Below, in pieces: positions 1 to 64,000 of a DNA stretch of 64,000 bases. A program made the position numbers and the translations under genes. The notes beneath the pieces are model-generated. The model was not told the DNA's origin. It did no database searches and saw nothing but the letters and a program-made list of their open reading frames with translations. This DNA is from Odontesthes bonariensis (lineage: Eukaryota; Chordata; Actinopteri; Atheriniformes; Atherinopsidae): the NCBI RefSeq assembly GCF_027942865.1, contig NC_134509.1, positions 33,530,197 to 33,594,196 of the forward strand, written 5' to 3'. The first letter of the stretch is position 1. The number at the start of each line of letters is the position of its first letter.

Positions 1-216
1 GTCAAGAAACCTCAATTATAATGTGACTAAAAGGTTTTTATGGAACATTGTTGCAATGATACTGAAATTATTTTTCCCCAGCTCACTTTCAGTTAATCAT
101 GTGGTCACCAGATTTTTAATCATCATAGTCATTACTTTCCCCCGCTTGTTCATTCAGATTTTCCTTAAAATTTTTTCCTGTTCGTTTGCCAAAAAAGCTG
201 TATCCCAGTTTGTTAC

Positions 217-1260
217 CTGTGGATCTAGGTCTGTGCAGACATTGGTGAGGTTGTACAGAACTATCATACTTTCTTCCGCAGTCAGTTGAACAAATGCTGA
301 ACCAGGAGCGGCACACCGGCACAACAGAGGAAGACTGCAAAGAAAGTGGAAACAGTTCTAACGCTGACAGATAAATTAGGGAGAAAATGCAGCACGTCTG
401 GGGTAATTTGCAAGGACTCTGAGACTGTTTCTGACACAACGGATTCAAACTCACAGCAAGGGGTTGAAGTTGCTGTTCTGTTGATAAAGCAGCTGAGTGT
501 AGAAATTAGTGAGGTTCAGAGGTAGGACCGAGTGATTGAGCAGCGCAATATTCAGAGGGTTCACTGTGAACACCTGGAGAACCTGCAGGGAGGGGAGGCA
601 AACAAGTCTGTGAGTCTTAAATCTGTCAACAAAAAAAGTCTTTTCTGAACAAAATCTAAACTGCAGTTTAAGATCTGCGACCCCGAGTCAGTACCTGTTC
701 AGATCCAAATGACACAAGATCCTCCAGGGTGAGGAAAGGCATGAAAGGGCCGATGTACTCAACAAACCAAGCTGTGGAGTTGAGTTCAGGGTCGCTCGGG
801 TTGTAACACCTCGGTGCCGTTGCTACAACAACAATTTATAATAATTTAAGTGTGAGGCTTTCTGTCCTCACAATAATAATAAAAAACAACGTTGCATTTC
901 TGTCATTTTGTTGAAAATTATTGTAAAGGAATTAAACCGGATGTAAGGATCAAAGGTTTGTTCTGGAAAATGTCCAAAGGTACGAAAATCTAACTTTTTA
1001 AGAACAAGATTACGTCTTCATTCAATCAGATATTCGTGAAATATATTAAATTCATAATGATAAAAGGAAGAACTCTAAAAAAGGGATTCAGCATTTTTAT
1101 TGTTTTGTATGTATCACTCTTGTCATTGAGGCTTTAAAGACTGACCTGACATGAGGTAAACTCTGATGGTGTTGTACACATCTTGCTTCACAAAGTCATT
1201 AGCGGTGTAGTTGTATTCACCCAGAACTAAAACTCTGAAACAACACAACATTAAATCACA

Positions 1261-1353
<93 letters not shown>

Positions 1354-1570
1354 ATGGATAGATTTGGAGCAAGACATACAGCTTTTGGAAGGCCAGGCAT
1401 GAGGCGTTGTGTGTGGCGTTCGGACTGATTAGACTCTTTGTGAGGAAAACCAAGTAACTGTGAAGGCGCCGGTCAAACCAAGCGTTCACCTCTGACCTAC
1501 TGGAACTGCTCAGAGCCATGGGCCAAACACAAGGCAGTGTGGGCCGCCTCACCACCTCCGGCAGAGACTC
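217..1570 (-). other. Stereocilin-like repeat unit E (5 exons, continues off window)
   Basis: The exons are 1570-1380 (EVNAWFDRRLHSYLVFL ... NATHNASCLAFQ), 1234-1146 (VYNTIRVYLMSG), 822-695 (CYNPSDPELNSTAWFVEYI), 582-455 (VLQVFTVNPLNIALL) and 334-217 (LTAEESMIVLYNLTN). Lengths are 191, 89, 128, 128 and 118. The fourth exon ends in phase 2 instead of 0, unlike the other units, so this is probably the distinct terminal unit of the protein. The last exon ends with a proper donor, so more exons lie to the left of base 1. Bases 1-216 show no exon. Confidence 0.62.
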
Positions 1571-4500
1571 CTGCAGTGAATTTACAGGTTTATGTCTCGA
1601 CACCGTTACAACATGTCTCCATTTCTCTGTGTTCAAATGTGTGGTACATACAGTGTCCAGAAACATCGGCGTCTGGATGTAGTTGTTGTAGAGCTCACAG
1701 AGCAGCGCTTCATCGTCGACAACATCAGGGCGGCGCAAGAAATCCCCGAGATGTGATGGAGGCATGGAGTTGATCAGCTAGAGGAACGGGAGTAAAAAGA
1801 TCAATTTTTCTGCTTCATCTCGTTTGTATTTAATCCAGAAAAGTCTTAAACACAACACACCAGGTGTATTCTATCGTGAGGCATGAGGGACACGAAGGCA
1901 GTCAGGTTGGGGAACTGGAATCCTACGAATGAACGCTGGAGAAAACTGTAGAAACTGTAGTTGTAGTTGTCACCATAGCAACGGAGAGGTGAAGGACCTA
2001 ATATGGAACAGAAAGAGAGAGGTCAGCTGTCAATCAAATGTGAGTAAGGTGCTGTGTATGTTCGCTCTCTTTCTATTTGTTTGCCAGTGGGAACTTCAGT
2101 GCCGCCAAATTCCCCTACAAACTTGTTGGATAAAACGGATAACTATGTCGGAATTGATGAAGGATATTGGCTGTTTAATCCGGATTCACGTTTGTGGTAG
2201 GTAAAGTTTTACTTTATATTTGCTATCTTACAAAGTTTAAGTGATTGTGAACGAAGTCTTTGCAAAATGGGAAACTGGGAGTGATTTAATGAAACATCTT
2301 AGCTTGATGAGCAAAGCAATGTTGAGACAGTAAACAATGTGTTGACAGCTTCGTACATGTACAGTAGGTTACTTGTCTGCTAGCTTAGGTTGGAGCACTG
2401 TCGGTGTGTGTGACATGAAGCATTTTTCGGAAAAGGCAAAAAAACACGAGTCCAGCAAGGCGCATCTGAATTGTGCCAGCCATGCAATGCTTTGCGACAA
2501 GTTTCCCTCTAATTGAAACGTAGGCAGTATTAATTCCTTTCACAAACTTTCTCTTCGCTCATTTTCACGTGGCTTTTGTGTTTGTTGTATGGCAGACTTT
2601 TATGCGAGTGCGCACCCCCCCCCCCCCCCCCCCCTGCGTATGGTTGCATAGACTATTGGCCTATTGCGTATGCTCCATAAAAGCTTGCATTTTGATAACG
2701 CAGATCATCTGCCCCGCCTATTTTCCAGACCACGAGCCGCTACTGCTAACTACTGCAACACAACTTTTGGTGCGTATCACACCACACAAACATCTTTTGG
2801 CACAAACAAGTCGCCGTTCAGTTCTGCTTTGGGGGAATTTTCAACAATTTCCTCAGTGAAACTTTTCTAGATGTGTGAGATTGGTGGCTGTTTTGCATGC
2901 AGTTCTTGAACTGGTTGGTATCTAATGCAACTCATTCTACCCGGGAATGCTACCTACATCACTGGTTGAAACAAAAGCCTAAGTATGATTGAGCCATGTC
3001 CATTATAAGGTTCTTGGCCTTTTCTAATGGTGACTGCAAGATAACAAACTTTTGCCGTTCTACAGTAAGTAAACATGACGGTGATACAATGATGGGTGTT
3101 AAAAAATATACTTTTTATATATATTTTATATTACAGGTACAAAAATCCTAGTATCAGGTTTCTAACTTAAAGGGATAGTTTGTTTTTTTCTTACAGCAGG
3201 ACTGAACGGGACAAAAGCCAGAAGACATGAAATGGTGAAAATGCATTGAAAATATATTTGTGAGCATAACAGAGCACGTTGTCAAATTGGATCTGGTTAT
3301 TCACATGAAGACACCCAGAGACAGTTGTGTTAGAGCTACAGAGAAAAGTACAAAGCCCCCCTGGCCACCTCCACACAGCTGGAAAACACACCATCGAATC
3401 TGTCAGTGTGGTCTTTTCTTTACCTTTGAGAGCCTGAATGATGTGATTGTGGATATATTTCTGTGTGTCTTCACTGAGAGATGAAATTGTCGAATTGAGA
3501 ATTTCCACACTGAAACAGTATGAAAATACAAAGATTTGTCAAAGAGGTCCAAAGTGAAAAAAGGCTGAATTGATCCCAGTTATTGGTTAGGTGCTACACT
3601 CACCCCTGCTGCTCAATGCTGCAGTTCCTTCTTGCCAGTATTTGGAAGAATGGGGCAACATGATCAGGTGACAGGTTGACTAGCAGGGGGCGCAGTCGAT
3701 TGTGGAGCCACACCAACACAACTGAGTCATCCACTGAGTGATCAGAGAGGTTCGCACGATCAAACACAACTTTCAACATGGCTGACCTCACCAGAGAGGG
3801 GAACATGCTTTCATGACCCTGCAGGAAGAAACAAAAACAGATCAATTGAATAAAAACACAATTAAGCATTATCTGCTTGAGAAGGGAAATGACAAAAAAT
3901 GTCATTCCACTGGTGCTTGTCATTCTTGGTAAAACATTAACTCAACATGTATTAATTAGGTGTGTACTCACTTTTTTTTGTACTTGATTTAAACAAAAAC
4001 TCAGTGTTTCTCAGTGCCAACTTATGTCATTTCATGTTTCAATGTTATTTCAGAGATTGCAGAAAGTGTGAAAGTGTGATGTGTGCTTACCATGATTGCT
4101 GGTGAGAAATCATCAAAGAAAGAACTGAGAAACTGGTCAGGGACATGTTCCATCACCATGTTAACGTGGTCAGGAGACGTGAGCTGCCCAGGTGTGGCAG
4201 ACACCTCTGCAAGCTGCCTGACTGTCAGCTGCGGCAGGGCTTCCATCTGCACACACACAATCACACACACATGCACATTCAAAGTAAGGCTAATGATAAA
4301 CTGAAAGGCAAAAATAAAAACAAGCTGATTAAAAAATACAGAGGTGGGAGACACAATGCAGCACCACAGACCGGTGAAAACTTGGAATAGAGCTCGAGGA
4401 GTTCCTGGAAGGACATCAGGACAGAGAACCCCCCGAGGTTCTCCCGCAGCCACTCTCCGCTGTTGTTGACGTGTGAGCTGCAGGAAGGATCTGAAACCAC

Positions 4501-7500
4501 GAAAACACATGGAACAAATCCAGCTTTATTTCTCTGAATGAACACAGTTCACCTCAGTATACATTAAGAATGTATCGTGCAGAAGAAACTGCGTGAGATA
4601 CAGTGTGTTTTCTATGTGATATTGAGAAAAATTTCGAATGGATTAAAATCAGAACCTATCTTGGCCTTTCTTCTTTATCACTCTTTGGTAGGATGACTCG
4701 TGTTTAGTGGTATTGTATGCTGCATGACCTTCTCTCTATCAAGACTCAGTTCACAGAGAGATGCAACATAAAATACACTGCTATGGTTCAGAATTCATTG
4801 AACCTGTTGTCTTTCTTTTTGAAATGTTCGCTCTTGGGTGATTTCACGCTGAAACTGCAACACTTTTTGTCTTTGACAGGAATAGAGGAGCCTACCTGCG
4901 GTGTTGTTCTTGGTCAGGTAAACCTTCATGAAGTTTGTGCTGACAGACATCTGCTTGGCAGGCGTCATGTGCGGCTGGACTTGACTCAAAATCTGCACCC
5001 TGAATTTAGAAACGAGGTCAAAAGGTCGTAAAATGATCGCAAACATACAACATTATTTCAGTATGACAAAAGAGGGAGTCAGATATTCTTTAAAGCAACT
5101 ACAAATTCAAAATTCCTCACTGCGTACATGTGCTGGCAGGTGCTGACGTGCAAATTATTTGCGGTGAGACATGATAGGAAGTGAGGGGAAATAGCAGGCA
5201 GGAATGGACGAGGGCATTTGTGGTGAGATAGCGCGACTGTACTTACATTTGCTGGTACGACTGACAGCTGAGATTCCTCTTGCTCAGACAGTGCAGAAAC
5301 CTCCCTGATGCGGACGGCAGGAAGCCACTCAGGCGGCTTGAGAACCACAACTTGATTATGCTGATGTCCCTCAGCTGCTCATCTGTCAGCATTGATACCC
5401 TGATCTCCCCAATCACATCCAAAATATCCTGTGCTGATGGACCAACCATCCCCACGGACTGTAGAAGGGATGATCAGTTGTTACAAAAAAGAAACATTTT
5501 CACAACATTGAAATTCTAGTGTACGTAATGAGTTTTATGGTATGCTGGTTCTTGAAGCTACTGACCATGTTAGCGAGCCTGTCCAGGGCTGCATCCAAAA
5601 TATAGGAGTGTTTGGTCAGCAGCATCTTCCACAGCACTTTGGAGTGGCTGCTGTTTCCAGGCAGATTACACCTCAGGAGAGAAGCCAGCTGAGTGGCTGT
5701 GATGTCCTCCAGCTGTGGGAAAGTGAGAGGTCATTTACCTGCTCTCTGCGACGAGTCCTGAACGTTTTTATTCAAACTCTTTTTAAAGTAGACTGTCACC
5801 TGAGCACAAGCATATTTCTCCAAGGTAAAATTGCAGGGAACGTGCATAGACATGTTCATGTAGGACTGTAGATCAGAGCTGTGAGATCATGCGAAGAAGC
5901 AGATATATTTCAGGATCAAGGTAATTATAGCAGTTTTGACTGTTTGGATTTAAGTCATAGAAGGGGTACCTGTCGACGCCTCTGCAGACGTTAGTGCCTG
6001 TCGAACAACACAACAGATGAAAAGATTTTAATCCTAAAAGTACCCACGCAAATGTAATGTAATAATATGAAACTTTGACACACAAGTGAAAAGTCTTACC
6101 ATTGACCTTGGTTTCTGGACACTGTGAATGACCAGTTTTACAAATTAATAAAATATTTGTAGACACATTAAATGGGAAAAGAAATAAAGTGAAAATATGG
6201 AAAATTACAGATTGAGCAAGTAAAGAAGAAATCTCACCGTAATGTTTTCTGGCACACACTCTGTCAAAAACAAAGCACAGAAAATATTTAGTCAACACAA
6301 GCACAATGACATTTTACGTCCACAATTCAATAGTAGAAGTGAGACTTCATGTTGGCATCTGGTTTAAATGAGGGAGACAGTTGTATAACCTGTAGTTAGT
6401 CATTCTGGTATGTTTGCTTGCTTGTTCAAGACACAGAGACTCACCATCTGGTGCAATAAGTATCAGATTATCTATGCTAGCCCAGGCCACTGGTTCCATG
6501 TCTGGAGTCAGAGATGGTACTGCTCCATACAACCGGTAAAAGCTAATGCAAAAATGAACAAAATAAAAAACAAAGATTAATAAAAACCACTTACTTAAAA
6601 ACCACTAATATTCAGTCAAGAGTTTGACTGAATATTCATTGTATTAAAAAGGACACACTGTCATTTTCTTAGAGAGGACTCAGCACCAGAGCATCCAGAG
6701 TTCTCTGTTATCTGTATTTTATCCCTTACCAAAGCATATTTTTTTACCTGTCAGGCAAGGAGAAGCAGAGGCAATGCAAAAAAAAGTGTTTGAACAGAGT
6801 TGTGCGTATGATCAGTACCAGCTCAGAGCAAAGAAACATTATGCCTGGGATAACCCCAAACATGATGTAGGTTCATGTAGTAACAGGCTTCAAAAGATAC
6901 GAAAAACATGCAAGCATCGCTCCAAGTACTCACATGTGTTTGTAGACACTGCATGGAGGACTGGTCTGAAAAATGGAACATTTTACAATCAATCGTACAT
7001 AGCTGTTAAAGTTTCAGCACTTGTATCCTGACAAAAGCAATTACCTCTTTAGCGAGCTGGACCACAAAGTGCAAAACCTCTGGAAATTTCCTGACTTCAG
7101 GTGACTCTATCAGGAAGTCAAACACACGGTTGATAATGACATCTTTCTGCAGGGGAGGGCCATGAGGCAACAGCATCAGCTCTGCCAACTGCTTTGGGGA
7201 CAGGAGGTGAAGAACCTCTAACTGAGCCATACACAGAAGAGAAGAGGAGAAAACACATCATTTACAATTTCATATGCACATTACTTACTTAATTCTTCAG
7301 TTGCATCTGCGTATTTAACGAATAAAAACGCAGAATGGGTATGTTTTCCAGACTTACTCCAGAGAAACCGGGGTTGAGCTTGTAGAAGTCGATGATGGAG
7401 GCAAATCTTGAGAAGAAACCAAAGTTTTTTTGCAGCCATTCTGCGCTGTTATTGGCTGAAGAGACACACTGGGGATCTGAAACATAGTGAAGAAAAAATA

Positions 7501-10500
7501 TGAGCATTTCATTGTTGATTAATGTTGATGCAGTTTGTGTTAACATTTCTTTGTTTTTAATCTACTAAATATAGAAAAATATGAATCTACAAAATAAAGT
7601 CATGTACAGCAAATGTAGTACGAACTAAAGTACATTTGTTCAACATCTAACACTACTTCTTATAATGTAGTTAAGCTTTTACATCAAAACATTTAAGTGA
7701 GGTGTATTTGTAATAAGTTTTTTAATTTTGTTTTCTGTAAACAGTTTTTTTCTATTATTAATTGCTAATAGTCATGGGAAGGTTTTTTTTTTGTTAAAGC
7801 ATGTAAATGTCACTTTGAATAAAGAATGCTTTATCATTTCTTTCTTTTTTTTTAGCATCATACCTCCGCTATTGTTTTGCTTACCAGAAGTATTGTGATG
7901 CAGCAGAAACGAGTAGACAAAGTGCTCATAGATCTTGTGACTGTGCATCGGATCAGCATCCATGACACTCATCTGTTCACCCAGTGCTGCCACACTGCAC
8001 ACAGCATGACAAAGACAAAACAAGAGTGATGATACTAAACCATCCATGTGCATAAATGTACAAAATCCACTAAAAGCTGTCCACTCACAGGGTTTGGTAA
8101 ACAGGGCAGGAGAAGTTCTTGGTGCTCAGGCAGGAGAGGAGGTCTGGGTGCACGTCAGGCAGGAGGGGCAGCAGTTTGATCCGGAACCAGAGCTTGATGA
8201 AGTCTGGGTCCTGCAGGTGTTCCTGAGTCAGATCTGGAGATGGAGGCCTCTCACCAAAAATCTCCTTAAAGTCTGACGCCACCTCCTTGAAGTTCTAGAG
8301 GGCAGGAAGAATAGGAAGCACCCGTTATTGTTTTTTTTGTTGGAAATGTTTGTTGGAATTTGTTTGACAGGCCTGTGAGGTTAGCACACTCACTGATTTG
8401 GAAAACTCTTTGATCAGGGAGTTTAGACGCTTTGTCAGCTCTACAATCAGCCTCATGATGGTTTTCTCGTCCATTGTCAGGTTCGAACGGGCCGCACAGT
8501 GCAAAACATTGGCCACATTTTCCACTACGTCTGTCAGCTGGTAGTACGAACAAAAAAATCATCGTGGAGATATTAGATCAAAGAGGAGTGTCACCATTTA
8601 AGAAACATTTTTGCAGACTTTTGAATACCTGGAGATTGCTGTGTATATTTAAATATCCTAACAGTCACACTTATCTTTAAAAAATAAATAAACAACTAAA
8701 TTAAACCTCACCCCACAATGGCCGTTGCTCTTATCAAGCGTGACGCTACAGACATCTTGGATTTCAGAAGTTTCGTTGTTCAAACCATGGTCCAAAAAGC
8801 TAAAAAAAAAAAAAATACAGTCTTACAGACACTGTACACAAGACACTGCACATTACAGTACGCCAACTCACAGAACAGAAAAACTTTAACTGACTTTAAG
8901 TAGCTGAGCAGATGCAAAAGTGCCTATCTGTACCCTGCAAGACTTCAGTTCATGCTCTCCCCTCTCCTCTTTACACTATCTGATAACTTGTTGACAACAT
9001 CTTTTTTTATATATTTTGTGTGGTTCTGCATGATTTGGACAGTTCTAGATCACGGCCGTATTTCAGTTTAAAACCATTTTCATGCAGCCAACATATCAAT
9101 TCCTTTTTATAACTGTTTACTATACTACTTACTACTCTGTGTGCAAGTGTTTTCCTGCACGGGAATTTCTATTGATTGTTGGAAATTAAGCCTGGAAAAC
9201 TACTTTTAAATCTAGAAGAGCAAGGATCAGGAAGCAGAGGAGCTACATGTTTCATTAAGTAATAACCACGAAAGGCTATAAAGAACTTAATCATGTGTCT
9301 ATGAGTATTTGTTCTTTTTAAATAAATGGATTCATGAGCTTTGACTTCGTCTAACGTTATCGTTTCGCCCAGTTCTGTCATCACAGAAAAAAAAATAAAA
9401 CTGGTATCTAGGGATGAGAAGTGTTCATCTTCTGTATTCGGTTCATTGTTTGCTTTACTTACAACAGTTGGTGAAAAGCGAGGGTGATATTTTGGTGCAT
9501 CAGGGGAGTGTCGTTCGGCAGGAACCTCCTTAACAGCGGTATCACAACCTGCTGGTACCAGTCCTCTACATTTGTCACATCAAACTGTGGCGTCTCTGGA
9601 ACTGTGGTGTTTTTTGGTCGGTACATGTCAGCCAGTTCAGCCAGAGTGAAGTTGAGCAGGAACTGAGTCAGAGTGGTGCTTCTTATTTCTGACATGTCCC
9701 TCTGCAAGAACAGCAGGCCAGGAGTCACAATGCATCAAAACATGCCAGTTTAAGCAGCAAGAGATGTGTGTGTGTGTGTGTGTCACAATGAATTTACCTC
9801 ACGTGTGAAGGACACAAACTCATGGGCAAAGCTCCCAATTGGTTTGAAAGCCATCATGAATCCGTTTATAACCTGTTAGTGTGTAAAAAGAGGTGAGATG
9901 AAACGCTTTATCATGGCTAGAAATGAAAATCTCTTCATTTGTTTGTCAGGTGGTTTGTCCTGCAAACAATTCACAGTAAACAATCAAACATTATTTTACA
10001 CAGGTTTTTGGAGAAATTAAATTAGATTTAATCATTTAATTAGAGAGCTTTTAAGACAGAGTATAAATTTAGAGGTGCACATATGGTGACATCACATCAC
10101 GGTCATGTTCTTTTAAACAAACATTGTGTGACCTTGAAAAATGTTGTGATATATCTATTTAATTTCTGAACTGTATTAAGTAGGACCATCAGCATGCTGA
10201 TCAGAAGGATTGAATGAGTAAATGTCCATAATAAATCATGGGAAAAAACTTCTTTTTTTTTTTAAAGGGACCTAAAGTGGTTTAGAGCTGACACTTATCA
10301 CCATCATTTCATTACACTTTAGGGTATTTCTGCATTGGTTACACCTCCAACAGCAAATCTTTCTACAGTCAGTGTTTAGTTGATCATGCTACTTGTTGTA
10401 GGTTTATATTAATTGCACAAACTCAATTAAATATCAAATCAGTTCCTTTTAAAAAGGTGTAAAGAATTAACCAAAATAGAACAAGTGATGACTGGGGGAA

Positions 10501-12658
10501 AAAAAACAGTAAACTAGAAAGGTGCAGTCATTCTTTGTAAGTTTGTCATCAACAATTATGGGATCTGTTGTAAATGTGAAAAATATCAGTAAATATGGCT
10601 TATCATGTAAAATATCTAAATGACTTCATTTCTCACATTATATCTGAGATATAAAATATACATATAATAGGCCATTTTATAACTCCAAATACTATAGCAT
10701 CAAAGACTTGAAAGCAGGCATCCTGCTGTAGTACCCCTCTGAGGCTGTCCTGGGGAGATGGTGTGTAGGGACTAGGTGTAGGTGGTGGTAGATGGGAAGG
10801 TGGCACCGATGTATATCCGAGGCTCGTCCAGCTGTGGCCTCCTCCTGGTCTGTAAGTGGGTGGAGGGCCAGAGCCCCCAGTCAACAAGCTGTGGAAGACC
10901 AGGGTCAAGGTGCCATTGTCTAAACTTTCCACCTCAGGCCTCAAGAGCAGCTCTGCCTTTTGTGTTGGAGACAGCAGGTGAAGAACCTCCAACTGTGATG
11001 AAATGCAAGGAAAATGAAGGAAAAGGAACAGGAGAGAGGACAAAAGAGTCAGATGGGGAGGCACCATGTGTCCACGAAGATCAATCTTTGTTATAAATTC
11101 TACAAAATGTAAAGATGCGTCAGTCTAACTCACTCCACTGAAGACCATGTTGAGAGCTGAAAAGTCCTTCATTCGGGCCATTGCTCTGAAGGCACCAAAG
11201 TTCTTCATCAGCCATTCCTCACTGCCTTCCTCTGGGTCTACACAACCTGCACAACAACACACACTGAGTGAGGATGTATATACTTAGCCTTTGTGCAAAC
11301 ATATAGAAATTCTATATACATAAAGGAAATTGTATATTCATAAAGTGCAATTGAAAAATCTAAAAAGACAATTATTGATTGTTGCATTTGTTAGTTTGTT
11401 TGTTTATTAAATATGTCGAAAGCTGTTAAGTGATTTTTATTGAAATTTAGGTCGAACAGCAACTGGCTGGTTGGGATGCTTGACAATCCAACATAGTGTA
11501 TGTGTCCATACAATAAAATTTTATAATTAAAGTTAATGAACTTAGTTGTTTCAGTCGGGTCTTTGACAGTTGTCATTACTTTTTTATTATTTACCTCACT
11601 TTACTTTCAATCTTGTGTTATTTTTTTCCCTGAAACCTGCTGAATATTATCTGAGTTTTGCATTTGTGCCTTCATGTCTGGTTTTTAACCTGCTGCATTT
11701 TTTTTTCTTAAGCGTCCTATTTGTGCAATCAAATTATCTCAAGCTTGACAATATGTGTATTTTGAAAGCATTTAAAGCAAAATTGAACGCATTAATTTGC
11801 TGGTACAAGTCCAATCTTTTTCCTCAAGCCACATCTTAAACACTTTTCCCCATGTTTTGCAATCAAAGTCAAAATTTACCAGAAACCCTGTCTCCAGACA
11901 GGAAGGGGTACATAAAGAATGCGTAAATCCACTTTTGTCTGACTGGATTCATCTCAGAATAATGGTGACTGAGTTCCCTCACTCTGAAAAAAAGAAGATG
12001 AGATGTACATAAATGATTTTCATAAAGGCCAATGTCACTGAATCACGAAAGGTAAACAGAGACAGAAACAGACGTACACAGTCTGATAAGTGGAGCAGCT
12101 GAAATTCTTGGTGCTCAAGCAGGACAGGAAGTGCTTGGTGATAGATTTGAGAAGCGGTTTCATCTTGACCTCCAGCCACATCTGGACTAGGGCTTCATTC
12201 TGGAGAGGTATGGCTCCTGGATTAAATTCCAACGCTCCCTCCAGACTCAGAAGTGGCACACCTGTTATGCTGGATTTCTGTAAAAAAAAACAGTGATGAA
12301 GATCTTAATATAAAAAAAAACTAAAAATCAGGACATGGAATGATACTCATCAATATAATGTAGATTTTAATAAATTCAAAATGAAACATGTAGAAATAAA
12401 TGGCTAATCTGTTGTATTTTACCTTTACGTACAGTTTGGAAAGTATGACTGTGATGACATGGAAAAAACTAAACTAAACAATTACAGTAGTAACTGCACT
12501 AGCTGGTTTGACTGAAATGCATGTTAAAGCCATACCACAAAGGAGTACACGTCCATGGTAGCTTCAAGCATTCCTTTCAGCCTGTGCATGTGATCTCTTC
12601 CTGTGTCTGTTGCAGGCAACCCCACACACTGCATGAAGTGAGAGGCTGCATCTGGCTC
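217..12658 (-). CDS. Stereocilin/otoancorin/mesothelin-like repeat protein, partial at both ends (33 chained exons)
   Basis: Reading leftward, exons with GT-AG borders chain without a phase break: 12658-12536, 12277-12078, 11983-11880, 11246-11134, 10992-10735, 9872-9798, 9701-9463, 8799-8712, 8537-8394, 8294-8089, 7994-7885, 7476-7358, 7221-7045, 6965-6934, 6542-6445, 6260-6238, 6121-6100, 5997-5970, 5878-5800, 5712-5566, 5458-5247, 4999-4896, 4490-4372, 4246-4091, 3818-3604, 3509-3424, 1997-1861, 1777-1652, 1570-1380, 1234-1146, 822-695, 582-455 and 334-217. They total 4194 bases, exactly 1398 codons with no stop. Recurrent motifs are NFSCxxYQ, NSxEWLxxNFGxFS and LExLxxLSPxQxAEL, with many N-glycosylation sequons and paired cysteines, suggesting an extracellular protein. 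Placement in the stereocilin-related group is inference from the helical repeat style and is not proven. No start codon or signal peptide was found upstream of 12658. The last donor at 216 shows that the gene continues off the window. The weakest borders are 10735 and 4372 (donor GTCTGT). Confidence 0.72.
1263..1349. repeat. (CA)n microsatellite, about 43 copies
   Basis: An uninterrupted CA dinucleotide run lies in the intron between two exons of the stereocilin-like gene, starting about 28 bases beyond the 1234 exon border on the acceptor side. The repeated cysteine/valine and threonine/histidine reading frames across it are translation artefacts. Confidence 0.97.
2070..2515 (+). mobile_element. 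Degenerate hAT (ZMYM/TTF-type) transposase fragment
   Basis: Around 2416-2513 the plus strand reads KHFSEKAKKHESSKAHLN, which resembles the histidine-containing TTF-type zinc-finger segment of hAT transposases such as the ZMYM-like family. The reading frame is interrupted upstream. No terminal repeats were found. It sits in the enlarged intron of repeat unit D. Family assignment is inference from this one motif. Confidence 0.35.
2615..2634. repeat. Poly-C tract (20 bases)
   Basis: A homopolymer of C follows GTGCGCA in the unit D intron. It is G-rich on the transcribed (minus) sense and prone to length error in sequencing. Confidence 0.95.
4091..5878 (-). other. Stereocilin-like repeat unit C (6 exons)
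   Basis: The exons are 5878-5800 (YMNMSMHVPCNFTLEKYAC), 5712-5566 (EDITATQLASLLRCNLP), 5458-5247 (IIKLWFSSRLSGFLPSA ... CLSKRNLSCQSYQ), 4999-4896 (FMKVYLTKNNTAG), 4490-4372 (HVNNSGEWLRENLGGFS) and 4246-4091 (LPQLTVRQLAEV). The last four have lengths 212, 104, 119 and 156 and phases 2, 1, 0 and 0. The 4372 donor (CCG|GTCTGT) is weak by sequence, but it is the position that restores phase 0 for the following exon. Confidence 0.62.
5970..6965 (-). other. Short-exon linker between repeat units B and C
   Basis: Five small exons connect two full units without breaking phase: 6965-6934 (SPPCSVYKH), 6542-6445 (LYGAVPSLTPDM), 6260-6238 (ECVPENIT), 6121-6100 (CPETKVN) and 5997-5970 (NVCRGVD). The first two end in phases 2 and 1 like the core exons of a normal unit, so this may be a decayed unit. 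The three microexons (23, 22 and 28 bases) each carry one cysteine. Each has a plausible acceptor and donor and the combined phase fits both neighbours. Microexons called by eye nevertheless need transcript support. Confidence 0.42.
7045..9872 (-). other. Stereocilin-like repeat unit B (8 exons)
   Basis: The unit begins with linker exons 9872-9798 (FMMAFKPIGSFAHEF), 9701-9463 (LLNFTLAELADMYRP) and 8799-8712, then 8537-8394 (VENVANVLHCAARSN). The repeated core follows: 8294-8089 (DFIKLWFRIKLLPLLPDV ... CLSTKNFSCPVYQ), 7994-7885 (IYEHFVYSFLLHHN), 7476-7358 (NNSAEWLQKNFGFFSRF) and 7221-7045 (LEVLHLLSPKQLAELMLLP). Core exon lengths are 206, 110, 119 and 177 bases, ending in phases 2, 1, 0 and 0, the same signature as units A and C. 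Confidence 0.65.
10735..12658 (-). other. Stereocilin-like repeat unit A (5 exons)
   Basis: The exons are 12658-12536 (a helical segment containing HFMQCVGLP), 12277-12078 (ending KHFLSCLSTKNFSCSTYQ), 11983-11880 (YAFFMYPFLSGDR), 11246-11134 (GSEEWLMKNFGAF ... NMVFSG) and 10992-10735 (LEVLHLLSPTQKAELLL). Exon ends fall in phases 0, 2, 1, 0, 0. The last exon is longer than its counterparts (258 bases against 126-177) because a Pro/Ser/Thr-rich stretch follows the LSP helix, from about 10865 to 10735. The 10735 donor (GGG|GTACTA) was chosen because it keeps phase 0 into the next exon; a second possible donor lies about 27 bases further on. Confidence 0.6.
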
Positions 12659-13093
12659 CTTCAAATTTATGACAAGAAGAGAAATTGAGGAACAAGGAAA
12701 TAATGCCATACAATTTCTTTCCACGATTTAAAAAAAAAAATCATAAGCGGTACAAAGTGATTACAATTCACTGCCAATTATGAGGAAATTAGATATACAA
12801 TTAAACCTGAAAATAACACAGCCAAAGCCTGGAGGGCAGACTGCAAAGACTGCAGACTATGTGAATTTGTACATTGATGCTCATGAGAACCGCTATCTAA
12901 TCATTAAAAGCACAAGTAAATATGCTTAAAGCTCAGATTGCTTCAGGTGGATACTTCAGGCATGTAGGTCCACAGTTTTATAAGTCTTATTTCAGGTGCT
13001 GCTTTAAATGCTCTTTGCACCAAACAGAGAACAAACATTAAAACAATTCAAACCAATGAATGGGCTTACTTTTAATATTTCCATAGCTAGGAA

Positions 13094-13095
<2 letters not shown>

Positions 13096-13141
<46 letters not shown>
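13096..13141. repeat. (GT)n microsatellite
   Basis: About 22 uninterrupted GT copies end directly before a TTAA-flanked miniature element. There is no coding meaning. Confidence 0.96.
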
Positions 13142-13144
<3 letters not shown>

Positions 13145-13153
13145 ACATATTAA

Positions 13154-13721
13154 AGGTGATAGAGAATGGTTGAATGGGGCATTAATCCTTGTTCTGTGAT
13201 GTGATATGTAGCCCAAAAAATATGGTTGGGTCTGTAATGGCTCAGAACCTCCCTAAAAGGCTCTCTGAAACAGCTGTTACTATGCTGGGTTTAGAATGCG
13301 TATTTTTCCCTTATTGGCGTCGTTTCAGAGCTTATCTGGCAACCTCATTATGAAATGCTGGTAGGTGTTGGCGCTATTCGGTTGCCGATGCTTGATTGGC
13401 TGCCCTTGCTCTAACTGAAAACAGAGCTATAGAGTAATACACTGACTGGAAAGAAAGCTCATCAGAATCAGAATTCGTTTTATTGCCATTGTTAGTGAAC
13501 AGTGTTCACTAACAATGGCAATAACTAGGAATTGCTGAAAAAGTGACATCACTTTTTCACAAAAACGGATTGGGGGATATTCTGGGGGATATTAAAAAAA
13601 GGGGAGTACTTGAAACAGAGGTTCTGACACTTGCTGGCACTTCGTGTGTACTCCCCACAGCGGGGAGACTCAGAACTAACACCAAAAATGTGAAAAAGAC
13701 GATTTTGATTCTCTATCCCCT
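13154..13721. mobile_element. TTAA-flanked miniature inverted-repeat element
   Basis: Inner ends AGGTGATAGAGAATGG (left) and AGGGGATAGAGAATCA (right, reverse complement) form terminal inverted repeats. Both sides are bordered by TTAA (13150-13153 and 13722-13725), the target duplication expected for piggyBac or Kolobok superfamily insertions. The element is about 570 bases and has no transposase, so it is non-autonomous. It contains a perfect 21-bp hairpin at 13481-13523 next to a LINE/SINE-like tail (CAGAATCAGAATTCG). Confidence 0.62.
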
Positions 13722-15347
13722 TTAATGTTACTCACAAACCTTTTTTTAAAGTATTTTGTAAGAGAATTGATAGGTATATGATCTTGCTTCATAGATCTTT
13801 ATCAGTCTCAATGGAAAAGGTCACTGATATCTGACAAAAGAACAAGGTGCAAACAAAGCACCTTCCCTCATGGTATGTGATCTGGGCAGTTTTGCAACAG
13901 TGATGGTGTCATATCAGGAATCCTCTAAAGGTGTTTCTATCATACAACATGGCTCTCACGACTAGCAGAAAAATATTGATATCTGAGATTTCTTTAACGT
14001 TCCCCCAAAAGACCAATAATCATTGCTTCCAATTTTCAGCTGTATATATTTGCAAATCTTGAAGCTGTACCGCGTCCACTGAATGAGGACTCTATTGAAT
14101 ATATCAGCTGTGATACACATTATGTACCCTTCAGAAAAACTCCATAACTTGTTGTTCAGTTAACAATCTGAGAAACTGCCTAAAAAGCACAGATTAATTC
14201 ACAATATGACATCTGCAGTGGCAGTTTTCAAAAGGAATTTCGTCTCTGATTGTGAATCAAGATTTGTTCTCACACACAGAAAAAACAAAGAACACGTGAT
14301 TTGGAGATACCAGTATGACGCTTCACTCACCAGACCACAGGTTTCTCTTGCAACACATGTTGTGTTTCTTCTGTTTTCCATCAGACAGGTGACCAGAAGA
14401 GCAAAAAGAGACAAAGTATGTCATGGTTGTTAAGAAGTCTTATGTCTTATCATATGCACAATAGCTCTGTAAACAATGTTATGTATTGTTTTTCACTGAG
14501 TGTTTCACCTTCCTGGACTTACCTCTGTGAACTTGATCCCCCTGTTGGGATAAGACAGAATTGATTGTTATCAATAAATGGCTAAAATGATCCTGCCGTT
14601 TCTGTTTAGCCACATTAGCAATAGAATAAACATACTGGCTGAACAGCAGTAGCTGTAAAATGTTGAAGTGGTAATTGTTACAATGTGGCAGTATGTATCT
14701 GTTCATATCAGACTGTCAATATATAATGGGAAAATAAAAAAAACAACGTGACTTTCCCTAGTGTTTCCACAGCATGATTTATTGTGTTCCTCTGTGCTAT
14801 AATCCTCCACAGACAACTAAAACACACCTTCATGAAAATCTAAAACAGTAAGAGCGAAATTACCAATGAACAAATCTCACAAATATCCTCACCCCTCACA
14901 AATGCACTTTTTGGTCATGTTTTAGTAACATTTGCCCAACAAAATACCAGATTTGAGGAAAACAGTGAGCCTTTTTTAAATTGAATTTTCTAAAATGTTT
15001 CTATGCATTTTTTCCAACCTGACCTCACAAAAAAATAAGCAGAACTTCTTTAACAACACACAACGTGTTGAAATGTATTTAATAAAATTCTGTGCCAGCA
15101 CTGTGAAGACAATGGCAACAGACAGTCATTCAGCATATTTGTCATACTGTACACACAAATTCTCAGGTGGACACATGAATCTACTTGCTGTGGTGGACAC
15201 ACAAATTCTTCCGCTTGGTTTAGGGAGTTACCAGACAGCAATAATCAACTCTTGGGAACCGGAGGGGAAACCGGTCGACAAAAATGTGGGACAAATGCTA
15301 AATTTTAAACTAAGAGTTTGATCTCTGGCTGGAAACAGAGTTTTTCA

Positions 15348-15416
15348 AGATGCTCTTTTTCTTTTCTTTTCTGTTCTTTTCTTTTCTTTTCTTTTCTTTC
15401 CTGTTCTTTCTTTCTT
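15348..15416. repeat. (TTTTC)n imperfect pentanucleotide repeat
   Basis: A TTTTC-type simple repeat is interrupted by TTTCTG and TTTCCTG variants. It yields a spurious Lys/Arg/Glu-rich frame on the minus strand. Confidence 0.9.
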
Positions 15417-15650
15417 TGTAAAGTTTTTGTTCAGAGTAACGCGGTAATTCATTTTCACTGCTGTCATGTAAAAATGCTTTGTTTATGACAAGCCTGTAAC
15501 TTTGTGACATAATTGAGGCATTACAATGAGACATAAGAAGTCATGCTCATTTCGTGTATTTCTGTCAAATCTGTGCATCAGAAGAAGGATACCACAAAGT
15601 TTTCACAGTCAGATAGTTGAACTCGGATTTCGTGACTACAGCTTTGTCTT

Positions 15651-16245
15651 TTAGACAATAGAGTCGGGCTCCAGTTTTGTGTAGTTATTGTCCACTGAAA
15701 AGACAAAGAACAGATACACCAACTTTCAATGCTTTCACACTGAAATGCCCCAGTCTAAAGAACTTGAGCTCATTCTTCCGCCTACAAAAGTAGACCACAC
15801 TGTAAAGATTCATTTCCAGCTGAGCACTGTAGTTTCAATCCAGTATTAACATTAAATAGATTCTGTAATAAATATGATCGATTAATAAATGCTTTTTGAG
15901 CATATGTAGACCTTCACATGAACAAAAAAAACTGTATAACATACTGAAGGTCAGGGGAAATAATAATGAAGGAGAGTGTCACCCAGTGAGGTTCGGAACA
16001 ATTTTAACCACACAGACAATACGGAATTAGTGGAATCAGTCTGTTGTTGGCTTAGGGTTTGAAAGGCATTATACATGATAAGAAAATATCACTTGTTTGC
16101 TTCGTTTAAGGGGCTGTTTACATTAAAGACATAAAATCTGCTCTTACCAAAGACGGCCCCCTGTAGGTAAACCAGCAAGAATACGTAGTGTGATTTCATA
16201 ATCTGATAAATCTCATGGGATGAGAGGGCTCTTTGGTTGAAATCA
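15651..16245 (-). CDS. Unidentified two-exon 3' gene end (candidate)
   Basis: Exon 16245-16148 has a good acceptor and a GTAAGAG donor and encodes a segment ending KSHYVFLLVYLQGAVF, a possible membrane or signal segment. Exon 15694-15651 follows a strong pyrimidine-rich acceptor and encodes VDNNYTKLEPDSIV, then a TAA stop. The junction phases agree (phase 1). The upstream part is not resolved; a further exon-like block lies at 18417-18345. Alternatively, an in-frame ATG at 16199 would give a tiny protein with a hydrophobic start. I do not recognise the family. It is not clearly part of the stereocilin-like gene, which starts further left. Confidence 0.33.
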
Positions 16246-19209
16246 CTGGGGAGAGAACAAGACAAAGCAGGTGACACAGTGAGCCACTACTCACCAACAA
16301 GCACTATTAGACTAACGAGTTGTCAGAAGTCTAATGATATTATTAACGTTTTCTTAATTCCTAAATGAACTACACAGCAAAATTAAAAACGAAGCCACGA
16401 CATCCTAAACCTTTTCCATATGGCAACAATAGGTGCAGCATGAATGTTCTAAAGTTTTGTGACAAAGTGTAGCCAACTGTTTAAGTCAATGTATCTCAAA
16501 GCCTGATAAATTACAGCAGTCTTAAAAAGAAAAAACTTTTGTTAGATCATTGTTGCTGGCCCTTTACTCTCATGCCTGTATCCCTGCGGCAGACAGGAAT
16601 CAGGGAGTGGCAGTGAGACATTTCACAGTCAGTGGCACACAGTGACCTCTAACACAGCAGCATGATTTGACAATAATGCATCAGTAGAAAGAATGCTGAA
16701 ACATTACACCATTCACCATTCAAACAATGAGAATAAAGACATCAAGCCCATTGCTCTGCTTGGAAAATATATCGGAACATGTTACCAAAGAACATACTTT
16801 GTTTTCATAGCTGTTTGTCTGTCAGTTAGATCATTAAAAAACAAATAAAAAAAATTTATGAAGAAAAATAACTCATGGGTACATTTTTATGGAATTTGGT
16901 GAAGAGATGAGGTATGGGCCTAAGCTTTTATCTAGAGTTACTTGATAGTGAGGACCACACTGGGGAGAAATGTATTGTATATTTCCAAAGGATGCTTTGA
17001 TAAGTGGATGCAGAGGCTGGGGATTAGAGAAGCAATCTTACATTTAAAGGAAGTTACACTTAGTTACACTGCTGACTGCAGAGGAACAAGTAATTACTTT
17101 TGTCTTTGAGGTTTTTAGTTTGAATAACCGTCAACCCATATGTTTACTCTAAATTGGCCATCATCATCTGTCAACAAACAGGAACTTTGTTTCAACTGTA
17201 TTTCTTTGTCACATGATCACAGTAACTTTGCATTAACTATAGAAACACAACCATTTGAATCAACGGGCCTCCTCACAACAAGATGCTAAAACAAATGTTT
17301 TCTCTAACTATGTTACCAACTTACAGGCATGCTCACATATTTCCTCTCAATATGTCCTTTAACATAGAATAAATGGGTTGAAATTCAAGTGTTTGCTCAG
17401 GATCACTCCTCACATGTTTAAGGCAAAAGTAAATCAAACACTATTCTTGTGACAAATTCTTCACTTTGAAAGCTTGAGCTGCTAAAAGGTGTGTCATTAT
17501 TCAGCAGAAGAATCACATTCTCTCACACCAGTGTAATTAGTAATTTATGGTTTGAAAGATTTTAGATTACATTCAAAAGATAATATCAAAGAAAATATTT
17601 CATACTTTATATTTCTAAACTTTAAGTCACAAACTACATATACTATAATGATATCAGTTTATCTGTATAGATGTGGAGGTAACTGATGTAAATGGGGTAA
17701 AAGCTTTAGGAAATTTGAGGATTTATTTTTGTTGATTTCAAAGTATAATCCTGCAATACTTTGCTTGATTTTTTTTTAACTAATTCATACGTATCTCTCA
17801 CGAAGTTTCAGAAAAATTTGTACTGTAATACTAATATTTAACAAAAGAATTTACAGTATAAAAACAGTCATCTTTTATAGGACCCACAGCTATAGAGATG
17901 AAACCATAACTGGGTCCAAGCTAATAAACTACAAGTAAAACCGATTAATATTGGTTGTATTGATGAAACACAATGAATGTTTAAAGAATAAAATATCTAA
18001 TAGACCCATGTATTAAGGCATCATTTTTTTCCACTGGCACATTTGACCATGTACGATTCTTGAGTTTCAAACCAAAAGTAATAATTTTCTTGTTTTAGAC
18101 ATAATTGTAACAAGCTCTAAGAGATACTAAAGACACACAGGGACACAACAAGGAACAGATTCCTGTACTGTGCTGACTTAGCTATTCAACATATTTTTTC
18201 TACATATATGGATAAACATCAGTCCCTATAAATAGATCAAAATATACCTTTAAAAAATGAAGCCAAAGATTTGTGATGTCTTTGTTTAAGGCGGTCTTAA
18301 CAAGAGTCATAACACCATGAAATCACAGCTGAATCTCTTACCAACTCTTGTTTGTGGCTCGGTCCTTTGGGTGGTGTAGGGCACTGCTGTTCGACACAGT
18401 CTCTCTCCTTCCACCTGAGGAACAAGTGTACCATTAAGGGTGTGTTGCCTTGTGACGATGGCCGACTCCTTTGAGCCACACAAGGGGGCGGAACCAACCT
18501 GGTTCCAAGTGTGTATTGTACTGTAAGTGGTGCACACTGAACTTTTGTATGGATGATTACTGGGGTGAAAGTGAGAAAGAAACGAGAGAAAAAAAAGGGA
18601 GACAAAGTTTGAAGTTACAGCTGATTCGTTTTTCAGATGAATTCACCTTCACAGTATTTGTTTTTGGTTATATAAGCTTCTGGTTTTGTTTAGAATAAAA
18701 CATTGTAGTATTTGTATGTGAGACACTCAACCAGGGGATGTTTAACTTGTTTTGTCAAATTTGTTCGAATTTAATTTGGATATATTTTTGAATGCCAAAC
18801 AGCATTCACCACAACCACATCAGGATTGACAGCCTCGTTTAGATGCCAAAATAGGGGTAAAACTGGTTTGCCATGATAAAAAGATTTTATCACCTTTAAA
18901 GATTTAAAGGTTTAAATTTAAAGGCGATACGTTTTTGTTTTTTCAACAGATCCCATTACATATTTTAAGGAGGTCTGCCTATTTGCTTTGTTAAAAACAA
19001 CCAAAATCGAAACTTTGTTCATAGATCATAGTGTAAATATCCCTGTGACAGAACACAAGCAATTCTTGGAACTGGCTCCTCCTTTACAAGTGCCCGTGTG
19101 CACGTGCGCACACACCCACACACATACACATATCATAGCAAGCATTTTCACATCAAGTAAAACCTGTTTGCTCTTCTCAGGGAAAAATAGACTGAACTCA
19201 TGTTATTCA
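16246..19209. other. Non-coding stretch with little recognisable content
   Basis: Apart from the exon-like block at 18345-18417, this AT-rich stretch shows no convincing exon, RNA gene or terminal-repeat element. A short CA-rich run occurs near 19105-19130. It is probably intronic or intergenic. Confidence 0.5.
18345..18417 (-). other. Exon-like segment of unknown gene
   Basis: A 73-base block lies between a plausible acceptor (CTTGTTCCTCAG) and a donor (GTAAGAG) on the minus strand. All three frames are open; one carries two cysteines in a Pro/Lys-rich context. It could be an upstream exon of the candidate gene ending at 15651. The evidence is splice signals only. Confidence 0.2.
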
Positions 19210-19217
19210 TGAACGTC

Positions 19218-21798
19218 CATAGGCGTCGATTACGGGGGGGACGGTGGGGACATGTCCCCCCCACTATTTATGATTTGAATTTTGTCCCCACGACTTTTAA
19301 AAATGTGCTCTGATGCGACCGAAAAAAAATCCCCACATACTCAACCGAAATCGTCCTGTCTAAATCATGCGATAGGCGCGCACGAACATGTGAAAACCCC
19401 AATTTGGTATTTAGTCGTTTGATTTGCCGACTGTGAGCCACTGTAGAAACATGAAGTTGTAAAATGACAGCGGAGTCGGTGCATTCCAATGACGTCACAC
19501 CAGAGGTCCGTTTCACGAAGCAGGTTTAGTGAAAACTCTGAGTTGATTAACTCTGAAATGAGAGAAACTTTTACTCAATAAACCTTGAGTTTCTCTCTGT
19601 CTCCGCCCTCTTTCAGCCATTTGATTTCCTCATTCATTCATTCATTTAGTCAGCAGAGCGAGTTCTTCTACTTCAAGAAGTCCATCAGGCACAGTAGGAG
19701 GCGACTGTTTCCACCAAAATGTCCTTTTGACAACGATCCCGTGGATGAAGGTGCAGCATTACTGCGCAGAGAATTAAATATTCCTCAGGAGATGGTTATC
19801 AGACCGCATAGATTTTTGCATTTCCAGACAATTATCTTTTTGATCGGCACCATCAGAATTTTGTTGGGACAAAAGAAAAAAAAGACATAAAATACAAATA
19901 AATATTTGTATGAATAGGCTTAAAAAAAATTATATAGGCCTATTATATTTTATAAAGACACTCGTGTCTTGGGGGTGGACTCTCTCAGCCACTGGCCTTC
20001 CGTTAGAGGTGGCGGTGCTGGGCACCACCCGTTTTACGGGCATCCCTCTTTCTGTTGGCTTAGTAGAAGTCTGTGATAGTTTAAATAGGCTTAATTATTT
20101 AACAGAACATGATATAGATGAGAAGACATAGTTTATGTGTGTGAAAACAGCATTATGTAGGGAATAAAATAACTGCACAGTCAAATAGCCACTTAATATT
20201 TAAATATAGCACATTGAGTTGCCTGTAGTATGAAATGCGCTATATAAATAGATGCCTTGCCTTGCATTGCCTATTTACTTTACAGTGTAAAACATGATCA
20301 GAATGAGGTACCTCCATGCCGAGGTCTCACCTGTTTGAACAATGTTTTTATATTTCATCTTAAACTGCTGCCAAGTGCGCTTCTCCCCCGCGGGATTGCA
20401 CCTAAATGAAATAAATGAATGGTTACCATTCAAGCAGTTTCCCCTCTAATATTATTGTGATTGCAAAGGACTACATTTAAAATGACACTTTTACTGCTGC
20501 AGCGGTGTTGCACTTATTTCTAAAAACGTATTGAAACTCGCCGTATGAGCGCATTCGAGGTTGGTGAAAAACGTAGCCCCTCCTCTTCCCCGTTGCCATG
20601 GTGACTCGTCGAATCGGGGCTCCATTGATGCTGGCTTTTTAAAGTTGTAGTGCACACGCTAAACTCAAGGTCCTACTCAGAGTTGATTAAACTCACTCAA
20701 ATCAGCGTTTCTGGAACCGAAAACTCAGAATTTTCTATCTCAGAGTTAATCAACTCTGAGTTCAGGAACAGACTCAGAGTTTGTTGAACCTGCTTTGTGA
20801 AACGGACCCCGGGTAAACCGCTTTCCCGGCGAAACTCATTTAGAGCTACTTCTACACAAACAAAAATGCAGCGTTTCTTCGCAACTTCGCTGGTGGTTCT
20901 TCCAAGGATAACTTTAGAGGATATACACAGGGTCGTGGAGTCACACTCACCAACACCACAGTCCAGGCTGAGGAAAGGGTACAAGTTCTTTGTGGAGTAT
21001 ACAGTTATCAAGGTAAATTGTCTAACGTTTTATTTTTATCAGTAGGCTACTCAATAGCCTTCCACATTCATGTTTTGTAATGATAAGCAAACCATATACG
21101 ATCCATAGAAATCATCTGAAATATTGTCTGTGTGTGAAATGTGTGTTAAATATTTGTCATGTGTAGACTATAATATTATGAATATAATTTGCCATGGTGG
21201 CTATGAAGTCTCCGCGTGCAGCGTTAGCATTTTAGTATTAGGTTAGCCAAGGAAACGTTAAGCTAGTTATTTGCTTGTTTTTTTAGCAACTCCTGAAAAT
21301 AACATTCTGTATATGCTCAGTGTCAAATGTAGTTGATGGAAAGGTGGTAGTGAGAGGCTCGATGAGGAGGAATGAGGAGCCCCACAGACTACAGGTTTCT
21401 GCTCGTTGGCCGAAGTCTGTGTTTGTTTTGATAGTCTGTCCGGACTAACAACTGCAGTTGCAGTTGCACTTTTCCCCTTTTTCTGTTGTTCAGATCATTT
21501 TCACTGTTCTTTCTTACAAACAGTACAGTAGCGTAATTAATTAACAGTAATTAATTCATGAATAAATACATAATTTCGAATCAGATCATAATGATATGGA
21601 AACATGAAATTAAAGGATATATTTTATAAACTCTGTATGCGTTCATAAAAAAAAAAGGGCAGCTTATTAAACATGACGCTGGAATAGATCTAGAATGCGT
21701 TACTTTTTAATGTCCTGGTTGGTGGGTGGTCCGTGGGGGGCATAGAATGCATTACGTTTTTTGTCCCCACCACTTCTAAAACCAAACTGACGCCCTTG
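19218..21798. mobile_element. hAT transposon (non-autonomous, contains a nested Harbinger-like element)
   Basis: Terminal inverted repeats are CATAGGCGTCGATTACGGGG on the left and CAAGGGCGTCAGTTTGGTTT on the right (reverse complement), matching in their first ten bases except one. They are flanked by an exact 8-bp duplication TGAACGTC (19210-19217 and 21799-21806), diagnostic of hAT-type insertion. Both ends carry a 'GGGGACA/TGTCCCC' block. No intact transposase frame is visible. Confidence 0.78.
19505..20808 (+). mobile_element. Harbinger-like element nested in the hAT copy
   Basis: The ends are near-perfect inverted repeats: GGTCCGTTTCACGAAGCAGG on the left and GGTCCGTTTCACAAAGCAGG from the right, followed by repeated AACTCTGAGTT blocks. 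Inside, around 19660-19830, the plus strand encodes PFDNDPVDEGAALLRREL, which resembles the N-terminal region of PIF/Harbinger (HARBI1-type) transposases. The frame then decays. I could not find a clean 3-bp target duplication. Confidence 0.6.
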
Positions 21799-22003
21799 TG
21801 AACGTCGTAATAAAACTCATGAAATAAAGACTTATTAACACTTTGAGGAAAGAGATTAAATTCCAATATTTTTACATGTGCTATTACTCCTTCGGAAGGG
21901 AGTAACTTTGATTTTGACATTGGTGGGGACATAAAAGTGCAGTTTTTTTTTTTTTTTTGCATTACCAATCATAAGTTAATGGCATGCAGATGCTATATGT
22001 TAA

Positions 22004-22232
22004 CGAGCCATCCTAATTTTTAGGGAGTTGATCTTTAAATCACAAGGTTGCAAGCTCAAATCCCACGATTAGGCTACCTCTGTTTACACCTGGAGTGACC
22101 TTGAGCAAAACAACTAACCCAACAATTCTCCAGAGACTGCAGTCTCATTATTGGTTACATGTAACCAATAATGTGTTCTTATAAAGTCGGTTTGGATAAA
22201 AAAAAAAGTCAGCTAAGTGTTATGCAATGTAA
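22004..22232 (+). mobile_element. tRNA-derived SINE
   Basis: A tRNA-like head with a box-B-like AGCTCAAATCCC is followed by GTGACCTTGAGCAAAACAA and a 3' end GGTTTGGATAAAAAAAAAAG with a TCAGCTAAGTG tail. This arrangement is typical of fish tRNA-derived SINEs. It lies immediately before the CAGGG-ended element. Confidence 0.55.
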
Positions 22233-22243
22233 CTCATATAATG

Positions 22244-23508
22244 CAGGGTATCTGCACATTTTTTAATCAACAAATTTAATGACTTTTAAGACCTTTTTAA
22301 GACCTCTAAGAATAAAAATTAAGACCATTACCACGGCAAAAATATATATAAAAACTACACTCTAGGCTGTTCGGTGTTGAAAAAAAGTCCAGTGTGAAAT
22401 GTGTGCTTCAGTGATACTGAATCAGTGTGTCAACATGATCGCATAAGATTTGAACGCACAAGGGAACACCACACACTACAGGACAATCGTGCCCAATTGT
22501 CCTACAGATCTGCGAAGGAGTGTGTTTTCGCTGCCATTTGTCTGTCTGTTTGTCTGAGGCTCTGAGCAAAATAAATCCATAATTGAACCTAATTTTCGAG
22601 TTATGTCTACTGTGCTTTTACAACTAGCAAAACGATTTTACTACCCAAGTTAACTTAAACCAGAACTTTGGACAACTCACGTGAAGCACAGACTGGTTTA
22701 TGCAATAGTCAGCTGTCCATATATGGACTGTGACTTTGCAGCATAAACCACACGACAAAATCAAATTTACTTCGGGATTAATAAAGTATCTCCAATCTAA
22801 TCAAATAAATAAAAACGAGCACAGACCGCTCATACAGTCAATGGCATGTACCCATAGAAAAAATACACACTCTCATTCACATCACACAACCTGACTATCG
22901 ACTGTTAACAACCATGATCAGTAACCTACACAAACCCAGACACATAATGGCTCGGCGGCCAGCAATCGGATAAACCAATGAAGTGAATCAATCCTGTGAA
23001 AGAATGAAAACAAGTGAATGAAACCTGCACTCACCCATTATGAAGTTAACTCTGCACCTCCATAATCTTGCCCCTGCTCAGCCAACACCTTGACGTCAGG
23101 TATGTTTGGTAACGTTACTGCGGCTAGCATTAGCAACGAGGCTGCTAGGCTTGCTAAATCGGTAAACATTAGGCTACAGAAGAAAGCTAGTCTTTTTAGC
23201 TACGTTATATTATCATATTTCTTCTCGGCTATAAGTTAACCTTTGTTTACGGCCACTGGCCCTAACCTGACGCGCTAGCTGTCAAATCACCGGAAGTTTT
23301 CACCGGAAGTACTGGCGCACACACAAAACGTCAGCGGTCGCCATATCACAGAGCGATAGAAAATCGTCTCTCTAGACATATCTTTCTCTAATTTCGCCCA
23401 GATGAAATTTAATGCCACTCTTCGAAAATCGGCGAAATTTAAGACATTTTAAGACCTTAAAAAAAGTAGTTTTTATTTAAGACTTTTTAAGGATCCGAGG
23501 AGACCCTG
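22244..23508. mobile_element. CAGGG-ended non-autonomous DNA transposon
   Basis: The left end CAGGGTATCTGC and right end (reverse complement) CAGGGTCTCCTCGG are each followed by repeated TTTTAAGACC / AAGTCTTAAAT blocks, giving imperfect long inverted repeats. The length is about 1265 bases with no transposase. The flanking 8-mers do not match, so insertion history is unclear. Family is probably hAT-like by end sequence. Confidence 0.5.
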
Positions 23509-23517
23509 CAGTAGGGG

Positions 23518-23572
23518 CTTGGTAGGGACGTGACTGTAGCGTCCCTACCGAAAATTACGCCCTTAAGTCCTA
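23518..23572. mobile_element. Isolated hAT-type terminus
   Basis: The sequence ends CCCTACCGAAAATTACGCCC, resembling the right end of the hAT copy at 19218-21798 (ACGCCC after a GTCCC block). No partner end was found, so this is probably a truncated relic. Confidence 0.3.
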
Positions 23573-24049
23573 TTTTGTGCTAATTTATTAATCATTTCCC
23601 ACTTTAATAGGTGAAAGGGAAACTGCCTTTAAAGGTAGAAGATCCTAGATTTTGAGTCCAGAAAAGCTGCATTTTGAAAATACATAGGTAAGAAGTCACA
23701 ACCCTTTTCTTCCCTTTTCCCCCGAAGGCACGCCTCTAGAGTACATGAACGAGCACGAAGGTGCTCGAGCGCTGTTCTGACAGCAAGCATCGATCGTTGC
23801 CATATTTAGTATTTAGTATATGATAACTATACGTTTAATAATGCTAGGTGCTAGCCAAGCTGGCTCTAGTTTAGCTTCCTGCCAAGCTTCTGGACGTGTA
23901 AAGGCGTTCGCATGGTTGCCGCGTCTGTCACGGCGGTGTCGCACCGTGACGTCAAAATGACGGTTCAGGCATGGCGCTGCACAGTATGTATACAGTGAAG
24001 AGCAGCAAAAAGAGTCCTGGTGCAGAGAAACTGTTCCTAGTCATATGGG

Positions 24050-24978
24050 GGGGGGGTTCAAACCGTATGCCTGTGACTGTGGTTGTCCATTATAGAGAAG
24101 AGCCTGCTCAGTGTCCTCTTCTCAGCTGTGGAAGTGAGAGCGACCAGTTCTGTGCCTACAACAGACCCAGCCTTTCTCACCAACCTGTCAAGGCGTTTAG
24201 CATCTCTCTTCCTAATGCTACCCCTCCAGCATGTCACAGCATAGGAGAGCACACTGGCCATGACAGACTGGTAGAACATCAGCAGGAGTCTGTTGCAGAC
24301 ATTAAAGGATCTCAGCTTCCTCAGAAAGTAGAGCCTGCTCTGACCCTTCTTGTAGAGTGCGTGTGAGTTTGCAGACCACTCCGGTTTATTGTCCAGATGT
24401 ACCCCTAGATACTTGTACGTGCAGACTGTCTCCACTGTCTCCCCCTCGATAGAGACAGGCACCAGGGGCGGGGTGGTTCGCCTGAAGTCAACCACCATTT
24501 CCTTTGTTTTGGTGGTGTTCAGCTGCAGCTGGTTGGTCCTGCACCATCCGGCAAAGTTCTCCACCAGTCCCCTGTACTCCCCCTCCTGCCCATGCAACAA
24601 TGGCGGTGTCGTCCGAGAACTTTTGTATGTGGCAGGTCTCAGAGTTGTAGGTGAAGTCAGTGGTGTACAGGGTGAACAACACCGGGGAGAGCACAGTTCC
24701 TTGTGGAGCTCCAGTGCTACTGACCGCAGTCTCTGATGTGAGGTCACCCAGTCTGACAAACTGGGGCCGTTCTGTGAGGTAGTCTGTAATCCAGGTCACC
24801 AGCCCTGTCTCCACTCCCATCTGCAGCAGTTTGTCTCTCAACAGGAGTGGCTGGATCGTGTTGAAGGCGCTGGAAAAATCACAAAACATGATTCTCACAG
24901 CACTGCCTCCTTTATCCAGGTGAGAATGCACCCTGTGCAGCAGGTACAGGATAGCATCCTCTACTCCCACATTCTCCT
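24050..24978 (-). mobile_element. LINE reverse-transcriptase fragment (CR1/L2/Rex1-like)
   Basis: On the minus strand the reading begins near 24970 with ILYLLHRVHSHLDKGGSAV and IMFCDFSSAFNTIQP, then GAPQGTVLSPVLFTLYTTD and FSDDTAIV, the palm motifs of a non-LTR reverse transcriptase. A frameshift near 24590-24600 moves the rest (NTTKTKEMVVDFRR, TYKYLGVHLD, RKAGSVVG) to another frame. The fragment lacks the endonuclease and N-terminal part. It is inactive by frameshift and truncation. Confidence 0.8.
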
Positions 24979-24984
24979 GTTAGG

Positions 24985-25245
24985 AAAATTGAAGGGCAGA
25001 GACTTTGTTGATGCCGGGGGCTTCAAACCTTCACTTCTATTAACTGAATTAAAAACTTAAAATGATCTGAATACTGCAGCAGTATCATTAATTACAGTGT
25101 TCCTGCTCTTGACAGCGGCATTGTTTTCTTCTCCACTTTCGTGGTTGTAGAGTAGAGGTAACTGTCACGTAGCAGCGCCACCTCTGTGACGGAGAAAATT
25201 GCAACTACTGGCGCAACGACTTGCGCCAGTAGTTGCAAGTTGGTT
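24985..25245 (-). repeat. Inverted copy of a repeat shared with 32505-32745
   Basis: The sequence from GCCGGGGGCTTCAAACC through GAATACTGCAGCAGTATCAT and CTCTTGACAGCGGCATTGT to GGCGCAA is the reverse complement of 32510-32720 with scattered differences. It ends in a perfect 18-bp hairpin TTGCAACTACTGGCGCAA with a 4-base loop (25199-25238). It is probably a terminus of a Harbinger-type or related DNA element. Confidence 0.6.
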
Positions 25246-25895
25246 TGATATTGGTTTGAAAAAAAAGACACCTTATTTCCTTATTGTGAATATCTGTCGA
25301 ATATCCAATATCAAACCAACTTCACCACGGTCTGTAGCGGCAGCTGCAGCAGACACATTTTCGGAAAGGTTGGCTTGATTAAATTAATTCTGGACTCTAT
25401 ATCCGACCACATGAAGACCTCGGAACACTTCGGTTTGGCTTTAGGGACCCTCTACTCACTACCACGTAAGTGTTATGTTGTTTGGAGCAGTAGAAGAGGT
25501 ATAAAAATAGTGTTTTGTAGCGGTGACATGATTTGCCCCATTCACTTCCAGGCTAACGACTTTTGGCTAAAAACGGTCAAATCAAAATTCTCAAAACCCA
25601 TCCGAATGACATGATTTTGATGTCAACTCAACGTATGTACTCCCAACATCTTGTAAATTGATCTAAAGTGTATTTTACTCCGGATTATCCCTTTAATGTA
25701 GAAATACTAAATATCAGAGATAAGGGGAAATTATCTATATATCAAGTTACAATCACATTTACAGAGGGTGCATATGTTAGGGTTTGTCAATTCTCTGACT
25801 TTGGACTCGTTTCCTTTTCTAGGTTTTTCTGTGTTTTGTTTGATTCTGTTTTATTGTTTGTGTTCTTAGAGTTTGGAGTTATTGGTATGAATTAA

Positions 25896-26313
25896 AGTGA
25901 TACAATGTAACTTCTCAAAAAGCCCACCATGGAGCTCCCCCTACAGGCTTGGAGGTAATGTACAGTTACACTCTCATAAATACAACACCCTTTCGCTTTC
26001 ACGTTTCACGTTTGTGAAATAGGCAAGGAGACAGAAGGTGCAAGCTATGTCGACCGAGAAGGCAAGAGTAATCAAATGTACCTGGGAGCGTGAGAGCGGT
26101 CTATTTGTTTTTGCGGTAGGTGTGCCAGAAAGCAAGTCGAAGTACTTACGCTCAGCTCCCGGGCCGGTCCAGCAAAGTTACATAGCGCAGTTTTTCCAAC
26201 TCAGACCCCCGAAGGGCATAGGAGACAGGCCAATCGTGATATTAAAACTCATTCTAGCTGCACAATTTTTTTCAAGCTGTTATTTTATAGTAGAAATGTT
26301 ACATAGTATTGCT
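25896..26313. mobile_element. TTAA-flanked miniature element with a short start-exon-like frame
   Basis: Terminal repeats AGTGATACAATGTAACTTCTC and AGCAATACTATGTAACATTTC (right end, reverse complement) are bordered by TTAA at 25892-25895 and 26314-26317. The length is 418 bases. On the plus strand an ATG at 26047 opens 23 codons ending exactly at GCG|GTAGGT, which looks like a coding start exon with a splice donor. Superfamily is piggyBac or Kolobok by target site only. Confidence 0.55.
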
Positions 26314-26462
26314 TTAAGATTTATTCTCAGTTTGTGAGTCGGTTCTTGATTTGTTATTCTGCTGTAATTAAAAGCTTACTCTCCTTTTCCAACTAACACG
26401 ATTTATTCTACAATTTCCATTTCTATTAGATAAGTCGGACAGAATAGGCAAGATAATGTACA

Positions 26463-26733
26463 TTGTTCATAAGAAGGGGCAGATGTCCAAAGGTGGGAGG
26501 CTGCCACCCAAGAGCCTGGTACATGAGGAGATGTTTGGAGGTGGAGATGAGCCACTCAGACCCCCGCAAAACATGGCTGATCTTCATGTAATGATCATCT
26601 ACTATGTTTGCAAGGTGGTAGGTGGGGAAACCATCCGCTTTCATCACAATAGGGTCACCCTCCACCTAAGACAAGAGGACATATCAGACGGACCGACTTT
26701 AGAAGACAGATAGATACTAAAGTAATCTTTATT
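26463..26733 (-). pseudogene. Inverted partial copy of EARS2 exon 5
   Basis: These 271 bases are the reverse complement of 29874-30144, without indels and with only about three substitutions seen by eye. They carry 68 bases of the upstream intron, the acceptor AG and the first 203 coding bases of exon 5 ([20 protein letters not shown] to GHLPLLMN). The remainder of the exon, including the KLSKR motif, is missing. There is no donor or in-frame continuation, so it cannot encode a synthetase by itself. Confidence 0.9.
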
Positions 26734-28142
26734 TAGTGCATTAGTCAAATCAAAATTTTTCTGGTAGTGATACTCATCGTCTTTGTCTCAATAAACTAAC
26801 ACGTGTCTTTAGAACTTTCTTCCACCAGAACTTCGATGTTTAAAGTCAGGAGGTAGTACACGTGAGTAGGAGACTTGGCGAGGGGCATTTTCCGTATGGT
26901 TTTCCTCTGTGGCTCCTCAGCTCTGTATCATATGACAACTCCCTCAACTACATCCTCATGATTATTCCCCGCTGTCTTCCCACTTAGTTATCAGGCTTAA
27001 AGGCTATTTGCAGTGGGATGCTCTTTCATGTATTGTCAGCCTCTTGCGTTATAGTGTTTAGCCTACTTTATTGCGAGTCACCTGTTGGCAGTTACAATTG
27101 TTCCCCAGCAATCCGGGGTTTTTTTTCGTTGTGGTTTCCTCTTCCCTTTCTAGTGAAAATTAAAAAATATAATCTGCGCTCCAACAAACTTCCCTTGGGC
27201 ATGTTCTTTAGTGACCTAAATATTGTGTTAAATAAGCTGAATACTCACTGGAAAAAGAATTTTGTGATGGTACTTTGTGTGTGCAAAAACAGTTTCACTC
27301 AAGTTGAAGGGAAGATTTTTGCAACATTATCACAACCAAATCAGTAAATTTCTTAAAAACCAAGATAGATAAAAGAAAAAAAGTTCTTCTCAACCTGTCA
27401 GTGCAAGTTAAGTGTAATTCAACGGTCAGTTTGACATATAATTGTACCGTGTTGTTGACACGAGCTTAACAACACAGAAAATTATATTTACAAACTTAAA
27501 TTCTTTTTTTTTAATCACAACAGAAAGAGTCACATTGATATACTGATACATTACACAACTGTCAGTCAATTCAAGCCCGATATTCTTATTCAAATTTCTG
27601 AGGAGAGTAAAAGGAAAAACAATGTTTAAATCTGTATCTTTTCTCATTTTCATCGCTGAAAGAAGCAGAAGCGGAAGAAGATGAAGAAAAAGCAGAAAGA
27701 AGAAGAAGAAGAAGAAGAAGAAGAAGAAGAAGAAGAAGAAGAAGAAGAAGAAGAAGAAGAAGAAGAAGAAGAAGAAGAAGAAGAAGAAGAAGAAGAAGAA
27801 GAAGAAGAAGAAGAAGAAGAGAGGGAAGTCATTCATCCACTAGGTGGCAGCATCGTCCAGTGGTGAGCTTTGTCTACTAAACTCGCTTTCCTGTGTCGGT
27901 GAAGAAGAACATTTCCCACATTTGACCCAAACAAACACCGCTGAACATTCGTACATGAAGAGATTTGTTGTCGGTTTTGTATAGCTTTTTATCATGTTGT
28001 TTTAGCACCTGTCGAACATGACTGCATGATTATCAAACTATAAAATAAAAGTAAATCTCCAAATGAAGCTCTTCGTGTCACTCGTGTGATCCTCGAAACG
28101 TGTGTCTCGACCGTAACATACATTTGTACAACCTTTGCCATC
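26734..28142. other. Upstream region of EARS2 without recognised gene
   Basis: Apart from the GAA tract there is no convincing exon. The EARS2 promoter and 5' UTR should lie within the last few hundred bases before 28143. I see no clear TATA box, in keeping with a housekeeping gene. Confidence 0.4.
27699..27821. repeat. (GAA)n trinucleotide tract, about 41 copies
   Basis: A nearly pure GAA/TTC run of about 123 bases lies roughly 320 bases upstream of the EARS2 start codon. Apparent poly-Glu, poly-Ser and poly-Phe frames across it are artefacts. Confidence 0.96.
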
Positions 28143-30636
28143 ATGTCACTGTGGTTTAAATCTTGCAAACGATGCTTTGTGCATCGTTCGTTTCTTCGGG
28201 GTGAATTTCGGTGTCTCACAGCGATCAGAAACAGACCAATGGAGGTCCGGTTACATGCCGCCGTTAATAGATGCTGCTCCACGCTTCAGGGTGAGGTGAG
28301 GGTCAGGTTCGCCCCCAGTCCCACAGGTAAAGTCCTACTTTCTTAAAATGATCTGCGATGTTATCCAAGGGGATAAGTTGTCAAACTCAGACTCGTCTTA
28401 ATTGTTTGTATTCCTTTCAAGTCATTGATTGCATTTATTTTGTTAAGTGTAGCTTTGGGAACTTGTATGCGTCATCTGAAATATCGGCTACTTTAATACA
28501 TAATGTTTCAAGTCTAACGATTGAAATGGTTGGCATGAATGATCAAGAGAAGATATTTTAATACGTTGTAGCAGGAAATGCTAACTAACTTAATTTCCTT
28601 CAGCTGTTTTAGTTTCGCTGTCTTGGTGTTGTTTGAAGTGGCTCATTGTCTCAAAATGAGCCAGAGCTGTTTACATTTTTATAATCGTGCGTTCATTCAA
28701 GACGGCCGCCTTCTTCGGTTATTCTGCAGCCTGAAGCTCTAATGCTTAGTTGTGATATTCTGCAGGCTTCTTGCATCTTGGAGGTCTCCGAACTGCTCTC
28801 TACAATTATATATTTTCAAAGAAGTATGGAGGTGTTTTCATCCTGCGACTGGAGGACACAGATCAGAGCAGACTGGTGCCAGGAGCTGCAGAGTCCATAG
28901 AGGACATGCTGGAGTGGGCTGGTAAGATGGGTCTGTGTGTATGGTCACTGTACATGAAAGATTTATTTTTTTTTGTGCTTTTTTTTTAACTTGGAACCCA
29001 TTCCCCTGTTTTTGGTTCAATATCATCAGGGCACAAAGATGAAAATATGATGCAACACGATGCTGTGGACTACTTAATCTCATCTTCTCCTACAGGTATA
29101 CCTCCAGATGAGAGCCCTCGTCGAGGGGGGCCGCTGGGCCCATACCTGCAGTCTCAGCGATTAGACCTCTACCGTCAGACAGCCCAGCAGCTTATTGAGA
29201 GTGAACGTGCCTACTATTGTTTCTGCAGCCCTCAGCGACTGGAACTACTGAAAAAAGAGGCTTTAAGAGCTGGACAGACTCCAAGGTAACAAAAAGTACT
29301 TACTATTCCCACATTATCCCTCTCCTCTGTTATCATCTGAGGGAAGCACACAGACATCTGCATGTTTGCTGTCCGAGGCGAAGCATTGACTGTTTCCTTG
29401 TCTCCACAGGTATGACAACAGGTGTCGCCACCTGCGAGCTGACCAGGTTCAGGAGAAGCTGGCTCAGGGGGTGTCACGTGTTATCAGATTTCGCCTGGAA
29501 GCCGGAGTTGAGCCCTTTCAGGATCTGATCTACGGGTGGAATCGTCATGACGTGGCAGAGGTCGGGTTTGTGGCGATTTCTATTTTTCAAAAGTATTCAC
29601 ACTAAAAAAAAAAAGTGAGTTACACTTCGTGTTAGGTGTGAGGAACATCAACTTATGTTTCTGTCAGTTTGTTTTTATGTAACTTTGACAAGTTCCCTAT
29701 ATTTCCTGCTAAAATCGTTGGACCTGAAGTCCTATACTTAGGTAGGTAGGTAGAGCGCTGCTGGTATCCCTCAAAATCAACTGGTGCTCTTGGAGGGTGC
29801 AATGTATAACAAAGAGAGAGGAAAAAATCCTTGGTCCAGGCACTTCAGTTGATTTAAAAAGTCCGAAACAATCAATAAAGATTACTTTAGTATCTATCTG
29901 TCTTCTAAAATCGGTCCGTCTGATATGTCCTCTTGTCTTAGGTGGAGGGTGACCCTGTTGTGATGAAAGCGGATGGTTTCCCCACCTACCACCTTGCGAA
30001 CATAGTAGATGATCATTACATGAAGATCAGCCATGTTTTGCGGGGGTCTGAGTGGCTCATCTCCACCTCCAAACATCTCCTCATGTACCAGGCTCTTGGG
30101 TGGCAGCCTCCCACCTTTGGACATCTGCCCCTTCTTATGAACAAAGATGGCAGTAAACTGTCTAAAAGACAGGGGGACATATTTATTCAAAGCTTCCAGA
30201 CAGACGGGATCCTACCGGAAGCTTTACTGGATATCACAACCAACTGCGGCTCTGGATTCAACAGTAAGTGATGATGGAATAAAGTAAAAAAAAAAAAAAA
30301 AAAAAATAGAGTTTGAAACAATGATGAGGTCATCTCTAAAAACAATTTATAAATTTAGAATCGATGATACTAATTGTAATATTATAGTGGTGGGGCTGTA
30401 GCTAAGGAGGGAGAGCAGTTGTTTGCCAATCAGAAAGTTAGTGTTTTGACTCCTAGCTCCACACAGAACCCCATGTTACCGATTGATGTGTCCATTGGTG
30501 TGTAAAATAGAGGGGGGGGAAAAAAACATACTGTTTAGCCTGTTATACTGTATAGCCAAAGACATGCTGTATGAATGGATAAATATGGCTTGTAGCGCAA
30601 AAGCGCTTTAAGTGGTCAACTAGACTAGAAAAAGCG

Positions 30637-30699
<63 letters not shown>

Positions 30700-33600
30700 G
30701 TCCATTTACCATTTAAATATGCTTTTGTTTGCCTATAGCAAATCGAATGGGGCGCAGGATAGATGATCTGATCTCCGAGTTTAATCCTTCAAAGATCACG
30801 AGTCACTCCGCTTTGTTAGACCTGGAGAAACTTCCAGAGTTCAACAGGTGAGTCAAAGTTTGACTTTTACTTCATGTATGCAAAGTTTGTAGTTTGTAAA
30901 TGACCATTTCTCATCTCCAGTGGAATTGAACAGTTCTTTTTGCTTTGCTCTCAAACGTAGTGGAGGCAAATTAGTTTTTGAGCAAAATCTGAGCCATGTA
31001 ATTCTGGAAGAAGGACAAAAAAACATTTGACTGTGTTCTTGTTAATGAAGATGACTGTAAGGCCATGTACTATACACTTGTTATGCTTCCATGTGTACAG
31101 TATACGGTCAAAAACTCAGGGCATAACAGACAGTAACAGACAGTCAGCGTTGTGCTGGCTTTCATTGAATGGAAAGTCCAAGGAGCTGCTGAAAGCTGCC
31201 AAATGGCACCAGTTTGGATCTCCGTTTTCGATCCTTTTGTTATGGTATGAGGCTTGGCTACTCCAGTGCTGCATACAGTGGTTTCCTAAAGTTCCAATTT
31301 ACACTTAAAAAACAAGGTTTAAGTGGAGGCAAGGAGCAATGATCTTGAAACTGGTGGTGTGTGTTTAGAGAAAACAGAAAAAACGGGTCTGTTTATCCCT
31401 GTCGCTTAAAACGTGAAAATCCTACATCAACCAAGAGACATTACGATCTGTTCTTTTCCAGCCTGCTGTTTGATTTGCACTGATCAAAGTGGACCTGAAT
31501 CAATGAAACGTTTGGTCGTTCAAAAAGGGGCAGGAATTCTGTTAAACTCCTCCTGATTGTGGCCTCTGCAGGAGTAAGAAAGAAGAAAGATATTCCTCAC
31601 ACTTTATGGAAAGACGGGGCGCAATCATAAAAGCTTAGATAAATATATAAAATGGGTCTCAATGGGCTTTAAGGTTCAGTTGCAAATGCAAAATGATGGG
31701 ATGACACAAAGACACACATACAGTTACATTTGTTACGCCCTGACCAAACCAGATGAAATGGAAGAAAATGAAAGATAAAGAAAATAGATGAAATAATAAC
31801 AAAAACAAACAGCCACTTTTTGAACTCCAGATATTTGACTGTAACTCACAGGATGTATTTGAATCTTAATTTTATGCACTGGGCGATGTCATTTGCTCAC
31901 ACACAAAGTTGGAGTGTCCTCCCCCTGTCTCACTCGCACAGCGTCTGTCTTGTGGTTACCTTTTCAGAGTAACCACAAGAAGAGTCTGTTCTGCAAAAGC
32001 CCAGAGGCGTGTGCCCTCTGAACACCAACCCCACAAACGAATACAGGAGATGTAGTGTATTCAGATTCTGCCACATCCCAATACGAACAAGTTTTAGTAA
32101 ATCAAGTTAAAGTATAAATAGCTCTTTTACATATACTTTTTGTCTTTTTTTCCTGAAGTTTTTCAGGATCATAACAGATTTATGTGTCTCTGACGTTGAC
32201 AGAATCCACCTCCAGCAGCGAATTGAAGACGAGCAGCAGTGTCGTACTTTGATAAAAGCGCTGCAGGACCAAATCCAGCAGGCCTTCCCATCACAGATCC
32301 AGGACAAAGACGTGCTGCATGAGGACTATATCAGGCGGGTGCTACACCTCCGCAAGGTATTCACAGCAGCATTCTTACAAGTGTGTGTGTACTGTGCTGA
32401 GATGCTGATGAGGCTTCTTATATCTCCAGTAAAGGCTCTAGCATGGTTTCTGCGTCTGCTAGCGCGAGCGGTGTTGATGACGTCACGATTTCGTGCCCGC
32501 AATATATAGTGGCGCAAATCGATGCGCCGGTAGTTGCAATCTTCTCCGTCACAGAGGTGGGGCTGCTACGTGAAGGTTACCACTATTCTACAACCACGAA
32601 AGTCGAGAAGTAAACAATGCCGCTGTCAAGAGCAGGAATAATGTAATTAATGATACTGCTGCAGTATCCGGATCTTTTTAATTCAGTGAAAAGAGGTGAC
32701 GGTTTGAAGCCCCCGGCATCACCACTCCGAGTCTCTGCCCTCTTCTTTGCCTTCACGTATCTGTCCCGTAGCTTCTTCCACACATTCTTACAGAACTCTC
32801 CCTCTTTCCCCAAAGTTCTGCCAATGCTGAACCCAACCTCTTCTCTCACCAACAGGGTCACGTGTCCACTCTGAAGGAGCTTGTGAGCCCTACTTACTCT
32901 TACCTTTGGGTTCGTCCTTCCTTCTCCAGCCAGCAGGTGGCAGCACTCACTGCAGAGGCCCACCTCATTGCTTCATCGGTGTTAAAGTACAGCGTTAACT
33001 CTCCAACTTCACATTTCACTTCACCTTACAACCAGTGTTTTAGGAGGATTTTGAACGTTTGTTTCTGTGCATTCAGGTTAATCAAAGAGCAAGGTGAGGA
33101 GCTGACACTGGAGCATCTCAGTAAAGACTTGAAGACTCTGACAAAGCAGACTAAAGCCACCAAGTACAGAGAGGTGATGAAGCTGTTACGTTTGGCTCTC
33201 AGCGGTCTACAGGTACTGATATTACTTTGTCTTTTTAAGAGTAAATAGCTTTATTTGGTTTCCTTTTGTTTAGTAGTTGTTGAGTCAGAACTAACTTGAA
33301 CCAATGGCCTAAGTCGCAGTTCTACAATGAGAAACTCCTCTCATGTTGAAAGCTTTGTGTGAATAAGTTGTTTGCCGTATGAGTGGAGTCGCACAAAAGC
33401 TGGATGTCTTTTGCAAACATCTCAGCTACTAACTGATGACCCAAACCGTTTATTTATTCATTTAGTTTAATGAAAGTTTATTCAGCTTACTGCTGCAGAA
33501 AACCTGAAATGCATTGAAACTGGAGAAAGAAACGGCTTGGAGTTTTGTCTAATAAGAATAATAATTGGAGCAAAAAATGACCAATTATTTGATATATGTA

Positions 33601-35473
33601 TTCTTATGCTTAAGGTTTACTAATTTCTTTCTAACTCAAAGCTAATGTAGAACATCTTGTCTTGTGTCAGGTAGGGTGGGTGCGAGGAAGGATGCGGATG
33701 CAGATTCTTTCAAAAACAAAACTTGGTTTATTTTCAAAAAAAGGTTTTAACAAAAAGCACGGCTGAGCCGGATACCAAAAAACTAAACTGTGACAAAAAC
33801 AAAACATGACTAGGTTTAAACAAAACATGGCTATGGCTTGGAATACAAGAAAGGTACTTAACTTCGTAGTGACAAGTGAGGATCTGGCAAAGAACATGAA
33901 CAAACCGGGAGACTAAATACTGTGGAGGGTGATTGGTGAATGTGTACAGCTGATGGGGAAAACACAGGTGAAGGAACTGAAGCTGATGGCAGGGCAGGAG
34001 AAAGACTGAGGAAGAAGGTGGCATAGCATGGCAAAACTAAATACAAGACCTAAACTTAAAACTAAAACATGGTAAAACTAAGAACTTAAACAGAAACTAA
34101 AAACGTGGCAAAAAACCCACAGACATGACATGTTGTTTGTCTCTAAATGTTGACATTTAGCTCTAAGGGTACACAATGGGCATCGTGCATTGATTATTTG
34201 AGACATTTGTGTCCCGCGTTTTTTATGACACTAAATAATTTTTTTTTTTTTTGTCTCACACTTCTTTACACTTCACATCTTCAGGGTGTTGCAACAAGTG
34301 GTGCTTTGGTAAATTCTAAAAACACGCAAGAGCAGAAATGCATCTCAAACACTCCAAACTGAAAGTTCTCCTAGGCGAGCATGACTGCGGTTTCTGTGAA
34401 GACTCCAGTATGGCGCTGTTTTGTAAACTCAGCCAGTTTTCATTTCAATCACAAGAGTTGCAGTCCATTAAAGAACACTCTTTATTTTATTTTTTCCTGG
34501 ATAAAATAGATGGACCTTCCAGTCCTTCACCATGTTCACTCCTTCATGAAAGTGGAAAATTTGGTTGGAGTTGCTTTCTATCCACATGTCTGGATTGAAG
34601 GAATACCGTGAGGGCAATTTTTTACTTAAATATCTGAAAGGATAAAATGACAACCTTCCATTTGGCAGATAGTCAGGTGAACATGAACTTCAACTCGTCT
34701 GGTTGGTGGAGGCATACAGCTTTTAACTTGAATCCCGACTGCAATTCGAGTTGATATACAACACAATGTCATCTTAGGGTTTGCTTTTTTTAGAAGAGAG
34801 TCACTGAAACAACCTCTGTCACAATGCCCACAGTCATATATGTTACTGGATACATGTGTCAAAGTAACGCAGCTTTCTTCAGGAGAGTTGTTGAAAAGTC
34901 TCACTGAGTCACTCTGTTACCGAGTCGAGCAAAGATTAATGTTTGTCTTTTTTAGTTATTTGGTCTAGAGCGTTGGCATTGCATTTTACCACAGCTGGGA
35001 GGTACTTGGAGTGACTGCGAGTCATTCGTTTCACGTCACTTTCATTTCTGCAGTTTTAACTTCTAAAAGCGTACTTTTCAAACCGCACTTCAGGCGTTTC
35101 AGACAGATTTGGCTGCAGTAAGACAAACATTCTGTTGCATGTGCATCTTTTCATTTCCATCCTCGTCACGACTCTTCTAAATACATCAACAGTGTTTTGT
35201 AAATGACTATTTTTAACCACACAACTTTAGTGGTCCCTCTGTGACTCGGCAGCTCTGCACGTATTTCGGGAAGGAGTACAGAATGAGGAAGTTGTTTCTG
35301 ATTGCGTTTCACAGAAGATTATGTCTGGTTGCCTGTCGTCGCTGACCTCTGATCCTTTGTTCCTCTCTGTCACGCAGCAAGGTCCCAGCGTTGCTGAGAT
35401 GATGGTGTGTCTGGGTCCTGCAGAAATCACCCATCGGTTCCAGAGGCTTCTGCAGCTTTCAAGCACTAGTTAA
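28143..35473 (+). CDS. ears2: Mitochondrial glutamyl-tRNA synthetase EARS2 (10 exons)
   Basis: Exons: 28143-28326, 28766-28921, 29096-29285, 29410-29560, 29942-30263, 30739-30847, 32203-32356, 32856-32986, 33077-33212 and 35378-35473. They sum to 1629 bases, a 542-residue protein, slightly longer than the human enzyme. It attaches glutamate to mitochondrial tRNA in the matrix. The first 50 residues are rich in Arg, Lys and Cys, as expected of a targeting sequence. The class I signature [14 protein letters not shown] spans the exon 1/2 junction, and the KMSKS-type loop is [11 protein letters not shown] in exon 5 (about residue 300). [12 protein letters not shown] and [15 protein letters not shown] are typical family blocks; the C-terminus ends LLQLSSTS. 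The start at 28143 is the first in-frame ATG; a second lies at 28239. Intron 7 carries transposon sequence up to the exon 8 acceptor. GGA2 follows on the same strand, as in mammals. Confidence 0.95.
30385..30715 (+). mobile_element. SINE in EARS2 intron 5, with (AT)n(AC)n tail
   Basis: A head GGGGCTGTAGCTAAGGAGGG resembles a tRNA-like start. The 3' part reads AAAGCGCTTTAAGTGGTCAA and AAAAAGCGCTATATATAT, then AC repeats and AGTCCATTTACCATTT, a tail frequent in fish SINE/RTE families. The AT run covers 30639-30679 and the AC run 30680-30699. It lies 23 bases before exon 6. Confidence 0.6.
32440..32855 (-). mobile_element. MADF-type transposon ORF remnant abutting the EARS2 exon 8 acceptor
   Basis: On the minus strand from about 32860 to 32640 the frame reads [29 protein letters not shown] and [10 protein letters not shown], the pattern of a MADF/Myb-SANT-like DNA-binding domain as found in Harbinger-type elements. 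The part at 32510-32720 is an inverted copy of 24985-25245, including a GGCGCAAATCGATGCGCC palindrome. No full terminal repeats were defined. The remnant reaches the polypyrimidine tract and acceptor of EARS2 exon 8. Confidence 0.5.
33660..34132 (-). mobile_element. Possible solo LTR or other dispersed repeat in EARS2 intron 9
   Basis: The A-rich plus strand contains repeated AAAACATG, AAACTAAA and AACAAAAC phrases. Read on the minus strand it starts TGTCATGTCTGTGGG and continues with TTTTAGTTT repeats, reminiscent of fish Ty3/gypsy LTRs. No matching internal region, primer binding site or target duplication could be shown, so this is tentative. Confidence 0.3.
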
Positions 35474-35983
35474 AGATGTTTAACGCAGCGCCTCATTTCT
35501 GCCTCACTGACAGACTGGAGCCAAACACAAACAGCTGTTGTTGGACTTGGCCCGTCTGTTGAGAGACATGCACGCCTTATGTCTCAGGTGGTTATTCTGC
35601 CGCATTTAAAATGAACTGATATGTTGAATCATTCTTAAACTGTTGCAGATATTTATAAAAGAGGTGAGGACTAACTTTTGTGTTGGTGATCTGTTTTGGG
35701 TCTGTGGTCTGAGACTTTACAGAACCACCTGACTCCTGGCACAGACTGGTGGGAAGTACCATGGTATTTTTTTATGCAAATTTTGTGCTTTACTTAGAAA
35801 AATCCATTTTTAACGAACTTCTGTTTACAGGTGTATGGTACAGTCATAAGGAAAAAAAAAAAAACTTTCCCTTCAAATGTGAAAAAGTAGAGCAGAAAGA
35901 GGGACACAGAAAACACTTTACCCTGAAACGGCTTTGGTTGATTTAGATTATTATTGGCTCTTTCTCATGACCACATACTGCAT

Positions 35984-35989
35984 AATAAA
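35984..35989 (+). promoter_or_regulatory. Possible EARS2 polyadenylation signal
   Basis: AATAAA lies about 510 bases after the EARS2 stop codon in an AT-rich region. It is the first good match downstream of the stop. Transcript ends are not known. Confidence 0.4.
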
Positions 35990-36060
35990 TATTGAATATC
36001 TGCTTAGCTGATGATTGGCCTTTGAAATCTTACTTGTGAGAGTTGGAATTGAATATTTTA

Positions 36061-36063
<3 letters not shown>

Positions 36064-36105
<42 letters not shown>
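36064..36105. repeat. (TA)n microsatellite
   Basis: About 21 TA copies lie in the EARS2-GGA2 intergenic region. Confidence 0.95.
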
Positions 36106-36107
<2 letters not shown>

Positions 36108-36689
36108 CATATAATTAACATACTTCATGGAAGTGATGGACATTAGAGGATAAATTTAATAAATTAGCTCACACTGTTTCTCTGTGATGTAATAACATTT
36201 TCAACTCGCAGCACACCACTTAACAAGCTCTCAAGGGTAAATACCTTGGTGTGTCACAGAAATGTCTCCTTTTTATGCTGCCTTTTGTTTTCATTTTAAT
36301 ATTTATGCATTTTTAAGGCTAATTGCTTACTATTCTCCTTAAAAACTCGGCATCAGAACTTAACTGAGTTAAGATATTATTAGCAATATCACAGCACAAA
36401 ACTGAAACTCATCATTCTGCAGGATGAGCTGTCAGTTGTGCTGTTATGTTCTTTGAACATTATGGTTCACGATTATGTAAGCAAAAAAAAAGGTCATCTG
36501 CCAATGAATGCATTATGTTGCCGTGGGCAGAAGTGTAGCTGATTCTAGTTATTATATTTCTATTTTGTAGTTTTACCAGCAAGACACTCATAAAAGGTTT
36601 TTCAAGTAATCTCTCAAGCAATGACAAATGTCAAAGAAATTTAGCTGAATAGTAGAATAAGTACATAGTAGTTGTTTTTTTCTCTCTTA

Positions 36690-36985
36690 ATATATAGTGA
36701 CAGAGTACAAAGGTACCTTATGATTAAAAATTCCATGGCACATACTGTGGTAACTACAGAGGTCATAGTACAGATATCATAGTATTATTACAGTTTTTTG
36801 GTCATTGTCAGACTTTAAAGAGACACATGGTAGTGGTATTTACCATAGAAGGGTAGTACGTTACCATGGTATTTGCATTATCATGGTACTTAACATGTTT
36901 GCACCATACTTCAACACTACTACTATGGTATAGTGTGGGTACATCAACTTTGGAGGCCAATATAATCCTATGTACAGTGGTGCTT
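36690..36985. repeat. Imperfect TACCATGGTA-type short repeats
   Basis: Over about 300 bases the palindromic theme TACCATGGTA and variants (CCATGGCAC, CATAGTAC, ACCATGGTATTT, CATGGTACTT, CTATGGTATAG) recur roughly ten times at irregular spacing. It resembles a decayed minisatellite or transposon subterminal repeat. No terminal repeats were identified. Confidence 0.4.
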
Positions 36986-37323
36986 CAGTGATACCAGTAT
37001 AGTTTTGAGGTGTTTCGATTTTACTTTAACCTCAGACGTACCCGCATTTCTCACTAGTTAAAGGTGAAATCTTTCAAAAGAAATAGTTTGAAGGGAAGTG
37101 GTAACAGCAATGGATGTTTACCTTGAAACTCATAAACTGTAATGAAATGTATCAGATTAGTTTTAGATTTGTAGTCATAGTTGGTTGAAGTACGGGTGAA
37201 GCAAACAAAACGAAAGAAAAACAAAACTTTTCCTCACTCTACAGAAAATATGTGACAGAATAAAGTTTTACTTTGCTAAAAGATCAATAGTGCTCCTCCC
37301 AGCCCAGTGCAGATGCGTTGGTT

Positions 37324-37340
37324 GGGGGGGGGGGGGGGGG
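37324..37340. repeat. Poly-G tract upstream of GGA2
   Basis: A run of about 17 G lies 160 bases before the GGA2 start codon, followed by TGTGTAACG. It could fold as a G-quadruplex and may be in the promoter or 5' UTR. Confidence 0.93.
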
Positions 37341-37499
37341 TGTGTAACGTGTAACTTGGTTGGAGAGTCAGAAGTGTGACTGACGGAGCGTGAGTGTCAC
37401 ATGCCACCATAAACAAGCGGCAGTTTGACACCTCCGCTTCTCCCGCAGAGACTCTCGCAGGTCAGCAACTATCTCTGGACCGGTAGGAGACGGGCGGTA

Positions 37500-40400
37500 A
37501 TGGCGAGCTGTGACAGCCAGGCAACTTTTGAGTCGTGGCTCAGTAAGTAAACACGGAACGCACAAAAAAATAACTTTATTCGATTTATTTCCCTGCTTCT
37601 TGTTGCGACGCAGCGCTCGCTCGCATCTTGTGGCTTATCCCCTCCAACGGTCCCTGTTAACGGGACGTTTATTGGCAGCATTCGATGCTGCAAGAAGACG
37701 TTTTATGTAGGATTTAATGCTTGGTATGTCGACTGTCTTTAACTGTGAAAATTAGTTTAAGCAGCAGTCTGGGACAGGAAGTTGCTTAGCCCGTGCGCGT
37801 GCTTTTGTCTGCGCCTACGGTGGGCGCGCTCAGAAGTGAGGTAGAAAATCCTCATGATATTTTCTGTGTGTAGACGGTGCCTGCGATTTAAGTGTTTTTA
37901 CGCAAGTACTGTGGCTAAGTACGAATGTAAGATGTGTATGAATGTTTTTCCTTTAGTGACACCTCACATTAACATTTAACTATACAAGTACTGTACTTTT
38001 AATCCCACAACATACAGTTACTTTATTAGTTGCTAACTAGTTGCATTACAAATATAATTTCTAAAAATAGTCCATAAGAAATTATGCCATAAACTAACCA
38101 ACATCAAAAGAGTTGAGCTGAAATGAAATTGAATGACATATTTGATTAAAAAAATAAAATACATGAATAAAAACAAGGGTAAAACTACAGCACAACCTAA
38201 CATGTGGTTGAATGTCACCCATCCATTGGTTGGATATTTGACCACTCCTTTTGGCAGCGTTGGTATAGTTCAATAAGAGTTGCTGCTTTGCTGACTTTGA
38301 AACACAGTCCACATATTACAGCTGATTGATGTCAGGACTTTGAGACGCTCACCCCAAAAAGCTTGATGTTAACCAGATTTAGGTTCAGAGTGTTTAGAGT
38401 CAGTGTCCTGCTGAATCACCCAGTTGTGTTCAAATATCAGCAATCGAGCTGATGATTTGAGGTTATTGTTTTTTTTTATCGTTTTATCCTCTTTGTGCAA
38501 TCTACTAATTATACTGATAGCAAAACAGCCCCAGAGCATGATACAGCCACCACTACGATTAACAGCAGGTTTGGGGTTCTCAGGGTTTAATACGTCACAA
38601 TTATTAATCTATTACTCGTTCATTTTGAAACTATGCAGTCTGCAGTCCAGATTGAATGCGTTGACATTTTTTTCACATACACATAAAGAAACTAAAAATC
38701 ACAACAACTCAGTCATCATTATTAAATGCCATTGGTTAGATAACAAATAGTGTTTCTAGGCTTTCGTGTTTACTGTTGATAGATATCCGTAAACATGAAA
38801 GTCTTTCTAATGATTTGTTTTTGTGCTCAATCTTCTTTTCTTGCCAAATTGTTTCAGATAAGGCCACAGACCCAAATAATCAAGAGGACCAATGGGACTG
38901 CATTCAGGGCTTCTACCAGCTTGTCAACCAAGAGTCCGATGGGTAAGCTGAGCATAGGTTTAGTGATTTTTACATTTTGAGCATTTTTTTGCGACCCTAC
39001 AAGGGTCTCCTCTGCTGTTTTAGGCGTGAGCTAAAGTTGCAAGTCACTTGCTCCTGACAGTTACTTTCATGCAGCTGTGGCGTTGGAGGAAGAGCTGCAA
39101 CCATAGTTTTTGAGTTGCAGCATTTTCAGATGTTGTAACTGATAAAAGTGAGGAGGAACTATTTTGCACTTTTTTGCACGTGTGAATTATAAGGTCTAAT
39201 GGTAAAGCAATTCAAAGTCAGACACAAATTGAGACATGCCCTGATGCTTATGACTCTCACTCCATTTCTGTTTGCTGCAGACAGGTATGACAATTTGTGG
39301 AAGCGGCCATTTTAATGTGATTTAATGTTTTCTGCTTTCAGGCCACAAGTTGCCTCTCGCCTTCTTGCCCATAAGATCCAGTCCCCACAGGAGAAAGAGG
39401 CTATGCAGGCTCTCACTGTAAGTAACCAGACTACTCACATTTATATATAACTTGAAGCATGTTACAGTGTATTCAAATCAGCATTTTCAGCTGGGAATTC
39501 ACCAGATATAACTGTTAAGGATTGCTTAACTTTTCAGTGTGTATCAGTGTGTGGACACACAGTGCCCATCTGTTGTTATTTCACGCACTGTGGTAAAGTC
39601 ACGCTTTACATTCAGCATAGTATCTTCAAAGACACGGCGAGTTCATGGAAAAACAAAAGTCTTTGTTTCATCTCTGGGAAAGGACGGTCTTGTGAATGAT
39701 TTCCGTAGCTGAAGTTTAACCACATGAACGAGAGGAGATAAAGATTAAATCTGCATTCAAGTCTGCTGTGACGTCACACAGACTCATGTCTGGGAAGACC
39801 GCTTCAATCAGTGTATTACAATGAAACGTAACTTTTCGAGGGTCGTGTCCCTTATATCATCTGACATTTACGGGTGGTTAACCACAAACATGCAGCGATG
39901 AGAGCTGCTCCTGCTCTCCCTTCTGAATTATACCAACAAAAGGATTTTCTTTCGTTTTTTCTCTTTGAAGGTCTCTGGTTGTAACGACTATCTTTTGTTT
40001 GGTCCTTTCCAGGTGCTCGAGGCTTGCATGAACAACTGTGGGAAGAGGTTCCACAGCGAGGCTGCCAAGTTTCGTTTCCTCAATGAGCTCATCAAAGTCT
40101 TAACACCAAAGGTACTTCTAACTAGAGTCACTCACTGTCATCTAACTAGTTAAGTTCAGCCTGCACTACGAGCAAGGTCCTCTTAGAGAGAGAATAACTC
40201 GCTTAAGTGTGTCCTTTGTGCTTTCTGTCCCTTTCAGACCTTTTATATACACAAAATAAATCTATAACAAACTAGAGGAAAAGGGAAAAAAAATAAACCT
40301 GTACCCTGATCAGAGAAATTAATTAAAACTCTAAATGCTCTGCTGAATACCGACAGAAACACACTGAGCGTTTTAAATATCCTTTTTACGATATTTACAA

Positions 40401-43400
40401 ATAGTCTAACGGAAAACAGGTATGTATTACTTATTGTTAAGATTGTTTTGCCCAAGCAAACGCATACCAGCACTATAAAGTAATAGAAAAATACTTTACT
40501 AATACTTTGTACATATATTTTTATTATTTTATTTTATTTTATTATTATTATATTTTTTGTTTTATTGCACCAAACAGACTAGGCCAAATTCCTCGTGATG
40601 TGAAAATGACTTGGCAATAAAATCTTTTCTGATTCTGATAAAATCTTTTCTGATTCTGATAAAATCTTTTCTGTTTCTGAAAATACTGTGAAGACAAGCA
40701 CTACCAATGTTATCCTAACCCCTATAAAGAATATATGGAGTTTAAGTTAGCCTCACATTAAAACATGATGTTCTGTGGACAAGGACAGTGTTGTGATGGT
40801 TTCGTGCTTCTGTTTCAGTGATTTATTCCATTAACATGAGCCTTGTCCACATTAATACCGTCCCATGACCCACTTTTTTTGAGCAGTACTTCGGCGCATG
40901 GACTCCACAGAAAGTTAAAGACAGAGTTACGGAGGTCCTCTACGGCTGGACGCTCTGGCTTAAAGAGGAACCTAAGATTCAGGAAGCGTACAGCATGTTG
41001 AAGAAACAAGGTGAGGAACAGCGCAGAATCAAATGATGAAATCTTTATGCAAGGCTGCTGGTCTGGGGAAAAAAACACTTCACTTTAAACTGGAAATGAA
41101 TGTGACATTTCCTGTCAGGCTGATATTAATTGATTAGTTTCTTGATTATATGTTCTCTGAAGAGGAAAAAACTGTTTTGTTTTTCACTTGTTTTAGGCAT
41201 TGTGAAGGAAGACCCCAAACTGCCAGACACAGTTATTATGGCTCCTCCACCACAAAGAGCCACAGAGTCTGTTTTTGACCAAGAAGACAAGGCCAAGGTG
41301 AGTGCTGGTGATGGTACTACAAGAGCGCGTCTTCTAAATTTCATCTCGCTAACGCGTCTGTGTGTCATCAGCTGCTAGCAAGATTATTGAAGAGTGGTCG
41401 TCCTGAAGACCTGGAAACTGCCAACAGGCTCATTAAGAGCACCATCAAAGAGGTGATGAGGGATCTGCTGGTGCTGGTTATCATGCCTGCACTGATCATT
41501 GTACAAATGAACTTTTCTCTCTGTGTGTGTTCCTAGGAGCAGGACAAGGCTGCAAAAGTGTCAAAGCGGGACTCAACCCTGAAGGAGGTGGAGAACAGCA
41601 CCAAACAACTCAGAGAGCTGCTGAATCAGCACATAGTTACTGGAACATCATTACAGCCCAGCGATGATGTGAAGGTACGTTGGACATTATACAGACGAAC
41701 CACGATAAAGCGAGATGGCTTTGGAAGCCAGCTTTTGGAAGTCCAGTGATTGATTTCTTATCTAATTAGTAAGTACTTCAGACTCCACTCATTATCTAGC
41801 TTTTCAGCGAACATATAAAACTAGAGGGAAATGATTTGTTCCACTCCCTTGCCATCCCAACATGAATTGACTACATTCCAAAGCGTCTTGTGATGTCAGG
41901 AATGTTTGCTGTCGTCAGTCTTCAGGTGCCCATAAATATTCTGTGGTTGAGGTCAGGTGACTGTAGAGGTCAGGACTATAGAGCCCACAGTGCTTTTTGG
42001 TCTTAGTTCATAGTTAGTCATAGCTCCTTCAAAGGATTTAGATATGTTTTGACTCATTATCGTGCTCCAGTTCTTCTCCAAAGCTTCAAACAACAGGATA
42101 CGGTGTGGTATCACTCTCCCACCTGTTGGGAAATCTTAAATTCATCTGTGAATAGATGAATATCCTCAGATGTGAAATGCTCATTTATCTTTGCTCCCCT
42201 CAACTGACTGGCGTTGTTTGGCTTCATCTTTCGAGAGCACTACTAGGCAGCTCTCCTTTGACTTGCTGATGAGAGTCTTGAATTCTTGATTTAGGGAATC
42301 CTGCATCTATGCTGAAAATGCGTTTGCATCTGACACACAGACTCCGCTGGGATCTTTGCATTTTTTCACCTGTCGGAAACAACAGTGTTTCCCCACACAT
42401 TGATTTATTTTTTACAGCTGCAGTATTTTGTATTGAAAGTTCAGTCGTTGCTTACCAGTCATCTCTGACCCAACTCGAGCCGTGTTAGTCTGCCCGGACA
42501 AATAAAGTTACATGTTGCCCCACCTAACCTACAGAACATATTACGCATTGATATCTTATCAGTGTGTAGAAGTGTGATTAAAACTATAGCCACCCAACAT
42601 TTGCTCTTTCTTTCTCTAACAACTGTAGTCGCTGTATGAGCGTTGCGACCGGCTTAGGCCCAGTCTGTTCCGGCTGGCCAGCGATACCATGGACGATGAC
42701 GCAGCTCTGGCCAAGATCCTGGGGGCAAACGATGAGCTCACGCTTGCAGTGAATGCCTACAAAAACCTGATGGGGAAAGGAGAGTGTAACGGAGGAAGAG
42801 CGAGAAGTAAAAGTGAAGAAGCAACAAGTAAAAATATCCGTAAGCCACATTTTGTTATTCCTTTTGTCTTTAGTCTCTTAGGAAAAAACCTCGGCATGTA
42901 TCTGGCTCTGTTGTATGTTTGATCTAGTTTTCTCTTTGTTTAGCTTCTACAAGCCCTCGAGAGATTAAGAGCTACCACCTCATCGATCTGTCAGCACTGG
43001 ACTCTCCACAGATCCACAGAAAGGCTGATTCAACTGCATTCGAATCCTCTCCGCCCCTCTTCGCCTCTCCTTTGGATAGCACTCTCTTCTCAGAAGCTGA
43101 GCAGGACTTAAATGAATTAGGTGGGCCTGCGTTCTTACCCTCTAGTGTTTTATCTCTAAGACTAATGAAAATGTTTCATCGTGTATTGATGTGGGATTGT
43201 GTAATTACAGAGTTTGATAATATGGTCTCAGAACAGACTCAAGGGAATCCAAAGTCTTATTGTGAGGAACTGATGCAGGTGGGACTTAAATCAAAGCATA
43301 AAGATTTAAAGGTGTGTTTTATGGGAAAGCTGGTGTAACATACCTTTTCCTTTCTTTTAGCTGAACAAAGATGTTCAAATGACACATACTGAGCAGAACG

Positions 43401-44170
43401 GAGGGAGAGGAGTTTTGCTGAGAGCTCGTGGGTGTGGGGGAAGCAGCGCTACATCAAATGGAACGAATATTTGGTAAGGATGGCTTTACAAAGGGGGGAA
43501 GACAGAAGTGGAGACCCGATGCCTGCAAGATGTCGGCTGGATTGCATTTATGATAGTCTCCACTCGTAGCTTGTTTGAGTTGTAAGCAGCCTCTGTTATA
43601 ACCTACCTTTGCCTCCTGTCCTGTCAGGTCAGTCCCTTACATGCAGCGGTCGACAGAGTCGGCATTACCGTCCATGTCAAAGAAACAACCAGATGAACTG
43701 TCTGAATCTCCAATGAAAGTGGAGGAGAGCTCTTGTCCCCCTCAACCACTGAAGAATATCTTTGTTCCTTTGGAGACCATCAAATCCAGTACGTCTCCTG
43801 AAGCTGGATGACCTCCTTTTTACAATGAGTTTAATAGCACTATGCAGCTGTGAGAAACTTCACATTCATTTCTCACTATCGGCAGTAATTTGCAAGTTTA
43901 GCTGTCATGCCATTGCTCAGTGGGTGTTGTGTCTAACTGCTTCTCGTTTGTGGCAGGTCAGTTGGAACCGATCACGTTGTACAATAGTGCAGGTATCCAC
44001 GTGTCACTCCATTTCGCCAGAGACTGTCCACCTGGTCATCCAGATGTCGTTGTAGTTGTCATGTCCGCCGTGAACACATCTGCCCTCAATGTGAAAGACT
44101 TCACGTTTCAAGTTGCCGTTCCAAAGGTAAACTGCTCACACTGTTTAAATATACTTGCATATAATGTATG

Positions 44171-44208
<38 letters not shown>

Positions 44209-46622
44209 GGTATTTAAATTGGTATTATTTCATAATAACAAACAGCTGATTCTCACTTCAACCACTGTCCTGCAGACCATGTCAGTGAAACTTCAGTCTG
44301 CCTCTGGGACACACCTCCCTCCTTACAACCCTCTCCTGCCTCCACCTGCAGTCTCGCAGGTCGTCCTGTTAGCTAATCCTCAGAGAGTGAGTATAAATGT
44401 GTTTATATGCAGGAATTTTGCCACAGGGGTTGTGGGTGTTGTGCCTAATGTAAACGAATCTTGCAAACTTAGCATTCGAAATGCAGGACATTTGCACACA
44501 CATTTAGAGTGGTTTTACCTGGTAATGTTCATATAACATAGACGCTGGCTCGGAACACAGGAAGAGTGCACAGAAATGTTACGTGATGGCAAAGATCTCC
44601 GACCTCAGATACTCTTTGCATGCCTGTTCTTCCTCTCTCAACAAGGATATGAACTCCAACCTCTGTTGCAGCGTCTCTCAGAAACATATACATGCCAGTT
44701 TGATCGCATGTGTTATTTTTTTGGTTTCTCTGTGCTTCTCACCAGCAGCATGCAGCGTACACTACATGGCACCATATACAGACAGAGAGAGAAAGACATG
44801 GTTATTGAAGTCCCTTGACAGATGGGCTGTGTTGTAGATAAAATAGGAAAAGGGTGCAAGACAAGTTGTAACCTGTTGCTGCAGAAGCAGATGACACATG
44901 TGAGAGCTGATCTACAAACACTGGTTGGTGAAGGAGATCATGACGTGAAAATATATTTCACATATTAGTACATCATGAAATAAGTCATCAGGTTCTTACG
45001 AGGTCTTAAAATTAGGTGCAATTGATCAGCAGCACCTGGCTGTTACTTACTTTCTTAATTGCTCTGGAAGCAGCAACCCAAGGTTTTCCTACTTTTTCAC
45101 ACACTGCATCTGCATTTAGTTTTCTTGAAATACGTAATAACAGGGTGAAACACGTCATGTGTCACTCAGTGGGGTTACATGGCACTGAAAGAATCGGATT
45201 AATGGCTAAATTACAATAAGACTGAGTTATTAAGTTCATGTAGACACTAAAAATTGGACCGGATGAGGTTACTCGCCGTCGGATTAAGAGATAACTGGGT
45301 TGAAAGTCACACTAAACCTGCTTGTAGACGCTGAAGCACGTGATGAATTAGACTTTGCGTTCTGCGCATGCTCGAGATTTTTTCCCGGGGTTGTGACCCG
45401 GAAGTCAAAGGAGGCGATATTACTGTTGTTGTCGCCGTCAGAAAGAAACAAACAACGCGATCGAGAATGCTCCGTTGTGCATCGTGTTTGTGCAACAAGC
45501 AGCTCATCACAGACCAAATGTAGAGGGACGTAGCTTCAGCTTGCTCTTCGTTCGCCATCTTTCTCCAATGCCTGAGTTTGTTGTTGTTGTTGGTGGTGAA
45601 GGGGTCAACAGGAAGTGGCTCTATTAGCAACAGTTGGAATGGGTACAGCGCCACCACACGCTTTGTGCCAATGATTCCATTCATTAAACGCCACATATAC
45701 TTGGATAATTGCCCTTGCTCAAATAAGGAGTATAATCCATCTACAGCTATAATCGAATTAATCTCATCATGTAGACCCACTGACTGTTCATCTGAGGTCG
45801 CATTTACCAGATTCTTAGACCTGGAAGGGACCAGATGATTTTTGACCACGTGGTGATACATAAAACCTTAGCGTTTCAAAATTAGGAATTTCTTTTTTGG
45901 GTGGTTGTTTTTACCTCAAATTGAGATATTCTTGTGTTAGAGCTGATATTTAGAAATGTAAACCACAATTAACCAAATAAACTGTGATCAGTTGAATGAG
46001 ATAATCGCTCATCAACAAAAAAAAGAGAAACAGCTGCAAGTGAGACTAATACACCGATGCAGCCAGTACGGGACAACTAATTCACTGTTTATTGTTCTGA
46101 GAAACCCTCAAATTTGAGGAACTGTAGTGAAAGGTAAGAATAGGACAGCATAAACCTATAGTAGAATTTATTTTACAGAAGCGATTTTCCACTTTCGGCA
46201 TTCATTACGGTTAAATTTCAGTGCTGACAAAGATTTTTAATCTATGTTTTGTGTGCCCCTGTAGATATATGCAACATTACCTCGTTTCAAACCTAAACAG
46301 GATTTTTCTGTTTTTTTCTTATATTTGTTGTGCAGATGAGTGAACATTAAAATATAGGACAGACCCGTACTACAGTTAGACACCTTACTCTACATAGTAC
46401 AACGGCTGAGACATCTTTAAACTTACTTACTCATTTACATCCAAGCACACCTCAGTATTTGGTTGGCATATTTCAACAGTTTCCCCTATAATGTAACTGT
46501 TTGTCCTTCAGCGTAAGGTTCGCCTGCGCTACAAGCTGACTCTGACACATGGAAACCAACTGCTGAACGAGACCGGAGACGTTGACAGCTTTCCTGACTG
46601 GACCTCCCTGACCAGCCACTGA
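37500..46622 (+). CDS. gga2: Golgi-localised gamma-ear ARF-binding adaptor GGA2 (16 exons)
   Basis: Exons: 37500-37542, 38858-38942, 39342-39417, 40013-40111, 40887-41010, 41197-41297, 41372-41452, 41537-41674, 42629-42827, 42944-43120, 43211-43278, 43361-43473, 43628-43788, 43957-44126, 44276-44386 and 46512-46622. They total 1857 bases, 618 residues; human GGA2 has about 613. It sorts acidic-dileucine cargo into clathrin carriers at the trans-Golgi network. The VHS domain covers about residues 8-145 (LLAHKIQSPQEKEAMQALTV, KFRFLNELIKVL, MLKKQGIVKEDPKLP). The ARF-binding GAT domain covers about 170-315 (LLARLLKSGRPEDLETANRL, RPSLFRLASDT). The hinge has a clathrin box LIDL near residue 328, and the gamma-adaptin ear runs from about 476 to the end. 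The QSPQEKEA block matches GGA2 rather than GGA1/3. The hinge is poorly conserved, so exons 11-13 are the least certain. Confidence 0.94.
40545..40678 (+). mobile_element. LINE 3' end with tandem AATCTTTTCTGATTCTGAT tail in GGA2 intron 4
   Basis: The sequence GCACCAAACAGACTAGGCC, CTCGTGATGTGAAAATGAC and TTGGCAATAAA followed by three tandem copies of AAAATCTTTTCTGATTCTG is the 3' end of a fish non-LTR retrotransposon. No coding part remains. Confidence 0.6.
41880..42250 (-). mobile_element. Degenerate Tc1/mariner-like fragment in GGA2 intron 8
   Basis: Phrases such as GAGGTCAGGTGACTGTAGAG and TTTTGACTCATTATCGTGCTC on the plus strand resemble the antisense of Tc1-type transposase genes from fish. 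The frame is destroyed and no terminal repeats were seen. A similar but even weaker stretch is at 38300-38600. Confidence 0.3.
44176..44205. repeat. (TA)n microsatellite in GGA2 intron 14
   Basis: About 15 TA copies sit in the short intron between the exons ending at 44126 and starting at 44276. Confidence 0.94.
45164..45784. mobile_element. Possible DNA transposon in the last GGA2 intron
   Basis: The left sequence CAGTGGGGTTACATG and the reverse complement of the right sequence, CAGTGGGTCTACATG, could be terminal inverted repeats, each followed by an ATT-rich segment with ATTAAT. ACT occurs on both outer sides as a possible 3-bp duplication. A 184-codon open frame on the minus strand spans the interior and its right edge, but I do not recognise its product. 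Confidence 0.35.
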
Positions 46623-49600
46623 AAACTCAACAAACTCAGAGTCAAACTCTGTGCTGCACCAAACATCTAAATGCCGACGACACAGAGTAAGTGAACCCAA
46701 GAAGAAAAGGAAGAGAAAAGTCTTACAGTGACTGTAGGCGATCGTCATGAAATAAAACAAGGCTGTGATTTTGGACATTTTCTAATTAAATTGCTTAAGA
46801 AGTGTAAACTCTATATTGCAAATATATGTCTGCTGTCTACAGTCTCATTCTAAGCAACAATGATGCATGTTAAACCATAAAGTGCAACAGTAAAGGTCAC
46901 AGTAGCAGTATGTTATCAAGTCGCTGTTTAAAAAAACCAGTTGTTGTTGATGTAAACCAGGAGAGACAGACCTTTGTAAAAAGCTCAGACTGCAGTCAAC
47001 TCGCTGCTCTTTCTCCATCCACACCTTTTTTATTTTACAGACATACCAACTACATTATTATTATTATTATTATTGATCCAAACACAGAGTCTGATTAGCT
47101 GTAATCAGATAAGTTCAATGTCAATCAGCTGATCTCTGCCAGCTGTGAGTCTTCTCAGCAGGAATGATGAGCAACGGCGTAGGTTTCTCAGTGGTGTTTT
47201 TGTTGCCATCACATACATATCCCTGGTATTATTTAGTCGACGAAATAAAATGAGACATTTTTGATGAACAGCTTGGAATAAACTCGGTTCTATTTGTTCT
47301 TGTAATTGCGATGGCTCTAAAAAGCTCTTGAAAGTCTAAAGACATAGTTTATTATTGATGATTACTATGATGAGCCCTGGCGTGTTATTACCACACGTTC
47401 CTGATCAGTGATCACGATATATCAAAAGTGTATCGTTATCGCAGTATCAACACGTGCAATATTGCAATGCAAAGGATTTCTTAAAGAGCACTGCTTTCCA
47501 CTCGGAGGACGTTCACGTTCTGTCACTAACCAGCATGCAGAAGTACAATGCAGCCCTTGTCAACACACCTGAGATCAGCACCAGATATTGAAATATTTGT
47601 TTACATATCGCAGCTCAAGTCATCACTGCAACATTCAACAGTAATATCTCATATCATACAAGTATTTTCTTATATGGTGTAGCCCAGCTGTCCAACCCTG
47701 ATGACATGCACATGTTAGCAGTTCAGGTGCGTTTGGTTCATCACGTGACTCAGGTGTTTAATATTCTGCGACGTCCTATTGGGCGGCTTCTGCTGTCGCT
47801 TGCTCATGTTGTTGTTTGCCGATATTTGTACAGTAATTCTGTGTAAGCTGACATGTTACATGTCTGTCAAGGGCTAGATTTTTTGTATTTATTTGCTTTT
47901 GTGTATTTTTAACATCCAAAACTCCCAAAGCGCCTTGAGGTGAAAGATTTGTTTTGAATGTGTATTTATTTTTTACGAATGAGATTTCCTGTAAAGAAGA
48001 AAAGTTTTATTTTTCTCCTTTAGGTCACAGACTTGATGAAAACTCTGATGAACCCTTGTTCTGTTATACTTTTGATTACATGTCTGTACTTTTCATTAAG
48101 TTTCAACTAGATTAAAACAATTCAAATTAAACTGTCGGCCAAATCTTGATCACTTTGACCGAGCTTTGGCTTAGAAAACAAGAAAGTCAAACTACGCAAA
48201 AACAGATCTATCTATGAACCCACGTCAGAAAATAAAGTTACAGAATTGCCAGAACTTCACCACATGACAGTGAGAAATTAGATTAGATCTAACATAATAA
48301 GTACCCCATCTCTTTTTTTTTTCTTCTCTCTGCCCATAACTTTTTAACGCAGTGTGTTTCTCTGTGCTGTTTTTGTTCATTTTCTCCATTTTGTTTAGTC
48401 TTATTTGATCTTCTCTTCCATTGCATGATATGTATGTGTGCGTAACGCCTCTTTGAAGCTAAATATGAAGCTGTTGTCTCATGTGACCACATCAGTGTTT
48501 TTCTGACTGTCGAGCTTTATACTGTATTTAAACGCTTAAAGTTCCTGTCGAGCCCAGAATAAAGAATTGTTTTATCATCTCTCAGATTGTGCACGTCAAA
48601 ACAACAACGTTTGTCTTCCTTTTTTTAAAAAAAATCCTGTGTCAGGATTACAAAAAAATTAATCTTGAATTTCCTTTATAGAGGTGCAATGTATTTACTG
48701 GGATTACGTTTACTATTTTCCGATGACTCGTCAGTATCACGACCACAAGTTGCCTTGTTTCAATCATCTGTTTACTGTAAAACTTCTAACTTAAGTGCTC
48801 CACTTTAACAATGTTAAGATTTAATCATTAATGGTGACTTATTAATTTACATGTTGGATTACATCTGTTGGTAATTTTCAGCCCCATGTTTATACAGTAT
48901 ATTTACTATATCTGTGTATGCTGACAAGTTACAGGTAACGAGCATCTGTCCAGATATATATATATATATATATATATATGACACTTTCAAAGAATGCAGC
49001 TGCTTGTTCAGGCTCTGCCTTTAGGAAGTCACCGACCTGTAAAATAAAGTGTTTCCTGAGTATTTTCAGCAAAGAAAGAAAAAAACTAAAACAAATTCAT
49101 TAATTGAATTGATCATATTTATTATATGACATCAGCAGATTAAAATACAGGTTTACTATGTACATGTTTTTAACAGGAGTGTTAGATAAAGTGCGAAATA
49201 CAGTTTTTACAAAACTAAACCAAACCAAAAAAAGAGAAAAGAAAAGAATAAATTTGTGGAAGACCATCACACCCGTTGGCCTGGTCCCACGGTTTCATTG
49301 CTTCGTGACGAGTAGCCACCCCATTCGGAGGCTGGATTGCTCAGTGCTGGTTGTGGGACAGTTTGGCACGATTCAGGTGACAATGTCACGAGGGGATGAA
49401 CACTTTTGACTCACTTTAAATTTTTTATTTTATTTTTTATTTTTTAATTTCAACATGAATTGACATTGACACATACAATAGATCAGCCTTTTAAAGCTGC
49501 AAATGCTTCCACTATGAGAAAACAGTCCACATATTTAGAATGGTGTCAGAAATCCAGCATTGTCGCTTTAGGATTTGTATGTGAGGAGGTCACACTGCCC

Positions 49601-50306
49601 CTTGACCACAGCTCAAAGGTGCACTCGGTATCCTGTTCACAAGTGGAAGGATTTTGTAGTTAATATAATAAGACAAACCCTGCCTTCCAGACTTCATTGC
49701 ATTATTTGTTCTTTTTTTTTTTTTTTTTCCAAACAGCCATTGTTGCGTTAATGGCTGCAGTATTTTTTGTCATCTTCCTCATCAATAAGACATAGACGGT
49801 GACCAAAAGACAATGGGTGATAGTCTATAAGAACTGGAGGACAGGTACACACTTATTTGCATGTACGTATTTCAGCACTTTTTTTAAAAATGTCTTTTTT
49901 TTTTTCAGAAACTACAAACAAGTCCCTCTGCTTTTATTACTATTATGCCCCAGTTTGTCCCCAACGGCAGTGATAGACGCACAGATACCAGGTGAAGAGG
50001 ACTCTAGTCTGTCACTATCGCCTGATCAGCTCACTGCAACAATTCGGCTGTTCAGAAAGTGTCCTTTCCATATCTGCGGCGCTGTACTGTTGATCTTGAA
50101 TGCTACTTTGGACCTATTAAGATGTTTGAAGTCGGGAACCCGCCTTTAGATGAGAGCGTCACATGATTGGGTGGAGCACAATATCTGGAATGAGGGGCAT
50201 GTGGCACTCTTCATTCTCCTCTGCAGCCACACCTACTGGAGCCTCTCAGGCCCTCTTTATCTCTTCTTTACTTTTCCTCGCTGACCCTGTTCATTTGTCA
50301 ACTCCA
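46623..50306. other. 3' UTRs of GGA2 and PDE4A and the space between
   Basis: No additional exons are seen. Candidate poly(A) signals are at 48558 and 49039 (plus strand) and at 49115-49120 (TTTATT, read as AATAAA on the minus strand for PDE4A). A (TA)n run covers 48954-48979. Confidence 0.45.
48558..48563 (+). promoter_or_regulatory. Possible GGA2 polyadenylation signal
   Basis: AATAAA follows a CCCAG context 1.9 kb after the GGA2 stop and is followed by T-rich sequence. A further AATAAA is at about 49039-49044, so alternative ends are possible. Confidence 0.35.
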
Positions 50307-51032
50307 CTAACTTTCCTCTTCCTCTTTTACTTCATCTTCTTCAACCTCTTGGTGGGCTTCTTCCTCCTCCATATCGTCTTCTGTTTCTCTCTGTTCCTCC
50401 TCAGCTTTTTCCTCCATTTCTGTGTCCTCTTCTTCTCCCTCCTCCTCCATATCACTGTCCTTTTCTTCTGAATCCTCTTCTTTTTCATCCACATTTTCCT
50501 CTGTCACTCCCTCCACTTCTGCCTCCTCATTTTCAGTTTCCTCTTCCCCTTTGTTTTCTTCATCTATTTCCTCCACATTTTCCTGTCTATCTCCTTCCTC
50601 ATTTTCTCCACCTTCTTCATCTTCCACTTCATCATTTTCCTCTTCTTTTTCTAGCTCCTCCTCCATTTCTTCTTCTCTCTGGTCCTCCTCTCCTTTTGTC
50701 TCTTGTTCTGCATCGTCCTCTTCTTCTACTGTCTCTGTTTCCTCTGTTTGCTCCTCCTGGACTTGCTCATCTTCCTGCACCTCCTCTGCATCTTCTCCCT
50801 TACTCTCACCAGTCTCCTCCTCTTCTTCCTCCTCGACTCCATTCTGTTCACTGTTGTGATTCTCATAGTCGTCTTTCTCAGCTTCTACATGGTTCTGCTC
50901 CTCTCCATTGGCTGTCTGGCCGTCCTGTGTTCTGTCCTCGTGGCTGTCATTGCAGATGGTTTCCTGGCCGCACCTGCCACCTGTCCCACTGCTGCTCCTC
51001 AAGTGTATGTGATTGTGGTTGTTGTGCTCCAG
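50307..51032 (-). other. Acidic low-complexity C-terminal tail of the PDE4A-like protein
   Basis: After the conserved FQFELTLED block the last exon continues in frame for about 240 residues. The first 65 are polar ([20 protein letters not shown]). The remaining 170 or so, coded by 50837-50310, are mostly Glu with Asp, Gln, Thr and Val, giving a purine-only bias on the coding strand. Mammalian PDE4A also has an acidic stretch after FELTLE but far less extreme. The opposite strand shows long open frames only because of the composition. Confidence 0.85.
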
Positions 51033-54000
51033 GTCCTCAAGAGTGAGTTCAAACTGGAAGCGGTCATGCTGTAGGTGTCTGTCAGGAGGAGGTGAAGGAG
51101 ACTGAGGCATGGTGTTCAGGTACCATTCCCTGTTCTCTTCCAGTGTGTCCAGCAGCTCCTGGGCATCTGGGTGCACCAAGTCGGCCCACGTCTCCCACAG
51201 CGGGTGCACAATATAGTCAATGAAACCCACCTAAAAAAAAAAAAAAAGAATTACATGGAAAATACTTTTGATTTAACAGAAGCCACTTTCAACAGTATAA
51301 CTATAAAAACTGAGAGGCCAGAGGAGCTTCTATATGGTCTTGATATGTGATTTAGCTAATAACAGGCTGCTGGTGGAGACACAGATGTAGGCAGGATCTC
51401 TTCTTCATCACTCACCCAAACAAATCCCATGTTCAGCAAGCTTGGCCTCATCCTTTGAGCCAAGATATCACCATGTTTGGCAAGGCACCTGACATCTAAG
51501 TTTGACATCTGAGTTGCTGACCAGATCTGGTTTTAAGATGCGTTTTTGATGGTGTGATTACAAGCAGACAGCTATAAGTACAAGTCTGAATGCATGCATG
51601 TGAGAATACATCTGAATCCAGACGCTCTCACCACATTTGGAGGCGTTTGGGCCATATATGGTCAGATTGAATTTGCAGCGGGAATGCAAATGTGTTCTAA
51701 AGCACACAGGGAATGCCTTGTCAACAGACATCTGCATATGTGACGGCATCATATAAAAGTGTGACAGCATCGTTCACTGCATCTACAAATTTGGACATGC
51801 TCATGATTGATATAGTAAAACTGATTAAAACAATTTGGCTGATTTGGTTCAGGTGGAACATGACATGGAAGACGACGAGCCTGAACTGTTTTGATATCTC
51901 TTAGCACCGTGTATTGTTGCGTATTGCCACCTCCTGCTGGTTAAAACAACAAATTTAATCTACAATTATTTGCAATGTGGAGCTTGAAGGTGAGACCTGA
52001 TCACAAGCTTTACACTTTTTGAGAAATACATTTTTAAAAAATGTGTTTTTCGGATCATCTGAAAATGGTTAGTAAATTGATTAAAAAAAATAATATATAT
52101 ATATATATAAATCATGCAAAACATAATGAGAAGTATCTACTTCCTGTTAATAATAAACAAACTCTTCTTTAGCATCACTTAGGAAAGAATTATGGGTAAA
52201 TAATGTTTTTAACTCTTACAGTAACAAACACTGTTACAAACGTTGTTAGACTTCACGTACTTCCTATTGTAAAATAATTGATGGACTTTATAGTGTAGAG
52301 AGTACAGAACTGTATAGAAAGCTGTGCTACTTTGACAGCACAATAGGTTTGGTGGACAGTGACGCTTATATTAATCTGAATAAAGTTGTTAAATTGTCTC
52401 AAACTGTTACATCACAACTTTGCTGTGGTTGGGAAACGAACATCAGAAGCACCTAAAAATAACTTCAGAGCCCATATTATATTAAGAAGTTCATAGTTAT
52501 ATAAGGAGGTTACACCAGGATAGCTTTACATGATTTAATCCACAAAGAGCCCATCATTTCTCTCGTTATGTAGATTGCTCGAGTACCTTTTTGTCAGTTT
52601 TTAGCTCCAGCCAAAAGGCTAAGCCTACCCTGATTGGCCAGCTGATATCACAAAGAGGCTAAGTATGAGTGCTCTTTCTTCATTTGAAGTGTACCAAACA
52701 AGCCACTTATTGGGCATAATGCTAAAATTCATCATGATTTCATTATGCATTATGCAGGGCAAGAAAAGCCTCAACCTGAACAAGGTATCTCAGGCAATTC
52801 ATGGGGAGACTCGAGTGGGAGCAGAAAATCCTCCTTTATTTGAGGGTTGAGCTTGTATGTGGACCTTTAACATGCGCAATAATAACCAAATAATACACTG
52901 CAGAGTTAACCCAAAAGGTTAACCCAAAAGGTGTCATCTGGCCTCTTTACCACATCTAGCATTCTGTATAAGCACTCCAAAGGTTTGCAGTTTATACAGA
53001 TTGTATTTCCAGGAATGGTTTTATCATACTGAGCCAGATTTTTTTATTTTGTCCACCTCATCCAACATAGAAACCTGCTTTTTCATGGCTCATCTGTTCT
53101 GTCTTTTAAAAGGAAATCAAAAGTTACACAGCGGTAACACAGCGGTTCATTACCTGACTCTTCTCCACAGACGCAGTGTGTTTGTCACACATAGCGCTGA
53201 TCTCCATCCCTCTCTCTCGTTCCTTGTCACCCTGTCGAAAGAACTCCTCCATGATCCTCTCTGTCCACTGCCTGTATAACGGTAGCGTCTTGGTCGGGTT
53301 GCTCAGGTCAGCACAGTGCACCATGTTCCTCAGTACCTACAGCACGCGCATACAAGATCATTGCACAGTGATTTTATGTCATATTCTTTCAATGCATACC
53401 CACATTTGCAGTGTCATGACACTTTTGCAGTGAGATGACAGGTTACCTGTATGCGCTCTGTATAGTGGTCCAGGAGCAACACACCAGAACTCGTCACCTT
53501 CTTGGTCTCCACCATGGTCTTCAAATCAGCCAGCAGAGTCATGTGTTTGGACATATCTGTGGCCAACACCTGCAGACAGACAGTTGGATCTAAACTACTC
53601 TGACAAAAACTCAAAAAACTCTTATTTTTCCTCATTTTGTTTCCTTAAACTTCGCTTGCACTTTCAGACTCACAGATCAAAGGAGATCAAGGCCCTTTCG
53701 AGATCAAATTCAATCAAATTAAATTTGTAAAGTACATTTAAAACGACCACGATTGACCAAAGTGCTGTACACATAACGCACAATGGCAATAGGAAACAAA
53801 AACAAATAAGCAGGCACAGATTAAAAGCATGTAAATACAGAACGAGAAAACCTATTAAAGATTATATTTTTTATATATATATATATATATTTTATATTTT
53901 TATATTTTTATATAATAATATATACTAGGAGCGTTAAATACAGTGTAAAAGTCACAGAGAACAACTCTGTCTTTGGGTGTGTTTTAAGAACATTAATACA

Positions 54001-57000
54001 GAGAGTACATTTACTTCACATTTGGAGGTATCTTTGGACCTGCAACTGCAAGGGCATCTCCTTTATTAACTAATCTTGACTTGGAGAACAGCCAAAGCAG
54101 TTTTTCATAGGATCTGAGAGGTCTGTGTAAGGGCAGAGGAGTTCATAAATGTATTCTGGTGCCCTTACCAGTAAGTCTACTGTTGTATCATTAAAAGTCG
54201 CTCTGAAAATAAACAATGGCGGTACAAAAAAGTCATCAACTATGCTAGAGTAGAGGCTAAAGTCAACTAATCTTCTCTATAAAAACACCAAGTGCCACTG
54301 AGAAGACTTTTTAAAAGTGTTGGGAGGAACCCACAAAGGAACCAACTTAACTATAAAAGAGGGAAAAGAATCCATTGAAGCCCACATTTCTATATGATTA
54401 AGACTGAAAATGAAGATAACAACTTTTGGCTAAACTGTTGAAAAGAGTAATAAAATGTTAAAAAAAATAAGAAGCTGCTTCCCTTTGCCTCAAACCTTCC
54501 TTTCAGTTGTGTCTAATGAGAAAAATATCCAACAACATATAAACTAATACAAAATATTTCACAAAGTTAGAACAGAAGGAAGCGCACCTGTGTAGTTTTA
54601 AACAGACAATCTAGAGTTAAACATGCAAAGAGAATTGAATACAACAGATCTAAAACTAACAAATGATCACTTCAACTGATCTGTTTGGTTACAGTTTGTC
54701 TGTTTCTGTAGAAGCTGCGGTTCCATACCATATCAATGACAAGCTTGCGAAGACTCTGGCGCTGCCGCTTGGTGAGGTTTTGGAAGATGTCACAGTTCTC
54801 CTGATGCAGGAGCTTAAAGCCCACGGCGAGGTGGTGGTTCTCCAGAACTGACTCGTCGTTATACATCAGGGCCAGTTCTGAGTCTGAGCACAGAGAAGGG
54901 GGTGTGAACACGGGCTGTATAGATATTAAGGTATGTGTTATAGGGTTTGTGCATGTGTGTGCTCTTACTGGTGTTGATGAGGAACTGGTTGGAAACTCCA
55001 GGGTGGTCTACGTCATGAATAGCTGCAGCGAACAGCGCGGCAAGGATCTCCAGATCAGTGAAGACGGCCTGAGAGGACGAGACCAGGATCAGAAAAGAGA
55101 CGACAACTGAGGCGGTTTTTCATTTGTTGTTCTTTCTTTATGTGTTGTTTAGATTTATATTTGACTTTTCTGCATCACTTCTCAGTTCTGAAGATTTGAT
55201 AGAGAGAAAAAACAAACAAACTCCAAAGCAATCATGTGACAAACTTTTCCAAAGTAATTAAAAAACTGCAGGTAACAGATAACGATCTGTTACCTGTTGA
55301 AAATGGCAAATCTTAACCCATTACATTTCAGAACTGATATTTTCAATACTGTGAATAATTGATAATCAAAACATGCAGGTGCTGATTTTCAGTTTCTTAC
55401 ATGATGAATAAATAGATAAACAGTTCAGCTCATGTCGTATAAAACTAGAAAACACTGCCAATTAGGGCAAATATCTTTTGCATTAGTTAATAATCCTTAT
55501 TGTTATACGGTTTTCAGCTTTTTTTTGTTCAGTTTTTTTTCTTGAATGTAAATTCAATCTTAAATTCAGGGGCGGAGCTATAGGCGGGGCGCGGGGCAAC
55601 TGCCCCTGGGCCCAGGGCCATCACCCACTCAACCAAAAAAAAAACAAAAAAAACACGTGTATATAGTTCCCAGTTTGTTTGCATCGCAATGTTCTATGTT
55701 TAAACATTCCGAAATGTTTTGTTGCAATCTTTGCAAATAATGTATATAGTTTAGCCTAATCCAGCCACTTGGATGCAGTCAGCTCAAACAGGTGCCGGTC
55801 CCAAGCCCGGGATAATGGGGAGGGTTGGCGTCAAAAAATAGCCTTCTTTTCTCGTCACTCGATGGATGAGATGGACATGCTTTAATAAGCGCGCGCATGT
55901 GGGTGTACGTGCGCGCGCACCGGAAAAAGGGGGCCCGGTCGGGATGTTTTGCCCCTAGGTCCTGTCCGCAATTGTTCCGCCACTGCTTGAATTTATCCTG
56001 GTGAATGAAGCATTTTTTTTTTATGGGTGCTTTGGCCAAAAGCTTTAGGAAATGAAAAACATTCTGCATAATTTTTTGGCGTAACAACTTTATATGTCTA
56101 TCTGAAACTTCCGCAGCAAGAAAAAAGGATAATTGATAAATTAACTCAGTTCCTTGAATGTATCTTGTAACCCTCATGTTCTATTTTTTTTAAAACTTAT
56201 CAGTAATCTTGAAGCATACATAACCTGGAAAACGGTGTTTGAGACCCCAGAAGTTCATCAGTTTTCTTTAATGAACTACAACATTGTTAAAACAGATTTA
56301 AAGCGAATCACCCAGATTTTATGATGATAACCATCTTCTCTCTAATATTTTAGATTTTCAATCACTCTCCATAAACACTACATCATCATTGTGTGTGAGT
56401 GTGTGTGTTGACATACATCCAGAGCAGGTGTGGAGAGGAGGACGTGTGTGGACTGGGTGACATCTGCAGCATGGAGGCTGTTGTGGTACGCTACGTTTCC
56501 ATGGTAATGGTCCTCAAGGGTCATCACATACGTGACAAAGGTGTCGAGGGGGATACGAAATGTCTTCAACAGCTCCCGCTCCTGAGGAGGGAGGAGAGGA
56601 GCCAGAACTTCACAAACGCAAAGGCGAGAACAAATCCAGAAAGAGGAGTCCTGCAGATTCAGTCTCTTTTTACCTGGAAGATGGCATACATGATGCAACT
56701 AAGAGGTCTGTTGTTGGAGAACTCTGCTACTCTGAATATGTTAAAACTCCACTTGTCCAGGTCCTCCAGCTCCTGGTTGAACACCACACACACAGAAATA
56801 TATTGTGTGAATTGTTATGTCGGACAGCAAACAATCATAAAGACAATAATGAACTTCAAATCTTTTGCAGCTCTTATCAAATTGTCCAAGTGGCACAGGT
56901 GGTTCTAAAGTAGCATCATTTTCCCAGACCATAAATGTGTTGATTTGTGTAACGTCTTCTTTATGAGTCTGAATGACCCCGGGCAGAAAACAGCACCTTG

Positions 57001-59717
57001 GCAAGCTCGTCCTCCTGGTCTGTGTTGACACCGAAGCGAGGCATGGAAGCGCTGGAGAGGCTGGAGCTGTGAGACAGTTTCTTCACTCCACTGATGTGAC
57101 TCATAGATTTCTCTTTGAGAGTCGGAGAGGGGATTTCCTCATCGTTCTGCTTGTCTACAGATCAATGGGGCAAACACACGTCAGAGAATTGGCTGTTTTT
57201 TCTTTTTTACCCAAGGCCATACAATGTGATATGAGCAGGAATCATATTCTTATCCCACTCACCCAAAAAGGTGCTGGAGATATACTCAGACACCTGATTC
57301 CCAGAGCGACTCATCTCTGACAGATGGGAAAGTTCTCTGTTCAGCATCCTCTTAAACTGTGGCAGAGTGAGAATAAAGCAGAGAGGCAGTCTGAGTCAGT
57401 CTGATATATCTTTCTCAGAAGGACTTATTTTCTCATTTTCTGTGGAATGAAAGTGAGGATTGATATCCAAAACAGTGCATGAGCAGGTCCAGAGGTTTAA
57501 GGTTGCAGTAAAACTACGGCTCAACTAAAATAAGAGGATCTCCTTCCGATTTTGGTAGATAGCAATGCCTTGTACCCTGTTGGTGATGGGTTTCATTTTT
57601 CCCTGTTCAGTATATATTAGTCCATATTACTTACGGTCAGTTCATCAAAAAGCAATGTTAGAGTTTATGTACAGAAGATGTTTGAGCATTTAAAAGTATG
57701 GGATGACTACACATTAACATTTTTTTTAAGTTATGACAAATGTAGACTGCACGTCAACAGTAATGAGTTTGTGATCAACTTTTATCTGTTTGCTGATGTG
57801 TTAATTGACTGTCTGGTTCAGAGATGTTTTAATACCTTGTTGGAAGCCATTTCACTGACAGAGCGATGTGTCTGAATGGTCTCCAGCTGGTCCAAGCACC
57901 AGTCCAGCTCCTCCAGTGTATCCAGGGCGAGCTGCTGGTACTGCTGGTCTGATAGTGTCCCCCTGGGACCGATGCACACTCCACCAAGAGGAGACCTCCT
58001 AAAAAAATCCAGCAGTTATAACAGCAAGAACAAGCCACGTAACAAGTTCTCAACAACCCAAATATATAAAATATGTAAACCCTTGTGTATCTTGTTTTTT
58101 TTTTCAAGTTTGTTTTTTTTACTTACAAAATGTTATTATTTGTAAATGTGTTGAAAACATTTTTTAGATAAAGAAACTTATGTCTAAAGAAAAACAAAAT
58201 ATAGAATTAAAAAACTGTCTCTTTCTTTTAGTGCAGCAAATATTACACATTTCTTTTCTTTTATTTGCTTCACCAATATAGCGTGCAACAAAGTCTTACA
58301 TGGGAAAATTATAATGTTTAATAGGTTAAAATAGGTAAAAGAGGCCAATGTTTGGATTTTTCTCTGTTAAAAAGAACAAATGTGAATGTATAGGGGGTAT
58401 ATCACTATCTTTAATCAAGCGCTTTTTCATTTGAGATTTGAGAGCAAGGTTTCCTGTTTTCAAGCTCAGACAGTGTGCATCTTTTACAACAATCCAAAAG
58501 TGAACAGTGAAGATCACTAAAAGAAGAAGTTTTGCAATGATGATGAAAGAAGACTAAGTTCCAGGAGAATCGTTCATATGCACAGGATATTTGTAAGTGA
58601 AACAGTGTATTTGAATCCAAAAACACAGCTTTGGGGTAGAATATTTTTATTTAAGCAGGGACTTTCAGAGTGTGGAAACAAATAATCCTGCTCTCAAATC
58701 AAAAAAGGAAAAACCTTGTAAAAGTACAGATACAAAATATGTGCACGAGTGCACGTGTTTCCATGTTTAGCATGCTTAGGTTGATGAATAGTGGTACTTA
58801 AAAAAAATAATTAATTCAATCTGTATTGCATGCAAAAGTGGAATATTTTAGGAAAATTTGGTGTCACTGACTTGACTGTTGGCGTGGAGACGTTAGCAAG
58901 GACGCTGAAGTTGCTCCGTACTGATCTCAGACTGGCCAGAACCTAAATTGTAACATGATATCAGAGTATAATTGTGTATACAACAACAACTTCAGGAAAA
59001 TGCGGGTGTCCAGATACAAGAGGCAAATGTGTCATAGTTTTCGGAAAAATTTACATTACTGCAAATTCTTTTTTAAAATGAGGCATTGGAAGCCTTATGA
59101 AACACAATTTTTATGACTACTCATCAGGTAATTCAAAGTAATACTCTGAGTCTCACTCACTTGAGCGAAAGGTGTGACAATAAAGTCCTCTGCTGTGTGC
59201 CTGAGAGAAGGAGGGACAGTTGGAAATGAGACTGTGAGAGCAGAAACTACAGAAAGACTTTTTAAAGTAAAAAATAATTGGTACATTTTTTTGTCTCACC
59301 CTTCGCTTGCAAGGGATGAGTTACGAGAGACAGCCTTGGGTGACATGTCGTAGTCTGAGTCAGAGCGGTACAGAAAGGACTCCCTTCTCTGGCCCTGAGG
59401 GAGCGAGGTGTGCAAGGTGAGGCTTGGACTCTGCGAGCCCAGAGGGGTGTGACCCGGGGAGACGCCATTTTCTGCTTCATAACTGGAACATGATAAAGAT
59501 CATTAAAGAAGACAGAAAATAAATATTCTGTAAAGCACTATGCAAGGGGGCAATCAGTCGTTTGACATAAGGAGGAATTTGGTGTAAACCTGTCAGTGTC
59601 TGCTTGTGTGATGGAGATGCGAGGTGGGATGCGAAGGGGAAGAGTAGTGGGACGTGACATATCGCTGAGGACCTCTGGTGAACGGGTGCGGTCTCGAGGG
59701 CGGAGCCAGCAGGGCAC
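50307..59717 (-). CDS. pde4a: cAMP-specific 3',5'-phosphodiesterase 4, PDE4A-like, long form (14 exons, 5' end open)
   Basis: Exons read leftward: 59717-59590, 59482-59300, 59200-59161, 58942-58872, 57998-57836, 57356-57263, 57154-56997, 56772-56674, 56581-56417, 55068-54969, 54883-54729, 53569-53447, 53336-53154 and 51230-50307. They total 2586 bases, 861 residues plus stop. It hydrolyses cAMP. UCR1 contains the protein kinase A site in [19 protein letters not shown] and [21 protein letters not shown]2 contains [18 protein letters not shown] and [19 protein letters not shown]. The catalytic core has HNSLHAAD (exon 56581-56417) and the metal-binding HDVDHPG (exon 55068-54969), both intact. 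The ERK features PQSPSPP and FQFELTLE follow. The residues [20 protein letters not shown], and AENG with LGSQSP fit PDE4A better than B, C or D. The ERK-docking FQF is followed by a 240-residue tail that is extremely acidic. The first exon starts in phase 0, so an upstream coding exon is required. Confidence 0.9.
53688..53840. mobile_element. SINE/LINE-tail-like repeat in a PDE4A intron
   Basis: TACATTTAAAACGACCACG and TTGACCAAAGTGCTGTACAC, followed by A-rich sequence, match the theme of a common fish retroelement tail. No complete element borders are visible. Confidence 0.35.
55567..55985. mobile_element. hAT-type miniature element in a PDE4A intron
   Basis: The left end CAGGGGCGGAGCTA and right end (reverse complement) CAGTGGCGGAACAA are flanked by CTTAAATT and CTTGAATT, an 8-bp target duplication with one mismatch. 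The 419-base interior is GC-rich, with GCGCGCGC runs, and has no transposase. Confidence 0.68.
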
Positions 59718-59881
59718 CTGATGAGACAAAAGATAGACTTTGTAGATAAACGGGAGTGGACACATTTGAAGGTAGACTTTGTAGTATGCACACACGTTCT
59801 ACGATTCAAAGCTGGTTCTCAACAAAGGTGACAACTGCCTCAGGGGTCCAAAATGTTCAATTCCACTGCTATCTGGTTTAA

Positions 59882-60521
59882 AGGACAAGACCGTTTTTTT
59901 TACATTGGGCCCTTGATTTCACATTATAACATGATGTTCTACTCACCCCTGCGTGTTGTTGAACATTTGGAGCTGTTCCGAAGATATTCGCGAGGCGTCT
60001 GGCTGCTCTCTTGAGATATTCGGCCATGAAACGGTTTCCTATGGGCAAGCTTATACAGGTACAAACTATGCTGTTTATAATTTATTAATTACTCTACACT
60101 AGCACCGATAACGTGGAGGTGCGTCGCTTACTTAAAAAAATCCGGGTTACTGTAATTTTGAATTTTAGCCGAATGAATAAATAGGCAGCAGGTCTGTGGG
60201 CTGCCTGTGGCAGTAGCACGACGATGACGTCAGTAACACCCACTTTACGACAAAAAATTCAAAATTACAGTAACGCAGATTTTTTTAAGTAAGCGACGCA
60301 CCTCCACGTTATCAGTGCTAGTGTACAGTAATTAATAAGTTATAAACAGCATAGTTTGTGCCTGTATAACATTGCCCATAGGAAACTGTTTCATGGCCGA
60401 ATATCTCAAGAGAGCAGCCAGACGCCTCGCGAATGTCTTCGGAACAGCTCCAAATTACCAACAACAAGCAGGGGTGAGTAGAACATCATGTTATAATGTG
60501 AAATCAAGGGCCCAATGTCCT
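59882..60521. mobile_element. 640-bp TTAA-flanked palindromic (foldback) element
   Basis: The left arm (about 59882-60166) and right arm (about 60252-60521) are inverted copies with roughly 90% identity by eye, around an 85-base spacer. TTAA borders both ends (59878-59881 and 60522-60525). The left arm has a 17-base insertion near 59886-59902. Each arm carries a short ATG-initiated frame ending at a GTGAGT donor. The right border TTAA is shared with the adjacent miniature element. Confidence 0.7.
59947..60027 (-). CDS. Candidate alternative first coding exon of PDE4A, inside the palindrome
   Basis: On the minus strand, ATG at 60027 opens 27 codons beginning MAEYLKRAARRLANIFG and stops exactly at GGG|GTGAGT. 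This leaves phase 0, which is what the next recognised PDE4A exon (59717, GTG CCC TGC) needs. The joined product would be 888 residues. The distance is only 230 bases. The peptide is not a PDE4 N-terminus I know, and an inverted twin exists in the other arm, so it could equally be transposon sequence. Transcript evidence would decide. Confidence 0.35.
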
Positions 60522-60525
60522 TTAA

Positions 60526-60814
60526 AGCTATAATGTGTAATATTTCACGGACAATGAATGTCTCCATGTTGCTCCGCCATTTTAAAACTACGGGATTTGT
60601 AGAAGGACATGTCATCAGCTTCGCATTTTCCATTTCCACATGGAGACATTCATTGGAGTGTAACACTCTTATGTACATTCGTATGCTGAATATAAAGAAT
60701 ATAAGAACACTGCACTTTTGTGATGGAGGTAATTAATAACGATTGAGGTAATACTTGTGAATGATAAGACTCAAATTTGTTAATAGACAACGAGAAACAT
60801 TACACATTATGGCT
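60526..60814. mobile_element. TTAA-flanked miniature inverted-repeat element
   Basis: Ends AGCTATAATGTGTAATATTTC and AGCCATAATGTGTAATGTTTC (right, reverse complement) agree at 19 of 21 bases and are bordered by TTAA at 60522-60525 and 60815-60818. A second internal inverted pair, ATGAATGTCTCCATGT and ACATGGAGACATTCAT, is nested inside. It is 289 bases long with no coding capacity. Confidence 0.68.
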
Positions 60815-60984
60815 TTAACGTAATCATTCGGAGATATGCACAGAAACAAAACTCAACCTCTTTTTCAGTCTAATGCACCTATTTAGGACCACAGCAGTGT
60901 TGTGATTGCAGACATTAAGGGCCAGCCTTTGTGAAGCTGAAGAACATCTGGATCTATAGAGTGCTTTCAAATTCAATTAAAATC

Positions 60985-61435
60985 CACATCTTCAACTCAA
61001 GAGTCAAACCAGAGCTGATGTATGGTTTCAAGACATGGAAGATGACATCAGAAGACCATCACCAACAAAGTACAGACATTCACCAATAACTGCCTAAGAA
61101 GAATCTTCCAGATCAATTGGCCGGATAAGATCAGCAAACATCTATCTGTGGAAGAAAACACAACAGCAGCCAGCAGAAAATTAAATCAGAGGAAGATAGG
61201 GACGGATTGGGCACGTGCTGTGAAAGCAAGCATCAAATATTACCAGACAGGACGTGATATGGAGCCCCCAAGGGACAGGGGCTGGGTAAGAAAAGCCTAA
61301 CGAAGAAACCTCCAGACAAACATCATAAGAAGCCTAATGAAGAGGACAGGCCTCACCTGGTGCCAGCTTGGAGCAGCAGCACAGCAGAGGGGCAAGTGGG
61401 AGTCTCAAAGTGGGGTAATGGGGTATGAACACATA
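60985..61435 (+). mobile_element. LINE C-terminal fragment (RTE/Nimb-like)
   Basis: Across frameshifts the plus strand reads KPELMYGFKTWKMTSEDHH, FTNNCLRRIFQINWPDKIS and later LMKRTGLTWCQLGAAAQQR. This is the pattern of the conserved C-terminal region downstream of the reverse transcriptase in several vertebrate LINE clades. The frame is broken more than once, so it is inactive. Confidence 0.6.
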
Positions 61436-61507
61436 TCCTTAGGTCCTTTAGTAAACACTAACAGACTGAGAGTATCTGAGAAATCCTGTTTCAAGAGAGA
61501 CATCTTA

Positions 61508-61704
61508 GGGTTCATTTAGAATCTCCAATTAACCTAACATGCATGTTTTTGGATGCTGGGAGGAAGCCAGAGTACCCTAAGAGAACCGTGCACGGGGAGA
61601 TCATTCCCACTCCACACAGAAAGGTCCCAGTTGAGATTCAAACCAGGAACCCTCTTGCTGTAAGGCGACAGTACTAACCACCACACCACCGCACAGCCCT
61701 GATG
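61508..61704 (-). mobile_element. tRNA-derived SINE, minus strand
   Basis: Read on the minus strand it starts GGGCTGTGCGGTGGTGTGGT and GGTTAGTACTGTCGCCTTAC, like a tRNA box A, then GGTTCCTGGTTTGAATCTC, like box B. It continues to CCAAAAACATGCATGTTAG, a body found in many fish repeats. Confidence 0.6.
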
Positions 61705-64000
61705 CACATTTTAAGTGATATGAACAACTATTCTAAAAGATAAAGGTTCCAGTCCAATAGTCTTTCAGCTGTGTCAAGGTTCCTCACTCGGTGAAATATT
61801 CCACAAGTATCTAAACAGCAGCCATGAAAAGAGCTGTTTGAATTCCTTAAATGTTCAAAAAGGAGGCCTAATTTCATTTAACAAAGGACACACTGGAGCC
61901 TCGTGTCAAAGGAAAGGACTAAACACTGTCCCACAATTCCTTGCAGTTGGAACTTAGAGCGCTATTAAAGCAAGACTCAATCATTTTACAGTTTTACTAA
62001 TTGGGATTTGTGTGGATAATGGATAGGAGGATGAATGTGACCGATCATTCCTAATGTTACAACAGTATAGTTTACTTTTGTAACTTTTTCTTCCGTTTTG
62101 TGATTTTTCAACTCAATGACCAAGTGCAGTTATAAAGGTGTATCATCACTGGGTCACCCATATTACACAGCCTGTATGAGACAAGTTAATAAGATGGCAT
62201 GAGATAAAGCATCTAATGTCATTTTGTCTTTGTAAAAGCTGAAGTTTCACGTCTGTGGATCCACGTCACAACTTAGTATTTGTCTGGTCAGATTGTCATT
62301 GCAACAGGGCTGTCTTTTCTTGAGGCCCTAAAGTTTTTTTGTCCCATTAACCCCATGATGCTTGTCATCGAGGTCAAGGAAAATTGCTAAGGAAAAGATA
62401 TGTAAAGGGTGATTTTTTTTCAGTTATTTGATCATAATCCTGGCCTAGCAAAAACTCACACGACTGATCAAATGTTTCTATGTCGAGAGACAAAATACAG
62501 ACAATATAAGATGACAAAAAATGATTAGAATGTGCCCAAAAACCGTCAAAGCCAGCCTAGTAGCCATAAGAGGTATTGTATGTGTGGGCACTTCCACACT
62601 GTCTTCACTCTGGACAGTGAGTGATTTCATCTGTATTTTTTATCCAGCTTATGTGACAGCTATGTCATCTACTTTGTATATTCCACCCATGTGTAATCTC
62701 ATCTATGTTTGCACCTTCTAACAGCACAACACAGGCTTCTTTATGGAAGCAGTTCATGAAAACTGGCCTTTTTACATTTTTTTTTTCATTTAGAAAGGTA
62801 ACTTACTATCAAAAGATGGTATCAAATATGCAAAAAAATGTTTCACTGCTGCACAATTGCTGCAGACTGTACATAGTATCTTAAGCCAGGTTTCATGGCG
62901 AAGCAAATCTAAAGTGATATTTAGAAAAGGCCACAAAAAAAAAAAGAAATGTAAATCAAATACATTTCTATTAAGCCAAGGAAACTTGGCTGCATGGGGT
63001 CACTAGAGTGGCAGTACAGGCAGGCCATGATGCTAGTGGTTGCAGTTTAATTCATTTCAGTTCAGTGATATTTATATAGTTCCAGTTCATGATAAAAGTG
63101 CTTTCAAAGCGCTGTAAAGATAAAGTCCAATTCATCCATCTATTTTCCATACCCACCAGGCAGAGTACACTCTGAAGCCTGCCTCACACCAGTCCCTCAC
63201 AGAGCCAAACAACCACCCACACTCACTCCCAGGGTAAATTTAGAATCACTATTTAACCTGACACGCATGGGTCCAGCCGAGATTCAAACCAGGAACCTTG
63301 AGCCTGCAGTGCTAACAACCAGACGACAGTGCAGCCCCAGTACAATTAACACCACTTTCAATCAAAATCAGTCAAGGACAAAAAAAACTAAAAGAGCGAA
63401 AACAACAGTAGGTGTGGCAGGTGTGCAGAGCATAAAAATCAAGCAAGCTCTATCCTGGAGTTTCTTTTAATTTCTGAGAATATCTGGGATATCATATCAT
63501 AACTGGGAAGATGCCAGTCAGTCATGTGAGTTAATTGTTTTGTGGCTTAGACTTGAAACAGCTGCTGAGTCACATCATTTTAATCTTTGCCAGGTCACAT
63601 CTGATTCACAAAGTATCAAGTCTTGAAAACAGCAAAAACAACCTCAAGTGGGCGTATAAACTCTTTTGTGCATTAGTGGACGCTGTTTAGATTTATAGCA
63701 TTTCTATTCGTCTTTTCTTGTTCAGATCTTGTAAAAACCATAGAGAAATGACACAACCCTGGCTATTGTAAGTAAGAAGATTTATTCAGGTTTGGTGTAG
63801 ATTATTATGCAGCGCAGGACTCAAGTAAGGTTCAGTGCAGAGGTCTGTAGTTAAAGATGTATCGGATTTGCAGTGAAACTGGTGGATTGTCATTCAGCAT
63901 TATATTATTATGGCATGGCCCAGATATAAATTTGAAGTGACAGGTTGGAAAGCATGAACAGAAAGAGTCCCTCCTAGCAGGGGTCCATGGATCTTTTATG
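61705..64000. other. Intergenic sequence without recognised gene
   Basis: Apart from the SINE at 63128-63345 and a retroelement tail before it, I see no exon chain, RNA gene or terminal-repeat element here. Isolated open frames are short and have no recognisable motifs. Confidence 0.4.
63128..63345 (-). mobile_element. Second, more diverged SINE of the same family
   Basis: On the minus strand it reads GGGGCTGCACTGTCGTCTGG, TTGTTAGCACTGCAGGCTC and GGTTCCTGGTTTGAATCTCG, matching the head of the 61508-61704 copy. An A/T-rich segment at 63055-63115 next to it (TATTTATATAGTTCCAG, AAGCGCTGTAAAG) is another retroelement tail. Confidence 0.5.

Follow-up and report, generated by a model that had tools for sequence, protein, structure and literature searches.

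The 640-bp palindrome that lies beside a PDE4 gene in Odontesthes bonariensis is most probably (at about 0.88) a recent copy of a high-copy, non-autonomous foldback transposon of Kolobok type, with the ATG frame in its arms carried as a passenger and its nearness to PDE4 due to chance. It was found in a 64,000-nucleotide stretch of one contig, referred to here as the window, and the features discussed are collected in Table 1. The locus is judged ordinary.

An earlier note on this DNA had described a TTAA-flanked palindrome, and this description holds: two stretches of 265 nt (59902-60166 and 60254-60518) are 95% complementary across an 87-nt spacer, with TTAA directly outside both ends. The family consensus, built from 40 aligned copies, is 663 bp with the TTAA on each side counted in, and the window copy departs from it by 15 mismatches and a 17-nt gap, the missing nucleotides belonging near its right end; so small a divergence suggests that the window insertion is recent. 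Folded as single-stranded RNA, the palindrome gives one long hairpin of -481 kcal/mol (mean of 20 shuffles, -158.6), which is what any such palindrome would give, and no known RNA family matched positions 59000-61500 up to E 1. Adjoining the palindrome is a second TTAA-bounded inverted-repeat element of ~300 bp (60522-60818), with 28-nt ends (TTAAAGCTATAATGTGT... and ...ACACATTATGGCTTTAA) that are 89% complementary. As the two elements have the palindrome's right TTAA in common, one of them seems to have landed at the other's edge.

Table 1. Features of the palindromic element and of the neighbouring PDE4 exon, in window coordinates
Feature	Position	Strand	Basis or remark
Whole palindromic element with TTAA flanks, putative Kolobok-type foldback MITE	59878..60525	.	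Inverted-repeat and copy comparison
Element proper, TTAA excluded	59882-60521		
Flanking TTAA copies	59878-59881 and 60522-60525		
Left arm	59882..60166	-	Terminus AGGACAAGACCG, then the part pairing with the right arm
Right arm	60254..60521	+	End ...GTCCT adjoining TTAA
Loop between paired arms	60167..60253	.	Holds TGACGTCA at 60225
Left-arm ATG frame, 27 codons	59947..60027	-	MAEYLKRAARRLANIFGTAPNVQQHAG; donor GTGAGT 59946-59941
Right-arm ATG frame, 27 codons	60393..60473	+	MAEYLKRAARRLANVFGTAPNYQQQAG; donor GTGAGT 60474-60479
PDE4 exon (host gene, outside element)	59590..59717	-	Acceptor CAG directly before 59717

The copy number of the palindromic family is large. A search for other genomic copies, proposed in the earlier note, was made in the same genome (945 Mb, 187 contigs) with the window copy as query, and the best 40 of 1,900 candidates were scored; besides the window's own place, these comprise 39 places where 637 or more of the 640 bases align at 96-97% identity. 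When the 27-residue frame was used as a protein query, 3,667 candidates came up and the best 150 of them were scored, all at 93-100% identity; both scored counts (40 for DNA, 150 for protein) are bounds on the scoring rather than copy numbers. The 40 aligned DNA copies (L001-L040) diverge from their consensus by a mean of 1.36%, gaps apart. Forty further loci (L041-L070 and L073-L082) include four that repeat earlier copies (L041, L048, L059 and one of L046/L069), the other 36 holding the same element, in some cases internally shortened, and all 30 loci fetched from the protein-search matches contain it. Rare variants within copies (120 instances) fall in a single arm in 111 cases and in both arms in nine, giving no strong sign of arm homogenisation. 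No description of this palindromic element was found in the one literature collection searched.

This dispersal decides the first of two explanations offered in the earlier note, that a first exon was doubled head to head; at this locus it would be a segmental inverted duplication of a host exon. Such an event would leave an ATG-donor unit in two opposed copies, as seen here, but TTAA bounds both ends in 39 of the 40 aligned copies, and the flanks vary between copies except in L011 and L022, which have theirs in common and therefore represent one insertion inside a duplicated stretch. The whole palindrome arrived as a mobile element, as it did in dozens of other places, and a duplicated host exon, which the scattered copies flanked by TTAA at either end exclude, retains only a negligible probability.

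The termini of the family are AGGAY...RTCCT, most copies reading AGGA[C/T]AAGACCG...CGGTCTT[G/A]TCCT; written with its flank, the terminus is TTAA-AGGAYAAGACCG. The element is short, consists of inverted repeats, carries a frame that varies neutrally and recurs at 96-97% identity in 39 other places (among the best 40 of 1,900 candidates), as is usual for a MITE. PiggyBac termini are of the 5'-CC type, and the AG...CT termini of the element do not agree with them. Kolobok elements target TTAA and are set apart from piggyBac by their 5'-RR...YY-3' ends (PMC9587614); the AGGAY...RTCCT termini have this RR...YY form, and a TTAA target-site duplication is present in 39 of 40 copies, the window copy among them. 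In Xenopus, T2-MITEs are likewise associated with TTAA and have terminal AGGRR, and one full-length Kolobok begins with AGGACAAGG beside TTAA, its start being given as AGGACAAGGAAAGCTT (PMC6004289). The palindromic family is thus probably of Kolobok type, a membership that is founded on its ends and TTAA and not on a parent element.

Kolobok-type elements do occur in this genome. An autonomous Kolobok partner would encode a DDD/E transposase with THAP/H2CH features. THAP domains were scored for the best 150 of 1,545 candidates, and among the 30 of these that were read, four loci (L083, L084, L085 and L093) lie within elements with TTAA-AGGGA...TCCCT-TTAA ends, a fifth (L095) showing the right end. 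Two of these THAP-bearing elements are 961-962 bp long (L084 1307-2267 and L085 1306-2267); their THAP-domain frame spans 139 codons from stop to stop, no other frame exceeds 93 codons, and they are perhaps THAP-only Kolobok-type derivatives. The PF20700 transposase gave two matches among six candidates, both near 30.55 Mb of contig C2, one being a fragment at L071 1408-2163 (Pfam E 8.7e-42); beside it is a minus-strand frame that resembles an L1-type ORF1. Within ~1.5 kb on each side of the THAP and PF20700 matches at 32 loci (L071, L072 and L083-L112), no autonomous parent with AGGAY...RTCCT ends was found, and the only resemblance to the terminus was one 13-base chance match.

The earlier note had drawn attention to an ATG frame of 27 codons ending at a GTGAGT donor in each arm. 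Frame and donor are present in both arms, and both frames point outwards, but the donor is not where they end: the open frame continues through GTGAGT to the end of the element, for 46 codons in the right arm and 49 in the left, despite the residue differences between the arms that the note had remarked upon. Measured from stop to stop, the open runs are 64 and 67 codons, respectively. Among the first 28 copies, the 27-codon frame is open in 55 of 56 arms and GTGAGT is present in all 56, while in 51 of 56 the frame passes the donor, runs for 49 codons and stops in the flanking TTAA. The 27-residue frame had no Pfam match at E values up to 10, and its only match to a solved structure, 14 residues of a designed protein (E 0.00096), was taken as chance, so it was rejected as a known protein.

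Over all loci, 165 frame matches were obtained, leaving 154 distinct arms once duplicates were removed. Twenty-nine of these correspond to loci fetched from the protein search (28 intact, one without GT); the remaining 125 comprise 118 intact, three truncated, two with an indel, one without GT and one with a stop. By source, 70 of 72 arms are intact in L001-L040, 28 of 30 among the partner or neighbour arms in L041-L070, and 20 of 23 in L073-L082. It had been proposed that many genomic copies with broken frames would mark the frame as a chance feature of a repeat; the many copies are there, but their frames are mostly unbroken, with 118 of 125 arms intact in a sample biased towards intact copies, as 72 of the 125 come from the top DNA matches and part of the rest appear in the protein list as well.

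It is the youth of the family that explains why most of these frames are intact. Rare variants, defined as those seen in one or two of the 154 distinct arms, occupy 19 of 60 sites upstream of the frame, 27 of 81 within it, two of six in the donor and 19 of 60 downstream, so variation is as dense in the frame as around it. The count of synonymous and non-synonymous differences that had been suggested for the two arms was run over the arms of the family: five of the 27 in-frame rare variants are synonymous against an expected share of 24% (one-sided P 0.82), as a first pass over 80 arms had found two of 16 variant types within the 27 codons to be synonymous against an expected 25%. Selection on the frame was accordingly rejected, and purifying selection on frame or donor was not seen among the 154 arms by either variant density or synonymous share, a test that rests on 27 events and is compatible with weak constraint. 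As for the arm differences themselves, NVQQHAG/NYQQQAG reflects variation standing in the family: among 80 arms, GAC, TAC and GTT (encoding D, Y and V) each occur in quantity at codon 22, and six arms have H at codon 25. IFG/VFG is rare, occurring in two of 154 arms, namely one in L057 and the right arm of the window copy.

How readily such a frame arises by chance was gauged with shuffles of the half-element that kept its dinucleotides (3000 for frame plus donor, 2000 for the open run). An ATG frame of at least 20 codons ending at GTRAGT appeared in 1.4% of the 3000 shuffles in phase 0 and in 3.0% in any phase; with at least 27 codons the figure was 2.1% in any phase, and 20% with a looser donor. 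An open run of 67 codons occurred in 27% of the 2000 shuffles and is hence not unusual. The combination of frame and donor is mildly unusual and was chosen after the fact; the shuffle evidence is weak because the feature was picked after the 64-kb window had been read.

Given the 1.4-3% chance figure and the open frames in most arms read, the half-unit may have begun as a genuine promoter-proximal exon. On such an account, a host gene or the transposon's parent would have supplied a promoter and first exon that were captured, doubled into a palindrome and amplified, the frame having once been coding. Copy L073 (2281-5207) bears on this: the centre of this palindrome is palindromic in its own right and holds TGACGTCA in each half, and each arm may therefore amount to a full half-unit. 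This copy had been considered as a longer progenitor, with 2,927 bp between its ends, and was rejected as such, being the same palindrome with a nested insertion of ~2.2 kb (CAGTGGCGATTCTAG...CTAAAATCGCCATTG). On the strength of this one copy, the palindromic centre suggests a founder made of two whole half-units joined head to head, from which the common form, with its unpaired loop, would have been derived. Against a captured exon, the frame matches neither a Pfam family nor a natural solved protein, the open run extends beyond the donor as far as the element goes, something not required of an exon, and the 150 listed protein matches (the best of 3,667 candidates) are all at 93% or above, the 30 fetched loci all holding the element, though a diverged source gene could sit among the 3,517 unscored candidates. 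A captured exon is therefore doubtful, and a passenger frame is preferred.

The host gene is a PDE4, as identified by its catalytic exons. Compared with solved structures, these score best against PDE4D (E 2.6e-144) and PDE4B (E 2.2e-143), the PDE4A and PDE4C chains scoring slightly below, and a further 29-residue stretch of the gene matches PDE4B. On the minus strand, its recognised exons span 59717 to ~50307; the far end of the exon nearest the element, before GT at 59589, is putative. The last exon (50307-51230, minus strand) continues into a very long glutamate-rich acidic tail, longer than is usual in mammalian PDE4 proteins. The earlier note had placed the left-arm frame, in phase 0, 230 bases from a phase-0 exon of PDE4A: the phases agree across a potential intron of 229 nt (59946-59718) and the gene is a PDE4, the 'A' paralogue being a tentative assignment. 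A chimeric element-PDE4 transcript is possible.

That the element works as an outward promoter and first exon, and gives PDE4 a new 27-residue N-terminus, would fit this arrangement of ATG, open phase-0 frame, GTGAGT and a phase-0 exon 229 nt further on, and zebrafish DNA transposons documented as new first exons provide a precedent (PMC9341505). The loop also contains the 7-base core GACGTCA, once in each of 40 of 40 copies. The full octamer TGACGTCA, which we take to be the cAMP-response octamer, is exact in only 22 of 40, and octamers of its type occur six times in the 64-kb window, so a conserved octamer was set aside as strong evidence. Selection on frame or donor was not seen in the 154 arms, and the recency of the insertion speaks against any long-conserved role. 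This function at the locus is unlikely, and it is very improbable that the family acts as a natural bidirectional gene trap, each copy bearing two outward start exons with splice donors, inherited through capture of a promoter and first exon, and the family scattering potential new N-termini over the genome, one of them in phase with PDE4. The second explanation in the earlier note, a transposon supplying start exons, thus stands as to the carrier, which is a transposon, but the frame gives no sign of use as an exon: it varies like its surroundings, is not bounded by the donor and matches no Pfam family.

Under the preferred reading, that of a Kolobok-type foldback transposon, a transposase acting in trans would recognise the AGGAY.../...RTCCT ends, insert the element at TTAA and duplicate that TTAA, as ends and flanks imply. 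Both arms are one half-unit in opposite orientation, and since this unit is present twice and opposed, the ATG frame with GTGAGT appears twice, facing outwards. The frame would be a passenger inherited from the family founder that came by chance to lie 229 bp from a PDE4 exon of phase 0; even so, the element could occasionally give rise to chimeric transcripts, as is seen with some DNA transposons of zebrafish. The palindrome thus adds one more young TTAA-targeting foldback MITE. If its outward start exons were spliced, a repeat of so many copies would offer a system in which to study how frequently chance insertions create new N-termini, with PDE4 as an in-phase example. It also counsels caution, since intact frames in young repeats can be explained without selection.

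Among known systems close to the element are the T2-MITEs and Kolobok of Xenopus, with which it shares TTAA flanks, AGG-initial ends and similar non-autonomous copies; it differs in that its arms pair over nearly the whole length and the fifth base of its terminus is Y (AGGAY) rather than that of AGGRR, and its terminus in the window, AGGACAAGACCG, may be set against the full-length Kolobok start AGGACAAGG (PMC6004289). Like the piggyBac-linked CMITEs of corals (PMC2872659) it is a short, non-coding inverted-repeat element, and like piggyBac (PMC9587614) it targets TTAA, but its termini are 5'-AG...CT-3' (RR...YY), the distinction that marks Kolobok according to PMC9587614. With the transposon-derived first exons of zebrafish it shares a DNA transposon in or near a gene and a potential first exon; those cases, as described in PMC9341505, have RNA and partly chromatin support, whereas the present element is known from its sequence.
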